Translations under genes and position numbers: made by a program | Notes under the pieces: generated by a model | What the model saw: the letters and a program-made list of their open reading frames with translations, nothing else | Databases searched by the model: none | What the model was told of the DNA's origin: nothing | Shown here: one piece after another, positions 1 through 64,000 of the stretch | Layout: the number at the start of each line of letters is the position of its first letter | Numbering within the stretch: the first letter of the stretch is position 1 | NCBI RefSeq assembly: GCF_035573695.1 | Contig: NZ_CP121694.1 | Location: 410,501-474,500, forward strand | Reading direction: 5' to 3' | DNA: 64,000 bases | From: Metallumcola ferriviriculae | GTDB taxonomy: Bacteria > Bacillota > JADQBR01

Positions 1-147
1 GGCATATTTGCTGCCATGGAACTTGAGACACCATATCCGATAGTAGACTATATACTTTCTGGAATTATTGTCTCTCGAGGTTCCAACGCCCTGTATGAAC
101 TTTTAGGAAAAAAGGCCGGTCAGGGATCCCGTTCACAGAGGAAGTAA
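1..147 (+). CDS. C-terminal fragment of a small hydrophobic protein
   Basis: An open frame runs from the window edge to a TAA at 145-147 and encodes the last 48 residues of a protein whose start lies outside. It has a hydrophobic middle (IVDYILSGIIVSRGSNALYELLG) and a basic, polar tail. The pattern of a short membrane-like segment followed by SRGSN resembles small holin-like proteins, but I do not recognise the family with certainty. It ends 21 bases before the next gene, so the two are probably co-transcribed. Confidence 0.45.
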   Translation, partial: GIFAAMELETPYPIVDYILSGIIVSRGSNALYELLGKKAGQGSRSQRK

Positions 148-168
148 ATTTGTACTAAGGAGCAGAGG

Positions 169-834
169 ATGAATTATATAGACTGGATTTTGCTGGTTTT
201 TATATTGTTAGCTGGTTTTCGTGGCTACCGGCGCGGATTACTTTATGCCATCACCGGGCTTTTGGGTTTGGTGCTGGGCTTTGCAGTGGCATGGTCAATG
301 ACGGGAACGGTGGCAGACTTCGTCAATACTAAGTATCATTTGGCAGGGAAAATTAGCCTTTGGTTGGTGGACAAGTTTCCCGGGCTGGCGCTGCCGGCCC
401 AGACGGGTGATGCCGGTATGGTTAACAGTTTATATCGGAGTTTGCTATCCATCTTGATGGGGCAAACGCCAGATAATCCTGTAGCAGCTGTTAAGTTTTT
501 TGGCGAAGCTATTTGTTTTGTATTAGTTTTTATTACGCTGCTGATAACTATCAATATCGTACTTCGACTGCTCGCTTATATCGTTACTGCCGGTATTAAC
601 CGAACGGTTTTTGGTAGTATTAATCGGCTTGGCGGACTTCTAGTAGCATTTTTTACCGCCGGGGTTGGCTTAGGGCTTTTACTTACTCTGGTTACTCCGT
701 TATTTGGAGTAGGAAATTACATTCCCGATGGCAATCAAATCAGCGGAATTGGCATGAGAATTCAGGAATCGGTCTTGGCTCCTAAACTGATGTTTCTTTT
801 TCAGGTAGTGATAGCAAAACTGCTTGGTAGTTAA
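169..834 (+). CDS. CvpA family inner-membrane protein
   Basis: A 221-residue, very hydrophobic protein with about four predicted membrane segments (roughly residues 5-45, 100-135 and 145-175). The opening MNYIDWILLVFILLAGFRGYRRGL is the hallmark of the CvpA/colicin V production family, whose members are small membrane proteins. Their cellular role in Firmicutes is not settled. The start is supported by AAGGAG seven to eight bases upstream. It is followed by a terminator at 884-905, so it closes its transcription unit. Confidence 0.85.
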   Translation: MNYIDWILLVFILLAGFRGYRRGLLYAITGLLGLVLGFAVAWSMTGTVADFVNTKYHLAGKISLWLVDKFPGLALPAQTGDAGMVNSLYRSLLSILMGQTPDNPVAAVKFFGEAICFVLVFITLLITINIVLRLLAYIVTAGINRTVFGSINRLGGLLVAFFTAGVGLGLLLTLVTPLFGVGNYIPDGNQISGIGMRIQESVLAPKLMFLFQVVIAKLLGS

Positions 835-883
835 ATGGGTTATTTCACTTAAATGTTACCTCCATACCGGGGTGGTAACAATC

Positions 884-905
884 GGTCCCCTTTGGGGGCT
901 TTTTT
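884..905 (+). terminator. Rho-independent terminator after the CvpA gene
   Basis: A GGTCCCC/GGGGGCT stem with a three-base TTT loop is followed by a run of six T. Immediately upstream, 854-880 forms a second hairpin (TGTTACC paired with GGTAACA) without a T-run. Confidence 0.8.
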
Positions 906-974
906 CATTAAATTTCGGTATACATCATCTCATCGTCCCATAACTTTTTAGAAATACCTTTGTGGCGGTGACTG

Positions 975-2237
975 GTGATGAGTAGTCGACATATAGACAC
1001 GTTGGAATACGCCCTCACGGGCATATTAATGGTACCGATACTGCTGTTTTTTGGCTTGATAACAGCAGCGTTAGTGGATCGGGTTATTCCCTTACAGGCA
1101 GGAATGCTGTTAAAAGCATATTTGTTTTTGTATCAGGGGTTATATTTGGCCGGGGCCGCCGGAGTAGCTTTTTCACTTTTCCGTCGAAATGGCGCTAAAG
1201 GTGCTGCTTTTTGGCTTAGTGTAGCGGCAATACCCGGGGTGTTCATGCATCCGCCGGTACAGGCCATGGTAAGTGTTATTACTGTAGTGACAAACATACC
1301 TGCTTCGGCTTTAGCGTTAATAGTCGTAGCCGTGTTGGCGGAACGTGTTGAAAGAAGTCCGCTTTGGTGGTTGTTGTTACTAGCAGCATATCCTTTGCTA
1401 ACGTGGGAATTATTTCAGTTTTGTGCCTTATGGGCAGCCCCTCAGGCATTGAGTTCTTTTTGGCAGCAGCATGTAATTTTGGAGGGGATTGCCCGCTTTG
1501 GCGGCGTGTTTAGTTATCTGTTGGTACTCCTCTTGCTCTTGTTTATCCGTTTCGGGGTTAAGTCAGAGAAACGAAGCGCTGCGTATGTTATCCTAGTTTG
1601 CTACTTAGCCGGGGTGTTGGTATCTGCCGGGATACTGTTTACTGTGTTTTCCCGTACCACTCCCCGAGCTTATGCCAGCTACGTGATAGAGTTGGTACCG
1701 AAGAAAAATGTTTCTCAACTGGTGGTGCAGTTTCCCCTGCCTTTAAAGAATGGTAAAGTGCCGCCGGCTTTTTTGCGGCGCACTCGGTCAATAGGTAAAA
1801 ACAGAGATGAGGCACAATTAGCTGTGGTGCTCACTCCCTATGGACGCATGGGCCAGGTCAAAATAAGGGAAATTAAAGAGCCATTGAGGATATTTTGGGA
1901 TGATAAAGCACCATTAAATTGGTTGGCCGGTGCTAGTGCGGTACCGATAGCGCTGCAACCACGCTATGCGGGAGATTGGTTTCGCTCTTTGGGGCTTGAA
2001 AGCACGGCAATGCCTGACTATGCACGGGTGGTAGGACTCCCATTTTTCACCGCCTCTAAAGGGGGGAGCATTTCAGTTAATTTTCGTTTCGAACTGGAGG
2101 TACAGGGTACGCGCGGCAGCAGCTATAGGCAGATATTTTGTCAATATCTGCCCATGCAATACCAAGGCAGCATTGATATTACCAGTGAAGGGTGGCAATT
2201 GCTGCCAGTCATGGAAGAAGTGATTGTTACGGAGTAA
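975..2237 (+). CDS. Polytopic membrane protein of unknown function
   Basis: A 420-residue protein that I do not recognise. The first ~230 residues hold about six to seven hydrophobic segments. The rest is a soluble-looking region beginning near YVIELVPKKN, rich in short beta-type stretches, which probably lies on one side of the membrane. No catalytic motif is obvious. The frame opens with GTG at 975 followed directly by ATG at 978; the only upstream purine run is GGCGGTG, so either could be the start. It stands alone between a terminator and the M18 peptidase gene. Confidence 0.7.
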   Translation: MMSSRHIDTLEYALTGILMVPILLFFGLITAALVDRVIPLQAGMLLKAYLFLYQGLYLAGAAGVAFSLFRRNGAKGAAFWLSVAAIPGVFMHPPVQAMVSVITVVTNIPASALALIVVAVLAERVERSPLWWLLLLAAYPLLTWELFQFCALWAAPQALSSFWQQHVILEGIARFGGVFSYLLVLLLLLFIRFGVKSEKRSAAYVILVCYLAGVLVSAGILFTVFSRTTPRAYASYVIELVPKKNVSQLVVQFPLPLKNGKVPPAFLRRTRSIGKNRDEAQLAVVLTPYGRMGQVKIREIKEPLRIFWDDKAPLNWLAGASAVPIALQPRYAGDWFRSLGLESTAMPDYARVVGLPFFTASKGGSISVNFRFELEVQGTRGSSYRQIFCQYLPMQYQGSIDITSEGWQLLPVMEEVIVTE

Positions 2238-2329
2238 AAGGGAATACTATCATTTAGTTCATAAATCTTATTTTTCGGGTAATCCTATAGTAAGCATGGT
2301 AACTTTAACCATACAGGAGGCGATATTTT

Positions 2330-3745
2330 ATGGGAGAAAACAATAAGTTTAAAGAACTGGCGGACAAGCTGGCGGCAACGAAGAAGAATGGATGGCTGAA
2401 GTCAGAACCTCAAGAGCGTCAAGAGGTCTTTTCACTGGCGAGAAGGTATATGGCTTATTTAAGTGCTGCCAAGACAGAACGCGAAGCGGTAACAGAAACT
2501 GTGGCTTGGTGTCAGAAACAGGGGTTCATACCGCTGGAAGAAGCGATGAAAGGGGGGCAAAAAACCGGGGATAAATTTTACTGGGTTTGGCAGGAACGTT
2601 CTGTGGTAATTGGTATTTGGGGTAAGGCGGGTCTAAAGCGCGGGTTTAAACTGGTGGGCAGTCATCTAGACTCTCCGCGGTTAGACTTAAAACCTCAGCC
2701 GTTGTATGAAGCGGAAGGATTAGGCATGTGTAAAACTCATTATTACGGCGGCATAAAAAAATACCAGTGGACAGCGGTGCCGCTTGCGCTGCACGGAGTG
2801 GTAGTGACTGCAACTGGAGAAAAGAAAGTTATCGTCATTGGTGAGGATGATAATGACCCTATTTTTACTATCACTGACCTGCTGCCCCACCTAGCTAAGG
2901 ACCAGATGCAGAAAAAGCTTGGCCAGGCTATTGCGGGGGAAAGTTTAAACATAATTTTTGGCAGTATCCCGGTGGAGGATGAGGAGGTTAAAGAACCGGT
3001 AAAGCTAGCTCTTCTTGAGTATCTGAACCGTGAATATGGGATGGTTGAAGAAGATTTTATCAGTGCTGATTTGGAATTGGTGCCTGCGGCTAATGCCCGG
3101 GATTTAGGACTGGACCGCAGTCTTATCGCTTCCTACGGTCAGGATGATCGTATCTGTGCCTATGCCACCATGGAAGCAATGGCTGAGATTGAGCAGCCGG
3201 AGCGTTTGGTTTTGGGGCTTTTTGCAGACAAGGAAGAGGTAGGCAGTATGGGCATCACTGGGATGAGGTCCAACATGCTTGAATATTTATTGGAGCAGCT
3301 GCTGACTTGGTCCGCAGAACAGATGGGCATCTACCAACTGATGGCTGAATCTCAAGCCATATCTGCAGACGTTAACGCCGCGGTTGACCCAAGTTATGCT
3401 GATGTCATGGATAAACATAACGCTGCCAGATTGGGGTACGGTGTAGTGTTGACAAAGTATACGGGCTCCGGAGGGAAATTTAATGCAAATGATGCAGCTG
3501 CCGAATATGTAGGAGAAATTCGTAACATTTTTAATAGTCACGACATTCTGTGGCAAACCGGGGAACTGGGTAAAGTGGACAAGGGAGGCGGTGGCACAAT
3601 TGCGCAATTTCTTGCCAACAAAGGTATTCAGACCATAGACTGCGGGCCGTCCATTCTTAATATGCATGCACCGCTGGAAATAGCTAGTAAAGTAGATTTC
3701 TATCATACTGTGCGCGCCTATCGGGCATTCTTGGCAGAAAACTAG
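2330..3745 (+). CDS. M18 family metallo-aminopeptidase
   Basis: A 471-residue cytosolic zinc aminopeptidase of the M18 (aspartyl aminopeptidase/ApeA) family, which removes N-terminal, often acidic, residues from peptides. Family landmarks are visible in order: GSHLDSPRLDLKP (first metal His at residue 112), GQDDRICAYA (bridging Asp), DKEEVGSMG (catalytic and metal Glu), SADVNAAVDP, and near the C-terminus the final metal His in LNMHAPLE. The length matches the family. The start is set by an AGGAGG box eight bases upstream of ATG. It lies just ahead of selD with a 51-base gap and no terminator, so they may be co-transcribed. Confidence 0.92.
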   Translation: MGENNKFKELADKLAATKKNGWLKSEPQERQEVFSLARRYMAYLSAAKTEREAVTETVAWCQKQGFIPLEEAMKGGQKTGDKFYWVWQERSVVIGIWGKAGLKRGFKLVGSHLDSPRLDLKPQPLYEAEGLGMCKTHYYGGIKKYQWTAVPLALHGVVVTATGEKKVIVIGEDDNDPIFTITDLLPHLAKDQMQKKLGQAIAGESLNIIFGSIPVEDEEVKEPVKLALLEYLNREYGMVEEDFISADLELVPAANARDLGLDRSLIASYGQDDRICAYATMEAMAEIEQPERLVLGLFADKEEVGSMGITGMRSNMLEYLLEQLLTWSAEQMGIYQLMAESQAISADVNAAVDPSYADVMDKHNAARLGYGVVLTKYTGSGGKFNANDAAAEYVGEIRNIFNSHDILWQTGELGKVDKGGGGTIAQFLANKGIQTIDCGPSILNMHAPLEIASKVDFYHTVRAYRAFLAEN

Positions 3746-3796
3746 CAGGATACGCGGAAAATTTGGCGAAATAATGGGACATAGAAAGAGGTGAGG

Positions 3797-4840
3797 ATGT
3801 TGGATAAGAAAGTCAGACTCACCCAATATGCTTGCGCTGCAGGTTGAGCAGCCAAAGTAGGGCCCGGAACGCTTCAGGATATATTAGCGGACTTACCGCA
3901 ATTTTCGGACCCTAGGCTGCTGGTCGGCGGCGCAACGATGGATGATGCTGGAGTATTTAAAATAAATGAAGAACAGGCTTTAGTACAGACAGTAGATTTT
4001 TTTACGCCTATGGTAGATGACCCTTATGCTTTCGGACAGATTGCAGCAGCAAATGCGTTAAGTGATATTTATGCCATGGGTGGTACGCCGCTTACCGCTT
4101 TAAATGTTACTTGCTTTGATACCAAAAAGATGGATTTGGACATCTTACGGAAGATTCTTGCCGGCGGGGCGGATAAGATGCAAGAGGCTCGCTGTACATT
4201 GGTAGGTGGTCATACTGTAGAAGATAAGGAGCCCAAATATGGTTTGGCAGTTACAGGGATAGTGCACCCGGGGCAAATTATAACTAACAGCGGGGCCAAG
4301 CCCGGAGCTGCTGTGGTTTTGACAAAACCTTTGGGCAGCGGCATTCTCAGTACTGCCGTGAAAGGTGAGCTGCTCAGTACTGAGGCAGAAGAAAAGCTGA
4401 TCGCCACAATGGCCAGGCTGAACAATGAGGCAGCAGCCGTTATGCGTCAGGTAGGTGTTTTGGCAGCCACGGATATTACCGGCTTCGGCTTACTAGGACA
4501 TGCTTGGGAGGTCTGCCACGGCAGTAAGGTGAGTATGCAGCTTAATATAGATGCGCTGCCATTACTGGAAGGTACAGTGGAATATGCTAATATGGGGGTT
4601 ATTCCCGGAGGTGCGTATACAAACTTGAAATACCTTCAGGATAAAGTGAACTTTACTGCAGACTTACCGGATTACTGGAAGGCAATTTTATCAGACCCGC
4701 AAACTTCAGGGGGACTTTTGTTAGTTGTCGAAAGAGAAAATGTGGAGGAACTGGTGACCCGGCTCAAAGCGGTTGGTGAGGCAGCTGCGGTAATTGGTGA
4801 AGTGACTACGGGCGAAAGCATGATTGAAATAAGGAGATAA
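3797..4840 (+). CDS. selD: Selenide, water dikinase containing selenocysteine (UGA at 3845-3847)
   Basis: SelD makes selenophosphate from selenide and ATP, the selenium donor for selenocysteine and selenouridine. A frame opened by ATG at 3797 (preceded by GAGGTGAGG) reads MLDKKVRLTQYACAAG, then an in-frame TGA, then AAKVGPGTL, and continues without a break to 4840. The TGA sits at residue 17, exactly where the family has its catalytic Cys or Sec, so it is read as selenocysteine (347 residues in all). Downstream landmarks are LLVGGATMDDAGV, DIYAMGGTPLTAL, LVGGHTVED and DITGFGLLGH. A caller that treats TGA as stop would give a 300-residue protein from 3938 lacking the active site. yedF follows after 10 bases. 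Confidence 0.93.
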
Positions 4841-4850
4841 CGGAGGGAGC

Positions 4851-5435
4851 ATGATGGATAATATTGTGGATGCCACGGGCCTTTCCTGCCCGCAGCCGGT
4901 GGTTGTTACCAAGAAAGCTTTGGAGCAGCTGACCGGTGGGAAGCTGGTGACCATTGTCGATAATGAGGCGGCGCGTGACAATGTGGTGAAGTTGGCTAAG
5001 AGTCTGGCCATGGATGTCCAGGTGGAACAGCAGGAGGATAGGTATCATGTGCATATTTATAGAGAGGATATCCAGGGCCTGTCTCGATCTGCAGATGAAA
5101 AGACGGCTGTTATGCTATTTGGCGATAATGTACTCGGTTCCGGTGAAAGAGAATTAGGTGAGGTGCTAATTAAGAGCTATTTTTACACTTTAGTGGAGAA
5201 TGATACTAAACCCAGGGTATTGATGTTTATTAATCAGGGGGTCTATCTTACTTGTGAGAGTTCACCGGTATTGTCTCACCTGTTGGCTTTGGAAAAAGCT
5301 GGGGTAGAGGTTTTATCCTGCGGGACCTGCCTAGATTTTTATCAACTAAAAGAAAAGCTTTGTGTAGGGACCGTAACAAATATGTACACGATTCTTGAAA
5401 ATCTGATGAATGCAGAGCGGGCCATAACATTTTAG
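4851..5435 (+). CDS. yedF: YedF selenium-metabolism protein (TusA-like + DsrE-like domains)
   Basis: A 194-residue two-domain protein. Residues ~1-70 are a SirA/TusA-like sulfur-carrier fold with the CPxP motif (GLSCPQPVVVTKKAL). Residues ~90-190 are a DsrE-like domain with SCGTC near residue 157. This architecture is the YedF family, which is found beside selD in selenium-using bacteria and is thought to traffic selenium. The position ten bases after selD fits that role. Two adjacent ATGs (4851 and 4854) are possible starts; the second has the better spacing from GGAGGG. Confidence 0.9.
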   Translation: MMDNIVDATGLSCPQPVVVTKKALEQLTGGKLVTIVDNEAARDNVVKLAKSLAMDVQVEQQEDRYHVHIYREDIQGLSRSADEKTAVMLFGDNVLGSGERELGEVLIKSYFYTLVENDTKPRVLMFINQGVYLTCESSPVLSHLLALEKAGVEVLSCGTCLDFYQLKEKLCVGTVTNMYTILENLMNAERAITF

Positions 5436-5481
5436 GCCTCTCTTTTATTATTAGGTCCGAAAGTTAGAAAGGGAGAGCATT

Positions 5482-6354
5482 ATGGGGTCTATGAAGTTAA
5501 CACTTATTTTACCTTTAATCTCGGTGGTAGCACTATACCTTTTTATTCGGCACAGAAAAGGCTTGAAGAAGGCAAAGATCAGTCTAAACGAACTTGAGCC
5601 AAAAGAGGCTGCTTTGCTGCTTTTACACAGTGACAGCGAGGAGCAGGTAGTATTAGCTCAGCAGTTTGAGGCGATTTTTAATAGGCCCGAATGGGGGCGT
5701 TGGCAGAAGAAGGTTGCCACGGCAGACCCCGATACTCAGGCGGATTTTGCCATGGCAGCGGCTAAATTTGGCGGCGATCCCGGGCAAGAGTGGTTGATGT
5801 GGGCTTGGCAGCAAAGTAATCCGGGGCTACAACTAGCCGTATCCAGAGCTTTAGCTGAAACTGTTAATCAGACTACATTGACCCAAATATTACCTTTGCT
5901 GCATAGCGCAAAAGCAGGACTGCCCACCAGGGCCGCCGAAGTGGTGCTTTCCATGGGTGAGAAAGCAGTACAGCCACTGCTTTCTCACCTTAAGGAAGTT
6001 CAAAAAGCAGTGGAAAAGAAGTTTGTTATTCAGCTATTAGGGGAATCGGAGTCAGTAAGGGCGGTACCTGACCTAACAAAGTGCCTCCTGCATGACCATG
6101 AGGACGTTCGTCGTGAGGCAGTAATAGCATTGGGTAAATTGGCGGAAAAAGCGGAAGTCTCTGAGGCACTGGTGAAAACGTTGGACGATGAGAGCTGGCA
6201 GGTTAGGGCACAGGCAGCTCGGGTCGCCGGTCTGATGGGAATCGTGGAAGCGGCGCCAGCTTTGGAAGCACTAAGCGTTGACCCCCGCTGGGAAGTCAGT
6301 ACTCATGCCAAAGAAGCGCTGTCAATGCTAGGAGGTGCTAAAGATGGACTTTAA
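5482..6354 (+). CDS. HEAT-repeat protein with N-terminal membrane anchor
   Basis: A 290-residue protein with one hydrophobic segment at residues ~5-24 and a C-terminal half made of HEAT-like helical repeats, with signatures such as SVRAVPDLTKCLLHDHEDVRREAVIALGKL and SWQVRAQAARVAGLMG. Such repeats usually bind other proteins; the partner is not evident here. It overlaps the following channel gene by 11 bases, which implies translational coupling and possibly a related membrane function. Confidence 0.8.
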   Translation: MGSMKLTLILPLISVVALYLFIRHRKGLKKAKISLNELEPKEAALLLLHSDSEEQVVLAQQFEAIFNRPEWGRWQKKVATADPDTQADFAMAAAKFGGDPGQEWLMWAWQQSNPGLQLAVSRALAETVNQTTLTQILPLLHSAKAGLPTRAAEVVLSMGEKAVQPLLSHLKEVQKAVEKKFVIQLLGESESVRAVPDLTKCLLHDHEDVRREAVIALGKLAEKAEVSEALVKTLDDESWQVRAQAARVAGLMGIVEAAPALEALSVDPRWEVSTHAKEALSMLGGAKDGL

Positions 6355-7480
6355 TTATTTTTTTTCTTTTTTAGAAAGCTATGTAGTCAGGTATATCACG
6401 TATGGGAACTTATTTGCCTTAATTAAGGTAGTCTTACTATTCGTTGCTGCCCGGCTGGTTATATTCGTGGGCAATAAAATAATAGAGAAAATTTTTGCTA
6501 AGGCAGAAACCGGCCGTCTGGCAATGGATGAAAAGCTTGCTCATACGGTGAAAGTCTTGGCCAAGACTTTTCTCATCTACGGTGTTTACTTTGCTGCAGC
6601 ACTTATCACATTGGAGATTTTCCAAATCCCTATCATCGATGTAGTATTTTTAAAAACTTTAGGCAGTCGGGCCTTTAAAGCGATATTAATTTTTATTGCA
6701 GCCCGCCTGGTGTTGCGTTTTGGTGGCTTAGCAATTGACCATATTTTCAACAGAGAGGACAAGGAAGGGCTCTTTTTGGAAGAAAGAAGGGCCCATACTT
6801 TAAGTGTACTGTTACGCAGTATTTTAATGTACACAGTTTATTTCATTGCTGGATTGATGGTGTTAGAGATTTTTACTATTCCCACTGGTTCAATCTTGGC
6901 ATCCGCCGGAATTGCCGGTCTGGCTGTGGGTTTTGGGGCACAAAACCTAGTTAAGGATATAATTACCGGATTTTTTATTATTTTTGAAGATCAGTTTTCT
7001 GTTGGTGAGTTCGTGTCGGTGGCAGAAGTGACAGGTATTGTGGATGAGATGGGGCTGCGGACCACTAAAGTACGGGAGTGGACAGGACAGCTGCACACTA
7101 TTCCCAATGGAGAGATTGGTAAGGTAACTAATTATAATCGCGGCAAGATGGCTGCATTAGTGAGTATAGGTATTGCTTATGAAGCGGATGTGGACTGGGC
7201 TATTGAGGTGTTGCGTAAAACTTCGGAACAAGCCTATCAGGATATGGCCACTATTGTGGATGTGCCGGTGGTTCAGGGTGTTGTGGAGTTGGCGGATTCA
7301 GCGGTGGTGATTCGGACTGTAGCTCAAACAGTCCCCGGGGAACAATGGGCAGTCGAAAGAGAACTGCGTAAGCTGTTTAAACAGGCGCTGGATGCCAACG
7401 GCATTGAAATTCCTTATCCGCGCCGGGTTGTCATTACCCCGGAGGAGACGGATAAACCTCGAGTTGGCGAAGGGGGATAG
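6344..7480 (+). CDS. MscS family mechanosensitive ion channel
   Basis: A 378-residue small-conductance mechanosensitive channel that would release solutes under hypo-osmotic shock. It has about five membrane segments in the first ~200 residues. The pore helix region (ILASAGIAGLAVGFGAQNLVKDIITGFFIIFEDQF) and the beta domain (VGEFVSVAEVTGIVDEMGLRTTKVREWTGQLHTIPNGEI) are typical of MscS. An in-frame GTG at 6335 exists, but GGAGG at 6331-6335 is correctly spaced for ATG at 6344, so I use the latter. Confidence 0.9.
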   Translation: MDFNYFFSFLESYVVRYITYGNLFALIKVVLLFVAARLVIFVGNKIIEKIFAKAETGRLAMDEKLAHTVKVLAKTFLIYGVYFAAALITLEIFQIPIIDVVFLKTLGSRAFKAILIFIAARLVLRFGGLAIDHIFNREDKEGLFLEERRAHTLSVLLRSILMYTVYFIAGLMVLEIFTIPTGSILASAGIAGLAVGFGAQNLVKDIITGFFIIFEDQFSVGEFVSVAEVTGIVDEMGLRTTKVREWTGQLHTIPNGEIGKVTNYNRGKMAALVSIGIAYEADVDWAIEVLRKTSEQAYQDMATIVDVPVVQGVVELADSAVVIRTVAQTVPGEQWAVERELRKLFKQALDANGIEIPYPRRVVITPEETDKPRVGEGG

Positions 7481-7482
7481 GT

Positions 7483-7671
7483 ATGGTTAAATATCTACTG
7501 GGCGATATTGTGAAGATGAAAAAGCAGCACCCTTGTGGCAGTGACCAGTGGGAAGTAATGCGTACCGGGATGGATTTTCGCATTAAATGTTTGGGCTGCG
7601 GCAGACAAGTGATGCTTCCGCGCCGGAAATTCGAAAAGAGTGTACGCGAGATTGTCGGACGGGCGGACTAG
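7483..7671 (+). CDS. DUF951 family small zinc-ribbon-like protein
   Basis: A 62-residue protein of the DUF951 (YyzM) family. It shows the typical VKYLLGDIVKMKKQHPCGSDQWEV opening and a second cysteine pair in KCLGCGRQV, which together suggest a metal-binding fold. It starts two bases after the mscS stop and lies directly before ychF, the same neighbourhood as in Bacillus. Its function is not known. Confidence 0.88.
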   Translation: MVKYLLGDIVKMKKQHPCGSDQWEVMRTGMDFRIKCLGCGRQVMLPRRKFEKSVREIVGRAD

Positions 7672-7701
7672 CCCGCCCAATAACTTGGAGGTAAATTATC
7701 T

Positions 7702-8796
7702 ATGTCGTTATCGGTTGGCATTATAGGATTACCTAATGTAGGCAAGTCAACTTTATTTAATGCTTTAACGAAACAGCAAGCTGAGACTGCAAATTACCCT
7801 TTTTGTACCATTGACCCGAACATTGGAATTGTGGCCGTACCGGATGAACGGCTTGAACAATTGGCGGATATGCTGGGTAGGGAGCGAAAGATTCCCTCCA
7901 CAGTCAAATTTGTAGATATCGCCGGGCTAGTCAAGGGTGCCAGTTCCGGAGAAGGTTTGGGTAATCAATTTTTGGCTCATATTCGGGAAGTAGATATGTT
8001 GGTGCATGTAGTGCGCTGTTTCCAAGAAAGTGATGTGACTCATGTCACGGGTAATGTTAATCCTTTAGAGGACATTTCCATCATTGAGACAGAATTGGCT
8101 TTAGCAGATATTGAGACAGTAGTCAGACGAAAGGAAAAGGTTGAGAAACTTATTAAAGCAAAAGAAAAAGGGGCACAAAAAGAGAAAGAACTATTGAATA
8201 AAGTCGAAGAAATCCTCAATGCCGGCGGGCTGGTCAGGGAGGAAATGGATGGAGAGCAGATGGCACTGTTAGCTGAACTTAATCTCCTTACGGCGAAGCC
8301 TATCATTTATGCAGCCAACATATCGGAAGAACAATTACTTAGTGATACTAACGATGTCTTGGCAGATTTAGAAACCTACGCTGGAAAGAAAGGGGTGGCG
8401 GCAGCACCCATTTCCGCTCAATTAGAAGCAGAGGTAGCGGAACTAGACGATATTGAACGGCAGGAATTTCTGAAAGATTTTGGCCTGGACAGTTCCGGGC
8501 TTCACCGCTTGATAAAGTCAGTCTATCGGTTACTGGGTCTTAATACTTTTTTTACGTATAACGAAACTGAAGTAAGGGCTTGGGAAATTTCGGTGGGGAC
8601 ACCTGTGCCCCAGGCTGCGGGGAAGATACATAAAGACATGGAAACAGGGTTTATCCGAGCGGATGTTATCAATTGGCAGTTACTTCTTGATTGTGGCGAT
8701 TTTGTCGCAGCAAGGCAGAAAGGGCTGCTCAAGTCAGAAGGCAAGGAATATGAACTGGCGGACGGTGATGTGGTTTACATTCATTTTCGCAGTTGA
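7702..8796 (+). CDS. ychF: Redox-regulated ATPase YchF (Obg-family)
   Basis: A 364-residue cytosolic P-loop NTPase of the Obg/YchF subfamily, which binds ATP and associates with ribosomes. It shows GLPNVGKSTLFNALTK (P-loop) at residues 9-24, NYPFCTIDPNIG (switch region), DIAGLVKGASSGEGLGNQFL (G3) and a C-terminal TGS-like domain ending in GDVVYIHFRS. Length matches the family. The start has TTGGAGG nine bases upstream. The ribosomal block with its own promoter begins immediately downstream. Confidence 0.95.
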   Translation: MSLSVGIIGLPNVGKSTLFNALTKQQAETANYPFCTIDPNIGIVAVPDERLEQLADMLGRERKIPSTVKFVDIAGLVKGASSGEGLGNQFLAHIREVDMLVHVVRCFQESDVTHVTGNVNPLEDISIIETELALADIETVVRRKEKVEKLIKAKEKGAQKEKELLNKVEEILNAGGLVREEMDGEQMALLAELNLLTAKPIIYAANISEEQLLSDTNDVLADLETYAGKKGVAAAPISAQLEAEVAELDDIERQEFLKDFGLDSSGLHRLIKSVYRLLGLNTFFTYNETEVRAWEISVGTPVPQAAGKIHKDMETGFIRADVINWQLLLDCGDFVAARQKGLLKSEGKEYELADGDVVYIHFRS

Positions 8797-8798
8797 AC

Positions 8799-8827
8799 TT
8801 GTGATATCCGTATGATTATGCTATAAT
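8799..8827 (+). promoter_or_regulatory. Sigma-A promoter for the rpsF operon
   Basis: TTGTGA (8799-8804) and TATAAT (8822-8827) are separated by 17 bases. The promoter starts inside the last bases around the ychF stop and points at rpsF. Confidence 0.7.
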
Positions 8828-8847
8828 ACTGGAGCGTTTAATTCCCT

Positions 8848-8868
8848 GCTCCGCTATCGTGGCGGAGC
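8848..8868 (+). promoter_or_regulatory. Leader hairpin before rpsF
   Basis: GCTCCGC pairs with GCGGAGC around a short loop in the 5' leader, 29 bases before the rpsF start and with no T-run. Ribosomal S6:S18 operons are known to carry a leader bound by the S6:S18 complex; this hairpin is in the right place, but I cannot confirm that it matches that motif. Confidence 0.4.
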
Positions 8869-8897
8869 CATAGTCCAAAGGGAGGAGGTGAAGTCCA

Positions 8898-9191
8898 ATG
8901 CGGGCTTATGAATGTTTATATCTGGTTCGTCCTGATATTGAAGACGAAGCGTATACTGCTCTGGTAGAAAAGTTTAATGGTGTTATTACCAGCGGCGGTG
9001 GTGAAATTGAAAGCGTAGATGAATGGGGCAAGCGCCGCTTGGCATACGAGGTGCGTGATTACCGTGACGGTAAGTATATCTTGGTGCAATTTAGCAGCAA
9101 CCATGAGGTTTCCCATGAAATGGAGCGTCTCATGAGGATTAGTGACGATGTGCTGAGATTTATGGTTACTCGTAGAGAAGAAGAAAAATAA
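8898..9191 (+). CDS. rpsF: Ribosomal protein bS6
   Basis: A 97-residue small-subunit protein with the bS6 pattern: MRAYECLYLVRPDIEDEA at the start, WGKRRLAYEVRDYRDGKYILVQF in the middle, RISDDVLRFMVTR at the end. It has a GGGAGGAGGTG ribosome-binding site. The usual order rpsF-ssb-rpsR is shortened here: only 55 bases separate it from rpsR, with no ssb. Confidence 0.95.
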   Translation: MRAYECLYLVRPDIEDEAYTALVEKFNGVITSGGGEIESVDEWGKRRLAYEVRDYRDGKYILVQFSSNHEVSHEMERLMRISDDVLRFMVTRREEEK

Positions 9192-9246
9192 CTTTTAATG
9201 CCAAGACAGTGCTAAACACAGTGGTTAATGCTAAGGAGGGAATACT

Positions 9247-9474
9247 GTGGCCAGAGATAAAAGGCGGGGTCGGAAACGGGTCTGCAATTTCTGTGTTGAT
9301 AAGGTTGATTATATTGACTATAAAGATACTAATCGCCTGCGCCGGCACGTTACTGAACGTGGTAAAATTCTTCCCAGAAGAATTTCCGGTAATTGCGCGC
9401 ACCATCAACGTCAGTTAACCAGGGCAATCAAGCGGGCTCGGGTAATGGCATTGATGCCTTACACAATGGAATAG
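9247..9474 (+). CDS. rpsR: Ribosomal protein bS18
   Basis: A 75-residue protein starting at GTG behind AAGGAGG. It has the bS18 core ([27 protein letters not shown], then [19 protein letters not shown]). CNFC near the N-terminus and SGNCAHH further on indicate the zinc-binding form of S18. It pairs with bS6 in the ribosome and in leader regulation. An overlapping +1-frame ORF at 9209-9418 is a shadow. Confidence 0.95.
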
Positions 9475-9490
9475 GATATACTACACTAGG

Positions 9491-9517
9491 GGGAGCGGGA
9501 GCTCCCTTTATTTTTTA
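9491..9517 (+). terminator. Terminator after rpsR
   Basis: GGGAGC and GCTCCC form a stem with a four-base loop, followed by TTTATTTTTT. Confidence 0.85.
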
Positions 9518-9548
9518 ATCAAAGTATAGGTATTTGCTGATTAATTTA

Positions 9549-9650
9549 ATGGGCTGGTAAGGGGGGGATGCCCCCTTACGGTTGCGGGCGGTGCTCAGTC
9601 CTGCAGGGGCGCCGAAGGGGTGGCAAACCCCTGAAGATGATGCTTTTAGC
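9549..9650 (+). repeat. Intergenic hairpin repeat, copy A
   Basis: An intergenic block between the rpsR terminator and the MazG-like gene. Its core is a nine-base-pair hairpin (GTAAGGGGG at 9557-9565, CCCCCTTAC at 9571-9579) followed by GGTTGCGG, GTGCTCAG, a second hairpin of AGGGGT with ACCCCT, then CCTGAAGATGATGCTTTTA. The same ordered landmarks recur at 13556-13630 and, more weakly, at 46377-46440. No reading frame is evident. Confidence 0.55.
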
Positions 9651-9796
9651 GGCATGGGGGTTTATTATAGACAAAATGGCATATGTTCGGCATAACGGGG
9701 ATTATTGAGAGTCCAGCCGATAGCGGGCAGCAGGAGATAAGGCTAAAAGGGAGAAGATATTTTATAGATATAATTTTAAAAGGTAAGGGGATTTTT

Positions 9797-10105
9797 ATGA
9801 GCCACGCACATAAGGCGGCCATCGCCAGGAATATTCGTGTGATTGAGGAACTGAAAGCGGAATTAGTCACCAATACCGCAGCGGTGCTGCAATCAATGGC
9901 GAAAGATGATCCAAATGCTGTATTGGATTCTTTAGCGGGCACGCTAATCAGTACCTATCTGCTAAGCAAAAAACTAAATGTGGACTTTGAGCATTTAGAT
10001 AAACAAGTGGTTGAGAAACTGCACCAGACTTTAGCAGTAACCCTTGAAGGACAGAATCTTAATGCAGAATTAAACCAGTTATTGGAATATCTTACAAAAA
10101 GTTAG
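9797..10105 (+). CDS. MazG-like family protein
   Basis: A 102-residue, mostly helical protein matching the short MazG-like family found beside yybS and rplI in Clostridia (IARNIRVIEELKAELV, AVLDSLAGTLISTYLLSKKLNVDFEHLD, VEKLHQTL). True MazG proteins hydrolyse nucleoside triphosphates; activity of this short form is unproven. A longer frame opens at 9683, but ATG at 9797 has AAGGGG at suitable distance and gives the family's usual N-terminus. Confidence 0.8.
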   Translation: MSHAHKAAIARNIRVIEELKAELVTNTAAVLQSMAKDDPNAVLDSLAGTLISTYLLSKKLNVDFEHLDKQVVEKLHQTLAVTLEGQNLNAELNQLLEYLTKS

Positions 10106-10117
10106 GGGTGATGCCTG

Positions 10118-11098
10118 TTGTCAAAGCAGATAACGGTTAATGCATTGGTTGAGGGAGCCTTGTTGGCCGCCATTACTGCTATCCTGGCGTTAATAGGTCT
10201 ATGGGTCCCACCGCTTCAGTTTATTACCAACTTGGTGTGGACCGTACCGATAGTGGTGGTTATCTTAAGGCAGGATTTAAAGGTGGGTATCCTTGCTACC
10301 TTAGTTGCAGCCATACTTGTGCTTTTGTTTTCCGACCCCGTTAGGGCTTTTTTCCTAATTCTGCAGTTTGGCGGTGTGGGGATTGTTTACGGTGTCCTCT
10401 TTAAGAAGCAAACTCCGCCAGGTAAGACCGTGATTATCGGTAGTTTGGTAGCAGCAGTATCCATGGTGCTGATGATTGTGCTTTCGTCGTGGGTGATAGG
10501 AGTGGATTTCGCCCAGTGGACTGAACAGTTTTCCGCCACTATCAATCCAGTTATAGAAATGTATCGGCAGATGGGTATGCTGGATCGTATGGCAGAGAAT
10601 GGTATCAGTGAAGCCCAACTGCGGCAGACATTGGAGCAGGTTATCAGCTGGCTGCAAATTTTAGTGCCGGGGATTTTAATACTAAGCGCCATAGTTTCTG
10701 CGGCTCTTAACTTCTTAGTGGCGAGGGCCATTGTTAAAAAATTGGGTTTTAAGGTGCCATATGTGCCGCCATTTAGACGCTGGCAGTTGCCGTGGTATGC
10801 AGCATGGGGCGTAATTGTGGGGCTCGGTTTAGTACTCTTTGGCGATGCTAATCAGTTACCAGCACTGCGTACCATAGGTCAAAACATTATGTACGTATAC
10901 GTGCCGTTTTTGTTTATCGGCGGCCTAAGCGTAATAGTGTACTTTTTTAAAGAACGGAATTGGTCGCCGGTGCTGCGGGTGATGATTATTATTTTTGTAC
11001 TGTTTTATTGGCCCGTTGCGGTCTTAATACTTACTTCGATTGGGTTATTTGATCCGTTATTTAATTATCGGAAACTTGGAAGGGAGATGAAAGAATGA
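10118..11098 (+). CDS. YybS/DUF2232 family membrane protein
   Basis: A 326-residue polytopic protein with about eight hydrophobic segments. It shows the DUF2232 opening (VNALVEGALLAAITAILALIGLWVPPL) and the conserved position upstream of rplI that YybS has in Bacillus. It resembles the substrate-binding S components of ECF transporters, but no substrate can be inferred. It starts with TTG behind AGGGGTGAT and overlaps rplI by four bases (ATGA), so translation is coupled. Confidence 0.85.
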   Translation: MSKQITVNALVEGALLAAITAILALIGLWVPPLQFITNLVWTVPIVVVILRQDLKVGILATLVAAILVLLFSDPVRAFFLILQFGGVGIVYGVLFKKQTPPGKTVIIGSLVAAVSMVLMIVLSSWVIGVDFAQWTEQFSATINPVIEMYRQMGMLDRMAENGISEAQLRQTLEQVISWLQILVPGILILSAIVSAALNFLVARAIVKKLGFKVPYVPPFRRWQLPWYAAWGVIVGLGLVLFGDANQLPALRTIGQNIMYVYVPFLFIGGLSVIVYFFKERNWSPVLRVMIIIFVLFYWPVAVLILTSIGLFDPLFNYRKLGREMKE

Positions 11099-11541
11099 AG
11101 GTAATTTTAGAGCAGGATGTGAAAAAACTGGGCGCGAAAGGGGACGTAGTTAATGTCTCCGATGGTTATGCAAGAAACTATCTTATTCCAAAGGGGTTGG
11201 GAGTGCAAGCCAGTAGCGGCAACCTTAAGGAAGTAAAAAGGTTAAAGGAAAAAGAAGAGAAACGTGAGCAGCAGGCGTTAGATAAGGCAGAACAGTTGAA
11301 GAAAAAACTTGGTGAGCTGACAGTAACTATTCCTACTAAGGCAGGGGAGAACGGTAAACTGTTTGGTTCCGTAACCAGTAAAGACATTGCTGCGACCCTG
11401 CAAAGTAAGCATGGTATTAAAATTGATAAACGGAAGCTTGACCTGACTGAATCAATAAAAGCCTTAGGGGATTATAACGTACGAGTGAAAATTCACCCGG
11501 AGGTTCACGGGCAGTTAACTGTTAAAGTGGTAGCCCAATAA
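11095..11541 (+). CDS. rplI: Ribosomal protein bL9
   Basis: A 148-residue large-subunit protein with the full bL9 layout: N-terminal domain (MKVILEQDVKKLGAKGDVVNVSDGYARNYLIPKGL), long connecting helix (~residues 42-74) and C-terminal RNA-binding domain (KLFGSVTSKDIA). It overlaps the preceding gene by ATGA. Confidence 0.96.
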   Translation: MKVILEQDVKKLGAKGDVVNVSDGYARNYLIPKGLGVQASSGNLKEVKRLKEKEEKREQQALDKAEQLKKKLGELTVTIPTKAGENGKLFGSVTSKDIAATLQSKHGIKIDKRKLDLTESIKALGDYNVRVKIHPEVHGQLTVKVVAQ

Positions 11542-11565
11542 TAAGCGGACTGAAAGGGGTACTTT

Positions 11566-13479
11566 ATGGCAAGGAGTAATGACGGAATAGACGATATGCA
11601 TCTGGGGACTTCTTCTGACAAAAGACGAAGTGAAGTGGAGAAAAGGATAGCGGCAATCTATGCCATATTAGGTGATTTATGGGGTAAGGATAAACTGGTG
11701 ATGCGCGCAAGTAAACTGGAGGCGCTGCAGGAGATGCGTTCAAAGGATGTTTCTCAGCGCATCATTGCGCTAGTTAAACTGGTTGATAACAACCCAGCAC
11801 TTGATATACAGCCGGAAGAAGAAGATTATGGCCAGGTACTGGACCGGGTAGAGGAAAAGATTGCCGAACAGATGGCCCGCCGCAGCGTTGAAGAACAACT
11901 GGAGGAAAATATTAGTCAACGCATGCAGCAGCGTCAGGAGGAATATCTTAAAGAAATTAAGATGCAAATATTGAAGGAAAAGACCGACCCAGAAAATGCT
12001 AAAACTTTAAAGAAATTAGCTGAATTGGAAAAAATGGATACTATCGGCTTGGCTCGTTCTGCGCAGGAGATCTTACGCCCAGGATGTTTTGAAGAAATAA
12101 TAGGGCAGGAACTGGCAATCCAGGCATTGATTTCTAAGATAGCCTCCCCCTTCCCCCAGCATATAATTATTTATGGCCCCCCTGGTGTTGGTAAAACTTC
12201 GGCGGCTAGACTTGCACTGGAGCAGGCTAAACGAATATCCGGCACACCCTTTGCTGAAGGTGCGCCGTTTACAGAGGTGGATGGCACGACGCTGCGTTGG
12301 GACCCCCGGGATGTTACCAATCCTTTGATGGGGTCTGTCCATGATCCAATTTATCAAGGGGCCCGGCGGGACTTGGCTGATACGGGAATTCCTGAGCCTA
12401 AGTTAGGCTTAGTCAGTCATAGTCATGGGGGCGTATTGTTTATTGATGAAATTCTTGAGATGGATCCGGTGCTGTTAAATAAACTGCTGAAGGTACTAGA
12501 AGATAAAAAGGTGGAATTTGAGTCCTCTTACTATGACCCCGATGATGAAAGTGTTCCCCAATACATTAAGAAGATTTTTGAAGAAGGGGCACCTGCGGAT
12601 TTTGTGCTTATCGGAGCCACCACTCGCAGTCCTCAAGATTTGCACCCGGCCCTTCGTTCTCGCTGCGCCGAGGTTTTCTTTGAACCTTTGACACCGGGGG
12701 ATATCCGCATCATAGTGGAAAAAGCTGCGGAAAAATTGGAAGTGGATATGGACCCGTCAGTTCCGGAAGTTATCTCTGAATATACTGTGGAAGGACGTAA
12801 GGCAAATAGCATTCTAGTTGATGCTTACGGATTGGCATTGTACCAACGGCAGAAAAACGCTAAGGCGAATGCGCCGATCCTAATAACGCCGGATATCATC
12901 TATAGTGTCATTCAAAGTGCTCGTCTAACGCCTTATGCCAATGTCTATGCCGGGGAAGGCCGGGAGGTGGGCAAGATATTGGGGATGGGGGTGAACGGAT
13001 TTATCGGCTCCGTCCTTGAAATTGAGAGTGTCTCCTTCCCGGCTGGGCAAAAGGGAAAGGGAAAGGTTCGCTTTAATGATACCGCGGGCTCTATGGCTAA
13101 AGACTCTGTTTTTAATGCAGCTTCGGTAATACGTAAAGTTACCGGGCGGGATGTATACGACTATGATATGCATATCAATGTAGTTGGCGGCGGGAACATT
13201 GACGGCCCTTCAGCAGGGGCGGCTATTTTCCTTGCCATGTATAGTGCCTTGGAGGAGAAACCCTTGCGCCAAGATATAGGCGTCACCGGGGAATTATCCA
13301 TCCAGGGCAGCGTAAAGCCCGTGGGTGGTATTGCGGAAAAGATCTACGGTGCAAAACAAGCCGGGGTAAGTATGGTGATTATTCCCGGGAAGAATAAAAA
13401 CGACGTGCCGGCAGGCATAAAAGGGATTGAGATAGTGCCGGTGGACCACGTTCGAGAACTGCTGGAACTTGTTCTATAA
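11566..13479 (+). CDS. ATP-dependent Lon-family protease, spore-former type
   Basis: A 637-residue AAA+ protease. Residues ~90-165 are charged and probably coiled-coil. The ATPase has Walker A YGPPGVGKTSAA (near residue 203) and Walker B VLFIDEI. The C-terminal Lon protease domain has the catalytic Ser in DGPSAGAA and Lys in VGGIAEKIYGAKQAG. The architecture and size fit the third Lon-like family confined to endospore formers (spore_lon_C, as I recall the family), distinct from the shorter LonB. It argues for a sporulating host. Confidence 0.9.
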   Translation: MARSNDGIDDMHLGTSSDKRRSEVEKRIAAIYAILGDLWGKDKLVMRASKLEALQEMRSKDVSQRIIALVKLVDNNPALDIQPEEEDYGQVLDRVEEKIAEQMARRSVEEQLEENISQRMQQRQEEYLKEIKMQILKEKTDPENAKTLKKLAELEKMDTIGLARSAQEILRPGCFEEIIGQELAIQALISKIASPFPQHIIIYGPPGVGKTSAARLALEQAKRISGTPFAEGAPFTEVDGTTLRWDPRDVTNPLMGSVHDPIYQGARRDLADTGIPEPKLGLVSHSHGGVLFIDEILEMDPVLLNKLLKVLEDKKVEFESSYYDPDDESVPQYIKKIFEEGAPADFVLIGATTRSPQDLHPALRSRCAEVFFEPLTPGDIRIIVEKAAEKLEVDMDPSVPEVISEYTVEGRKANSILVDAYGLALYQRQKNAKANAPILITPDIIYSVIQSARLTPYANVYAGEGREVGKILGMGVNGFIGSVLEIESVSFPAGQKGKGKVRFNDTAGSMAKDSVFNAASVIRKVTGRDVYDYDMHINVVGGGNIDGPSAGAAIFLAMYSALEEKPLRQDIGVTGELSIQGSVKPVGGIAEKIYGAKQAGVSMVIIPGKNKNDVPAGIKGIEIVPVDHVRELLELVL

Positions 13480-13490
13480 ATAGATAACGA

Positions 13491-13515
13491 ACCGACCTGT
13501 TTAGGTCGGTTTTTT
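13491..13515 (+). terminator. Terminator after the Lon gene
   Basis: ACCGACC pairs with GGTCGGT around a six-base loop, followed by a T-run. Confidence 0.9.
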
Positions 13516-13555
13516 GAATGTATAGGAGGAATTTGGTGTTCGATAATTTCCTATA

Positions 13556-13630
13556 CATGGGGGTTGGTGAGGGGGTATGCCCCCTTGCGATTGCGGAGTG
13601 CTCAGAAGACCTGAAATGCTTTTATTCATC
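13556..13630 (+). repeat. Intergenic hairpin repeat, copy B
   Basis: It shares the order of landmarks with copy A: GGTTGGTGAGGGGG, CCCCCTTGCG, ATTGCGGA, GTGCTCAG, CCTGAA, ATGCTTTTA. The hairpin (13567-13575 with 13580-13588) keeps nine pairs although two of them differ from copy A, changing to G-U pairs rather than breaking. A spurious 67-codon frame (13518-13721) crosses it. Confidence 0.55.
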
Positions 13631-13701
13631 ATGCTTGAACAGGGGTGCTAAAGATAAATATGATAAATATCTTATTTGGGAGGATTTCCTCAGGAAAATT
13701 A

Positions 13702-13730
13702 TTGAAACTAGGATTTGCTAGTTATATAAT
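13702..13730 (+). promoter_or_regulatory. Sigma-A promoter of the first efflux operon
   Basis: TTGAAA (13702-13707) and TATAAT (13725-13730) are spaced by 17 bases, 136 bases before the adaptor gene. Confidence 0.7.
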
Positions 13731-13865
13731 TGGTTTGGCCTTTGGCCTGCCTAATGTTTTATAGCACTGGTTCAAGCTGCCTTGGTTTTACGTGGTCATG
13801 GCGCAGCAGGTGTGAACATAGTCATTGAAGGGCGAGAAAACGGGGATACCGGGGGGGTTTTTAAA

Positions 13866-15101
13866 ATGGAAAAAGTTAAGAGGAAAAAGAAAGTCATTGC
13901 AGCGGGAATACTGGCGGTGTTATTAATGCTAACTGTTGGCTTTAAAATGTATGCCGGCACCAAGGGGCAGACTGTAACCGTCAGTACGGAAAAAGCTAAA
14001 GTACAGCAGTTGAAAAAGCTGGTTTACGCTACGGGTCGGATAGAGACAAAGGACAAGGTACGGTTTTATGCCAAGGTTGCCGGGGTGGTGGAAGAAGTAT
14101 TGGTATCTCCTGGGGATGTAGTGGGGCCCGGGAAGATATTGTTGCGGATGGATGACGATGAACTCAACAGACAAGTAACGGAAGCAGAAGCAGGGCTAGC
14201 TATGGCAGAGGCGTCACTGGCTGAAGAAGAAATGTCGATAGACAGCCGATTACGATTAAAGAAGATTGCTCTGGAAGAAGCGGAGAGAAATTATTTAAGA
14301 AAGAAGCAATTACATGACCAAGGAGTTATTTCGGCTCAGGATATGGAAGAGGCCCAGTCGAGTTTTGCCGGGCTGCAGTTGGAATATCAGCAGGCCAAGA
14401 TTGAAAAGGATAATTTGCGTTCAGAAAAAAACAGTTCTACCGGGGCCAGAGTTATTCAAGCCAAGACAGCTTTAGCAGCGGCCCAAGAAAAGTTGGCAGC
14501 GGCCACAGTGACGTCTAAAAGCGATGGGACAGTTTTCACCCTGCCGGTGGAGGAAGGACAGTTTGTATCAGTGGGCACCCCGCTGCTAACGGCAGGAGAC
14601 CCGGATAGTTTACTGGTAAAGGCTGCTGTTACCGAGGCGGACAGCCGTGATCTGATTCCGGGGCAAATGGTAACTCTTCAGTACGGAGCGGGTTCTCATG
14701 ATGAAATATCCGGAAAATTAACCCAGGTGGCGCCGGTGGCAACTTCGGAAAATACCAGCAGAGGAACTGATATAACAGTGGATATTGAAGTAGAGATAAC
14801 TGCCGGCGGCGAGGTACTTCGGCCGGGTAACACTGTTGACCTGAGTATAACTACGGCTCAAAAAGAGGATGCACTGGTGGTGCCTTATGAAGCAGTGATA
14901 AATCGTGAAAATCAGGATTATCTTTACGTAGTTATAGAGGGTAAAGCCCAGGAACGAAAAGTTCAAAAAGGGATTAGCAATGATATGGTGGTTGAGATAA
15001 CTTCCGGATTAGAAGAGGGAGAAGAGGTTATTGTTAACCCCGATGACAAGGTTGAAGATGGATTAATGGTGCAAGTACAGCAGGTGAAAGAAAATGATTA
15101 A
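13866..15101 (+). CDS. MacA-like efflux adaptor (membrane fusion protein)
   Basis: A 411-residue HlyD/MacA-type periplasmic-adaptor homologue. One N-terminal membrane anchor (~residues 7-27), a barrel-sandwich half-motif ([32 protein letters not shown]), a long coiled-coil hairpin (~residues 100-200) and a second lipoyl half with beta-barrel ([27 protein letters not shown]). It forms an operon with the next two genes (8-base overlap), giving a MacAB-like exporter without an outer-membrane partner, as in Gram-positives. The frame extends upstream to 13782, but ATG at 13866, after a G-rich run, gives the proper anchor. Confidence 0.88.
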
Positions 15102-15822
15102 GCTTCAAGCGCTAGGAAAAGTCTATAGTACCGGTACACTATCGGTAACGGCACTAAAAGACATAACCCTGCACATTAAGGACAACGAATTTGTCTCCAT
15201 CATGGGGCCTTCAGGGTCCGGTAAATCTACATTAATGAATATATTAGGGTGTTTAGACCGGCCGAGCAGCGGGAGCTATGTTCTTGCCGGCGATAGTGTT
15301 CAGCAGCTAGATGATGACCAACTTGCGGCAATCAGAAACATTAAAATAGGATTTGTCTTTCAGACATTTAATTTGCTGCCGCGCATGTCGGCCCTGCGTA
15401 ATGTGGAGCTTCCCCTTCAGTATGCCGGGAGGGATAGGGATTATCGCAGAGCTAAAGCAATGGAGGCCCTTGAAAAGGTGGGGCTGGCAGAACGGGTTCA
15501 CCATCGTCCCAATGAACTTTCCGGAGGACAGAGACAAAGGGTGGCCATTGCCCGAGCGTTAGTAAACCAACCGGCTGTAATACTTGCCGATGAGCCTACC
15601 GGGAACCTGGACACTCGTTCCGGCGAGGAAATTATGGCCATATTTCAGCAGCTTCACCGGGAAGGGGCAACTATCCTACTCGTTACCCATGAACGAGAAA
15701 TAGCAGAACATAGCCAAAGAGTCATTAGCTTTCGGGACGGTTGTTTAACCAGCGATGAATGGATTAAAAGCCCGATTCAGGCGGCAGATATATTGGCGAG
15801 CCTGGAGGTGAACAGCGCATGA
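15094..15822 (+). CDS. ABC transporter ATPase, MacB/LolD type
   Basis: A 242-residue nucleotide-binding subunit with Walker [14 protein letters not shown]-loop [25 protein letters not shown], signature [15 protein letters not shown], Walker [13 protein letters not shown] and H-loop LLVTHE. The sequence is of the MacB/LolD branch that works with FtsX-type permeases. It overlaps the adaptor gene upstream and the permease gene downstream (ATGA). Confidence 0.94.
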
Positions 15823-17003
15823 ATATTCTAGAAAGCATTCGTATTGCGCTAGAAGGGGTATGGAGCAATAAGATGCGTTCCCTGCTTACTATGCTGGGTA
15901 TAATTATTGGTATTGCTGCGGTTATTACAGTCGTTGCAGTGGGGCAGGGCGGCAGAGCATTGCTGATGCAGGAAATGGAGAGCTTTGGCTCCAATTTATT
16001 TGTAATTTATGTACCATGGGATAGTGACCATCCGCGCCAAGCAGATGATATAACTCTGAGAGATGTTCAGGTGCTGAAAGAACTAATTCCCGAAATAAAG
16101 TTGATGGCACCTTCTTACTATACCCGGGATGAAATCCGGGGCGGGAGGATAAATAAACAAGTAAGTATTCAGGGTACCAATGCCGATTATAGCGTGGTAC
16201 GTAATGTCAATATTATTTCGGGAAGGTTTATGTCAGAGGATGATGTCCAGTCTACTCGCCGAGTAGCGGTTATTGATGAAGCCTTCGCTCGGGAAATGTT
16301 TGGCAGCAACGAGGCAGTGGGTAAGCGTATTCATTTACGTAACAATGCTTTGTGGGTTATTGGTGTGTACCGGCCTCACGAATCTTTTCTAAGCGGTGAC
16401 CAGGGCAATAATGTTTTTATCCCAATCAGCTTAGCACATAATTTCTACGGGCGCTGGGTTAACCAACTGGAAGGTCAGTCCACGGAGAGAACCAATGTAT
16501 ATGCGACGGTGGATAAGGCAGTGAACCTGATGGAGCGGCGTCACGATGCAGCGGAAGGAAAGTATACAGGTGTCACTCTTGAACAGGAAATGCAGATGGC
16601 TAATCAGATAACCGGTGTAATGGCGTTAATCATTAGCGCCATCGCTGCCATATCCCTTCTGGTTGGGGGTATTGGTGTCATGAACATTATGTTGGTTTCC
16701 GTTACAGAACGGACCAGGGAAATAGGGATACGTAAGGCCCTAGGCGCCCGACGCAGGGATATATTGACACAGTTTTTAATTGAGGCCATTACAATTTGCC
16801 TGCTTGGCGGAAGCATCGGTATGATTGTAGGTATTGGCGGCGCCTTCCTTATCGCCATGATTGCCAAATGGCCGCCCATGGTTTCATGGGTGACCGTAAT
16901 GATAGCGTTTCTGTTTTCAGCCATGGTGGGGATATTCTTTGGTATTTACCCGGCTAATAAGGCATCTAAGCTCGATCCCATTGACGCGCTGCACTATGAA
17001 TAA
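15819..17003 (+). CDS. MacB-like FtsX-type ABC permease
   Basis: A 394-residue permease with one N-terminal membrane helix ([24 protein letters not shown]), a large extracytoplasmic MacB core domain (~residues 45-260) and three C-terminal helices including [33 protein letters not shown], a family signature. With the two upstream genes it completes a three-part exporter for peptides, antibiotics or lipids; the substrate cannot be told. Confidence 0.92.
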
Positions 17004-17025
17004 GAACAAATTTATTAAAGCAAAT

Positions 17026-17054
17026 AAAAAAACCACCTAGATGGTGGTTTTTTT
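17026..17054 (+). terminator. Terminator after the MacB-like operon
   Basis: AAACCACC and GGTGGTTT form the stem, flanked by A-run and T-run, so it may work in both directions. The ~180 bases after it hold a GATTGC/GCAATC hairpin and no gene. Confidence 0.85.
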
Positions 17055-17234
17055 ATTATAAAATGTGGCCTTACAGGTGAAAAAAAGCCCAGATTGCGAA
17101 GGAGTGCAATCGCTTTCTTGTATTTGGACTTGTATTTAGGAGTGGTGGCATTACAATAAAGGTAGATAGAGTAGTTTTATAATTTTACGTTGGCTTATAA
17201 ACGTTTGATCAAATTGGGATAGGGGAGTGTGGAT

Positions 17235-18263
17235 ATGTCAAAGAAGATATTCGGGCTGATAATACTAGCTATAGTTTTGCTGCTTGCCGGCTGTACCGGG
17301 GAACAGGATTTGCTGGAAGTATCAGGGACGGTCGAAGCGCTGGAGGTAGACCTAAGCAGCCAGGTGTCAGGGGAAGTAGTGGCTGTAAAGGTAGAAGAAG
17401 GGACACAGGTCAAAAAAGGGGACCTGCTCACGAAACTCGATGAAACAGGGCTGGCCCTACGCAAGCGCCAGGCCCAGGCTGTCCTTAATACTTTGGAAGC
17501 ACAATATGCTGAGCTAAAATCAGGTAGTAGAAAACAGCAGCTGGCCCAAGCCGCCGCCCAGGTGAACCAGGCTGCTGCCGGCGTTGAGGCGGCTAATGAT
17601 GTCCTAGCCACGGCCGAGACTGAGCTCAATAGAATTCGTAAACTTTATTCAGCAGGTGCGGTGTCGCAGCAAAAATTAAATCAGGCCGAGCTTTCATATA
17701 ATCAAGCTCAAAGTAGTTACCGAGCCGCTGTTTCGCAGAGACAGGCTGCTGAGGCCCAGTACAGTCTGGTTAAAGAGGGAGCTGCTGCCGACGCGCTTAG
17801 GTCCGCAGCAGCTCAGGTGGAAAATGCCGAGGCCGCTTTGGAAAGTGTAGAATGGGAGTTGGCAAAGACCGAAATAACTGCCCCTAAGGATGGAGTTATT
17901 CTATCCGTCAACATTAGAGAAGGGGAATTGGCCCGGCCGGGGATTCCCTTATTCACCCTAGGCAGAATGGATACGCTTTATGTGGAAACCTATATTCCTG
18001 AGCCCTGGCTTTCCAGGGTGGAGTTAGGGCAGGCGGTTACTCTTGGTGTAGACGGTTTAGGGGAAGAAATAAGCGGCAAACTAACTCATATCGCTTCAGA
18101 GGCCGAATTCACGCCCCAAAATGTGCAAACCAAGGAAAAAAGGGCGGATACGGTCTATGCGGCGAAAGTGAAAGTAGAACAAGGGAAGCGGGTACTGAAG
18201 CCGGGCATGCCCGTGGATGTATATATACATCCACGGGATAAAAAGGATGCTGACAGTATATGA
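17235..18263 (+). CDS. Lipoprotein efflux adaptor (HlyD/YbhG-like)
   Basis: A 342-residue adaptor. The N-terminus is a lipoprotein signal with lipobox LLAGC (Cys at residue 20), so it should be tethered to the outer face of the membrane. A lipoyl half-motif (EVDLSSQVSGEVVAVKVEEGTQVKKGDLLTKLD) precedes a long alanine-rich coiled coil (~residues 70-200) and the second half (ITAPKDGVILSVNIREGELA). ATG at 17235 has AGGGGAG seven bases upstream; the in-frame GTG at 17229 is worse placed. It overlaps the ATPase gene by four bases. Confidence 0.88.
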   Translation: MSKKIFGLIILAIVLLLAGCTGEQDLLEVSGTVEALEVDLSSQVSGEVVAVKVEEGTQVKKGDLLTKLDETGLALRKRQAQAVLNTLEAQYAELKSGSRKQQLAQAAAQVNQAAAGVEAANDVLATAETELNRIRKLYSAGAVSQQKLNQAELSYNQAQSSYRAAVSQRQAAEAQYSLVKEGAAADALRSAAAQVENAEAALESVEWELAKTEITAPKDGVILSVNIREGELARPGIPLFTLGRMDTLYVETYIPEPWLSRVELGQAVTLGVDGLGEEISGKLTHIASEAEFTPQNVQTKEKRADTVYAAKVKVEQGKRVLKPGMPVDVYIHPRDKKDADSI

Positions 18264-18994
18264 CGGTGATGGTAAAAAACCTCAGTAAAAGTTTTGGTTC
18301 CCTTAGGGCAGTAAATAATATTTCCTTTACCGTATCTAAAGGGGAAATATTCGGATTTCTTGGCCCTAACGGGTCAGGAAAATCCACTACCATTCGTATG
18401 CTTTGCGGTTTATTAACTCCAAGCGAAGGGGAAGCAAGGGTATTGGGCTATGACGTTTATCGCGAGGCGGAGAGCATTCGCCAAAATATTGGCTATCTGT
18501 CTCAGCACTTTAGTCTTTATGAGGAACTGACAGTAAAAGAAAATATGGATTTCTATGCAGGCATTTATGCAGTTCCTTATCGCAGGGTGAAAGAAAGGAT
18601 TGCTGCTTTGGCTGACTGGCTGGAATTAGGTGACAAGATGCGTACTCGAGCCCAACACCTTTCCGGCGGTTGGAAACAGCGCTTAGCACTGGCTTGCGCT
18701 CTGGTGCACCAACCACCGCTGTTATTTTTAGATGAACCCACCGCTGGGGTGGATCCGGCATCGCGAAGACAGTTTTGGGATATCTTAAAAGAATTGTCTG
18801 ACCGGGGTACTACTATTTTTGTTACCACTCATTACATGGATGAAGCGGAACAATGTGGCCGTCTGGCATTTATGCATCAAGGTGATTTAATTGCTCTTGA
18901 TAGCCCCGCAGACTTGAAAGCGGACAGTGGTCTTAACAGCTTAGAAGAAGTATTTATTCAGTTTGCGCAAGGAGGGGGCGGTGGTAATGAATAG
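18260..18994 (+). CDS. ABC-2 type exporter ATPase
   Basis: A 244-residue ATPase of the drug-exporter/DrrA-like class. It has Walker A GPNGSGKSTTIRMLCGLL, signature LSGGWKQRLALACAL (a Trp replaces the usual Gln/Met residue), Walker B LLFLDEPTAGVDPASR and H-loop FVTTHYMDEAEQCGRL. It is the middle gene of the second exporter. Confidence 0.93.
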   Translation: MTVMVKNLSKSFGSLRAVNNISFTVSKGEIFGFLGPNGSGKSTTIRMLCGLLTPSEGEARVLGYDVYREAESIRQNIGYLSQHFSLYEELTVKENMDFYAGIYAVPYRRVKERIAALADWLELGDKMRTRAQHLSGGWKQRLALACALVHQPPLLFLDEPTAGVDPASRRQFWDILKELSDRGTTIFVTTHYMDEAEQCGRLAFMHQGDLIALDSPADLKADSGLNSLEEVFIQFAQGGGGGNE

Positions 18995-20117
18995 GCAGCG
19001 CCTGGCTTCGGTGGTTCGTAAAGAAATCCTGCAGATACGCCGCGACCCTGCCAGTTTAGGCATAGTTATTGTGATGCCGTTGTTGATGCTTTTTTTATTT
19101 GGTTATGCAGTTACAACCGATGTGGACCATATTAACACCGTAGTGGTTGACATGGACCGTACCCCGGACAGCCGTCGCCTGATTGCAGACTTTCAGCATT
19201 CTGGTTACTTTGATGTGGTTACTGCTACCAGTAATAGTAATGAGGTTGACCGTCTGCTTGACGGTGGAACCGTAAAAGTAGGGATTATTATCCCCGCCGG
19301 GTACATGACTGAATTAAGGCGGGGGCAATCGGCCCAAGTGCAGGCTGTTATCGACGGTTCGGACCCAACGGTGGCCCGCACTGCCCTCAATTCTGTCCGA
19401 TTGTTAGCCCAGCGTGAAAGCTTGCAGCTAAAGGTAGAGGCAGCCAGAGCCAAAGGAGATGGTATTCCCTTGGTGGCGGTGGATATGCGCCCCAGAGTCA
19501 GGTATAATCCCGATTTGGACAGCGTCAGATTCAACATCCCCGGGCTAATTGGGTTGATTATGCAGAATATTACCGTCATGCTTACCGCCTTCGCCATGGT
19601 CAGGGAAAGGGAACGCGGTACTATGGAGCAGCTGATGGTAACACCGGTGCGACCCGGGGAACTTATTTTGGGAAAACTTATTCCATATGTATTTATTGGG
19701 TTTTTTGATATTATTCTTGTTTTGGCTGCGGGGGTATTTTGGTTCAAGGTACCGGTGGCAGGCAGCGTCACGTTACTATTGGCTCTATCCGCAGTTTTTT
19801 TACTGACTGCCCTGGGTTTGGGTTTATTTATTTCTACCATAGCCAGAACTCAGCTTCAGGCAATGCAGATGACGGTACTAGTCATTCTCCCGTCTGTCTT
19901 GTTGAGCGGTTTTGTTTTTCCCAGAGAGGCCATGCCTTTACCGATTAATTGGTTGGGCTATGTCATCCCCTTGACCTACTTTCTGACCATCCTTCGAGGG
20001 ATAATTTTAAAGGGGGTTGGTGCGGCCTATTTATGGCCCCAGGTGCTGACTTTGGCCTGTATTGGCACAGCAATCCTCGCTATTGCAATTATTCGTTTTC
20101 AAAAGAAGCTGGATTAA
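18987..20117 (+). CDS. ABC-2 type exporter permease (YbhS/YbhR-like)
   Basis: A 376-residue permease with one N-terminal helix (GIVIVMPLLMLFLFGYAV), an extracytoplasmic domain of ~150 residues, then five C-terminal helices including RERERGTMEQLMVTPVRPGELILGKLIPY, the ABC-2 family signature. Only one permease gene is present, so it should work as a homodimer. ATG at 18987 overlaps the ATPase gene by eight bases and has AAGGAGGGGG upstream; the frame remains open back to 18963. Confidence 0.9.
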   Translation: MNRQRLASVVRKEILQIRRDPASLGIVIVMPLLMLFLFGYAVTTDVDHINTVVVDMDRTPDSRRLIADFQHSGYFDVVTATSNSNEVDRLLDGGTVKVGIIIPAGYMTELRRGQSAQVQAVIDGSDPTVARTALNSVRLLAQRESLQLKVEAARAKGDGIPLVAVDMRPRVRYNPDLDSVRFNIPGLIGLIMQNITVMLTAFAMVRERERGTMEQLMVTPVRPGELILGKLIPYVFIGFFDIILVLAAGVFWFKVPVAGSVTLLLALSAVFLLTALGLGLFISTIARTQLQAMQMTVLVILPSVLLSGFVFPREAMPLPINWLGYVIPLTYFLTILRGIILKGVGAAYLWPQVLTLACIGTAILAIAIIRFQKKLD

Positions 20118-20305
20118 GTATTACGGTCTAGAATATACGAATATTAGGCGCTTTCATAGCCCTATCGTTCAGTTTTTCTTGACGGAAATCCAGGAGGGTG
20201 GTAAAATTACTGCTGGTGTACAGGGTAATGTGAAAACCATTATCTCATTTAATTAAGTTGAAAATGAATTTTTTTAGGGGAATTTAACTTTGGAGGATGA
20301 GAGCC

Positions 20306-21715
20306 ATGTCAAAGTCAAAATATGATGTGATTATTGTTGGGGCCGGACCCGCTGGAATTTTTACGGCTCTGGAACTGGTTGATTTGCGTCCGGGTGCAAG
20401 GATATTGATGGTTGATAAGGGCCTGACTATTGAAAAGAGGACCTGCCCGGCCCGCAAGACCGGTGTTTGCCGCCAGTGCAATCCTTGCGGTATTACTTCA
20501 GGTTGGAGCGGTGCCGGGAGTTTCTCCGACGGGAAACTTAGTCAATCGCCACAAGTAGGCGGACGTATCACCGAGTACATGGGGGAGGAAAAAGCCCAAG
20601 AACTGATAGATTATGCCGATAATTTTTACCTTAAATTTGGCGCGCAGGATATGGTTTACGGTTTAAACAATCAAGTTATTGATGATTTGACCTATGAGGC
20701 CATAAAATATGCTATTCAATTGATACCCTGTCCGGTAAGACATCTAGGCACTGAAAAGGCCTACTATGTGTTGAAAGCCATGTATGAATACCTTATTGAA
20801 AAACCTAACTTTGAATTTCGGGAATTAACTCGGGTGGAAGATATTTTGGTGGAAGATAATCGGGTAGTGGGAGTACGACTTACTACTCGGACAAAAGAAA
20901 CAGAAGAAGTATATGCCCCTTCAGTAGTGGCTGCCCCTGGGCGGGGGGGTGCAGAGTGGTTGTCTCAGCAGACTCGAAGACTGGGAATTAATACGGAAAA
21001 CAATGAAATAGATATTGGGGTACGGGTGGAGGTGCCTAACGCTATTATGGACCATCTTACTGAACATCTCTACGAGGCGAAGATGGTTTATTTCTCGGAC
21101 ACTTTCGATAACCGTGTGCGTTCCTTTTGCATGAACCCCGGCGGTATCGTGTCTGAAGAGCACTATGACGGGCGGGTAGCAGTGGTTAATGGGCACAGCT
21201 ATGCCGACAACAGTTTGCGTACTACCAATACCAACTTTGCACTTTTAGTTTCAACCAGATTTACCGAACCGTTTGACCAACCTATTGAATACGGAAAGTA
21301 TATTGCCGGCTTGGCTAATATGCTTACCGGCGGGGGTATAATGGTACAGCGCTTAGGTGATTTGTTGCGCGGAAGACGGACGGATGAGGACCGCTTGAAA
21401 AAGTCTACTACCGTTCCTACCATGAAAAGTGCAGTTCCCGGAGACTTATCCTATGTGCTCCCTGAACGCTACCTTACTTCCATAGTGGAAGCGCTAAAAG
21501 CATTTGACAATATTGCCCCGGGACTTTATGCCCGTAACACACTGCTTTACGGTGTGGAAGTAAAATTCTATTCTTCCAAGGTCAGAACCGGTGATAATTT
21601 TGAAACTTCCATTAAAGGTCTTTATACCATTGGTGACGGGGCCGGTATCACCCGCGGGTTGATGCAGGCATCGGTTACCGGTATTGTGGTGGCCCGGAAT
21701 TTAGCTGACCAATGA
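20306..21715 (+). CDS. Uncharacterised FAD-dependent dehydrogenase
   Basis: A 469-residue flavoprotein. An N-terminal Rossmann motif (DVIIVGAGPAGIFTALEL) is followed by a cysteine-rich stretch RTCPARKTGVCRQCNPC (around residues 48-66) and GWSGAGSFSDGKL. The C-terminus has GLYTIGDGAGITRGLMQASVTG, the second FAD contact. It matches the COG2509-type dehydrogenases, which have no assigned substrate. ATG at 20306 is nine bases after GGAGG; the ATG at 20297 touches that box and is unlikely. The ~190 bases upstream hold no clear gene. Confidence 0.85.
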   Translation: MSKSKYDVIIVGAGPAGIFTALELVDLRPGARILMVDKGLTIEKRTCPARKTGVCRQCNPCGITSGWSGAGSFSDGKLSQSPQVGGRITEYMGEEKAQELIDYADNFYLKFGAQDMVYGLNNQVIDDLTYEAIKYAIQLIPCPVRHLGTEKAYYVLKAMYEYLIEKPNFEFRELTRVEDILVEDNRVVGVRLTTRTKETEEVYAPSVVAAPGRGGAEWLSQQTRRLGINTENNEIDIGVRVEVPNAIMDHLTEHLYEAKMVYFSDTFDNRVRSFCMNPGGIVSEEHYDGRVAVVNGHSYADNSLRTTNTNFALLVSTRFTEPFDQPIEYGKYIAGLANMLTGGGIMVQRLGDLLRGRRTDEDRLKKSTTVPTMKSAVPGDLSYVLPERYLTSIVEALKAFDNIAPGLYARNTLLYGVEVKFYSSKVRTGDNFETSIKGLYTIGDGAGITRGLMQASVTGIVVARNLADQ

Positions 21716-21771
21716 AACATTTGTTTAATTTCTCTATGATAAGTTATAAGTAGACTATCACATTTTTAGGC

Positions 21772-21813
21772 ATAGCCTTGAAGGAGACATCTTCTTTCAG
21801 GGCTATTCTTTTT
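21772..21813 (+). terminator. Terminator after the FAD dehydrogenase gene
   Basis: ATAGCC and GGCTAT close a long imperfect stem (inner arms TTGAAG and CTTCTTTCA), followed by TCTTTTT. Confidence 0.7.
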
Positions 21814-21958
21814 GCGCTAATAACTGGTGGTGTAAGTCTACTATGGGGGCTTTCACGGTGGTGTGGGCGGTCAACTGCTCAAATAATGGGTAACCGGCCT
21901 CCCAATTTGCTTTCAGGATATACTCAATATTTTCGTTCTTTTTTCCGCTTTCCTGAAT
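21803..21958 (-). pseudogene. Coding-like minus-strand fragment without a start
   Basis: Read on the minus strand this stretch gives about 51 sense codons ending in TAG (21805-21803). Composition is protein-like (IEYILKANWEAGYPLFEQL, then VKAPIVDLHHQLLAQKE). A TAA lies four codons upstream of the first shown codon and no ATG, GTG or TTG opens the first part, so it is either a decayed gene or chance. The competing + strand frame (21778-21960) starts inside the terminator and looks less protein-like. I do not recognise the family. Confidence 0.3.
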
Positions 21959-21998
21959 AAATGGATTTTAAGAGCTGTTTTTCGCTGTTTGCTTTTCG

Positions 21999-22016
21999 GG
22001 AGGTGATCCTATGTAG
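21999..22016 (+). promoter_or_regulatory. Start-stop element with near-perfect Shine-Dalgarno ahead of cstA
   Basis: GGAGGTGATCC, complementary to the 3' end of 16S rRNA over 11 bases, is followed one base later by ATG TAG (22011-22016): a start codon directly followed by a stop. The cstA start lies 54 bases further on with its own AAAGGAGGT box. Start-stops can hold or queue ribosomes in leaders; that role here is inference. Confidence 0.4.
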
Positions 22017-22069
22017 AATAGGCAGACAGAATGGAACTCGATTAACGGATTTCGAAAGGAGGTAATCTG

Positions 22070-23728
22070 GTGAATTCTTTAGTTGTTGCCATAATTTCTT
22101 TTGTTGGTTTTATAATCGCTTATCGGCTTTACGGAACTTACCTCAGCAGCAAAATATTCAATCTAAACCCTGACAGCAAAACTCCAGCGCACGAATTTGA
22201 GGACGGTATTGACTATGTACCTACTAAGAAGGAAATTCTTTTTGGGCACCACTTTACTACCATCGCCGGAGCAGCACCTATAGTTGGACCGGCAATTGCG
22301 GTGATTTGGGGCTGGGTACCCGCTCTTTTATGGGTAGTCTTTGGTTCAATCTTCATGGGTGCGGTGCATGATTTGGGTGCCTTGGTTCTATCTGCTCGTC
22401 ATCAGGGACGTTCGGTCAGTGATATTACCGAAGATTTAGTTGGGCCAAGGGCAAGAACATTATTCCTGCTGCTAACTATGTTCGCTCTGTTGATAGTGAT
22501 TGCCGTCTTTGCTTTGGTAATTGCTATTCTCTTTACCACATACCCGCAAAGCGTGCTGCCTATTTGGGTAGAAGTGCCCATCGCTATTGCTGTTGGATAT
22601 TATATTTACAAAAAGTCGGGCAATTCAACTTTGGCTGGTTTAGTGGCCATTATCCTGATGTATATTTTTGTAATTATCGGCGTATTCCTACCTATCGAAA
22701 TTCCAGCCTTCATCGGCGGAAATATCATTTATACTTGGGTGGTAATTTTACTAGTATATGCCTACATCGCGTCTACTTTACCGGTTTGGGTGCTGCTACA
22801 GCCCCGGGATTACATCAACTCCCACCAGTTATTTGTTGGTCTAGGTTTGATGTTCTTAGGCCTTTTGGTCAGTCATCCAACCATAGTAGCACCGGCGGTA
22901 AATGTTAATGTGAGTGATGCACCGGCATTCTTCCCATTTTTATTTATCACCATCGCCTGCGGTGCACTATCCGGCTTTCATAGTATGGCCGCATCAGGCA
23001 CCACCGTAAAGCAGCTCAACAGGGAAACTGATGCCAAAGCCATTGGGTACGGCGGTATGCTGATGGAAGGGGCATTGGCCACTATGGCCATTTTGGCGGC
23101 CACTGCGGGCTTTAAGTCTCTCGATGCCTGGAACGGTCACTATGCCAGTTGGGCAGCTGCATCAGGGTTAGGTGCTAAAGTAGGTGCTTTCGTAGAGGGT
23201 GGATCTAGTTTCGTTTCCGCGCTGGGTATCCCTGGAAACATTGCTGCTGGAATTTTGGCGGTATTGGTAGTGAGCTTTGCAGCCACTACTTTGGATTCGG
23301 CCACCCGGATTCAGCGTTATATCATCAGCGAATTGGCAGAAGACTTAAATATCAAAGTGTTGACGGGAAGATACTCAGCTACATTATTGGCGGTAGTAGC
23401 AGCCTTTCTCTTGGCTTCTATCAACGGTGGTCAAGGGGGATTGATCCTATGGCCTCTATTTGGCGCTACTAACCAATTGATGGCAGGGTTGGCTTTGTTG
23501 GTTGTGACGGTGTGGCTGTTAAGAATGAAAAAACCAGCATATATTACCATGCTGCCTATGTTATTTATTATATTTATGACTTCTTGGGCCATGGGCATCA
23601 ATGTCATGAACTACTATACCAGCGGCAGTAATCTATTGTTGGTATTGAGCGTATTGATGATTTTATTGGAAGTCTGGGTAATTGTTGAGGCCATCATCGC
23701 TTATAAAAACACCAAAGAAGTATTATAA
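22070..23728 (+). CDS. cstA: CstA family carbon-starvation/pyruvate transporter
   Basis: A 552-residue protein with about 14-16 membrane helices. The N-terminus carries the CstA pattern (AHEFEDGIDYVPTKKEILFGHHFTTIAGAAPIVGPAIAVIWGW, FMGAVHDLGALVLSARHQGRS). Homologues take up pyruvate or peptides. The protein is shorter than E. coli CstA, which is common in Firmicutes and archaea. It starts with GTG behind AAAGGAGGT. An unusual start-stop element lies in its leader. Confidence 0.93.
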   Translation: MNSLVVAIISFVGFIIAYRLYGTYLSSKIFNLNPDSKTPAHEFEDGIDYVPTKKEILFGHHFTTIAGAAPIVGPAIAVIWGWVPALLWVVFGSIFMGAVHDLGALVLSARHQGRSVSDITEDLVGPRARTLFLLLTMFALLIVIAVFALVIAILFTTYPQSVLPIWVEVPIAIAVGYYIYKKSGNSTLAGLVAIILMYIFVIIGVFLPIEIPAFIGGNIIYTWVVILLVYAYIASTLPVWVLLQPRDYINSHQLFVGLGLMFLGLLVSHPTIVAPAVNVNVSDAPAFFPFLFITIACGALSGFHSMAASGTTVKQLNRETDAKAIGYGGMLMEGALATMAILAATAGFKSLDAWNGHYASWAAASGLGAKVGAFVEGGSSFVSALGIPGNIAAGILAVLVVSFAATTLDSATRIQRYIISELAEDLNIKVLTGRYSATLLAVVAAFLLASINGGQGGLILWPLFGATNQLMAGLALLVVTVWLLRMKKPAYITMLPMLFIIFMTSWAMGINVMNYYTSGSNLLLVLSVLMILLEVWVIVEAIIAYKNTKEVL

Positions 23729-23779
23729 AGCAAAATTAACAATAGAGGAACAAGCAGCAAGGAATGAGCAACAGGAAAC

Positions 23780-23816
23780 AAAGCCTGCCGGCAATAAGCG
23801 GCAGGCCTTGTTTTTG
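23780..23816 (+). terminator. Terminator after cstA
   Basis: AAGCCTGCCG pairs with CGGCAGGCCTT with a single bulge, followed by GTTTTT. It sits between two convergent genes. Confidence 0.8.
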
Positions 23817-23832
23817 AGCCCATTGAAGATGG

Positions 23833-24372
23833 TTATTTTTTGTCAGATAGTAGGCGATAACCTGTGGTAAGCGCTTGGTTATTCAGTGCTATGAGTTTCT
23901 CGTCTGTCGGAAATAATGTCGCCAATTCAGTTAAAATAGTTTCTTTCTTCACCAGTTCACTCAGCTTAACTAAAGCGCCCAGCATTACCATGTTCGCCGC
24001 TTTAATTGCGCCTAGTTTTTCCGCCCATTGGTTAGCTTCGATAAGGTACTGCCTGATGTCCGCTCTGGGGGATAAGCTCGTTACCAGCGAACTGTTGAGA
24101 ATGATGGCCCCTTCAGGAGCAACTTCGGCTGCGAACTTATCCAGGGAAGGCTGATTAAATGCCAGTAAGATGTCCGGGCAATCTATTACCGGCGAAGAAA
24201 TTTTGTCTCGGGAAATAATAACTCCACAGTGTGCAGTGCCGCCGCGCATTTCCGGACCGTAAGAAGGTACCCATGATACTTGATAACCTTCACGCAGGGC
24301 GCACCGGGCCAACAGCTGACCAGTGAATAATACCCCTTGGCCGCCAAAACCGGCGAAAAGAAGCTTTGCCAT
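23833..24372 (-). CDS. 2-oxoacid:ferredoxin oxidoreductase, gamma subunit
   Basis: A 179-residue subunit of a KOR/VOR-type enzyme. It has the gamma-subunit pattern LLFAGFGGQGVLFTGQLLARCA and VPSYGPEMRGGTAHCGVIIS. It is the last gene of a five-gene minus-strand operon and directly abuts the beta-subunit gene. The complex oxidises a 2-oxoacid to an acyl-CoA and reduces ferredoxin. Confidence 0.92.
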   Translation of the reverse strand: MAKLLFAGFGGQGVLFTGQLLARCALREGYQVSWVPSYGPEMRGGTAHCGVIISRDKISSPVIDCPDILLAFNQPSLDKFAAEVAPEGAIILNSSLVTSLSPRADIRQYLIEANQWAEKLGAIKAANMVMLGALVKLSELVKKETILTELATLFPTDEKLIALNNQALTTGYRLLSDKK

Positions 24373-25121
24373 TATAATACCTCCTCACCAATGTCCATAA
24401 ATTCTCCTAGAGGATAGTAGGGCAGCATATTTTGTTTAAGCCAGTCTAGGGCCTTTTCGGGCTTTAACTTCCAGTTAGTAGGGCATGTGGAAAGCACTTC
24501 AACGAGAGAAAATCCCTTACCTGCCAATTGGTAAGCAAATGCCTTTTCAATACTTCTGGCAGCTTTTTTTACCTGTCCGGGGCTATGAACGGAAACCCGG
24601 CTGAGGTATGCGGGCCCTGTTAAGGTGGCCAGCATCTCCGGTATCCTGATAGGGTACCCTGCTGTATCGGTGTTTCGTCCTGCGGGAGAGGTAGTGGTAA
24701 TTTGTCCCGGCAGAGTAGTCGGGGCCATCTGCCCGCCGGTCATGCCAAAATTGGCATTATTTATGAAGATCACGGTAATGTTTTCTCCTCGGGCAGCCGC
24801 ATGAATAATCTCCGCCGTACCGATGGCTGCCAAATCACCGTCCCCTTGATAAGTGAAAACTATTCGGTCGGGTAAAACCCTCTTTATTCCGGTTGCAACT
24901 GCGGGAGCACGGCCGTGGGCTGCCTGCTGCATATCAGTATTAAAATATTCGTAGGTTAGTACGGAACACCCTACCGATGCGACGCCAATGGTGCGTTCGC
25001 GGATGTCCAAGCTGTCTATGGCTTCGCCGACAAGTCGGTGGATAATGCCGTGAGTACAGCCCGGGCAGTAATGAAATGGTTTTTCGGTTAGCGACACGGG
25101 ACGAGTTATTTTATTAACCAT
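24372..25121 (-). CDS. 2-oxoacid:ferredoxin oxidoreductase, beta subunit (TPP-binding)
   Basis: A 249-residue thiamine-diphosphate subunit. CPGCTHG (residues ~19-25) and GCSV provide the iron-sulfur and substrate-region cysteines seen in the family; [47 protein letters not shown] is the TPP/Mg motif. It overlaps the alpha gene by eight bases and the gamma gene by one. Confidence 0.93.
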
Positions 25122-26181
25122 TGGGTTGCACCTCCCAAAGTTGGACGATTTTTTCTAAAATTGCTTGAGATGAAGGCAGCATGCCGCCGCTTCTGCCATA
25201 GAAATGAACGGGGACCTCTCCGTTAACAGAGAGCTTTACATCCTCAAGCATTTGGCCGGTATTCATCTCTACGGTGAGCAGTGCTTTTGCAGTATCGAGA
25301 TGCTGCTGAAGTATACGTTGGGGAAACGGCCAAAGTGTTATCGGTCTTATCAGACCCGCCTTTATTCCTTTGGACCGAGCCATGTCTACGGCTTCTTTGG
25401 CGATTCGTGCCGCCATGCCGAACGCTACTAGAATAACGCTGGCATCTTCTGCCCGATACGCTTCTGCGCGTTGTTCTCTATCGTTGATTGTGGCATATTT
25501 TTCCTGCAGGCGGCAGTTATGCTCTTCGAGCTTGGGCGGGTCTAAATAGAGCGTATTGACGATGCGCTTTTTCCTACCTTCGCAGCCCGTGGTTGCCCAA
25601 GCAGGGCTATCTGTTGGCATAGTTTCTGTCGGCTGGTAGGTCCGTACCGGTTCCATCATCTGTCCAAGGAGCCCATCTCCTAACAGCATTACCGGATTCC
25701 GATAATCATGCGCTAACTGGAATGCAGTTAATGTCAGATCATAAATTTCCTGGACAGAGTCAGGTGCCAGTACGATTAAACGATAGTCACCATGTCCGCC
25801 GCCTTTTGTGGCCTGGAAATAATCCGACTGGGCCGGTTGAATACCGCCAAGGCCGGGGCCGCAGCGCATTACGTTTGCGATAACGCAAGGGAGTTCCGCT
25901 GCCGCAATATAAGAAATTCCCTCCTGCTTTAAGCTGATACCCGGACTGGAAGAAGAGGTCATTACCCTCCCTCCGGCGGCTGCAGCGCCGTATACCATGT
26001 TGATGGCAGCTATCTCGCTTTCGGCCTGCAGGAAGACACCACCCGTCTCGGGCAGTCTCTTTGCAAGGTATTCGGGCAGTTCTGTCTGGGGGGTGATGGG
26101 ATAACCAAAGAAATACCTGCACCCGGCCTGAATAGCGGCCTCCCCCAATGCGGTATTACCCTTCATCAATTTTGCGGTCAT
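25114..26181 (-). CDS. 2-oxoacid:ferredoxin oxidoreductase, alpha subunit
   Basis: A 355-residue subunit carrying the pyrimidine-binding part of the TPP site. Landmarks are [65 protein letters not shown] and the C-terminal transketolase-like domain ([12 protein letters not shown]). The type is VorB/KorA. The gene context (amino-acid dehydrogenase, sigma-54 control) suggests branched-chain 2-oxoacids as substrates; this is inference. Confidence 0.93.
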
Positions 26182-26419
26182 TACTGTTCACCTCTTCCAG
26201 CGTTATAGCCATATCCGGGCACATCAGGGCACAATTGCCGCAGGCAGTACACTTGTCCGGATTTTTGACTGCTACCGGGTGATGCCCAAGTGTATTAATG
26301 GACGAGTCCAAATACAAAATTTTTTGGGGACAGTGATGGATGCAAAGCTCACATGCTTTGCAGTATTCCTTGTGAATAGTTGTAATTTTTTCATTGGTGG
26401 AAATTAAATTAACTGCCAT
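26156..26419 (-). CDS. Ferredoxin-like delta subunit (2 x [4Fe-4S])
   Basis: An 87-residue protein with two classical cluster motifs, CKACELCIHHCP and CTACGNCALMCP, each CxxCxxCxxxCP. It is the electron-carrying delta subunit of the oxidoreductase. Its start overlaps the end of the dehydrogenase gene by 11 bases and its end overlaps the alpha gene, so the operon is tightly packed. Confidence 0.92.
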   Translation of the reverse strand: MAVNLISTNEKITTIHKEYCKACELCIHHCPQKILYLDSSINTLGHHPVAVKNPDKCTACGNCALMCPDMAITLEEVNSNDRKIDEG

Positions 26420-27467
26420 TTCTGAAACCTCCTTGGCAAGTAGCCGCTGCTAATAGTTCTAATGCCATTAATTCCGCTGCTTCGCTGGTGGGGATTTTTT
26501 GTGCCTGGGATATGGAAATAATTTTGCTTATTGACTTGGGAATTTGTTGGATGCGAGCGTGGGCCTTTTCGGCGTTATAGCCATTAAGTTCCTCTGATAC
26601 ATTGATAAGGCCGCCGGCATTGATCACAAAATCAGGAATATAGAGAATGCCTAATTGGTGCAATTCCATTCCATCCGCCGGCTTTTCCAGCACGTTATTG
26701 GCAGAACCGGCAATAATGTCACATCTTAGCTGGGATAGGGTCCGTTGGTTAACTACCGCGCCTAAGGCGCATGGTGCAAGTATGTTGCAGTCAGATGCTA
26801 ATATCTTTTCTGGCGATGCCGCTAGGGCATTAAATTCTAGTTCTGCCCTTTTTACTTTAGCCGGATCCAGATCCGTAACTGTCAATTTGACTCCATTTTG
26901 ATGGAGCAGCTGGCACAAGTGGTAGCCGACACTTCCCAGGCCTTGGACTGCCACTGTCTTACCTGTTAAATTGTCACTGCCGTAAGCGGCTTCAGCAGCA
27001 GCCTTTATTCCCAGATAGACGCCGTAAGCGGTAGCGGGGGAGGGGTCACCGCTGCCGCCGGTGACACCTACTACGGATTTTGTTTCCTGGCTGATCACAT
27101 CCATGTCTGCTTGAGTCATTCCCACATCTTCTGCGGTAATGTATCTTCCCTGAAGCGATTGGACGAGCTTACCATAAGCTGCCAGCAGGCCAGGGTTTTT
27201 GTCTAGCTTGGAGTTACCGATAATTACGGCCTTACCGCCCCCCAGATTTAAACCGGCGGCTGCAGCTTTAAAAGTCATGCCCTTGGCCAGGCGAAGAACG
27301 TCAGTGAGGGCTTCTTCTTTACTCTGATAAGGCCACATCCTAGTGCCCCCTAGCGCCGGCCCCAAAGAGGTATTATGGATGGCTATAATTGCATTTAGGC
27401 CACTTTTCGAGTCCTGTCCGTGAACCACTTTTTCGTAACCCGGAACAACGATTTCTTTAATAATCAA
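26409..27467 (-). CDS. bcd: Leucine/valine/phenylalanine dehydrogenase
   Basis: A 352-residue NAD-dependent Glu/Leu/Phe/Val dehydrogenase that converts branched-chain amino acids to 2-oxoacids. It has GPALGGTRMWPY, the catalytic-lysine region LAKGMTFKAAAAGLNLGGGKAVIIG, and the Rossmann motif VAVQGLGSVGYHLCQLL. It is the first gene of the operon. TTG at 27467 is seven bases from AGGTAGGTG; the in-frame GTG at 27476 lies on that box. It feeds the ferredoxin oxidoreductase encoded downstream. Leader bases 27468-27570 follow a sigma-54 promoter. Confidence 0.9.
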   Translation of the reverse strand: MIIKEIVVPGYEKVVHGQDSKSGLNAIIAIHNTSLGPALGGTRMWPYQSKEEALTDVLRLAKGMTFKAAAAGLNLGGGKAVIIGNSKLDKNPGLLAAYGKLVQSLQGRYITAEDVGMTQADMDVISQETKSVVGVTGGSGDPSPATAYGVYLGIKAAAEAAYGSDNLTGKTVAVQGLGSVGYHLCQLLHQNGVKLTVTDLDPAKVKRAELEFNALAASPEKILASDCNILAPCALGAVVNQRTLSQLRCDIIAGSANNVLEKPADGMELHQLGILYIPDFVINAGGLINVSEELNGYNAEKAHARIQQIPKSISKIISISQAQKIPTSEAAELMALELLAAATCQGGFRNGS

Positions 27468-27570
27468 GATAAACACCTACCTTGAACAGTTTAAGGGCGT
27501 AACACCCCCGAAAATAGAAAGAATGGCACCTCCCGGGAAAACAATATTAGCAATTATTAACTAACTAGGA

Positions 27571-27585
27571 GCAATAGTTGTGCCA
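27571..27585 (-). promoter_or_regulatory. Sigma-54 promoter of the bcd/oxidoreductase operon
   Basis: On the minus strand TGGCAC (27585-27580), five bases, then TTGCT, an exact match to the -24/-12 consensus TGGCAC-N5-TTGCW. It lies ~105 bases upstream of the dehydrogenase gene and downstream of a sigma-54 activator gene. Confidence 0.85.
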
Positions 27586-27617
27586 ATTGACTAAATCATC
27601 TGAATAGTACTGCTAAT

Positions 27618-27651
27618 AAAGGCCGCCCCGTGTATTTCCGGGGCGGCCTTT
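27618..27651 (-). terminator. Terminator of the sigma-54 activator gene
   Basis: A 12-base perfect inverted repeat (AAAGGCCGCCCC with GGGGCGGCCTTT). It lies 58 bases past the stop of the activator gene on the minus strand and separates it from the operon promoter. Confidence 0.8.
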
Positions 27652-27708
27652 AAAAGGATGTACAGGTAATATCTTGCCGATTATGAAAATTTCTGCAGGC
27701 AAAAAATT

Positions 27709-29430
27709 TCAATCCAGATCTAAGTTTTTTAATTTATTGTAAAGGGTGCGAACAGAAATGTTTAAAAGCCTTGCCGCTTGAGTTTTGCTGCCACCGCTTT
27801 GCTGCAGTACCTGCTGAAAAAGTTCTTTCTCCCAGTGATATTTGAGTTGATTGTAGTCTTTGCCGGAGTCCAAACCCGCTACGGTGCTAGCTTGAGCCCT
27901 GTTGTTTGGTGATTGGTGCTCCAACTGCGGCAAGTGGGCCAAGGTGATTTCAGTATCGCTGAGTTTCATATTGATAATCGCACGACCGAGAACGTTTTCT
28001 AATTCCCGGACATTTCCGGGCCAATGGTGCTCCTGCAGGCGGGAAATTACCTGTCGGGAAATACTTGCTACATTGCGCCCGTATTCTTGATTATACTTCT
28101 CGATTATCCGTTTGCTGAGATACGGTATGTCTTCTTTACGGCGCCTTAAAGCCGGAATACGGATGGGTATCACATTAAGCCGGTAATAAAGATCTTCACG
28201 GAATTTACCCGCGTGGATAAGTTCTTCAAGGTTAGCATTGGTAGCAGTTATTATTCGTACATTTATCGGCGTGGGGGTTGTGGAGCCTACGGGCAGCACC
28301 TCTTTTTCCTGAAGTACCCGCAGCAATTTGGCCTGGACATGCAGGCCAATTTCCGCAACTTCGTCAAGAAATAAAGTGCCGCCGTGCCCTTCTTGGAAGA
28401 AGCCCTGTTTCCCCCCCCTTAAAGCGCCGGTAAATGCTCCTGCGACATAGCCAAATAATTCACTTTCCATCAGGCTATCCGGGATAGCAGCGCAGTTTAC
28501 CCGCACAAACTTTTCCCGCGCCCTTTGGCTGGAGTGGTGGATAGCGTGGGCAAATAGTTCCTTGCCGGTACCGCTTTCACCACGTAACAGGACTGTAGCC
28601 GGGGTAGCAGATGCCCTTTTCGCTAGTTCTACCGCCTGCCTCACCGCGGTACTTTTACCTGTAATGTCTTGAAAGGTATATTTCGCTTCAAGGTGACGGA
28701 TGAGCTGCTTGGCATGTTCTAATTCTTCCGATAAGCGGTGAATCTCGCTCACGTCGTGAATTACACCGACACTGCCTTTTGACTTGTTTTGAACTTTTAA
28801 AGGGGCGCAATTGACAATCACTTCTCGTTTGCTTGGGCCTACTTTCATAGGCACACCTGTCACTGGCCTGCCCGTACGCAATACCTGAAGGTGCATGCTT
28901 TCCCCCTCGGCAATATCAACAGTGGCAGGTTTATCTAAAACTGCTTCTTCCGTAAGGCCGGTTAGCCGCGTATAAGCGGGGTTGATCATCAGGCCCAGAC
29001 CGTTTTCGTCTACTACTGAAATAGCATCATGGGTGGAATTTATTATGGCCTTTAGCAGGGCCTGGGTTTCTTTCAGCTTGGTAATTTCTTCTGCAAGAAT
29101 TACGATTTCACTGATATCTCGAAATACTGCGGCAGCACCTATAAGGTCACCAACCTCATCGCGTATGGGTGCCCTATTAGTAACGATGGTGGTATTATGA
29201 ATTTTCTGCTGGCTGTTTAACTCAGGCTGTCCCTTTTTAAGAACTAAGTGTAAACGGGTGTTGGGGATCACCTGAGCGATGGGTTGGCCCATTACCTTTG
29301 CCGTCGGTAATTTCATAATCCGCTCCGCGGCCCTGTTAAAAACGGTAATAAGACCGTCACCATTGATAGCAATAATGCCTTCATGTATGGAATCAAGGAT
29401 TACGGAGAAACCTTTGGAAGTGATGGACAC
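27709..29430 (-). CDS. BkdR-like sigma-54-dependent transcriptional activator
   Basis: A regulator of ~573 residues: two PAS domains (first ~120 residues, and ~125-240), an AAA+ domain with Walker A GESGTGKE and the sigma-54 contact loop GAFTGA, and a Fis-type helix-turn-helix at the end ([22 protein letters not shown]). It would sense a small molecule and drive the sigma-54 promoter at 27571-27585. The frame is open to 29553, but the first 41 residues look non-coding; GTG at 29430, ten bases after AAAGGGG, gives a normal PAS start. A -10-like TATAAT lies upstream on the minus strand. Confidence 0.9.
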
Positions 29431-29516
29431 AGAAGAAACACCCCTTTGCCGGAAAGTTATTTCTATTACTATTATAATATGTAGTTCAAATAAAGTAATG
29501 GTTTTATTCAGATAAA

Positions 29517-29532
29517 TGTGACGAAAATCACA
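29517..29532. promoter_or_regulatory. CRP/FNR-family binding site
   Basis: TGTGA-N6-TCACA, a perfect 16-base palindrome that extends one base further each side (A/T). It lies between the divergent activator gene and the ferredoxin-like gene, 139 bases before the latter. The motif suits CRP/FNR regulators, including HcpR. Confidence 0.6.
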
Positions 29533-29670
29533 TATATGGATGCAGGGAGTCACGGTCTCGATGGAGTAAAGCTTTTATAATGTATGTAAGAGCAGAAAGG
29601 TCAGCACCGAATCCTGACCGATTGAATTAGTGATGAGAATTTTAGGAGATAAATAGAAGGGGGCCATAAG

Positions 29671-30429
29671 ATGGTTAAAAGAGAGATTATTTTTATTGAT
29701 GAAGAGAAATGTAACGGATGCGGCCAGTGCGTGCCTAACTGTGCAGAAGGGGCTATCAAAATCATTGATGGCAAGGCAAAGGTTATTGATGATAAATATT
29801 GCGATGGATTGGGGGCCTGTCTGGGTCACTGTCCTGAAGATGCTTTAAAGATTGTTGAAAGGGAGACAGTAGAATTTGATGAACAGGCGGTAGAAGACCT
29901 GTTGGCTCAACAAAAGAAAGAAAAGCAAGCCGCTGCGGTAAAACCGGCTCCTGATCATGGCTGCCCCGGAAGTATGCTGCGGGACTTAAGCCCCACCAAG
30001 GCAAAACCTGCTCCGTCTGAAGAGGCGGGTATTGATAGTGGCGATATTTCCCTCTCCATTAAATCTCAGTTGGGCCAATGGCCGGTACAACTAGCATTGG
30101 TCCCCATTCAGGGGGATTTATGGAAGGATGCTGATGTGCTAATCACCGCTTCTTGTGTGCCGGTGGCTTACCCAAACTACCATCTTAATTTGCTAAAAGG
30201 TAAAAAAGCGGTAATCGGCTGCCCGAAACTGGACAACTTAAAATTTTATACCGAAAAAATGGTGAAGATATTTGCCCACAATAGTATTAATAGTGTTACC
30301 GTAGCATTCATGGAGGTGCCGTGCTGCGGCGGGATCGTTATGGCAGTGGAGCAGGCCATAAAAGCCGCGGGAAAGGATATTCCAGTGAAGCGAGTTAAGA
30401 TTGGTATTAAAGGAGATATCTTATCTTAA
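29671..30429 (+). CDS. Ferredoxin-domain protein (FrdX-like)
   Basis: A 252-residue protein. Residues ~8-65 hold two cluster motifs: CNGCGQCVPNC (normal) and CDGLGACLGHCP (wider first spacing). A charged linker with HGCPGSM (~residues 93-100) follows, then a C-terminal domain with ITASCVPVAYP, IGCPKLDN and VPCCGG. N-terminal halves of this kind accompany hybrid-cluster protein genes in sulfate reducers (frdX). No hcp gene is in the window. A CRP/FNR-type box lies upstream, which fits redox or nitrosative-stress control; that link is inference. The start has AAGGGGGCC. Confidence 0.75.
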   Translation: MVKREIIFIDEEKCNGCGQCVPNCAEGAIKIIDGKAKVIDDKYCDGLGACLGHCPEDALKIVERETVEFDEQAVEDLLAQQKKEKQAAAVKPAPDHGCPGSMLRDLSPTKAKPAPSEEAGIDSGDISLSIKSQLGQWPVQLALVPIQGDLWKDADVLITASCVPVAYPNYHLNLLKGKKAVIGCPKLDNLKFYTEKMVKIFAHNSINSVTVAFMEVPCCGGIVMAVEQAIKAAGKDIPVKRVKIGIKGDILS

Positions 30430-30463
30430 CTGCCTGCTAAGCAAGAAGAAAATAAATCAGTGC

Positions 30464-30504
30464 AGACAAACCGTTGGGAAATACCCGGCGGTTTGTCTTA
30501 ATTT
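30464..30504 (+). terminator. Terminator after the ferredoxin-domain gene
   Basis: AGACAAACCG pairs perfectly with CGGTTTGTCT around a 15-base loop, followed by TAATTT. Confidence 0.8.
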
Positions 30505-30516
30505 ATCAGACAATGA

Positions 30517-31986
<1,470 letters not shown>

Positions 31987-32001
31987 TAGAAGTTTGTAGT
32001 T

Positions 32002-32030
32002 ACCCCCGCTAAAAAGTGGGGGTTAATTTT
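32002..32030 (+). terminator. Terminator after purA
   Basis: ACCCCCGCT pairs with AGTGGGGGT around AAAA, followed by TAATTTTTG. Confidence 0.88.
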
Positions 32031-32130
32031 TGAGTTTTTCCGAAATGTAAAAAAGATTGGCGGGCTATAAACAATACTAATAATTCTGATAAAAGATATT
32101 GAATTGTCTTAAAATCCATGGTAGGCTAAT

Positions 32131-32155
32131 TTTAGCGCTTGAAACAAGCGCTAAA
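32131..32155. other. Strong hairpin in the purA-glcD intergenic region
   Basis: An 11-base perfect inverted repeat (TTTAGCGCTTG with CAAGCGCTAAA, loop AAA) followed by AATTT. It could be a weak terminator or part of the leader of the downstream operon. The surrounding 305 bases (32031-32335) contain no gene. Confidence 0.6.
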
Positions 32156-32162
32156 AATTTCG

Positions 32163-32185
32163 GACAGGTGGCCTGACCACCTGTC
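32163..32185. promoter_or_regulatory. Palindromic candidate operator of the lactate operon
   Basis: GACAGGTGG and CCACCTGTC form a perfect nine-base inverted repeat about a five-base centre (CCTGA). Its core TGG-N5-CCA resembles the TGGT/ACCA sites bound by FadR/LldR-type GntR regulators, and such a regulator closes the operon at 38868-39593. No T-run follows, so it is not a terminator. Confidence 0.5.
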
Positions 32186-32336
32186 AGGTCCGTCATATAC
32201 CGGTTTTTCTGGCTAGGACAGCCTGACTGGGTGAGCCGTCATTTCAACATACCACTGTTACCGCAGGAGGAATTATTCTCCCCCTGCACAACTATACATT
32301 ATAAACATAGAGTTTGGCAGAGGAGGAAGTATTACG

Positions 32337-33719
32337 ATGCTGACCAGTAAAGTGATAGAGCAGCTAGTTGGTGCATTAGGTAAAGAAAAGGTGTTTACTG
32401 ATAAAGAGGATCTTGCTGCATATAGTTTTGATGCCACAGCGGACATGCCCAAGGTTGTTCCGGAAGTGGTGGTGACTCCCACCTCAACCCGGGAAGCTCA
32501 GGAAATTGTAAAACTGGCGGCGCAACATAAGGTGCCACTATATACCCGCGGGTCAGGAACCAATCTGAGCGGCGGCACAATTCCTATTAATAAGGGAATT
32601 GTGATGGTGATGGTCAAGATGAATAAGATTTTGGAAGTAGATGCAGAAAATCTAACTGCCACTGTTCAGCCTGGTGTAATTATCCAGGACTTGAATGATG
32701 CCGTGGCCGGACATGGGCTTATTTACCCACCTGATCCCGGTACTATAGCTACGGCAACCATGGGCGGCAGTGTCGCTGAATGCTCCGGCGGGTTAAGAGG
32801 GCTTAAGTATGGCGTTACCAAGGATTATGTCATGGGGCTTGAAGTTATATTAGCCAACGGTAAAATTATGCATTGCGGCGGTAAAACGGTTAAAAATGTG
32901 ACAGCTTACGATATGGTCAAGCTTTTTGTGGGGTCCGAGGGTACATTGGGTGTCATTACTGAGATTATAGTTAAACTTATTCCCGCCCCGGAAGCCAGAA
33001 AAAGTGCTTTGGCGATTTTCCGCTCCTTGGATGACGCAGCGAAGGCAATTACTGGTATTATCAATAACAAGGTTATCCCGGCAACTTTAGAGATTATGGA
33101 TAATGTAACCATTAAAACTGTAGAAAATTATGCCCATGTGGGGCTTCCCACCGATGCAGAAGCGATTTTGTTGATAGAGGTGGACGGCATACCAGAAGTA
33201 GTGGAGAAAGAGGCTGAAGCTGTTATTAAAGTATGTAAAGAGAATAACGGGCAGCTAAAAATTGCCCAAACTGCTGCCGAGAGAGACGAAATTTGGCAGG
33301 CTCGCAGAGACGCACTGCCGGCATTGGCGCAGCTAAGCCCCACCACTGTGCTGGAGGATGCCACTGTACCTCGCAGCAAGATACCGGAGATGCTCAAGGC
33401 ATTAAGAGATATTGCTCAAAAATACCAATTGACCATTGGCACTTTTGGACATGCCGGAGACGGAAACCTGCACCCTAGCATTATTACTGATGAGACTGAT
33501 ATCGAGGAAATGAAACGAGTGCACCAAGCGGTGGATGATATTTTCGCTGTCGCGCTGGAACTGGGCGGCACCTTATCCGGAGAGCATGGTATTGGTATTG
33601 CCAAACAAAAATACTTGGAACAAGAATTTGGCGAAGCAGGTATTGAAGCTTTAAGGGCCATCAAGCGGGCGTTGGACCCGGAGAACCTGCTTAATCCGGG
33701 AAAAATTGTCCAACCTTAG
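32337..33719 (+). CDS. glcD: GlcD-like FAD-linked 2-hydroxyacid (D-lactate/glycolate) dehydrogenase
   Basis: A 460-residue flavoprotein. The N-terminal PP-loop FAD-binding domain shows TRGSGTNLSGGTIPINKGIVM and TVQPGVIIQDLN; the C-terminal domain has GTFGHAGDGNLHPSI and SGEHGIGIAKQKYL, typical of GlcD/D-lactate dehydrogenases. It is the first gene of a five-gene 2-hydroxyacid operon and is followed after 12 bases by a CCG-domain iron-sulfur partner, which probably passes electrons to the quinone pool or an electron-transfer protein. Confidence 0.92.
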   Translation: MLTSKVIEQLVGALGKEKVFTDKEDLAAYSFDATADMPKVVPEVVVTPTSTREAQEIVKLAAQHKVPLYTRGSGTNLSGGTIPINKGIVMVMVKMNKILEVDAENLTATVQPGVIIQDLNDAVAGHGLIYPPDPGTIATATMGGSVAECSGGLRGLKYGVTKDYVMGLEVILANGKIMHCGGKTVKNVTAYDMVKLFVGSEGTLGVITEIIVKLIPAPEARKSALAIFRSLDDAAKAITGIINNKVIPATLEIMDNVTIKTVENYAHVGLPTDAEAILLIEVDGIPEVVEKEAEAVIKVCKENNGQLKIAQTAAERDEIWQARRDALPALAQLSPTTVLEDATVPRSKIPEMLKALRDIAQKYQLTIGTFGHAGDGNLHPSIITDETDIEEMKRVHQAVDDIFAVALELGGTLSGEHGIGIAKQKYLEQEFGEAGIEALRAIKRALDPENLLNPGKIVQP

Positions 33720-33731
33720 GGGGCGTTATTA

Positions 33732-35033
33732 ATGGCATATTACGACTCTTTAGACAATGTCAGAGCAGAAATCACCAGATGCATGAAGTGCGGTAATTGC
33801 CAGGCTGTCTGCCCCATCTATAAAGAGGTATTGGGGGAGTCTGGTGTTGCTCGGGGTAAAATTCAAATAGCGAAAGACCTGCTTGAAGGGGAACTTGAGT
33901 TAACGGATAAAATGCAGGATATTTTCAGTCTTTGTCTTACCTGTAAGGCATGTGCCGCTAACTGCCCTTGTGGGGTACAGCCGGATAAAATTATTTTGGC
34001 TGCCAGAGCAGAGCTGGTAAGGAAGAAAGGATTACCCGGTTTAAAACGGCAGATATTTGGCGTATTAGGGAAACCGCAGCGTTTTAAGCTTGGCATGGGT
34101 ATGGCTGCGAAACTCCAGGGTTTTGGGCTGAAAAAGATACCATCCAGTAATGCTGCTCATCCTCGTTTTCCCATTGGCATAGACACCCGGCGTATTGTGC
34201 GTCCCTTGGCCAAGCAGAGTTTGCTGTCCCGACTGCCGGAAGTTAGTAAAGTCTCTAAGCCCAAGCAGCGAGCAGCTTTTTTTACCGGTTGTATGCTTAA
34301 CTATATGTACACCGAAGCGGGTAAGGCCGTGGTGGAAGTGCTTAATGCAAACGATGTGGAGGTTATTACACCTAAAAGCCAGCACTGCTGCGGTATTCCT
34401 GTTTTTGTCCACGGAGATGTCAAAACGGCCAAGGCTATTGCCAAATATAACCTCGATATATTTGCAGCCGGAAATTACGATGCCGTTATTACCCACTGCG
34501 GCACCTGTATCGGCGCCTGGGTACAGCATTATCCTGAACTGCTGTTAGATGATGCTAAATATTCTAAATTGGCCGAGCAAATGGCTGCTAAGGCATACGA
34601 TGTCAGCCAATATCTTATCGATAAAGTAGGATTGAAGGAACCAACCGGGCAGGTCGCAGCTAATGCAACCTATCATGACCCCTGTCATATGGTTCGTGGC
34701 GCCGGAATTGCGGCACAACCTCGACAAGTGATAGAAAGTATTCCCGGCGTAACCTTGACGGAAATGCAAAAGCCGGACCGCTGCTGCGGTGGAGCCGGAT
34801 CTTTCAGTCTGACCCATTACCCGCTTTCTTCCCAAATAAGGGATAAAAAGATTGCAGATGCTTTATCTGTTAAACCTGATATGGTATTGACCAGCTGCGG
34901 CGCTTGCCGTATGCAGTTGGAGGATGGATTATTTCAGGCCGGTTCAGACGTACCGGTTAAACACGTGGTAGAACTGTTAGCCGAGGCCTATGTAAAGGGG
35001 GGAGGCAGAGATAGTGGGCAAAAAACTGGTTAG
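33732..35033 (+). CDS. GlcF-like iron-sulfur oxidoreductase subunit
   Basis: A 433-residue protein with two N-terminal [4Fe-4S] motifs (CMKCGNCQAVCP near residue 16 and CLTCKACAANCPCG near residue 72) and two C-terminal CCG domains (HCCGIP and CCGGAG with CGTC and CGAC pairs). This is the GlcF/heterodisulfide-reductase-D-like layout. It is the electron-transfer partner of the GlcD subunit. It overlaps the next gene by 20 bases. Confidence 0.9.
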   Translation: MAYYDSLDNVRAEITRCMKCGNCQAVCPIYKEVLGESGVARGKIQIAKDLLEGELELTDKMQDIFSLCLTCKACAANCPCGVQPDKIILAARAELVRKKGLPGLKRQIFGVLGKPQRFKLGMGMAAKLQGFGLKKIPSSNAAHPRFPIGIDTRRIVRPLAKQSLLSRLPEVSKVSKPKQRAAFFTGCMLNYMYTEAGKAVVEVLNANDVEVITPKSQHCCGIPVFVHGDVKTAKAIAKYNLDIFAAGNYDAVITHCGTCIGAWVQHYPELLLDDAKYSKLAEQMAAKAYDVSQYLIDKVGLKEPTGQVAANATYHDPCHMVRGAGIAAQPRQVIESIPGVTLTEMQKPDRCCGGAGSFSLTHYPLSSQIRDKKIADALSVKPDMVLTSCGACRMQLEDGLFQAGSDVPVKHVVELLAEAYVKGGGRDSGQKTG

Positions 35034-35556
35034 CCAATTTATGGAGAAGGCCAAGGCAGTATCCGCGGAAGTAACCCGAGTGAAAGACTGCCGGCAGGCT
35101 TATGATACAGTGGTGCAGATTATCAATGAAGCCAAAGTAACTAAGGTGGGTTGCCCCGCGGCCTTATCTAAAGGACTGGGGACTGTCCTTAAGGAAAATG
35201 GCATTGTTAGCGTTAGCCAATGCTCACCGCAGGAAGCGGCGGAGCTGGAAATTGGGATTACTCCAGGGCAGGTGGGTATCGCGGAGACTGGTACAGTGGC
35301 CCATGATGCCAGTGAGCTATTTAGCCGCTACTTTTCCATGCTCTGCTCTACCAATATAGTGCTGCTCAGCGCAGCCCAAATTAAGGGAACAATGGATGAG
35401 GCAATTAAGGACCTTGAAAATGACGGTGTGCAGCCTGGTTATACGGCCTTTATCACCGGTCCAAGCCGTACGGCAGATATCGAAAGAGTGCTTACCATCG
35501 GTGTGCATGGCCCCGAACGTTTATGTATCATTTTAATAGATGGGGGGGAATGTTAG
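35014..35556 (+). CDS. LutC/LldG-like LUD domain protein
   Basis: A 180-residue LUD-domain protein of the LutC/YkgG family, one of three components of the non-flavin L-lactate oxidation system. The family signature GITPGQVGIAETGTV and the C-terminal ITGPSRTADIERVLTIGVHGPERLCIILID are clear. It starts with GTG behind GGGGGGAGGC. It abuts the fused LldF-LldE gene directly. Confidence 0.9.
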   Translation: MGKKLVSQFMEKAKAVSAEVTRVKDCRQAYDTVVQIINEAKVTKVGCPAALSKGLGTVLKENGIVSVSQCSPQEAAELEIGITPGQVGIAETGTVAHDASELFSRYFSMLCSTNIVLLSAAQIKGTMDEAIKDLENDGVQPGYTAFITGPSRTADIERVLTIGVHGPERLCIILIDGGEC

Positions 35557-37692
35557 ATGGCAGTGAGTAAGGAATTTCAAGGTAAAGTAAAGGATGCTTT
35601 GAATAATGATAACCTGCGCCGTGCCCTTACTAAGTTTGGCAACGATTACCCCGCGTCAAGGGAAAAGGCATATATAGGGAAGGATATCGAGGGCCTAAGA
35701 GATTATATTTCTACCGCCAAAAGAGAAGCCGCCCAAAAGGTGGATCTATTGGTGGAGAAATTTACGCAAGAGGCCGAAAAGCGCGGTGCCAAGGTATATT
35801 TCGCCCCTACGGGGGAAGATGCCAACCGCTATATTGCCCAAGTTGCCGCACAAAACGCAGTTAAAACTGTGGTTAAATCAAAATCTATGGCCTCCGAAGA
35901 GATACACCTCAACAGTTATCTTGAAGGAAAGGGCATAGAAGTCACTGAGACGGATTTGGGGGAGTGGATTATCCAACTGATGGGGCAGAAACCATCTCAT
36001 ATGGTGATGCCTGCAATACACCTCACCCGTCAGGAGGTGGCTGATACATTCTCCAAACATCTTAATGAAAAGCTTCCAGCTGACCCCGACACTTTAACCA
36101 AGGTGGCCCGCCGGGAACTACGCAAAAAATTCCTCGGCGCTGATATGGGTATTTCAGGTGCTAATATGGCGGTGGCTGACAACGGCTCCATGGTAATCAT
36201 GACTAACGAGGGTAACGCCAGACTTACCACCACTTTACCACCGGTTCATGTGGCTTTGGTGGGTATAGAGAAGTTTGTGGAGAATATGGAGACCGTTACT
36301 AAGGTGCTGGAAGCATTGCCCCGGAGTGCCACCGGTCAAACTATTACCAGTTATGTCACTATGATTAAGGGCAGTACCCCCACTTGGAAGGACGGGAAGA
36401 TTCAGGATAAAGAGCTGAACATAGTCATTCTGGATAATGGGCGCAGTGAATTAATTAATGACCCGGTATTTCTAGAAGCAGCTCAGTGCATTCGATGTGC
36501 CTCCTGTCTAAATGTATGTCCCGTTTACCAGCTTGTGGGTGGTCACGTGTATGGCCATATCTATGCCGGTGGAATCGGCAGCATTTTGACAGCATTCTTT
36601 AACGGGGAAAATGAGGCATTTGACCCACAGAATCTGTGTATTAGCTGTGGTAAATGCGCCACCATCTGTCCCGGTAAAATAAATATTCCTGATTTAATTA
36701 AAGAGTTGCGTCAGCGCTTGACGGAGAAGAAAGGGTTATCTTTTACTGAAGGGTTTGTCTTAAAGAAAATTCTTTCAGATCCTCGCACCTTTCACAAATG
36801 GCTCCGTCGGGCAAAACATTTACAGAAGCCGTGGGCTAAGGATGGCTATATCAGGCACCTGCCGCTGGCTTTTTCTAAGCATACCGAGCACCGCAGTTTA
36901 CCGGTCATTGCTGATAAGCCGCTGCGGGACATGATACCGGAGCTAAAACGGAATATTAAAAAACCCAAAGCAAGAGCTGCATTTTACGCTGGTTGTGTAA
37001 TTGATTTTTGTTATCCGGAGGTTGGGCAGGCTGTTTTCAAGACTTTGCAGGACCGCGGTATTGAGATGGTATTTCCCGATGAGCAGAGCTGCTGTGGTGC
37101 ACCGGCCAGTTATATGGGGGATCGGGAAACTGCCAAAGAAATGGCTAAACAAAACATCTCTGCCTTGGAAAAAGCAGATGTAGATTATATTGTGGCCGCG
37201 TGCCCTACATGTATAGATTCCTTGAAACATGATTTCGTTCATCTCTTGGAGGATGATAAACAGTGGAAGCAGCGGGCAGAAAAGTTGGCAGTAAAGGTGA
37301 AGGATTACTCTGAATTAATGAATGATCTGCCAGGGAAATACGCCGGTAAAGCAAAGGGTACCAAAGTTACCTATCATGATTCCTGCCATTATAATCGCAA
37401 ACTGGGTCTGTCGGATAAACCCAGGAATTTGCTTAGGGAAGGCTATAATTTGGTAGAGATAAAAGAATGTGACCGCTGCTGCGGCTTTGGTGGATCATAC
37501 ACCGTTAAATTCCCGCAGATATCTGCCGAAATTATGAAGCGAAAAGTTAAAAACATTGATGACAGCGGTGCGGCTATTGTCGCCATGGACTGTCCCGGTT
37601 GTATGATTCAGCTGAAGGGCGGCCTAGAAAAGGCAGGCAGTAAAGTGAAAGTAAAGCATAGTGCTGAATTGTTGGCCGAGGGCGATAAATAG
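35557..37692 (+). CDS. Fused LldF-LldE (LutB-LutA) lactate-oxidation iron-sulfur protein
   Basis: A 711-residue protein. Residues ~1-300 are a LUD domain (ADMGISGANMAVADNGSMVIMTNEGNARL), ~305-385 carry two [4Fe-4S] motifs (CIRCASCLNVCPVY, CISCGKCATICPGK), as in LutB/LldF. Residues ~470-711 are two CCG domains (AGCVIDFCYPEVG...SCCGAP; CDRCCGFGGSY), as in LutA/LldE. Separate genes in Bacillus are one polypeptide here. It lies between lutC-like and lldD-like genes, supporting lactate oxidation. Confidence 0.92.
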   Translation: MAVSKEFQGKVKDALNNDNLRRALTKFGNDYPASREKAYIGKDIEGLRDYISTAKREAAQKVDLLVEKFTQEAEKRGAKVYFAPTGEDANRYIAQVAAQNAVKTVVKSKSMASEEIHLNSYLEGKGIEVTETDLGEWIIQLMGQKPSHMVMPAIHLTRQEVADTFSKHLNEKLPADPDTLTKVARRELRKKFLGADMGISGANMAVADNGSMVIMTNEGNARLTTTLPPVHVALVGIEKFVENMETVTKVLEALPRSATGQTITSYVTMIKGSTPTWKDGKIQDKELNIVILDNGRSELINDPVFLEAAQCIRCASCLNVCPVYQLVGGHVYGHIYAGGIGSILTAFFNGENEAFDPQNLCISCGKCATICPGKINIPDLIKELRQRLTEKKGLSFTEGFVLKKILSDPRTFHKWLRRAKHLQKPWAKDGYIRHLPLAFSKHTEHRSLPVIADKPLRDMIPELKRNIKKPKARAAFYAGCVIDFCYPEVGQAVFKTLQDRGIEMVFPDEQSCCGAPASYMGDRETAKEMAKQNISALEKADVDYIVAACPTCIDSLKHDFVHLLEDDKQWKQRAEKLAVKVKDYSELMNDLPGKYAGKAKGTKVTYHDSCHYNRKLGLSDKPRNLLREGYNLVEIKECDRCCGFGGSYTVKFPQISAEIMKRKVKNIDDSGAAIVAMDCPGCMIQLKGGLEKAGSKVKVKHSAELLAEGDK

Positions 37693-37771
37693 GACTTGTT
37701 CTGGAGCAAAAAGACAATCAGTATTATATTAAATATGATCTCATAAAAATTAGCATAAGGGGAGATGACTA

Positions 37772-38788
37772 GTGGATTTAAATAAAGTGAGGGAAATTGC
37801 CAAAGATAGGATGAAGGGCTACTGTCGTGTCTGCCCGGTCTGTGACGGTAGAGCATGCGCCGGTCAAGTCCCTGGTATCGGCGGTACAGGTACTGGCAGT
37901 GCTTTTTCCGCAAACCTGAATGCCTTGGCCAAGGTAAAACTAAATTTAAGGACCATTCATGAAGCAGTAAATCCTGACTTATCAATAGCGGTATTTGGTG
38001 AGAAACTAAATACTCCGATTCTCGCTGCGCCTATCACAGGAGCATCAATAAACATGGGCGGAGCCATTAGCGAACGGGAAATGGTTGATGCTATGCTGCA
38101 GGGTACATTGGCAGCAGGCAGTCTGGGTATGACCGGGGATACCGGTGTGCCCAGTATGTATGATGATGGCCTAGCGGGCATTCGGGCGGTTAATGGTAGA
38201 GGTATACCGTTTATCAAACCGCGTAGCAATGATGAAATTAAAAAACGAATAGAAAAAGCTGAAGAAGCCGGTGCACTGGCAGTTGGTGTGGACGTTGACG
38301 GTGCCGGTCTCATCACCATGGCCTTAAACGGACAACCGGTTGGCCCCAAATCCTTTAAGGACATTAAAGAATTAGTCTCTTTTACTGAACTTCCATTTAT
38401 CATTAAAGGCATCATGACTGCAGATGAGGCAGAAACAGTAGCTGCAGCAGGTGTTTCTGCCATTGTGATATCTAATCACGGCGGTCGTGTGCTGGACTAT
38501 GCCCAAGGTGCCGCCCGGGTGCTCCCTGCTATTGCGGACAGGTTAGATGGAAAGCTGACAATCTTTGCAGATGGTGGCGTGCGCGCTGGTACCGATGTGC
38601 TGAAGCTGTTAGCACTTGGAGCAGATGCCGTATTGGTGGGAAGACCGCTGATAATCGGGGCCTTTGGCGGCGATAGAGAAGGCGTTAAACTAACAATAGA
38701 GACTTATACCAAGCAACTGCTTCAAGCGATGATATTAACCGGTACAGCGAAAGCATCAGATGTGCCCCAAGGGGTAGTTGTTTCTTAA
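37772..38788 (+). CDS. FMN-dependent alpha-hydroxyacid dehydrogenase (LldD-like)
   Basis: A 338-residue TIM-barrel flavoenzyme. It shows PILAAPITGA, the active-site His and Arg in ISNHGGRVLDYAQG, and the FMN-phosphate loop FADGGVRAGTDVLKLLALGADAVLVGRPL. The N-terminus has a cysteine-rich stretch CRVCPVCDGRACAG (residues 18-31), absent from classical LldD but known in clostridial relatives. The substrate is probably L-lactate or another 2-hydroxyacid. GTG start behind GGGGAGATG. Confidence 0.88.
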   Translation: MDLNKVREIAKDRMKGYCRVCPVCDGRACAGQVPGIGGTGTGSAFSANLNALAKVKLNLRTIHEAVNPDLSIAVFGEKLNTPILAAPITGASINMGGAISEREMVDAMLQGTLAAGSLGMTGDTGVPSMYDDGLAGIRAVNGRGIPFIKPRSNDEIKKRIEKAEEAGALAVGVDVDGAGLITMALNGQPVGPKSFKDIKELVSFTELPFIIKGIMTADEAETVAAAGVSAIVISNHGGRVLDYAQGAARVLPAIADRLDGKLTIFADGGVRAGTDVLKLLALGADAVLVGRPLIIGAFGGDREGVKLTIETYTKQLLQAMILTGTAKASDVPQGVVVS

Positions 38789-38791
38789 AAT

Positions 38792-38846
38792 TTGCACTAG
38801 CGGCAAACTGTATTATAATAATAGGGCGATTAAAGGTCGCCCTATT
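38792..38846 (+). promoter_or_regulatory. Promoter and overlapping palindrome of the FadR-type gene
   Basis: TTGCAC (38792-38797) and TATAAT (38814-38819) with 16-base spacing are followed at once by a perfect ten-base inverted repeat (AATAGGGCGA, TCGCCCTATT, loop of seven). The repeat covers the expected transcription start, a typical place for an autoregulatory operator; it lacks a T-run. Confidence 0.55.
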
Positions 38847-38867
38847 ACTGTTAAGAGGGTGTGGATT

Positions 38868-39593
38868 ATGCAGTTTAAACCAATTAAGCATAAAAGAATT
38901 TATGAGGAAATAGTTGGCCAGATTAAAGAACTAATCGTAGAAGGAAGCCTCAATCCCGGTGATAAACTTTTATCCGAGCGAGAACTGGCAGACAGCTTAA
39001 AGGTCAGCAGGGCTTCGGTAAGAGAAGCATTGAGTGCATTAGAGATTGCCGGACTAGTGGAAATACGTCCTGGAGAAGGTACTTTTATGCGCTGTGCGGA
39101 TCTCGATACAATTATCGAGCCTTTGGCGCTGATGTTCTTGCTTGAAAGGGATAAAATACGAGAACTGCTTGAGGTACGTAAGGCTTTAGAAGTTGAAGCC
39201 ATTGGGTTGGCCACAGAGCGAGGTGAAAAGGAAGATTTTTTAAAGGTTGAAAAGGCACTAAATGAGATGGAAGACGGGCTGGGCAGTGAGGAGCGAGCTG
39301 AAAAAGCAGACCTTAAGTTTCATTTTGCCATTGCCGAAGCAACGAAAAATTCAATGCTCATTCGTCTTATGAATACTATCTATGATACTATGAATCAAAC
39401 ACTGCGAACCTCCAGGGAATTATGGATGTCCCGTAGGAAGGAAACCCCGGACAGACTGCTGGAGGAACATAAGGCAATGTTTCTTGCGGTTAAGAAGGGC
39501 GATAGCCCGAAAGCACGCAAGCTTATGTATGACCATTTGAAATCGGTGGAAGAGGAGTTGGCTAAATTAGACCTTTTAAAGGCCAGAACATAA
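38868..39593 (+). CDS. FadR/GntR family transcriptional regulator
   Basis: A 241-residue regulator. The N-terminal winged helix (IYEEIVGQIKELIVEGSLNPGDKLLSERELADSLKVSRASVREALSALEIAGLVEIRPGEGTF) is followed by an all-helical FCD ligand-binding domain with the metal-binding pattern (FHFAIAEATKNSMLIRL, EEHKAMFLAV). It closes the 2-hydroxyacid operon and is the obvious candidate regulator, perhaps responding to lactate. The frame opens at 38778 inside lldD, but ATG at 38868 has AGAGGGTG. Confidence 0.9.
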   Translation: MQFKPIKHKRIYEEIVGQIKELIVEGSLNPGDKLLSERELADSLKVSRASVREALSALEIAGLVEIRPGEGTFMRCADLDTIIEPLALMFLLERDKIRELLEVRKALEVEAIGLATERGEKEDFLKVEKALNEMEDGLGSEERAEKADLKFHFAIAEATKNSMLIRLMNTIYDTMNQTLRTSRELWMSRRKETPDRLLEEHKAMFLAVKKGDSPKARKLMYDHLKSVEEELAKLDLLKART

Positions 39594-39652
39594 AAAGATT
39601 TTAAATAATGAAGGCGGCTCAAATGGTAACAAAAGGGAAGTTAAAAATAATG

Positions 39653-39681
39653 TTGACAGCGGCAAAAAAATGCTGTAATAT
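39653..39681 (+). promoter_or_regulatory. Promoter of the tRNA Lys-Glu-Val-Asp cluster
   Basis: A perfect -35 TTGACA (39653-39658) and TAATAT (39676-39681) with 17-base spacing, 18 bases before the first tRNA. Confidence 0.85.
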
Positions 39682-39699
39682 ATAGCATTGTGAGGACAT

Positions 39700-39775
39700 G
39701 AGCCATTAGCTCAGCTGGCAGAGCACCTGACTTTTAATCAGGGTGTCGAAGGTTCGAATCCTTCATGGCTCACCA
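39700..39775 (+). tRNA. tRNA-Lys (anticodon TTT)
   Basis: 76 bases. Acceptor stem GAGCCAT/ATGGCTC, anticodon loop CTTTTAA within stem CTGA/TCAG, T-loop GGTTCGAATCC, encoded CCA. Confidence 0.97.
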
Positions 39776-39781
39776 AAGCAT

Positions 39782-39857
39782 GGCCCGTTGGTCAAGGGGT
39801 CTAAGACACCGGCCTTTCACGCCGGTAACAGGGGTTCGAATCCCCTACGGGTCACCA
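39782..39857 (+). tRNA. tRNA-Glu (anticodon TTC)
   Basis: 76 bases. Acceptor GGCCCGT/ACGGGTC (one G-U), anticodon loop CTTTCAC in stem CCGGC/GCCGG, encoded CCA. It lies six bases after tRNA-Lys. Confidence 0.97.
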
Positions 39858-39860
39858 TTA

Positions 39861-39936
39861 GGGCGATTAGCTCAGCTGGGAGAGCACCTGCCTTACAAGC
39901 AGGGGGTCGGCGGTTCGATCCCGTCATCGCCCACCA
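39861..39936 (+). tRNA. tRNA-Val (anticodon TAC)
   Basis: 76 bases. Acceptor GGGCGAT/ATCGCCC, anticodon loop CTTACAA in stem CTGC/GCAG, encoded CCA. Confidence 0.97.
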
Positions 39937-39972
39937 AAAGCGAGATGAGACTAAACTTGTCTCGCAACATAT

Positions 39973-40048
39973 GGAGCTGTGGTGTAGAGGCTAACATGCC
40001 GGCCTGTCACGCCGGAGATCGCGGGTTCGACCCCCGTCAGCTCCGCCA
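39973..40048 (+). tRNA. tRNA-Asp (anticodon GTC)
   Basis: 76 bases. Acceptor GGAGCTG/CAGCTCC, anticodon loop CTGTCAC in stem CCGGC/GCCGG, encoded CCA after G discriminator. Confidence 0.97.
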
Positions 40049-40059
40049 TTTTTTTAAAA

Positions 40060-40087
40060 AGCGAGTCCTCATTGGCTCGTCTTTTTA
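40060..40087 (+). terminator. Terminator after tRNA-Asp
   Basis: A stem formed by GCGAGTC and GGCTCGT is followed by CTTTTTATT. Confidence 0.65.
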
Positions 40088-40116
40088 TTGCATAACAGAC
40101 CAATTATGGATATAAT
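40088..40116 (+). promoter_or_regulatory. Separate promoter for tRNA-Gly
   Basis: TTGCAT (40088-40093) and TATAAT (40111-40116), 17-base spacing, ten bases before the tRNA. Confidence 0.75.
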
Positions 40117-40126
40117 ATATTCATAT

Positions 40127-40201
40127 GCGGGAATAGCTCAGTGGTAGAGCATCGGCTTCCCAAGCCGAGGGTCGCGGGTTCGAATCCCGTTTCCCGCTCC
40201 A
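40127..40201 (+). tRNA. tRNA-Gly (anticodon CCC)
   Basis: 75 bases. Acceptor GCGGGAA/TTCCCGC, anticodon loop TTCCCAA in stem TCGGC/GCCGA, encoded CCA. It borders an accessory insertion carrying an integrase remnant. Confidence 0.97.
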
Positions 40202-40292
40202 ATACCGCCGTTGTGGGATTTTTGGACATCAAGAAAGCCTATTTGGATGTTAGAGGCCAATGCTCCTAAAAATCGCTATTAAATTTTTAAAG

Positions 40293-40335
40293 GACACCTC
40301 TTTTTCTAAAAAATTTAGATGGAGGTGTCTTTTTT
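40293..40335 (+). terminator. Terminator downstream of tRNA-Gly
   Basis: GACACCTC pairs with GAGGTGTC over an AT-rich interior that can pair further, followed by TTTTTT. The GGAGGTG in its right arm could double as a ribosome-binding site for the integrase remnant. Confidence 0.75.
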
Positions 40336-40519
40336 GTGGGTCGGATTTTAAAAATTCAGGCGGATAATTATGCAACATGGGATGATGCGTTGGAAGATTT
40401 TGTTTTAAGCTGAAGGAAAAGCAGAACGTACGATTGATGACTACCGGTGGCATGTAAAAAAATTTCGAGGCTTTACAATGAAGCTTGGGCCTTTTACTAA
40501 CTCTGCGCAAGATTTTTGA
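40336..40519 (+). pseudogene. Decayed tyrosine-recombinase N-terminal fragment
   Basis: GTG at 40336 opens a 25-residue frame (…ADNYATWDDALEDFVLS) that stops at 40411-40413. One frame over, from 40409, the sequence resumes as AEGKAERTIDDYRWHVKKFRGF before a TGA at 40517-40519. Together they match the core-binding (SAM-like) start of phage-type integrases, TWEEAL-EF--…-KAEGLSERTI-DYR-H-K-F, split by a frameshift and lacking all catalytic parts. Location next to a tRNA gene fits an integration remnant. The stretch 40520-40649 is AT-rich with no gene. Confidence 0.6.
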
Positions 40520-40649
40520 TTGACCCAGAAAAATGGAGTCGCGCCTCTATTAGACTTACTTTACTATGTTGATTTTGCCTTTTTGTATTTGATTTTTTTA
40601 TTTATTTTTATGTCTTTACAGCCTGGATATCGCTTTGCTACATAAATCC

Positions 40650-40714
40650 TTGCTTAATTAGTAAAAATATGGTAAAATGCACTAAAAAGACCGCTTATAA
40701 AAAGTAAAGCGGTC
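40650..40714 (+). promoter_or_regulatory. Promoter and inverted repeat of the AbiE operon
   Basis: TTGCTT (40650-40655) and TAAAAT (40673-40678) with 17-base spacing are followed by an inverted repeat GACCGCTT/AAGCGGTC (about 40689-40714). AbiEi antitoxins are known to repress their own promoter by binding inverted repeats, so this is a likely operator. Confidence 0.6.
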
Positions 40715-40727
40715 CATGAGGTGCAAC

Positions 40728-41324
40728 ATGATCATAATTGAAAAAATTAAAAAGGAATTTAGACAGCATGGCGGTGTACTTAAGACATCAGAACTTAACG
40801 CAATGGGGCTATCAAGCCGACAAATAAAAAAATTACTTGAGGATGATGTGCTTTCAAGAATTAAATGTGGTTTTTATGAATTAACAGATGAGATGCCCCA
40901 GGAAGAAGTTATTATAGCACGACTATTTCCCCAAGCAGTAATATTTCTTGAAAGTGCTTTGATGCACTATGGATATACAGATAGAATACCATTGGCATTG
41001 CAAATAGCAGTGGATAAAAATAGTAAGAAGAATCAATATGATATTAATTACCCTGCAATAGAGCCTTATTATTTGCTACCTAAGTTCATTGAAGTTGGTG
41101 TAGGTACAATGGAAGTAGAAGGGGTAAAGGTGAGGATATATAATCGTGACCGAACGATTTGCGATGTTCTTCGTTATGAGAATAAGCTAGAAAAAGAAGT
41201 GTTTAGCTGTGCAATCAGGCGGTATGCACGAGACACAAAGAAAAATGTGAGAAGATTATTTGAGTACGCTGAAATATTTAATATAAAGAAAAAAGTGCAG
41301 ACCTATGTAGGAGTGTGGTTGTAA
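40728..41324 (+). CDS. abiEi: AbiEi-family antitoxin
   Basis: A 198-residue type IV antitoxin. The N-terminal winged helix (MIIIEKIKKEFRQHGGVLKTSELNAMGLSSRQIKKLLEDDVLSRIKCGFYEL) is the DNA-binding part, and the rest (LFPQAVIFLESALMHYGYTDRIP..., IYNRDRTICDVLRYENKL) matches the AbiEi core. It would neutralise AbiEii and repress the operon. An ATG at 40716 is in frame, but GAGGTG precedes ATG at 40728. Its AT-richness is higher than that of the flanking genes, a sign of transfer. Its stop overlaps the AbiEii start by one base. Confidence 0.85.
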   Translation: MIIIEKIKKEFRQHGGVLKTSELNAMGLSSRQIKKLLEDDVLSRIKCGFYELTDEMPQEEVIIARLFPQAVIFLESALMHYGYTDRIPLALQIAVDKNSKKNQYDINYPAIEPYYLLPKFIEVGVGTMEVEGVKVRIYNRDRTICDVLRYENKLEKEVFSCAIRRYARDTKKNVRRLFEYAEIFNIKKKVQTYVGVWL

Positions 41325-42220
41325 TGGCAGATAAGGCAACATCAGTTTTAGCTAAGTTAAAAAATGAGTCAAAAAAACAGGGCATTCAACTACAACAACT
41401 GCTAAACCTCTTTTGTCAGGAAGAGTTTATTCGCAGGCTTTCTCAATCGCGCTACAGAGATAACCTCATCCTTAAAGGAGGTTTTTTATTATATTCAATG
41501 AGCAATTTTACAGCTAGGCCGACTGTTGATGCGGATTACCTTTTAAAAAATTATGCAAATAACAAAGATGCTATCGAAAGTCTAGTTAGGGAAGTGATTT
41601 CTTTACCTAGCGTAAATGACTATATAAAATTTGAAATTAGAGGTCTAGAGGTAATAAGTGAAATTAAAGAGTACCACGGCATTAGAGTTAATCTTACCGG
41701 TTTTATCCGAAATACAAAGACTCCTTTGAGTATCGATTTTGGAGTGGGGGATATTATTGTTCCTTCACCAGTTGAAAGAACATTACCAGCAATGCTTCCG
41801 GAGTTTGAGCAACCTAAAGTCTTAACCTATTCTTTGGAGTCTACGGTGGCAGAAAAATTAGATGCAATTATAGCCCTAATGGAGGCCACGGGGCGTATGA
41901 AGGATTTCTATGATATATATTATATAGCTATAACCTTTAATTTTGAGGGTAGAAAGCTTCAAGAAGCAATTTATGAGACCCTCTCTAATCGCGGCAGACC
42001 GTATGAAAAAGATTCTGTTGCTATAATTGCTAGATTAGCTAAGGATGTAGATATCCAGAAAAGGTGGAATAATTTTTGTAAAAAAGTGCTAAAATATGAT
42101 TTGAGCTTTGATGAGGTAGTTAAGGTGATTATTGATTTTACGCTACATCCCTATACATCAATCATTCAGGAGAATGACTTTTTCAAAACTTGGAATTATA
42201 AAGACAGAAAGTATGTTTGA
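41324..42220 (+). CDS. abiEii: AbiEii-family nucleotidyltransferase toxin
   Basis: A 298-residue DUF1814/AbiEii toxin of the DNA polymerase beta-like nucleotidyltransferase fold. LKGGFLLYSMSNFTARPTVDADYLLKN carries the GG...TxDxD motif, and EKLDAIIALMEATGRMKDFYDIYYIA the second conserved block with Lys and Asp. Members inhibit growth and can abort phage infection. ATG at 41324 (TAATG junction with the antitoxin) is used; the frame is open to 41315. Low G+C, as in the partner. Confidence 0.88.
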   Translation: MADKATSVLAKLKNESKKQGIQLQQLLNLFCQEEFIRRLSQSRYRDNLILKGGFLLYSMSNFTARPTVDADYLLKNYANNKDAIESLVREVISLPSVNDYIKFEIRGLEVISEIKEYHGIRVNLTGFIRNTKTPLSIDFGVGDIIVPSPVERTLPAMLPEFEQPKVLTYSLESTVAEKLDAIIALMEATGRMKDFYDIYYIAITFNFEGRKLQEAIYETLSNRGRPYEKDSVAIIARLAKDVDIQKRWNNFCKKVLKYDLSFDEVVKVIIDFTLHPYTSIIQENDFFKTWNYKDRKYV

Positions 42221-42238
42221 CGGGAAATAATGGACAAT

Positions 42239-42982
42239 TTAAAACAACCCGATAATATGAAACAGCTTTACTGCCAACGGTGCTGCAAAGGCAGTGATTA
42301 AACCCGCTAATCCCATAGCAAGACCACTATATGCTCCCTGGATTTCCCCCTCCTGTAATGCGCGGCCTGTACCAATGCCATGGGCTGCAGTCCCCAGCGC
42401 CAAGCCTGTTGAAATAGGGGAGGCCAGGCCGGTATAACTGAGCAAAGCTGGACCAAGTATGGCCCCTACTAAACCGGTAATAACAACAAAGACGCTGGTG
42501 AGAGAAGGTACTCCGCCTACTATGTGGGATATTTCTATAGCGATGGGTGTAGTAACCGATTTGGGTACCATAGATAAAATTAATTCTGTGGTTCCCCCTA
42601 ATAATTTTACGGTAAATACCGCAATTAGCATGGCAGTAAGTGTTCCCGCCGCGACACTAGTTATGATGAGGGTTAGCTGCTGACTGATGCGCTGTGAGTT
42701 TTTATATAAAGGAATAGCCAGCGCCACTGTTGCAGGTCCCAATAAGAAAGAGATCAGTTGGCCACCCTGCTGATATGTATGATAATCAATTCCCAGTAGT
42801 GTTAAAAAGAAAATGATTGCAGCGCTGCTGATAAGAAGGGGATGGGTTATGGGTGAGGGGTACCGTCTATAAAGCTTTTTGGCAGCTAAAAAGAAACCTA
42901 ATGTAAGGGCAACCCCAAAAGCGGGCTTAGCTGCGATGGTTTCTGTCAGGCCTGTTAATGTACTTATTATAAGATCAAGCAT
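42239..42982 (-). CDS. lrgB: LrgB/CidB family membrane protein
   Basis: A 247-residue protein with about seven to eight helices and the LrgB signature (SVTTPIAIEISHIVGGVPSLTSVFVVITGLVGAILGP, GTAAHGIGTGRAL). With LrgA it forms a holin-like system linked in other bacteria to murein hydrolase control or to pyruvate/glycolate uptake. Overlaps lrgA by eight bases. Confidence 0.93.
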   Translation of the reverse strand: MLDLIISTLTGLTETIAAKPAFGVALTLGFFLAAKKLYRRYPSPITHPLLISSAAIIFFLTLLGIDYHTYQQGGQLISFLLGPATVALAIPLYKNSQRISQQLTLIITSVAAGTLTAMLIAVFTVKLLGGTTELILSMVPKSVTTPIAIEISHIVGGVPSLTSVFVVITGLVGAILGPALLSYTGLASPISTGLALGTAAHGIGTGRALQEGEIQGAYSGLAMGLAGLITAFAAPLAVKLFHIIGLF

Positions 42983-43322
42983 CTGTACCCTTCCTTTTCC
43001 AGTGAGTAGCGATCATGCCGGTTGCCAGCATACCAGCTAAAGTGCTCACTATTATCCCCAGTCCTAAGGCCAGCCAGTATTCAATGAGTATATCGGCATA
43101 AACCATGGCTCCGACTACGATAGGCACAAAAAGTAATACAAGGTTATTTAATAGAAGATTCGCTGTTTCTTCTACAGATTCAAGACTTAGCCAGCCCTTT
43201 ACTAATGATAGCCACAGCAGAAGCAGTCCCATTACCGGTCCAGGAATGGGCAGATTAAGGATATAAACTAAGGCTTCGCCAGCTAACTGAAAAACAAGAA
43301 TAAGTGTAAATCCTTTAAGCAT
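42975..43322 (-). CDS. lrgA: LrgA/CidA family holin-like protein
   Basis: A 115-residue, four-helix protein with the family pattern LPIPGPVMGLLLLWLSLV and FVPIVVGAM. The start has GGAGGATAATTCC directly upstream on the minus strand. It is the first gene of an lrgAB operon that is convergent with abiEii. Confidence 0.92.
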   Translation of the reverse strand: MLKGFTLILVFQLAGEALVYILNLPIPGPVMGLLLLWLSLVKGWLSLESVEETANLLLNNLVLLFVPIVVGAMVYADILIEYWLALGLGIIVSTLAGMLATGMIATHWKRKGTDA

Positions 43323-43414
43323 GGAATTATCCTCCGCATTATATTTGTGTTTACAAAATCTAGTATAACATAAGAATAAATAGGGAGTTAAATCATAAAA
43401 TCAAGGGGGCATGT

Positions 43415-43528
43415 ATGAATACACGGGTAGCTTTCGGCCAAAAGCTGTCTGCGGTATTGTCCTTGGCTCAACTACTAAACTTTTTTAAAGATGAAAGCAG
43501 GAGTTTCGTTTGTAATAATAGAAAATAA
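43415..43528 (+). CDS. Possible 37-residue small protein
   Basis: ATG at 43415 follows AAGGGGG at proper spacing and opens a frame of 37 codons (VAFGQKLSAVLSLAQLLNFF, then KDESRSFVCNNRK). The middle can form an amphipathic or hydrophobic helix. I see no family match; it may be a remnant or chance. It lies in the 238-base gap between lrgA and the DsrE gene. Confidence 0.3.
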   Translation: MNTRVAFGQKLSAVLSLAQLLNFFKDESRSFVCNNRK

Positions 43529-43560
43529 TAACTAAAGTATAATCGAAAGGGTGGTTTTAA

Positions 43561-43926
43561 ATGACCAACAAATTATTAGTTACTGTAACCGTAGGGGAAA
43601 ATGACCCCGAGAAAGCTACTGTAGCCTTTAACATGGCTGCTACCGCTGTTGTATCAGGAATGGAAGTCATAGTAGCCTGTAGTGCTGAAGGAGTGGAGCT
43701 GGGAATTAACAATGGTGCCGCTGAAGGCATTACTGTGGACAAGATGCCTCCATTGGTTGAATTGATGGATACATTTTTCGAGGGCGGCGGTAAGATGATA
43801 GTTTGCACCCCCTGCTTTGCAAAAAGAGGTTATCAGGAACAGGATCTGCGTGAGGGCGCTATTCTAGCTGGTGCAGCTAAAGTGGTAGAGTTTCTCTCAG
43901 AAGGCGCAGCCACTATGTCCTTTTAG
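43561..43926 (+). CDS. DsrE-family sulfur-relay-like protein
   Basis: A 121-residue DsrE/DsrF-like protein (LLVTVTVGENDPEKATVAFNMAATAVVSGMEVIVACSAEGVEL). Two cysteines in IVCTPCFAKRGY (about residues 81-84) occupy the place of the active cysteine in DsrE/YchN. It probably has a sulfur-handling or redox role. It is a single gene behind AAAGGGTGG. Confidence 0.85.
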   Translation: MTNKLLVTVTVGENDPEKATVAFNMAATAVVSGMEVIVACSAEGVELGINNGAAEGITVDKMPPLVELMDTFFEGGGKMIVCTPCFAKRGYQEQDLREGAILAGAAKVVEFLSEGAATMSF

Positions 43927-44099
43927 CTAAAAAAGCCGAAATTTAATACATCGCTATATTTGTCTAGGCTTTAAAGACTGGGATTTTCTTTCCTGGTCTT
44001 TTTTATACCAGTCAGAAAGAATAAGTTTACGATTCCCGGACACTGCCCATATATTTTATGCATATATTGTATTAAACAACTTATAAAGGATGGGTTTTT

Positions 44100-44687
44100 A
44101 TGTTTATCACTCACGAAGTGCAGCCCGGAGAGACATTGGAAACTATTGCTAGACATTATAGTGTTTCCGTACCAGAAATAACGGAAATAAACGAAATTTC
44201 TAATCCGCAAGTAATCAGAACCCGGGTAATAATAAGGATTCCCGTTCCGATCATTCCACCGACGATACCCTCACCGAGACCTATACAAAATATTAGTTCG
44301 CGTGTAATCAATGGGATTCTGTATATTTTCTCAACTGACAGGATGTTCTACTTTCGGGGTCAATCGGTGCGGCTTCTTTTGGTTAAGATTAATATAACTA
44401 GCAGGCCGATAACGTTAACCTACAATACCTCACAAAGGTTTGACTTTTTTGTGCGGCGAGGGCTAAGCGGTCCTATTATCTGGCAATGGTCTGAAGATAG
44501 AGTTTTTACCCAAGTTGTCCAAAGGATTACCCTTCAACCTGGTGAATCCCAGATATTTAGAGCTACATGGAATCAGGAAACCAATGAAGGCAGGCAGGTC
44601 ACACCGGGAGTTTATCGTATTTTAGCGGAAAACGTTGCCCGGGAACTACGGGGTAGAAGGATACCGGTGCTCATCAGAATAAGATAA
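44100..44687 (+). CDS. LysM domain + BsuPI-like domain protein
   Basis: A 195-residue protein. Residues ~3-48 are a LysM peptidoglycan-binding module (THEVQPGETLETIARHYSVSVPEITEINEI...). A proline-rich linker leads to a beta-rich domain (~75-190) with SQRFDFFVRR, IIWQWSEDRVFTQVVQRITLQPGES and TPGVYRILAE, typical of the intracellular proteinase inhibitor BsuPI family. There is no signal peptide, so it may act in the cytoplasm or in a spore coat; that is inference. Confidence 0.82.
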   Translation: MFITHEVQPGETLETIARHYSVSVPEITEINEISNPQVIRTRVIIRIPVPIIPPTIPSPRPIQNISSRVINGILYIFSTDRMFYFRGQSVRLLLVKINITSRPITLTYNTSQRFDFFVRRGLSGPIIWQWSEDRVFTQVVQRITLQPGESQIFRATWNQETNEGRQVTPGVYRILAENVARELRGRRIPVLIRIR

Positions 44688-44766
44688 ATGAAAAGCTAAG
44701 GTTTGAGATAAATATGGTAAAGGTAAAGGCACATTATCCAGGGGACTGAGGGATGCTGAAGGCGCT

Positions 44767-44793
44767 AAGCCCAGTGGCTTGGGCTTTCTCTTT
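44767..44793 (+). terminator. Terminator after the LysM gene
   Basis: AAGCCCA pairs with TGGGCTT over a short loop, followed by TCTCTTTG. Confidence 0.75.
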
Positions 44794-44883
44794 GTTGTAA
44801 AATCGGACAAGCCTTAAATAGGGTCAAGCAGACCAAAAATATGAATATGGGTAATAAAATATAAAATACCAAAAAATAGTTCC

Positions 44884-44910
44884 GAACTGCAATGGGCGGT
44901 ACCGCGTCTA
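44884..44910 (+). promoter_or_regulatory. Candidate ECF-type autoregulatory promoter
   Basis: GAACT (44884-44888) and GTCTA (44906-44910) are separated by 17 bases, close to the GAACTT/GTCTA pattern of ECF sigma promoters. It lies 33 bases before an ECF sigma gene. No sigma-A style elements are evident here. Confidence 0.5.
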
Positions 44911-44942
44911 TATAGTGTGACCGGTCAGGAGGTGGGGGTTAA

Positions 44943-45464
44943 ATGAATGAGATAAAAATTATAAAAGCTGCGCAGCGAGGCGATAGGCAGGCTTATGAGA
45001 AATTGGTGGAGATTTACGATACCCAGTTGTTTCGCACCGCCTATGGCATTCTTGGCAACCGGGAAGATGCTCTCGATGCAGTTCAGGATGCTTTTTGGCA
45101 GGGTTTAAAATCTATTTCTCGATTGTCAGACCCGGTGGTTTTTCGCAGTTGGTTGACAAGGATACTGGTGAACAAATGTATGGACCTACTTAGGAAGAAT
45201 AAGCGTGTGGTAGTGTGTGAGGATTTTTCCCAATTGTCACAACCCGGAAACGACATCGAGTTAAGTATCGATATGGCGGCTGCCTTGGCGAAGCTAGGCG
45301 ACAAATATCGACTGATATTGAGTCTGCGTTACTTTCAGGACTTATCAATCAGCGAAATAGCCCATGTGCTGGAGTGCCCCGAGGGCACTGTTAAATCCCG
45401 ACTGCATTATGCATTGATGAAATTGAAGCAGGAACTGAAGTATGGCCGGGAGGTGGTAAAATGA
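44943..45464 (+). CDS. ECF RNA polymerase sigma factor
   Basis: A 173-residue group 4 sigma factor. Region 2 (DTQLFRTAYGILGNREDALDAVQDAFWQGLKSISRLSDPVVFRSWLTRILVNKCMDLLRK) and region 4 (LGDKYRLILSLRYFQDLSISEIAHVLECPEGTVKSRLHYALMKLKQEL) are intact. It overlaps its anti-sigma gene by four bases (ATGA). The start is behind GGAGGTGGGGG. Confidence 0.94.
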   Translation: MNEIKIIKAAQRGDRQAYEKLVEIYDTQLFRTAYGILGNREDALDAVQDAFWQGLKSISRLSDPVVFRSWLTRILVNKCMDLLRKNKRVVVCEDFSQLSQPGNDIELSIDMAAALAKLGDKYRLILSLRYFQDLSISEIAHVLECPEGTVKSRLHYALMKLKQELKYGREVVK

Positions 45465-46240
45465 AATGTATTGATGTGCAGAGCTTAATGGAACAGTATA
45501 TTACCGGCGAACTTGACCATAGGGAATTTGATAAGGTAGAAAGTCATATTCAAAAGTGCCCCAATTGTCGACAGGAATACGAGGATTTGACGAATATAAT
45601 AGGCATGTTGACGGATGCCAAGGATGAATTGGAGCTAAAGCCCCAAGAGAAGGAGGAACTAAAATTTATGTTTGCTGTGGATAAAAGACGAAGCGGGGTG
45701 GCCCGTTGGTTTCAGTATGGTTCGTGGGTGGCGGTATTAGTATTGGCTGCATTTATCGGTACGATGTTTATGTCGCCAGCTGCAGCTGCCAAGATTTTAC
45801 CGGACTTTCCTTTGGTCAGGGAAATGCTGCAGTTAAAAGCAGATAATGCCGACCTGAAGGGTAAGCTGGAAGTATATTCCCAAAAGGACAATGGTTTGGA
45901 TGAGGTACAGGAAATCACTGACCAGGAAAAGTTTGAAGTGCAGAATACGGTGCTAAGCTTTGTGAAAGCTCAGTATGAGGGAGACCGCCAGAAGATGCTC
46001 GCTCTGGCAACCGAAGATTTTGCCATAATGATGCAGAATGACCCGGGCCTGGTGCCAACTTACGACCAGACTACGTCGCTAAGTTTTATCATTGTCACCA
46101 ATACCGTTAAAATGGATAATCAATATCTAACATTTGTCCGGCTGGAAGACTCCCGTACGGATAGCCAATATCAGGAGAACTTCTATATCCAACGGGTAGG
46201 GGATAAATTTAAAATAAATATGGTAGAAATGGACGCTTAG
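45461..46240 (+). CDS. Zinc-containing anti-sigma factor
   Basis: A 259-residue membrane protein. The N-terminal anti-sigma domain has the ZAS motif HxxxCxxC (His29, Cys33, Cys36). One membrane helix lies at ~residues 87-107. The outer part contains a coiled stretch (LQLKADNADLKGKLEVYSQK) and a sensor-like C-terminal domain. It would hold the ECF sigma factor inactive until an envelope or redox signal is received. Confidence 0.88.
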   Translation: MKCIDVQSLMEQYITGELDHREFDKVESHIQKCPNCRQEYEDLTNIIGMLTDAKDELELKPQEKEELKFMFAVDKRRSGVARWFQYGSWVAVLVLAAFIGTMFMSPAAAAKILPDFPLVREMLQLKADNADLKGKLEVYSQKDNGLDEVQEITDQEKFEVQNTVLSFVKAQYEGDRQKMLALATEDFAIMMQNDPGLVPTYDQTTSLSFIIVTNTVKMDNQYLTFVRLEDSRTDSQYQENFYIQRVGDKFKINMVEMDA

Positions 46241-46270
46241 TAGTGAGTTCTAACAAAAATATAATACCTA

Positions 46271-46300
46271 AAATGCCGGGTGACTCCCCGGCATTTTCTT
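46271..46300 (+). terminator. Terminator after the sigma/anti-sigma operon
   Basis: AAATGCCGGG pairs with CCCGGCATTT around a six-base loop, followed by TCTTA. Confidence 0.8.
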
Positions 46301-46376
46301 ATAGTGTATAGACTTCCATGCCGCTGGCGCGGCACCATCAGTTGAATGAAAATAGGTATTTTCAGGACAGGAAATT

Positions 46377-46440
46377 ATGGGTTGCGGGTAGGGGCGTGCT
46401 CTCTTACGGCTTGTCATGCGAGATCGTAAAGACATCGAAG
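46377..46440 (+). repeat. Intergenic hairpin repeat, degenerate copy C
   Basis: Resembles copies A and B: ATGGGTTGCGGGTAGGGG, CTCTCTTACGG, then CTTGTCATGCGAG. A seven-pair hairpin, partly through G-U pairs, forms between GTAGGGG (46388-46394) and CTCTTAC (46401-46407). Similarity is lost further on. The gap 46301-46537 holds no gene. Confidence 0.35.
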
Positions 46441-46537
46441 GGAGTATTGCAAATTTTTAGTTTTTGGCAGGAATATCCCGTGGTAAATGGAATATAAAAA
46501 AATGAATGAAAATTCACTCAAAAGCGAGGGGATAGTT

Positions 46538-47656
46538 GTGGGTCACATGACCATTGCCAAACAGAAAGTTTACCAAAGTCTTGCGGAGAGGTTAGACAAA
46601 AACCCGGTGGGTGCGGTAATTAACGAAACTTTGTTCAAAATTCTTTATATTATGTATTCCGGGGAAGAAGCGGAAATTGGCAGCAAATTTCCTTTGCGCC
46701 CGGCACCATTGGATGTAATTGCTAAAGCAACGGGTGTGCCGGAGCAGCAGTTGGTGAAGCATTTAGATAATATGGCTAACAAAGGACTGGTAATTGATGT
46801 GCCGCGAAAGGGGCAGGTATATTATATGCTTTCGCCGTTGGTCATCGGATTTTTTGAATATACTTTCATGAGGGTTACTGATGAGCTGCCTATGAAAGAT
46901 TTAGCGGTTCTTTTCAATCAGTATCATCATGATAAGGGCGTACCTGAGAAATTTTTCGGAGCTGACACTAAATTGTTTCAAACGCTGGCTTACCAGGGAT
47001 TGATGCCTGACGATGTTAAGACAGAAGTACTAAGTTATGAAAAGGCGGAGGAGATTATTCGAGATTCAGGCGGCGGTTCGCTGACCATGTGCTACTGCCG
47101 ACATCAGGCATTGCATTTGGGTACAAATTGTGATGCACCCATCGATGATATTTGTATGTCTTTGGGCGGCGCGGCGCAGTGGTTGATAGCCCGGGGCTTT
47201 GCCAAACCGGCTACCACTGATGAAATGCTGCGGGCCTTGGAAAAAGCAGAACAGCATGGTTTGGTCCATCTGGGCGATAATGTACAGAACAACCCGGCAT
47301 ATATCTGTAACTGCTGCGGCTGCTGCTGCGGCGTGTTGAGCAGTATCAACCAGCACGATATTGATGCTGTGCATTCCAGTAATTTTGTCCCCGCAATAAC
47401 TAAGGATGAATGCAAGGGCTGTGGTGTCTGTGCCAAGCGCTGCCAAATTGACGCCATTAAAATAGTGGAGGAAATCGCCGGCGATAAAACATCGGCCAAG
47501 GCGGTTATCGACGAAGAGCGCTGCATCGGCTGCGGGGTTTGTATCAAGGGATGTAAGCAGGAAGCGATACATTTGCGTCAACGTGATGTACTTTATGTCC
47601 CGCCCAAGGATAAAAAAGAGCAGATGATGAGGATTGCTGCTGCGAGAAAAAGCTAG
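46538..47656 (+). CDS. Ferredoxin-domain protein with winged-helix-like N-terminus
   Basis: A ~372-residue protein. Residues ~45-110 resemble a winged helix (DVIAKATGVPEQQLVKHLDNMANKGLVIDVPRKGQVYYML). A middle cysteine cluster follows (MCYCRHQALHLGTNCDAP, then CNCCGCCCG). The C-terminal third has two [4Fe-4S] motifs (CKGCGVCAKRCQ, CIGCGVCIKGCK). It is the type of iron-sulfur oxidoreductase common in sulfate-reducing Clostridia; partner and substrate are unknown. GTG at 46538, six bases after GAGGGG, is preferred to ATG at 46487, which has no ribosome-binding site. Confidence 0.8.
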   Translation: MGHMTIAKQKVYQSLAERLDKNPVGAVINETLFKILYIMYSGEEAEIGSKFPLRPAPLDVIAKATGVPEQQLVKHLDNMANKGLVIDVPRKGQVYYMLSPLVIGFFEYTFMRVTDELPMKDLAVLFNQYHHDKGVPEKFFGADTKLFQTLAYQGLMPDDVKTEVLSYEKAEEIIRDSGGGSLTMCYCRHQALHLGTNCDAPIDDICMSLGGAAQWLIARGFAKPATTDEMLRALEKAEQHGLVHLGDNVQNNPAYICNCCGCCCGVLSSINQHDIDAVHSSNFVPAITKDECKGCGVCAKRCQIDAIKIVEEIAGDKTSAKAVIDEERCIGCGVCIKGCKQEAIHLRQRDVLYVPPKDKKEQMMRIAAARKS

Positions 47657-47662
47657 GGTTGC

Positions 47663-47687
47663 AGGCGAAAGCCTTTTCGCCTTTTTG
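47663..47687 (+). terminator. Terminator ahead of scfA
   Basis: AGGCGAAA pairs with TTTCGCCT around a four-base loop and is followed by TTTTT. The -10 box TATAAT of the scfA promoter (47697-47702) begins 10 bases later. Confidence 0.85.
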
Positions 47688-47732
47688 CACTTGTGATATA
47701 ATGTGGGCAGAAGTGTTTAAGGAGGCGTTTGC

Positions 47733-47882
47733 ATGAGTAATAAGGTACATATTAAAACAGTGGTTAATCCCAACCTACAGTCAACGTTGAAAACCGGCGG
47801 ATGCGGTACCTGCCAGTCTTCCTGCCAGTCCGCTTGCAAGACTTCCTGTACCGTCGGAAATCAGGTGTGTGAAAAGAAATAA
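47733..47882 (+). CDS. scfA: SCIFF ribosomally synthesised peptide precursor
   Basis: A 49-residue peptide, missed by length cut-offs, with six cysteines at residues 24, 27, 31, 35, 39 and 46. The leader (MSNKVHIKTVVNPNLQSTLK) and the C-terminal GGCGTCQSSCQSACKTSC pattern are those of SCIFF (six cysteines in forty-five residues), a RiPP conserved across Clostridia. It has an AAGGAGG box and TATAAT at 47697-47702. The maturase gene follows. Known maturases form a thioether cross-link from a cysteine in this peptide; the physiological role is unknown. Confidence 0.95.
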   Translation: MSNKVHIKTVVNPNLQSTLKTGGCGTCQSSCQSACKTSCTVGNQVCEKK

Positions 47883-47883
47883 G

Positions 47884-47914
47884 ATAAGCCCACTGCGGTG
47901 GGTCTTATTTTTTT
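47884..47914 (+). terminator. Terminator/attenuator between scfA and scfB
   Basis: ATAAGCCCAC pairs with GTGGGTCTTAT with one bulge, then seven T. Partial read-through would give more precursor than maturase. Confidence 0.75.
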
Positions 47915-47991
47915 ATAAACATGGAACCTTTTTGTGCTTGGAATGGCAAAGCGCAAGTGTTGTTAAGTTGTTCTTCTAGGAGTGACAAATC

Positions 47992-49368
47992 ATGAACTTA
48001 GTTAATCAAGCAGATAATATCCATATTTTTAGCTATAGAGAACTTAATATATTATTGGATGTAAATAGTGGTGCTGTTCACCTGCTTACCGATACGGCAG
48101 CAGCAATCGTAGCTGCTGCCATTAAAGGGGCCTCCGCTGATCTGCTGCAAGATAAGTTCGGTAATGATGCGGTAAGCCAGGTTATGACTGAGCTGAGAGG
48201 TCTGCAGCAGCAGGGAGTGCTGGCGTCTCCTGTTGAGGACAATAGATTGCCACAGGAAGAAGTTTCATATATAAAATCGCTCTGTCTTCATGTTTCCCAC
48301 GATTGCAATCTCCGGTGCCGCTATTGTTTTGCCGGCACTGGTCGTTTTGGCGGCGATAGAGAATTGATGACCGCGGACACCGCCAAACAGGCAGTAGACT
48401 TTCTCTTGGCTGCCTCGGGACCGCGGCAGTTTTGCGAAATAGATTTCTTTGGCGGTGAGCCGCTGATGAATTTTTCGGTGGTTATGGAAACGGTAAAATA
48501 CGCGCAGAAAGCGGCCGCTATTAAGGGCAAAAAGATTAATCTTACCCTTACAACCAATGGGATGTTGTTGGATGAGGATGTGCGAAGGTTTTTAGTAAAA
48601 AACGAAATCAAGCTTGTTCTTAGCCTTGATGGGCGTCCGGAAATCAATGATTACATACGCCCGGGTGCCGGGGGTAAAGGCAGCTATCGGGAAATAGTAC
48701 CCAAATTTAAGGCGATGGTAAATGAACTGGGTGGGAAGAATTACTACATCCGCGGCACATATACCAAGCATAACCGCGATTTTGCCGCTGATATAGCGCA
48801 TATGCTGACTTGCGGCTTCCGTGAGCTGTCAATAGAACCGGTGGTGGCATCTTCGGAAGCGGGGTATGCCCTGACTGAAGAAGATTATCCCTTTATCGCT
48901 TCAGAGTATGACCGCTTGGTGGACCTTTATCTGGAGTACTGGGATAATGGTGACCCGTTTAACTTTTTTCATTTTAATGTGAATTTGGAGCAGGGACCAT
49001 GTCTTGCGAAACGCCTTCGCGGCTGTGGTGCGGGTTTTGAATACTTGGCGGTTACGCCTGGTGGTGAACTCTACCCTTGTCATCAGTTTGTCGGCGATGA
49101 GAAGTTTCGCATTGGTACTGTGACAGAAGGTATTATCAATACCAGTGTAGGAGAAACCTTTAAACAAACTCATGTTTATAACAAAGAGGAGTGCCGACGC
49201 TGTTGGGCGAGGTTCTACTGCGGCGGCGGCTGCAACGCCAATGCTTACCAGCAGAGTGGAGACCTTTTTGAACCTTATAAAGTTGGATGTTTGGTACAGC
49301 GGAAACGGCTTGAATGCGCCATCTATTTGGAGACCAAGAAATTGATTGATACCGGGGGAGGGGAATGA
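47992..49368 (+). CDS. scfB: SCIFF radical SAM maturase
   Basis: A 458-residue enzyme. The N-terminal ~90 residues form a peptide-recognition-like region. The radical SAM motif CNLRCRYC (Cys105, Cys109, Cys112) is followed by IDFFGGEPLMN. The C-terminal SPASM domain has CGAGFEYLAVTPGGELYPCHQF and CRRCWARFYCGGGCNANAY, which bind auxiliary iron-sulfur clusters. It installs the thioether in the SCIFF peptide encoded just upstream. Confidence 0.94.
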   Translation: MNLVNQADNIHIFSYRELNILLDVNSGAVHLLTDTAAAIVAAAIKGASADLLQDKFGNDAVSQVMTELRGLQQQGVLASPVEDNRLPQEEVSYIKSLCLHVSHDCNLRCRYCFAGTGRFGGDRELMTADTAKQAVDFLLAASGPRQFCEIDFFGGEPLMNFSVVMETVKYAQKAAAIKGKKINLTLTTNGMLLDEDVRRFLVKNEIKLVLSLDGRPEINDYIRPGAGGKGSYREIVPKFKAMVNELGGKNYYIRGTYTKHNRDFAADIAHMLTCGFRELSIEPVVASSEAGYALTEEDYPFIASEYDRLVDLYLEYWDNGDPFNFFHFNVNLEQGPCLAKRLRGCGAGFEYLAVTPGGELYPCHQFVGDEKFRIGTVTEGIINTSVGETFKQTHVYNKEECRRCWARFYCGGGCNANAYQQSGDLFEPYKVGCLVQRKRLECAIYLETKKLIDTGGGE

Positions 49369-49369
49369 T

Positions 49370-50059
49370 TTGAACATAGCTTTTGACCCGCAGTTAGCTA
49401 TGAACAGCATTGACCAGATATCATTGGCTACTTTTATTTTGATTTATATCGGTGGTGTGCTTACCAGTATCAGTCCCTGTATCATTTCCATGATGCCTGT
49501 ATTAGTGGCTTATATCGGCGGCTATGGGGAAGCATCAAAAGCCAGGGGGTTTGTCTTAGCTCTGGCATTTACTGTAGGGTTAGCCACTACCTTCAGTATA
49601 TTTGGTCTGATTGCCGGAACCATGGGCACTATTTTTGGCAGAGTTGGGGACGGGTGGTATTATTTCATGGCAGTGGTGGCGATTGCTATGGGATTAAACT
49701 TGATGGGATTTTATCAGATAAAATGGCCGGCTTTGAATATAGTTGCCCCTAAAAAACGTGGTATTGGCGGGGCATACCTGGTGGGCCTGTTTTTTGGTAC
49801 AGTTGCTACCGCTTGCTCCACCCCTATTTTGGCAGTCATTCTGGCCTTTGTCGCCACCAATGGGCAGATGGCCGACGGAGCGGCCCTATTATTTGTTTAT
49901 GGTTTGGGTCAAGGGGTTCCGCTTTTGGTGGTAGGGACATTTACAGGGCTGGTAAAAAAACTTACTGCCCTACAAAAATGGGGTCAGTGGATTAATATTA
50001 TCAGCGGCTTAATTTTGATTGTTTTAGGGGTTTATTATCTTAGTTTAGCAGTTAGGTAG
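49370..50059 (+). CDS. ccdA: CcdA-like thiol-disulfide transmembrane protein
   Basis: A 229-residue protein with about six helices and the two conserved cysteine motifs SPCIISMMP and TACSTPIL. CcdA proteins carry reducing equivalents from the cytoplasm across the membrane, for cytochrome c maturation among other uses; the ccm cluster is 10 kb away. TTG at 49370 follows GGGGAGGGGAATGAT and starts one base after the scfB stop; the frame is open to 49346. Confidence 0.9.
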   Translation: MNIAFDPQLAMNSIDQISLATFILIYIGGVLTSISPCIISMMPVLVAYIGGYGEASKARGFVLALAFTVGLATTFSIFGLIAGTMGTIFGRVGDGWYYFMAVVAIAMGLNLMGFYQIKWPALNIVAPKKRGIGGAYLVGLFFGTVATACSTPILAVILAFVATNGQMADGAALLFVYGLGQGVPLLVVGTFTGLVKKLTALQKWGQWINIISGLILIVLGVYYLSLAVR

Positions 50060-50068
50060 GTGATACTT

Positions 50069-52078
50069 ATGGCGACGTTTAAAACTATGTGCCCTTTGGA
50101 TTGTTTTGACGCTTGTGTCTGGCGGGTAGAAGTTAACGATGGCAAGATAACAGGGGTAAAAGGCGATGCGAACCACCCCTTTACCCGGGGAAAGGTCTGT
50201 CCTAAGGCAAAGAGGCAGGTAGAACGGCTATACAGCCCCGACCGGGTGCTGCATCCTTTACGAAAAGCAGGTTCGGGTTGGCGGCGGGTTTCCTGGGATG
50301 AGGCCCTTAGTGAGATAGCTGAAAGGTTGACTGAAATTGCTGAGGAAAGCGGGACTACGGCAGTACTGCATAATTATGATTCCGGCAGTAATGGCCTGCT
50401 TAATAACCTTGACAGGCGCTTCTTTAATGCTTTTGGCGGTGGTACCGAAACTCAGGGCAGTCTTTGCTGGGGTGCCGGGTCTGCAGCCCAAAAGCTGGAT
50501 TTTGGCGAATGTCGGTCAAACCAATGGGAGGATGTCCTTAACAGTAATTTGGTGGTGCTGTGGGGAAGGAATGTTGCCGATACCAACCGGCACCTGCTGC
50601 CTTTTTTAAAGCAGTTGAAAGAGCATGGCGGGCAGGTGGCAGTAATCAATCCAATAAATATTAAGCTGCCCTTTGCCGCGGATATTTTTCTCCCGGTAAA
50701 GCCCGGAACTGACGGGGCCTTGGCCCTGGCGGTAGGGCACATCCTCTGCCGGGAGAGGTGGTTAGATCTATCCTTTATTTCTAATCATGTATCGGGCTTT
50801 GAAAAATATCTGGAAACAGTAAAAGAATATCCGCCGGAAAGGGCAGCAGAGATTACTGGCCTATCTGTGGAAAGCATAGAGGAATTTGCTGCCGGTTACG
50901 GGCGGGCCGGGGCGGCCAGTATTTTCCTGGGCTATGGAATGCAGCGGTACACTAACGGAGGCAGCAGCGTTAGAGCGATAGATGCGCTTGCTGCAGTCAG
51001 TGGTAATGTGGGCAAGTCAGGTGGTGGTGTCAACTATTCCTATTCCGGATACAAGAAACCAATTTTTGCGGATATTACCGGCAAGGAATTATCGCATCAA
51101 AAACGGTATATCAAGTATCCGTGCTGGGGGGATGAGGTGTTATCTCTGACAGACCCACCGATACGAGCGATATTTGTTACCCGCTCTAATCCCGTTTGCC
51201 AACTGCCTAATACCAAGAAGGTACTTGAGGCGTTCAGACGGACGGAATTTAAAGTCACCGTAGACTTTGTCCTTAATGATACAGCGGCAGAAAGTGACTT
51301 GGTGCTGCCATGTGCCACATCTTTTGAAGCCGAAAATATTATTACCAATGGGATGAACCAACACTTTGGTTATTCGCCCCAGCTTGTTGAGCCAAGAGGC
51401 GAAGTCCGTTCCGATGCCTGGATATTTACCGAGTTAGCTAAGCGGATGGGTCTGGAAGAGACGTTTGGCAGATACACTGAAGCTCAGTGGCTGGAAGAGG
51501 CCTTGGCACCCCTTAATGGCTATGGAATTAACCTGGATGCCTTAAAAAGGCAGAGCGTAATGGATAATCCATTAATTGTGCCGGTGGCCTGGCAGGATAA
51601 GAAATTCACCACAGCGTCCGGTAAAGTGGAACTTTATTTAGGGACCGCGGCTGATGAGAGTTCGGCAGTGGGGCATTATCGCCCCAGTGCTGAAGCCGGC
51701 GGTGACTTGATAGATCAGGAACAATACCCGTTAATTATGCTAACTCCCCATTCAGGTGGAAGGATTCATTCTCAATTTCATGATTTACAAGATGACGGCA
51801 GTATGCACATGAGCGTGCTGATGCATCCTCAGACGGCCATTGATTATGGAGCGGTGGATGGTGGATTGGTACTGTTAGAAAGTCCTCGGGGACAGGCGAA
51901 GGGTACCGTCAAACTTACTGAACATGTCTTAGCAGGGGTAGTTGTGATAGAGTCCGGCTGGTGGATTAAGTATGGCGGCGGCGTAAATTTTCTCACGCCG
52001 GATAGGGTTTCCGACTTGGGTGGGACTGCGGTATATTATGACTGCCGTTGCAGTGTAAGACGAATCACCGAGGTGTGA
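50069..52078 (+). CDS. Molybdopterin oxidoreductase with N-terminal [4Fe-4S] cluster
   Basis: A 669-residue DMSO-reductase superfamily protein. The cluster ligands are CPLDCFDACVW and GKVCPK (residues ~8-50). The cofactor-binding region includes GSLCWGAG (candidate Mo ligand Cys or Ser near residue 134), VLWGRNVADTNRHLLPFLK, PGTDGALALA and FVTRSNPVCQLPNT, with a C-terminal barrel (LITPHSGGRIHSQF-like). There is no Tat signal, so it is cytoplasmic, like B. subtilis YoaE. Substrate unknown. ATG at 50069 has AGGTAGGTGAT; the frame opens at 50060. Confidence 0.9.
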   Translation: MATFKTMCPLDCFDACVWRVEVNDGKITGVKGDANHPFTRGKVCPKAKRQVERLYSPDRVLHPLRKAGSGWRRVSWDEALSEIAERLTEIAEESGTTAVLHNYDSGSNGLLNNLDRRFFNAFGGGTETQGSLCWGAGSAAQKLDFGECRSNQWEDVLNSNLVVLWGRNVADTNRHLLPFLKQLKEHGGQVAVINPINIKLPFAADIFLPVKPGTDGALALAVGHILCRERWLDLSFISNHVSGFEKYLETVKEYPPERAAEITGLSVESIEEFAAGYGRAGAASIFLGYGMQRYTNGGSSVRAIDALAAVSGNVGKSGGGVNYSYSGYKKPIFADITGKELSHQKRYIKYPCWGDEVLSLTDPPIRAIFVTRSNPVCQLPNTKKVLEAFRRTEFKVTVDFVLNDTAAESDLVLPCATSFEAENIITNGMNQHFGYSPQLVEPRGEVRSDAWIFTELAKRMGLEETFGRYTEAQWLEEALAPLNGYGINLDALKRQSVMDNPLIVPVAWQDKKFTTASGKVELYLGTAADESSAVGHYRPSAEAGGDLIDQEQYPLIMLTPHSGGRIHSQFHDLQDDGSMHMSVLMHPQTAIDYGAVDGGLVLLESPRGQAKGTVKLTEHVLAGVVVIESGWWIKYGGGVNFLTPDRVSDLGGTAVYYDCRCSVRRITEV

Positions 52079-52080
52079 AC

Positions 52081-53004
52081 ATGAGTACAGGACAGGTAAA
52101 AATTGAGCAAAATAGTAAAATGCTGCCCGGGCCAGGTCCGCTGGTTTGGGCAGCATTGCTTTTCACGGTCTTTTCATGGGGCAGTTCATTTGCCGTGGCA
52201 AAATATGCCATGAATCAACTGACGCCAATCAGTCTGGCTACTTTACGTTTTCTTTTGGCAAGCGTCTTTTTTATGCCTCTCTTGGCTTCGGGTGGGCGGT
52301 GGAAGCAGGTAGATGCCAAGGATGTACCCAAAATGGTGGGGTTGGCATTTTTAGGCATTACCTCGTATTTTTGGGTTCAGTATGCCGGGGTAAGTCGTAC
52401 CACGGCCACCAATGCTTCATTGTTAATCACTACCGCGCCGGTCTTTGTGACAATTCTTTCCGCTGTAATTTACCGGGAAAAAATTACCCTAAAGGTCTTT
52501 CTGGGCATAGCCATTGCATTTTCCGGGTCGACACTAATTATTACCGGGGGTAAGAGTCTGTCTCTACTGAATCACCAATATCTTATTGGTAACGGGCTGA
52601 TGGTTTTCAATGCCTTTTGCTGGGCTCTTTTTACAATTGCCGGGAAACAGTTGATGAAGAAGTATGATCCGGTGCTATTAACCGGTTACATTACCATTGT
52701 AGGCACTGCGTTGTTTATCCCCCTAGCCGTACGCGACGGGTTACCGGGACAGCTAAGTGGTATTGGAGTCGATGGTTGGGCTGCAATAGTCTTTCTGGGA
52801 GTATTTTGTTCTGTGGGCGGATATCTAGGATGGAATTATGCCCTTTCAAAGCTCAGCACTAGCACTACGGCGGTTTTCCTATACATTCAACCGCTGATTA
52901 CGGCGTTGATGGCTGCGCTTCTGCTCAACGAAAGAATCACTTTTATTATTATCTTGGGAGGAATTTTGATTGTCTATGGCGTATTAATATTAACTAGAAA
53001 ATAA
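52081..53004 (+). CDS. EamA/DMT family transporter
   Basis: A 307-residue protein with ten helices in two EamA repeats (WGSSFAVAKYAMNQLTPISLATLRFLLA; GNGLMVFNAFCWALFTIAGKQL). Family members export metabolites or amino acids; the substrate is unknown. ATG at 52081 has GAGGTG upstream and lies three bases after the molybdoenzyme stop, so the genes are co-transcribed. Confidence 0.9.
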   Translation: MSTGQVKIEQNSKMLPGPGPLVWAALLFTVFSWGSSFAVAKYAMNQLTPISLATLRFLLASVFFMPLLASGGRWKQVDAKDVPKMVGLAFLGITSYFWVQYAGVSRTTATNASLLITTAPVFVTILSAVIYREKITLKVFLGIAIAFSGSTLIITGGKSLSLLNHQYLIGNGLMVFNAFCWALFTIAGKQLMKKYDPVLLTGYITIVGTALFIPLAVRDGLPGQLSGIGVDGWAAIVFLGVFCSVGGYLGWNYALSKLSTSTTAVFLYIQPLITALMAALLLNERITFIIILGGILIVYGVLILTRK

Positions 53005-53067
53005 AAGCAGCGATGGTGGCCAGCTGCTAATGAGAACGTAGAATCTTCGACGTGCTGGCCTGATACC

Positions 53068-53096
53068 AATTCCTCTCAAACGAGAGGAAATTTTTT
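53068..53096 (+). terminator. Terminator after the EamA gene
   Basis: TTCCTCTC pairs with GAGAGGAA around AAAC, followed by ATTTTTT. Confidence 0.85.
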
Positions 53097-53161
53097 CCAA
53101 GCAGTAACCAGTCCTATTGGACATAGAATGAAATAGGAGTAGTATGGAAAGGGGGAATGTA

Positions 53162-54589
53162 ATGTATTCCTTCAAAAAAGAAGAGGTGCTTGCACCGGAC
53201 AGCAAAATCCCTATTTGCAGTCAAACCGTTAAGGCAAAACTGCGCAGAGCCGTAAAGCAGCCGATACTTTGGGTAGTCTTGCTGCTGCTGGTAGCTGGTG
53301 TTGCAGCTATGTTCGTACCCCAGAGCAAACCTGCCGTTGCAGTTATATTAGACGATAAACAGATCGCTTTAGTTCCCGAAGCAGCTATGGCAGAAGCAGC
53401 ATTTTCCCAAGCAAAGGTAGACGTCAGAAAATATTTAGCCGGCGAACCGGTTTGGCAGAATAATTTTGAGGTTAAGTCCGTTCAAGTTCCGGAAGATAGT
53501 GACCTTATCAGTCAGGATGAACTGTATGCTATGCTGAAAAGGGAACTGAGCTTTGAGCTGATGGCTACCGCTATTCAGCTTGGCGAGGAGCGCTTACTGG
53601 TGCTGCAGGATAAGGATGTTGCAGAAGGAGTGTTGGAACGGGTAAAGAATCAGTTTCTGCCGGACGAAGAAGGAACAAAGGTGGAAAGTGTGGTATTCGA
53701 GCAGAAGCCGGAGTTAACGCCGGTGGAGGGCCGACAAGGTGAAGTTGTCGGTGCTGCTGAGGCATTTAATTTGCTTACCACCGGGAATAAAGTAATTAAG
53801 ACACATATTGTTAAGGAGGGGGACTCCCTCTGGACCATTGCCAGGGCTAACGACTTAGACATAGCTGACATTGTGCAGGCTAATCCTGGTATTACGGAAG
53901 GTACCAGGTTGAAACTTGGGATGGAGCTAAAATTGATTAAGGCTGAACCCATGCTGGATGTGGTAGTTACTTATAAGGCGGAAGAGAAAGAAAAGACGCC
54001 CTACGCTGTGGAAGTTAATAAAGATGACAATCTCTGGCGGGGACAGGAAAGGGTACAACAATCGGGGCAGTATGGAGAAAAGGAAATGTTGTACCGCATT
54101 GTCCAGCGTAACGGCCATGAGCTTTCAAAAGAAGTGCTTGAAGAGAAAGTTATCAAAGACCCCCGCAAAAAGATAGTCAAGCGGGGCACCAAGGTGATGG
54201 TGGCCTCCCGGGGAGGCGGCAATGGCGAATTGGCCTGGCCGCTGCGGGGCGTGATTACATCCGGCTACGGTTACCGCGGTAGTGAGTATCATACAGGCAT
54301 TGATATTGACGGTCAGACTGGGGACCCGGTATACGCTGCTGAGGCAGGCACCGTGATGTTTGCAGGATGGAACGGCAGTTATGGCTATATGGTGACTATT
54401 GACCACGGTGATGGTCTGCAGACTCGGTACGCCCATAATTCAAAACTATTGGTCAAAGTAGGAGATAAAGTGTCTCGCGGCGACCCGATTTCCCAGGTGG
54501 GAAGCACCGGCCGCAGTACAGGCTCGCACTTACACTTTGAGGTGCTTGTTAATGGCGAAACACGCACGCCTATGCGATATTTAAACTAA
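53162..54589 (+). CDS. M23 peptidase with LysM and G5 domains
   Basis: A 475-residue cell-wall hydrolase. One membrane segment (~residues 36-55) acts as an anchor or signal. A LysM module (THIVKEGDSLWTIARANDLDIADIVQANPGITEG) and a G5-type domain follow. The C-terminal M23 domain has its zinc ligands in YHTGIDID, and SHLHFE. It is probably a DD-endopeptidase acting outside. ATG at 53162 lies six bases after AAAGGGGG; ATG at 53144 (after TAGGAG) is also possible. Confidence 0.9.
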   Translation: MYSFKKEEVLAPDSKIPICSQTVKAKLRRAVKQPILWVVLLLLVAGVAAMFVPQSKPAVAVILDDKQIALVPEAAMAEAAFSQAKVDVRKYLAGEPVWQNNFEVKSVQVPEDSDLISQDELYAMLKRELSFELMATAIQLGEERLLVLQDKDVAEGVLERVKNQFLPDEEGTKVESVVFEQKPELTPVEGRQGEVVGAAEAFNLLTTGNKVIKTHIVKEGDSLWTIARANDLDIADIVQANPGITEGTRLKLGMELKLIKAEPMLDVVVTYKAEEKEKTPYAVEVNKDDNLWRGQERVQQSGQYGEKEMLYRIVQRNGHELSKEVLEEKVIKDPRKKIVKRGTKVMVASRGGGNGELAWPLRGVITSGYGYRGSEYHTGIDIDGQTGDPVYAAEAGTVMFAGWNGSYGYMVTIDHGDGLQTRYAHNSKLLVKVGDKVSRGDPISQVGSTGRSTGSHLHFEVLVNGETRTPMRYLN

Positions 54590-54599
54590 TTCATTAACA

Positions 54600-54629
54600 A
54601 ATGTCCTTCACATGAAGGGCATTTTTTTT
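54600..54629 (+). terminator. Terminator after the M23 peptidase gene
   Basis: ATGTCCTTCA pairs with TGAAGGGCAT, with a T-run of eight. Confidence 0.9.
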
Positions 54630-54727
54630 GGGTAAAATAAATAGGGGTTGAAATATGAGCGAAAAAGTGTTTATAATATAAGCAAAACACATACCCTTAG
54701 GGGGTAATTAAACTGGGGAGGTATTGT

Positions 54728-55114
54728 ATGAACTGGAAAGAAATCAAGAATATTGCAGTTGTAGGTTTATCAGATAAACCTGAGCGTGCCAGTAATCGGG
54801 TTGCGAAGTATTTGCAAGAGCAGGGTTACAAAGTGATACCGGTAAATCCAACAGCTGCCAATATATTGGGCGAAACCAGCTATCCATCCGTGGCGGAGAT
54901 TCCTAAAGAAATTGTTGTAGATGTAGTGGATGTCTTTCGAAAGTCAACTGTAGTTCCGGAAATAGCGGAGCAGGCCATTGACCGGGGAGCTTCGGTGCTA
55001 TGGCTACAGGAAGGCGTTATCAATAATGATGCAGCTAAGAAGGCGGAGGCAGCGGGGATGGAAGTTATTATGGACAAGTGTATCATGAAAGAACATAGAA
55101 AGGATGTTGGATAA
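54728..55114 (+). CDS. CoA-binding domain protein
   Basis: A 128-residue Rossmann-fold CoA-binding protein (YccU/DUF-type): [33 protein letters not shown], then YPSVAEIP and [31 protein letters not shown]. Function is unassigned. It overlaps the thioredoxin reductase gene by one base (TAATG), a pairing that suggests a thiol or CoA-redox link. Confidence 0.88.
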
Positions 55115-56031
55115 TGCTCTATGATTTGGCAATAATCGGCGGTGGGCCGGCTGGATTGACAGCGGCACTTTATGGTGCCCGGGGCGGGATGAAGACAGTA
55201 GTTTTGGAAAAATCGGTGCCCGGCGGCCAGGCCGCCCTGACCGATATGATCGCAAACTACCCGGGGTTTCCTTCGGGAGTAAGCGGTGTTGAACTGATGA
55301 CCAAATTCCACCAGCAGGCGGTTGAACACGGCGCTGAGCTGAAGATGAAGAATGTCACCGGCTTGGAAGACAGGAATGAAGTAAAAATTATAAAGACCGG
55401 TGAAGAAGAGATAGAGGCTAAGACTATCGTTATCGCCACCGGCGCTAAAGCTCGCCAATTAGGTGCCCCCGGGGAATTAAAGTTTCAAGGGCGCGGTGTT
55501 TCTTACTGTGCTACTTGTGACGGGGCATTTTTTAAAGACAAGAGAGTGGCGGTAGTGGGTGGCGGAGATTCAGCCGTAGAGGAAGCCCTTTTCTTAACAA
55601 AATATGCGTCTCAGGTGGTACTAATCCACCGAAGAGATGAATTAAGGGCGGTAAAAGCACTTCAGGAAAAAGCTTTAAACCATGAAAAAATGGATTTTAT
55701 TTGGGACAGTACCGTGGAAGAAATTAAGGGTAAGCAAAAGATAGAGAAGGTTGCTATTAAAAATGTCAAAACAGGCGAAGTGGCGGACCATGATTTTGAC
55801 GGCGTATTTATCTTTGTAGGCACAGAGCCAAATACAGATTTTTTGAATGGAACGGTACAGCTAAATGAAAAAGGGTATGTAGTAGCTAATGACTTTTTGG
55901 CTACCTCTGCAGCGGGAATATTTGTCGCCGGGGATGTGCGAGAGAAATTCTTGCGTCAGGTTAGCACTGCAGTGGGCGACGGTGCTCATGCAGCTATGGC
56001 CGCTGAGAGATATCTGGGTGGAGTACTATAA
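55114..56031 (+). CDS. trxB: Thioredoxin reductase
   Basis: A 305-residue flavoprotein. It has the FAD motif [18 protein letters not shown], the redox-active pair CATCDGAFF (Cys ~133 and 136), an NADPH-type Rossmann motif [17 protein letters not shown] and the C-terminal [27 protein letters not shown]. Size and layout are those of TrxB. The pyridine-nucleotide preference is not decided from the sequence; HRRDELRA is compatible with NADPH. Confidence 0.93.
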
Positions 56032-56044
56032 TAGAAATTAATAC

Positions 56045-56082
56045 CAAGGGGGGCTTTCCGTATCGGCGGGAGCTCCTTTTTA
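56045..56082 (+). terminator. Terminator after trxB
   Basis: AAGGGGGGCT and AGCTCCTTTTT form an imperfect stem over a 15-base loop. The rest of the 361-base gap holds the copA promoter region and no gene. Confidence 0.55.
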
Positions 56083-56273
56083 TATGTATAGGAAACACCC
56101 ATGGAAAGCGTGGTTTCACAATTATAATGAAAATATCTGCGTAAGATTTCTTTCTGTAACGGCAAGACTTAATGATGTAAATTAAAAACCGGGCCTGAAT
56201 TAGTGAAAATTGCTTATCTTAATGATTGGTGGCTCAAGGGGGTGATTTAACAGGAGCAGCTTGATAATTGCCG

Positions 56274-56333
56274 TTGACAAAGTTGACGTTGTTGCATACA
56301 ATTGGTACTAGATAGCATACCCCAGTAAGGTAT
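56274..56333 (+). promoter_or_regulatory. copA promoter with CsoR-like operator
   Basis: TTGACA (56274-56279) and TACAAT (56297-56302), 17-base spacing. The start region is covered by ATACC-N7-GGTAT (56317-56333), with four C in the left half, resembling CsoR operators that repress copZA in low copper. No csoR gene lies in the window. Confidence 0.6.
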
Positions 56334-56392
56334 ATGAGATATATCATAGTTTTATGGCAAGACTATGAAGACAACATTAGGAGGGAAAGCTC

Positions 56393-58822
56393 ATGGAAGC
56401 TGCAGAAGGCAAACAGTTAAAAAAAGTTACTCTGCCCATCAGCGGCATGACTTGTGCGGCCTGTGCTGCTCGAATTGAGAAGGGACTAAGTAAGGCAGAG
56501 GGTGTTGATACCGCGGCAGTGAATTTCGCTGTAGAAAAAGCCACTGTATCTTATGACCCCCAAGTAGTTCAGGCTGAAGACTTGGTCAAAACCGTTGAAA
56601 AGCTGGGTTATCATGTGCAGACTGATAAGGTTGAGTTAAAATTGTCGGGCATGACTTGCGCGGCCTGTGCTAATCGAATTGAAAAAAAACTAAATAGTTT
56701 GTCCGGAGTCACTAAGGCAGTATTGAACTTTGCAACGGAAAAGGCCACCGTGGAATATAATCACGCAGAAATCTCAGTAAGAGATATGGTAAAAGCGGTG
56801 GATGGTATGGGATATGGTGCAAAAGAAGCAGATAGCGGTCTTGATAATGACAGGGAGAAAGCGGAGCGTCAACAAGAAATCACAAGGCAGCGTAACATGT
56901 TTATCTTATCGGCAGCTTTGTCGCTTCCTTTACTTTTCATCATGTTTGCAGAGATGTTTTCTCTGCATTTAAATGAGTTTTTTATGTCACCGATTTTTCA
57001 ATTTTTGCTAGCGACGCCTGTACAATTCATTCCCGGCTCTCAGTTTTATAAAGGAGCTTATCATGCATTAAGAAACGGCAGTGCCAACATGGATGTACTG
57101 GTTGCATTAGGAACATCTGCAGCATATTTTTACAGTGTTGTAAACACATTCTTTGCGGACGGGATGCTTTATTATGAGACCGCATCAGTATTAATTACAT
57201 TAATCTTATTGGGTAAACTATTGGAGGCCAATGCTAAGGGCCGCACTTCAGAAGCGATTAAAACGCTTATGGGGTTACAGGCTAAAACGGCTCGGGTTAT
57301 TCGTGACGGAGAAGAAGTGGATATACTTATTGAAGAAGTGACCCCCGGAGACAAAGTATTAGTTCGGCCAGGAGAGAAAATTCCTGTGGATGGAGTGATT
57401 GTAGAAGGGAATTCTGCAGTTGATGAATCTATGCTCACCGGCGAAAGTATTCCTGTAGATAAGCATCCGGATGATGAGGTCATAGGTGCAACCATTAATA
57501 AGCATGGTTCCTTTACTTTTGAGGCTACTAAAGTTGGAAAGGACACTGCCCTGGCTCAGATTATCAGAGTTGTGGAGGATGCCCAGGGCTCGAAAGCACC
57601 CATCCAGCGGATGGCAGATATAATTTCCGGGTATTTCGTACCAGTAGTGGTGGGTATTGCGGTAGTTACATTTTTAGTTTGGTACTTTTTCTTAACGCCG
57701 CCCGCGGGGTTAGATGCGTTTACCTGGGCGTTGGTAACCTTCACTGCGGTATTGGTAATTGCCTGCCCTTGTGCACTGGGGCTGGCCACACCTACTTCCA
57801 TTATGGTAGGCACCGGTCGAGGGGCGGAAAACGGCATACTCTTTAAAGGCGGAGAGCATTTGGAACATACCCATAAGGTTAATGCGGTGGTGCTTGATAA
57901 GACCGGCACAATTACCAAGGGAGAACCTGAACTTACTGATGTAGTCACCGTGGGTGGATTTAACAAGGATGACCTGTTAAAACTCGCGGCTTCTGCCGAA
58001 AGGGCTTCGGAACATCCTTTGGGCCAAGCAATATTAGATGGCGCGAAGGCAAAGGGCATAGCCTTAGCGCAGCCGCAAAACTTTAATGCCGTTCCGGGAC
58101 ATGGTATCGAGGCGGATATTGACGGCCGGCATGTGCTTTTAGGCAATCGAAAGCTAATGGACAAAAATAAGATTGACGTCAAACAGCTTATTGATAAAAA
58201 GGAAGACCTGGAGGAGCACGGAAAAACAGCAATGTTAATTGCAGTGGATGGCAAGGCTGCTGGGGTTGTGGCAGTGGCGGATACAGTAAAAGCAAGTTCC
58301 GCTGAAGCGGTTAGTGCTATCCGGAAGATGGGTATCGAAGTAATTATGATAACCGGAGATAACCAGAGGACCGCTCAAGCTATCGCTAAGCAGGTGGGTA
58401 TTGAAAAGGTACTTGCTGAAGTGCTTCCAGAAGATAAGGCAAATGAGGTACAAAAGCTGCGCGACCAAGGTAAAGTGGTTGCTATGGTAGGTGACGGTAT
58501 TAATGATGCTCCTGCTCTGGCAACCGCAGATGTTGGTATTGCCATCGGCACAGGCACTGATGTCGCCATGGAGGCCGCAGATCTCACCTTAATCAGAGGG
58601 GATCTAATGGGGATCCCTGCCAGCATCCAATTAAGCAGGGCGACGATGCGTAATATCCGCCAAAATTTATTCTGGGCACTGGTTTATAATTCAGTGGGAA
58701 TCCCGGTAGCAGCTATGGGACTGCTGTCTCCTATCATAGCTGGGGCGGCCATGGCCTTTAGTTCCGTATCGGTAGTAAGCAACTCTTTACGTTTGAAACG
58801 GTGGAAATTTAAAACAAACTAA
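56393..58822 (+). CDS. copA: Copper-exporting P1B-type ATPase
   Basis: An 809-residue ATPase that pumps Cu(I) out of the cell. Two N-terminal metal-binding domains each carry GMTCAACA-R (residues ~19-30 and ~86-97). Then come eight membrane helices, the TGES actuator motif, the transport motif CPC (about residue 457), the phosphorylated Asp in DKTGT (about residue 501), HPLGQA and [10 protein letters not shown]. The start has GGAGGG. copZ follows after 33 bases behind a shared promoter. Confidence 0.97.
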
Positions 58823-58855
58823 GAAAAGCAAACCTTTATAAGGAGGTGATTTAGT

Positions 58856-59068
58856 ATGGCTGAAAAGACAATGGATATCAGCGTGGCCGGGATGTCCTGC
58901 GGCCACTGCAAAATGGCTGTTGAGAATGCGTTAAAGACTTTGGATGGGGTGACTTCCGCTGAGGTAGATTTAGCGGCTAATAAAGTCGCTGTAAACTTTG
59001 ACGAAGCCAAAACCTCTTTCGATCAATTAAAAAGCGCGATTGAGGAAGCTGGTTACGAGGTACAATAA
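58856..59068 (+). CDS. copZ: Copper chaperone CopZ
   Basis: A 70-residue HMA-domain protein with metal site GMSCGHCKMAVE (CxxC) and the usual beta-alpha-beta pattern. It delivers Cu(I) to CopA. AAGGAGGTGATT precedes ATG. Confidence 0.95.
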   Translation: MAEKTMDISVAGMSCGHCKMAVENALKTLDGVTSAEVDLAANKVAVNFDEAKTSFDQLKSAIEEAGYEVQ

Positions 59069-59453
59069 GTTTTATGGAGGGTGCGCGGAGCTAACTGCTT
59101 CAGGCATCCTTTATTTTATTACTGGTTACTATTGACTGTAGTAGCAGTTGCAGATATTATTAATGTTAGTTAAAAATATAGTACAGCTCCAAGTGCAGGT
59201 AAAACCATCTAAAGGGGGAGAGAAGGCACAATCAATACTAACGCATGTAGTATAGCTGTTTCCAAGGAGTCCTAGTTTTAAGGTTTAATATTTGCACAGT
59301 TAAGAAATGGAATATAAAAAATTGCAGAAAGTGCAGGATTATTAGCGCAGTCAGAGAATAAGTTATAGTACATTTTTATGGGCATTTTATATTTTTTATT
59401 TGTCACCATGTGAAAATGGTTACAATACAAGATAAATTGCGAGGAGGAAGAAC
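59069..59453 (+). other. Intergenic region between copZ and the ccm cluster
   Basis: AT-rich, no gene seen. 59072-59118 contains a weak terminator-like stem (GGGTGC with GCATCC, then TTTATTTTATT). The last ~55 bases hold the ccm promoter region. Confidence 0.6.
59400..59426 (+). promoter_or_regulatory. Candidate ccm promoter with CRP/FNR-like box
   Basis: TTGTCA (59400-59405) and TACAAT (59421-59426) form a promoter with a short 15-base spacer. TGTGA-N6-TTACA (59409-59424), one mismatch from the CRP/FNR palindrome, lies across it, as does ACCAT/ATGGT. Confidence 0.4.
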
Positions 59454-60446
59454 ATGCTAAAAAGCAGAAGTCAGAAACTACTTATGGTAACTTTAGTTTT
59501 CGCCTTGATGTTAACGCTAATACCGACTATGCCGGCATTTGCCGAAGGCGAGACTATGACAATGAAACAGCTTTATTATTCTGTTTGGCCAGAATATGAC
59601 AAAGCTCCCGATGTATTGGTGATTTATTCAGGGGTCTTTGTTAACGATACGGGTGCCCCTTTTCAGGGAGAACTTCGTTATAAGGTTCCCAAAAATGCGA
59701 ATATCAACATGGTCTGTGAGACTGAAAAGGGAATGCTTTGTCAGAAGTATGTAGTGGACAAGGATAACCCGGATTATGATGTGATTGTATGGAAACCATC
59801 TCACCCGGTTGAGCCAGGAGCTGAATTTCCGGTAATGATGGAGTATTATCACCAACCGTTTGCTGCGGGAAGTAGTCCCAAGGCATTCACTGAGACTTTC
59901 AGACCGGCTTTCCCGGTAGAAACACTTGCTGTGGATATCAAAGCTCCCACTGGTGCCTCTGAAATTGCTTTGACACCTGAGGCCCAGCAGACTGAGTCTG
60001 ACGCAGAAGGTTTTACCAGTTATTACTATCAATACACTAATTTGACCAATGAAGATGCATTCACTTTTGATGTAAGTTATGTTCGCGAAAGCAACGAACC
60101 TTCCGTGGACCCTGGCACTGGCCAGGGGGCACCCCAAGAGGATAGCTCTTCCCAGGCGGGTTCAACAAATACAATGGTTATTGTACTGTTATTAGTTTTT
60201 GTGGCACTGCTGTCGGTGTTCTTGTTTATTGCAATCAATAATAACAATAAACAGAATCAAAATAAGGGCAAGGGTAAGAAAGGTAACAAAGGTAATCAGG
60301 GTAAAGGCGGCGGTAAAGGGGCCAGTGCCAAGAAAAGCTCCGGCAAGACTTCTGCCGAGGAAAAGCGGAAATTGCGTAAGATGCTTATTGACGGTAAAAT
60401 AAGTGAAGAAACTTATCATCAGTTGTTGGAAGAGATTGATGACTAA
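59454..60446 (+). CDS. Secreted, membrane-anchored protein heading the ccm cluster
   Basis: A 330-residue protein of unknown function. A signal peptide (residues 1-30, cleavage near AFA) precedes a beta-rich outer domain with two cysteines (MVCETEKGMLC). A membrane helix lies at ~residues 241-262. A glycine/lysine-rich linker and a short C-terminal SHOCT-like helix pair (EEKRKLRKMLIDGKISEETYHQLLEEI) are cytoplasmic. It sits 22 bases before ccmE, so a role in cytochrome c assembly or delivery is possible but unproven. Confidence 0.75.
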   Translation: MLKSRSQKLLMVTLVFALMLTLIPTMPAFAEGETMTMKQLYYSVWPEYDKAPDVLVIYSGVFVNDTGAPFQGELRYKVPKNANINMVCETEKGMLCQKYVVDKDNPDYDVIVWKPSHPVEPGAEFPVMMEYYHQPFAAGSSPKAFTETFRPAFPVETLAVDIKAPTGASEIALTPEAQQTESDAEGFTSYYYQYTNLTNEDAFTFDVSYVRESNEPSVDPGTGQGAPQEDSSSQAGSTNTMVIVLLLVFVALLSVFLFIAINNNNKQNQNKGKGKKGNKGNQGKGGGKGASAKKSSGKTSAEEKRKLRKMLIDGKISEETYHQLLEEIDD

Positions 60447-60468
60447 TTAGTTGGTGGAGGTGCCACAG

Positions 60469-60903
60469 GTGAACCAGACTACAAAAATTTTTATTGGGGT
60501 TCTTATTATCATTGCTGCGGTGGGTTATTTGATGTTTACGGGTTTTTCAAGTTTTTCCGGATATGAGGTGGGAATATCAGAACTACTCACCGGTCAAAAG
60601 GATTACAATGATGAATATCTGTTGGTGCCGGGGAAATTAATCGGGGATAGTGTGAACTTTAACGGTGATAAGGTGGAGCTGGTATTTACACTTACGGACA
60701 TCAAGGGTGAAGGTTATCAACTACCGGTGGTTTACAATGATGTTAAGCCGGACAACTTTGACGATGGTGCCGATGTAATATTAGAGGGGTATTATGACAA
60801 AGAAGATAATCTTTTTAAGGCGGAGAAGGTTACTACCAAATGCCCGTCAAAGTATGAAGGTGTAGAAGAAGGCGCGGAGACCCCGCCACAAGGGGAAAAT
60901 TAA
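60469..60903 (+). CDS. ccmE: CcmE heme chaperone, cysteine (CxxxY) variant
   Basis: A 144-residue periplasmic heme chaperone with one N-terminal anchor (residues ~7-24) and an OB-fold core (LLVPGKLIGDSVNFNG..., ADVILEGYYDKEDNLFKAEKVTTKC). The heme-binding HxxxY motif of the usual protein is here CPSKY (Cys125 to Tyr129), the variant known from Desulfovibrio and archaea. GTG at 60469 is six bases from GGAGGTG; the frame opens at 60451. Confidence 0.9.
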   Translation: MNQTTKIFIGVLIIIAAVGYLMFTGFSSFSGYEVGISELLTGQKDYNDEYLLVPGKLIGDSVNFNGDKVELVFTLTDIKGEGYQLPVVYNDVKPDNFDDGADVILEGYYDKEDNLFKAEKVTTKCPSKYEGVEEGAETPPQGEN

Positions 60904-60912
60904 CATCCATGA

Positions 60913-60940
60913 GACGGGTAGAGTAACTTGTCTACCCGTC
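60913..60940. other. Hairpin between ccmE and ccmF
   Basis: A perfect ten-base stem (GACGGGTAGA with TCTACCCGTC, eight-base loop) without T-run. At 60955-60966 a separate 12-base palindrome (GTCAAGCTTGAC) ends just before the ccmF ribosome-binding site. They could be mRNA processing or regulatory elements. Confidence 0.6.
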
Positions 60941-60980
60941 CCGGTATTCATTTCGTCAAGCTTGACAAGGAGGTTTACTA

Positions 60981-62957
60981 ATGGCTGATATTGGTTATTT
61001 AGCGCTTGTTATTGCAGTAGCAATCGGAGTTTATTCCCTTGCGGCATTCATTATTTCAATTGTCACGGATAATGAAAAACTTAAGGCCAGCGCAAAGGGC
61101 GGGGTTGCTGCTATCGGCCTACTTACTACGGCGGCTTCGTTTATTCTTATTTACTTACTGTTAGTAGGCGACTTTTCGGTAAAATATGTGTTCGAGTATA
61201 CCAGTACGAACTTACCGCTTTTTTATAAGCTTTCAGCTTTCTGGGCCGGTAATGCCGGGTCGTTGCTGTTGTGGTCGTGGGTGCTGGCTATTTACACAAC
61301 TATTGTTACTTTTTCTAAAAAACATGAACAGGATGAAAAAATACCTTATGTTTCCGCTATTCTATTAGTAATTAATATTTTCTTTCTTTTGGTAATGACT
61401 TTAAACAGCAGTCCTTTTGAAAGGATTCCCAGTGGTGTGGCAGTTCCTATGGATGGACAGGGATTAAATCCCATGCTGCAAAACCCGGGTATGGTCTTTC
61501 ATCCGGTGACACTTTATCTAGGTTATGTCGGCTTTGCGGTTCCATATGCATTTGCTATGGCGGCATTGTTAACTAAGAAGGTGGACGATAGTTGGATTAA
61601 AGTTACCCGACGGTGGACAATTATTGCCTGGATGTTTTTAAGCCTAGGCAACCTATATGGAGCCCAGTGGGCATACGTGGAACTTGGTTGGGGCGGTTTC
61701 TGGGCTTGGGACCCGGTGGAAAACGCATCCTTTATTCCCTGGCTAACGGGTACGGCATTTCTACATTCAGTGATGATTCAAGAAAGAAAGGACATGTTAA
61801 AAATATGGAACATGTCATTGATTATCATTACATTTATATTAACACTCTTTGGCACCTTTTTGGTGCGAAGCGGTGTGCTGCAATCAGTACATGCTTTTAG
61901 TAATTCAGGGTTAGGTACCTGGTTCTTGGCATTTATGTGTCTGGCAGCGGTAGTATCCCTCTACCTGTTGGTGGACCGGATTAACCTTTTGAAACAAGGA
62001 AATAAATTTGAGTCATACATTTCTAAAGAGAGCAGTTTTTTGGTGAATAACCTATTGCTTGTGGGTGCTGCCTTTGCAACCTTCTGGGGTACTATTTTCC
62101 CATTGATTTCTGAAGCGGTAAGAGGGGTTAGAGTTACGGTAAGTGTACCTTTTTTCAACCAGGTAAACGGGCCAATCCTATTAGCTACGATATTTGTGAT
62201 GGGTGTTTGTCCCTTGATTGCTTGGCAAAGGGCGTCTTTGAAGAATATAGCAAATAGCTTCTTGTGGCCCTTGATTCTGTCAGTGCTGATTGGCGTTGGG
62301 CTGTATTTGTATCTGCCCGGACATGAATTATATGGAGCGCTTGCCTTTTTGGTAGCCACATTTGTAATGTTGACTATCCTCCAGGAATTTTACCGGGGCG
62401 TGCGTGTGCGCCGGCGTATGACAGAGGAAGGGTTCTTGACAGCGTTTGGGAGATTAATGACACGAAACCGCAGACGTTATGGTGGTTATACTATTCACCT
62501 TGGCATTATTTTGATCTCTCTAGCAATTATTGGCAGCGGTGCATATAAGCAGGAAGTTACCAAACAGGTATCCGTAGGGGAGACTATTACTATTGACGAT
62601 TATGCCATTACCTTTAACGGTCTCCGCCAGCGTCAGGAAGGCGAAAATGATGTAGTATACGCTGAAATGCCGGTCATGAAAGACGGCCAGGTAATAGGCA
62701 CGATCACTCCAGAAAAAGTCTTTTATGCCACATGGGAGCAACCGTCTACAGAAGTTGCAATTAAGGGCACTTTAGTAGAAGACTTATATGTAATTCTGGC
62801 TACATGGGAAAACAGTGGTCAGACGGCGACATTTAAGGTTCATGTTAACCCATTGATGAGTTGGATGTGGATAGGCGGTTATATTTTGGTTCTAGGCACT
62901 ATTTTCGCTGTCTGGCCTGGAAAGGGCAGCCAGTTAGGCCCTAAATATACCCAATAA
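60981..62957 (+). CDS. ccmF: CcmF heme lyase subunit
   Basis: A 658-residue protein with about 15 helices. The WWD heme-handling motif WGGFWAWDPVENASFIPWL is at ~residues 237-255, and HPVTLYLGYVGFAVPYAFA and LVRSGVLQSVHAF contribute the conserved histidines. It ligates heme to apocytochrome c outside the membrane. The start has AAGGAGG. Confidence 0.96.
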   Translation: MADIGYLALVIAVAIGVYSLAAFIISIVTDNEKLKASAKGGVAAIGLLTTAASFILIYLLLVGDFSVKYVFEYTSTNLPLFYKLSAFWAGNAGSLLLWSWVLAIYTTIVTFSKKHEQDEKIPYVSAILLVINIFFLLVMTLNSSPFERIPSGVAVPMDGQGLNPMLQNPGMVFHPVTLYLGYVGFAVPYAFAMAALLTKKVDDSWIKVTRRWTIIAWMFLSLGNLYGAQWAYVELGWGGFWAWDPVENASFIPWLTGTAFLHSVMIQERKDMLKIWNMSLIIITFILTLFGTFLVRSGVLQSVHAFSNSGLGTWFLAFMCLAAVVSLYLLVDRINLLKQGNKFESYISKESSFLVNNLLLVGAAFATFWGTIFPLISEAVRGVRVTVSVPFFNQVNGPILLATIFVMGVCPLIAWQRASLKNIANSFLWPLILSVLIGVGLYLYLPGHELYGALAFLVATFVMLTILQEFYRGVRVRRRMTEEGFLTAFGRLMTRNRRRYGGYTIHLGIILISLAIIGSGAYKQEVTKQVSVGETITIDDYAITFNGLRQRQEGENDVVYAEMPVMKDGQVIGTITPEKVFYATWEQPSTEVAIKGTLVEDLYVILATWENSGQTATFKVHVNPLMSWMWIGGYILVLGTIFAVWPGKGSQLGPKYTQ

Positions 62958-62970
62958 GGGAGTTGAGCAG

Positions 62971-63456
62971 ATGAAATACAAGGATGTCCGTTGGGTTTTG
63001 GCAGTTGTGGTGTTTATTCTAATATTTGCGGCACCGGTATCTGCGCAAAACTTTGTGGTGGATGAAGAAGTTTTTAAGGAAGTAGAAGCCGATTTAATGT
63101 GTACGGATGGCTGTGGTATGTACCTCAAGGCATGTGATAATGCCACTGCACAGCAGATGCGTAAAGAAATTAGAGAAAGACTGTCACAAGGAATGACACC
63201 TGAACAGATTTACGGGTATATGATTAGTGTTTACGGTGAAGAAGTAATGGCTGCACCACCGCCAAGCGTTCCTTTTAATATTACTGCATGGGTTACACCT
63301 TTCCTCGCTATTCTAGGCGGGGGGTTAGTGATTTACACAGCATTGGACAAGTGGGTTTTTTATAATAATAATGAGAAAGAAAACAGTGGTGTTGATGAAA
63401 CTGACTTGGCCGAGTACGATGAGATCGTTGAAGAAGAAATGAAGAAATATTACTAG
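62971..63456 (+). CDS. ccmH: CcmH-like thiol protein with CxxxC motif
   Basis: A 161-residue protein with signal peptide (cleavage near VSA-QN), a helical CcmH domain (RLSQGMTPEQIYGYMISVYGEEVMA) and a C-terminal membrane helix (~residues 110-130). The redox motif is LMCTDGC (Cys44, Cys48) with a further Cys at 55, in place of the usual LRCxxC. It would reduce apocytochrome thiols. Confidence 0.88.
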   Translation: MKYKDVRWVLAVVVFILIFAAPVSAQNFVVDEEVFKEVEADLMCTDGCGMYLKACDNATAQQMRKEIRERLSQGMTPEQIYGYMISVYGEEVMAAPPPSVPFNITAWVTPFLAILGGGLVIYTALDKWVFYNNNEKENSGVDETDLAEYDEIVEEEMKKYY

Positions 63457-63483
63457 GGTTGGCCCGGACAGGAGGGGGAGCAG

Positions 63484-63879
63484 TTGGAATTAGTAATTGG
63501 GTTGATATTGGTGGTGGCTTCCGTATTTTTAGTGGGCTACCCGCTGATAAAGAAAGATGATGATTATAAAGCATTAGATAGAACTTTAGATTTTGATGCG
63601 GAGGATTCATTAGAACGCCAGAAAGAATCTGCCTTTACTACCTTAGGAGAAATAGAATTCGACTACCGTATGAAGAAGCTATCCACCGAAGACTATGACC
63701 GTTTAAAGGCAAAGTACAAGCGCCAGGCAGTGGCCGTTTTAAAGGCGGAGGAAAAGGAACTTGACCTTACGGGCGACCGTGAAATGGCAGAGCTCGAGAA
63801 AGAATTGGAGCGGGAAATAGAACAAGAGATTGAAAGAGAAGTACAGCAATTAATGGAAGAGGAAGAAAAAGAAATATAA
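63484..63879 (+). CDS. CcmI-like membrane protein with charged coiled coil
   Basis: A 131-residue protein with one N-terminal helix and a glutamate-rich coiled coil (residues ~95-131). The pattern ALDRTLDFDAEDSLERQKESAFTTLGEIEFDYRMKKLSTEDYDRL resembles the first part of CcmI proteins, which hold apocytochrome for the lyase; the TPR part is missing. It starts with TTG behind GGAGGGGGAG. Confidence 0.7.
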   Translation: MELVIGLILVVASVFLVGYPLIKKDDDYKALDRTLDFDAEDSLERQKESAFTTLGEIEFDYRMKKLSTEDYDRLKAKYKRQAVAVLKAEEKELDLTGDREMAELEKELEREIEQEIEREVQQLMEEEEKEI

Positions 63880-63908
63880 ATCTTGCCCAAGGTTTGGAGT
63901 GACTTGAT

Positions 63909-64000
63909 ATGAATAGAAAGTTACTGGCGCTTTTTCTGATGGTGGGGATTTTAATATTTGCCGCATCCTTGCCGGCCATGGCTTATCCAGGAATGTCCGA
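63909..64000 (+). CDS. Start of a secreted protein (truncated by window edge)
   Basis: ATG at 63909 after GGAG opens a frame of 30 residues that runs off the window: a signal peptide with basic start, hydrophobic core (LLALFLMVGILIFAASLP) and cleavage site AMA-YP. It follows the CcmI-like gene by 29 bases and may belong to the ccm cluster. Confidence 0.65.
   Translation, partial: MNRKLLALFLMVGILIFAASLPAMAYPGMS

Follow-up and report, generated by a model that had tools for sequence, protein, structure and literature searches.

Group II introns insert into DNA without duplicating their target. Those of class IIC insert directly behind Rho-independent terminators (PMC8919778), and their target recognition depends on a DNA stem-loop together with T-rich bases (PMC10190682). 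Among the mobile elements compared here, group IIC introns alone are known to target intrinsic terminators, which they do by means of a ribozyme. A small repeat of Metallumcola ferriviriculae occupies the same kind of site. It is best explained, with a probability of about 0.88, as a recently active, terminator-targeting, non-autonomous mobile family, of which the three copies in the window (the whole 64-kb stretch of DNA analysed), termed A, B and C, are defunct or decaying members.

The repeat in the window and in the genome

All three window copies are intergenic, carry no ORF and lie behind a terminator, as had been stated in a preliminary description made from the sequence of the window. 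Their features are as follows.

9487..9521, + strand: intrinsic terminator, target of copy A; stem-loop at 9487-9510, then a T-rich tail; behind the S6/S18 ribosomal genes
9522..9650, + strand: copy A of the repeat; a subfamily II member whose 5' hairpin has eroded; R2 model E 4e-11
9557..9579, + strand: P2 hairpin of copy A, the hairpin of the preliminary description; arms GTAAGGGGG/CCCCCTTAC; R1 match at 9551-9578, E 8e-4
13490..13517, + strand: terminator, target of copy B; AACCGACCTGTTTAGGTCGGTT TTTTGA; behind a lon-type protease gene
13518..13627, + strand: copy B of the repeat; has P1, P2 and the 3' arm of P4 (GAAATGCTTTTATTC); R1 model 44.9 bits, E 3e-11
13518..13558, + strand: P1, the 5' terminal hairpin, of copy B; ATGTATAGG...CCTATACAT; overlooked in the preliminary description
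13567..13588, + strand: P2 hairpin of copy B; arms GTGAGGGGG/CCCCCTTGC
46271..46303, + strand: terminator, target of copy C; stem AAAATGCCGGG/CCCGGCATTTT, then CTTATA; read by eye
46304..46450, + strand: copy C of the repeat; variant with an insert of about 60 nt in the P1 5' arm, common to genomic copy L054; 3' limit uncertain

The ordered landmarks reported earlier for A and B lie far beyond chance, scoring 48 in local alignment when none of 500 shuffles exceeded 26, and the nine-pair hairpin is present in both copies, with two changed pairs retained as G-U. The limits given for these copies were too short; they started inside A and B, whose true starts are 9522 and 13518, and in B a whole extra hairpin had been left out. 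The claim that C preserves the hairpin region only did not hold as it was put, as C compared with A is at chance level (score 25, equalled by 3/500 shuffles) and is missed by both the R1 and R2 models. Copy C is a family member because its region 46296-46390 aligns with L054 (score 110; shuffled maximum 26). The corresponding scores are 79 for copy A (9551-9632) against an element of genome G209 (shuffled maximum 26) and 88 for copy B against the consensus (shuffled maximum 25). The terminator of copy C is missing from the pattern-scan list because its T run sits within the stem, and the gene upstream encodes a zinc-finger (zf-HC2) protein similar to an anti-sigma factor. The insert in the P1 5' arm (ACTCC...GGTATTTTCAGGACAG), found at 46304-46390 of the window and in L054, is possibly another small mobile sequence.

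Rather than the three copies first counted, the 3.72-Mb genome (G000) contains about 47 repeat loci. The family was traced from copy A: a genome search with it matched sequences of the pattern TAAGGGGGCATGCCCCCTTA at several sites, and extension of these gave a consensus. Full copies are 177-358 bp long and contain four hairpins (P1-P4). At the 5' start of the consensus is P1, ATGTATAGGAAATTAT-GGGTTGTGG-ATAATTTCCTATACAT, followed by P2, GGGGGTTGTTAAGGGGGnnnnCCCCCTTA, and then AGGAGGGTCACAGCGAAGCG; P3 is CCTAGGGAACC-AGG-GGTTCCCTGGG, and the 3' end is formed by P4, GAACAAAAGCATT...AATGCTTTTGTTC. The intact element measures 177-190 bp, and its short copies here 177-179 bp; four copies of 358 bp have extra internal hairpin modules, and intermediates exist. 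Two copies at 3.10 and 0.89 Mb (L111 and L113) have 0 mismatches over 179 bp, the 358-bp copies have 4-12 differing positions among them, and other copies are eroded or cut down to their first 20-60 nt. This age spread is the trace expected of a mobile family.

Several loci have unusual arrangements. One internal hairpin module of the 358-bp form (L097-L100) also stands alone elsewhere (L124, 2692772-2692816), which suggests modular assembly or nested insertions. Two copies (L040/L059) lie about 240 bp apart, and in L208 and L074 elements begin directly behind the P4 of another copy, as if P4 were the target. Most of the element is gone from L122 (614994), L121 and L123, in which the 3' half of P4 is fused either to the T-tract of a terminator or to what is left of a P1 behind such a tract; these are candidates for internal deletions or partial insertions. 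Co-orientation with replication would hold for 44 of the 47 copies if the origin lies at about 0.34-0.42 Mb, an origin fitted to these same copies, and the genes of the window are mostly co-oriented anyway; for these two reasons the leading-strand bias is given no weight here.

Rfam gave nothing above threshold in the window except tRNAs, and the full repeat copies gave only sub-threshold matches to Clostridiales-2 (20.8-24.5 bits against a threshold of 58.6). Plasmid records, phage records and viral contigs contained no match to the repeat. No description of the family was found in the open literature, subscription journals being outside the scope of the search.

A DNA search placed the repeat in 10 of 398 sampled Bacillota genomes, and also in the MAG Soudan_17, which belongs to another genus of the same family as M. 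ferriviriculae. The covariance model R1 found it in 18 of the 398, representing 16 genera and 11 families; copy numbers in this survey are minimum values, as no more than six candidates were scored in each genome. Two subfamilies are recognizable, of which subfamily II carries GCGGGGTGCTCAGG...CCGCCGAAGGGGCGGCAGCCCC behind P2. Copy A belongs to subfamily II, as it is matched at E 4e-11 by model R2, built solely from other genera.

Structure, mobility and target of the repeat

The preliminary description had left the choice between a small mobile repeat and a structured RNA, and had proposed a covariance-model search and a covariation test. Further copies exist, as described above, and covariation is beyond chance. 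In nine elements from eight genera, 89.9% of cells in the four-helix structure are paired, and the covariation score is 0.280 compared with 0.122 (sd 0.015) in shuffles, none of 500 of which reached it; slid structures scored 0.046-0.102. Covariation between genera maintains the P1 stem, 7 of whose 16 pairs are altered on both sides. Its outer part is nearly wholly rewritten across genera and still paired (ATGTATAGG, CGTTCAGG, TTCTTAGG, GGCATAGG, TTGCATAGG), so the end of the element is defined more by structure than by sequence. Watson-Crick pairing in P1 is almost always perfect, and wobbles are few. The mispairs of P1 number 16 G-U to 6 A-C in G000/G002, where one inherited change dominates, and 6 to 5 in other genera. 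These counts are silent on the selected strand, and P1 may thus act as RNA or as single-stranded DNA. Of the structured-RNA option, the conserved structure stands.

The mobile-repeat option gained support from identical unlinked copies, from non-orthologous copies in sister species and from clean empty sites. Genomes G013 and G097 represent species of one genus in which intact copies are 178 bp long and 98-100% identical. These intact copies occupy non-orthologous loci, and a single old fragment is common to both species. Orthologous empty sites were located by searching with joined flanks. At four filled/empty pairs (L151/L172, L155/L174, L153/L178 and L154/L192), the sequence of the filled site is that of the empty site with the element added. 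The placement is ambiguous by 0-1 nt (2 nt at L154), and there is no target duplication; small indels near these pairs represent ordinary divergence. The repeat has thus been recently active in the M. ferriviriculae genome and in one sister-species pair.

At a further locus, L163, a shortened copy of 45 nt stands where about 17 nt of flank are gone relative to the empty site, consistent with a later deletion. Truncation at the 3' end had been considered as a sign of target-primed synthesis and was rejected; later deletion towards the free side explains the shortened copies, because one of them also lost this flank.

The same junctions bear on the proposal that the repeat is a classical MITE derived from a DDE insertion sequence. 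Small size, lack of an ORF, an interspersed distribution and palindromic sequence would all suit a MITE. The two ends, however, show no inverted-repeat relationship (ATGTATAGG compared with GAACAAAAG), being unrelated and each forming its own hairpin; there is no target duplication, and the genome yielded no insertion sequence with these ends that could be the parent. A MITE origin is therefore improbable.

Almost all copies have their P1 beginning immediately after the T-tract of an intrinsic terminator unrelated to the repeat, in one constant orientation. Copies A, B and C obey this rule, behind the S6/S18 operon, the lon-type protease gene and the zf-HC2 gene, respectively. A terminator-like stem and T-tail precede 39 of 54 junctions, compared with 4.6% of random positions, and at least five T in the last 9 nt are present at 87% of junctions, compared with 10% of random positions; since the random controls contain coding DNA, enrichment over purely intergenic DNA is smaller than these raw figures. 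After one of the 54 junctions was dropped as a palindrome artefact, T frequency over the remaining 53 was 89, 92 and 85% at positions -7, -6 and -5, falling to background beyond -10. Other sampled genera show the T-tract at 28 of 31 junctions, compared with 14% of random positions; the three junctions with no evident T-tract are L196, L198 and L225. No fixed tetra- or pentanucleotide precedes the insertion, only T-richness, and position -1 may be A, G or T. The sites of the repeat thus have the hairpin and T-rich tract of a group IIC-type target. Selection for harmless sites may add to targeting among old copies.

A constant position behind genes, together with strong structure and covariation, might also be expected of a structured RNA with a function, or of a 3' regulatory element, that the host retains, for example as a termination backup or for transcript protection. 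Against this, the repeat varies in presence between sister species at orthologous sites, its copies are identical across unrelated genes, and many of them are truncated. In addition, no single gene class was associated with it at the loci inspected, and its position behind terminators is one where transcription should be low. Host function is accordingly very improbable as an explanation of the family.

Candidate mobilizing enzymes

Insertion of the mobile repeat places the P1 end against the T-tract of a terminator, in one orientation and without target duplication. An enzyme supplied in trans would recognize two hairpins of the element, P1 and P4, and, in the target, the hairpin with its T-tract, a recognition that would be simplest if the DNA were single-stranded. 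The target is probably tolerated because a site behind a terminator spares coding sequence and, usually, the operon. After insertion, copies would erode from the far end, because deletions at the near end would destroy the terminator. No autonomous copy, with both ends around an ORF, was found in this genome. The sole long insert between the ends is a group IIC intron, which interrupts two copies, and no other genomic copy has an ORF between intact ends.

One candidate route is single-stranded DNA transposition by an HUH (Y1) or similar transposase that recognizes hairpin ends, comparable to IS200/IS605 and REP/RAYT. The repeat has hairpins at both ends, near-perfect Watson-Crick palindromes, no target duplication and an orientation fixed relative to the target strand, and the genome contains eight RAYT-like Y1 transposase genes (L135-L142). 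None of the eight, however, has a repeat within 1.5 kb, and several are flanked by a different palindrome, GGTGTCAGGCACC. Further, no fixed tetranucleotide precedes the insertion, and the hairpins of the repeat lie at its extreme ends and not inside them. The route is thus possible, and we put it forward tentatively. Two of the Y1 genes, L141 and L142, are almost identical neighbours separated by about 4.7 kb.

A second candidate route is that of a bacterial SINE-like retroelement, in which the reverse transcriptase of the resident group IIC introns would make DNA copies of the repeat RNA. There are six reverse transcriptase loci in the genome, four of which are one identical group II intron (L085 at G000:C1:276000-281500, L086, L144 and L145). 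The intron protein has its nearest matches in the solved group IIC enzymes of 7uim and GsI-IIC and scores above the group II cut-off (TIGR04416). All four introns lie about 7-10 nt behind a hairpin, and their last bases at the junction are TTAAT. Introns and repeat both stand behind hairpin-plus-T sites, and thus both read the same landmark. Two of the four introns are docked behind the P2 hairpin of the repeat, interrupting repeat copies, and a third is separated by no more than about 2 nt from the start of a repeat remnant. Neither the introns nor the repeat duplicate their target on insertion. The targeting of terminators by group IIC introns (PMC8919778), through the stem-loop and T-rich bases (PMC10190682), likewise favours this route.

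Against it, Rfam matched no group II ribozyme domain, including domain V, in the repeat copies, whereas the resident intron, a positive control for this search, matched RF00029 and RF02001. Truncated copies of the repeat retain the terminator-side end, the opposite of the 5' loss from a sense transcript, and the near-perfect Watson-Crick pairing of P1, with few wobbles, does not favour RNA. Copying by the intron reverse transcriptase is thus unlikely. The analogy with SINEs as a whole, in which a protein-free structured element would spread behind terminators through borrowed group IIC target recognition and reverse transcriptase, is likewise rather doubtful. Much of the remaining probability falls to another or unknown enzyme as the mobilizer of the family.

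Comparison with known systems

Tests of defining features set the repeat apart from MITEs, group II introns and REP/RAYT systems, and it is absent from Rfam. It is frequent enough in Bacillota to be relevant to annotation, as it lies behind many genes and has no Rfam entry. Its covarying terminal hairpin is a rare case of a mobile-element end set by structure rather than by sequence.

BOX elements of Streptococcus pneumoniae resemble the repeat in being small, ORF-free, modular, strongly folded and interspersed, with variable internal modules. They differ in having terminal inverted repeats and target duplications, and the available portion of their description mentions no terminator targeting (PMC3049150). 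SPRITE, a pneumococcal Rho-independent terminator-like element, is similarly tied to gene 3' ends and terminators. According to the same source, SPRITE is itself terminator-like, with an 18-bp stem and a U tract and with AAAA/TTTT ends (PMC3049150), whereas the repeat lies behind pre-existing, unrelated terminators. REP/REPIN sequences with RAYT (Y1) genes are, like the repeat, palindromic, ORF-free, non-autonomous and spread genome-wide. They are much shorter, have tagged ends and are linked to a RAYT gene (general knowledge; see also the abstracts of PMC3733652 and PMC2817692); the repeat, in contrast, is carried by no Y1 gene of the genome.

Group IIC introns share with the repeat a position directly behind intrinsic terminators, a single orientation, the lack of target duplication and a similar spacing from the target hairpin, and they are likewise widespread in Bacillota. 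They differ in containing a ribozyme (Rfam D1-D4, domain V) and, usually, in encoding a reverse transcriptase; the repeat lacks both. A much smaller, ribozyme-free element that selects the same target would represent either another way of targeting terminators or a parasite of group II introns that has gone unrecognized.
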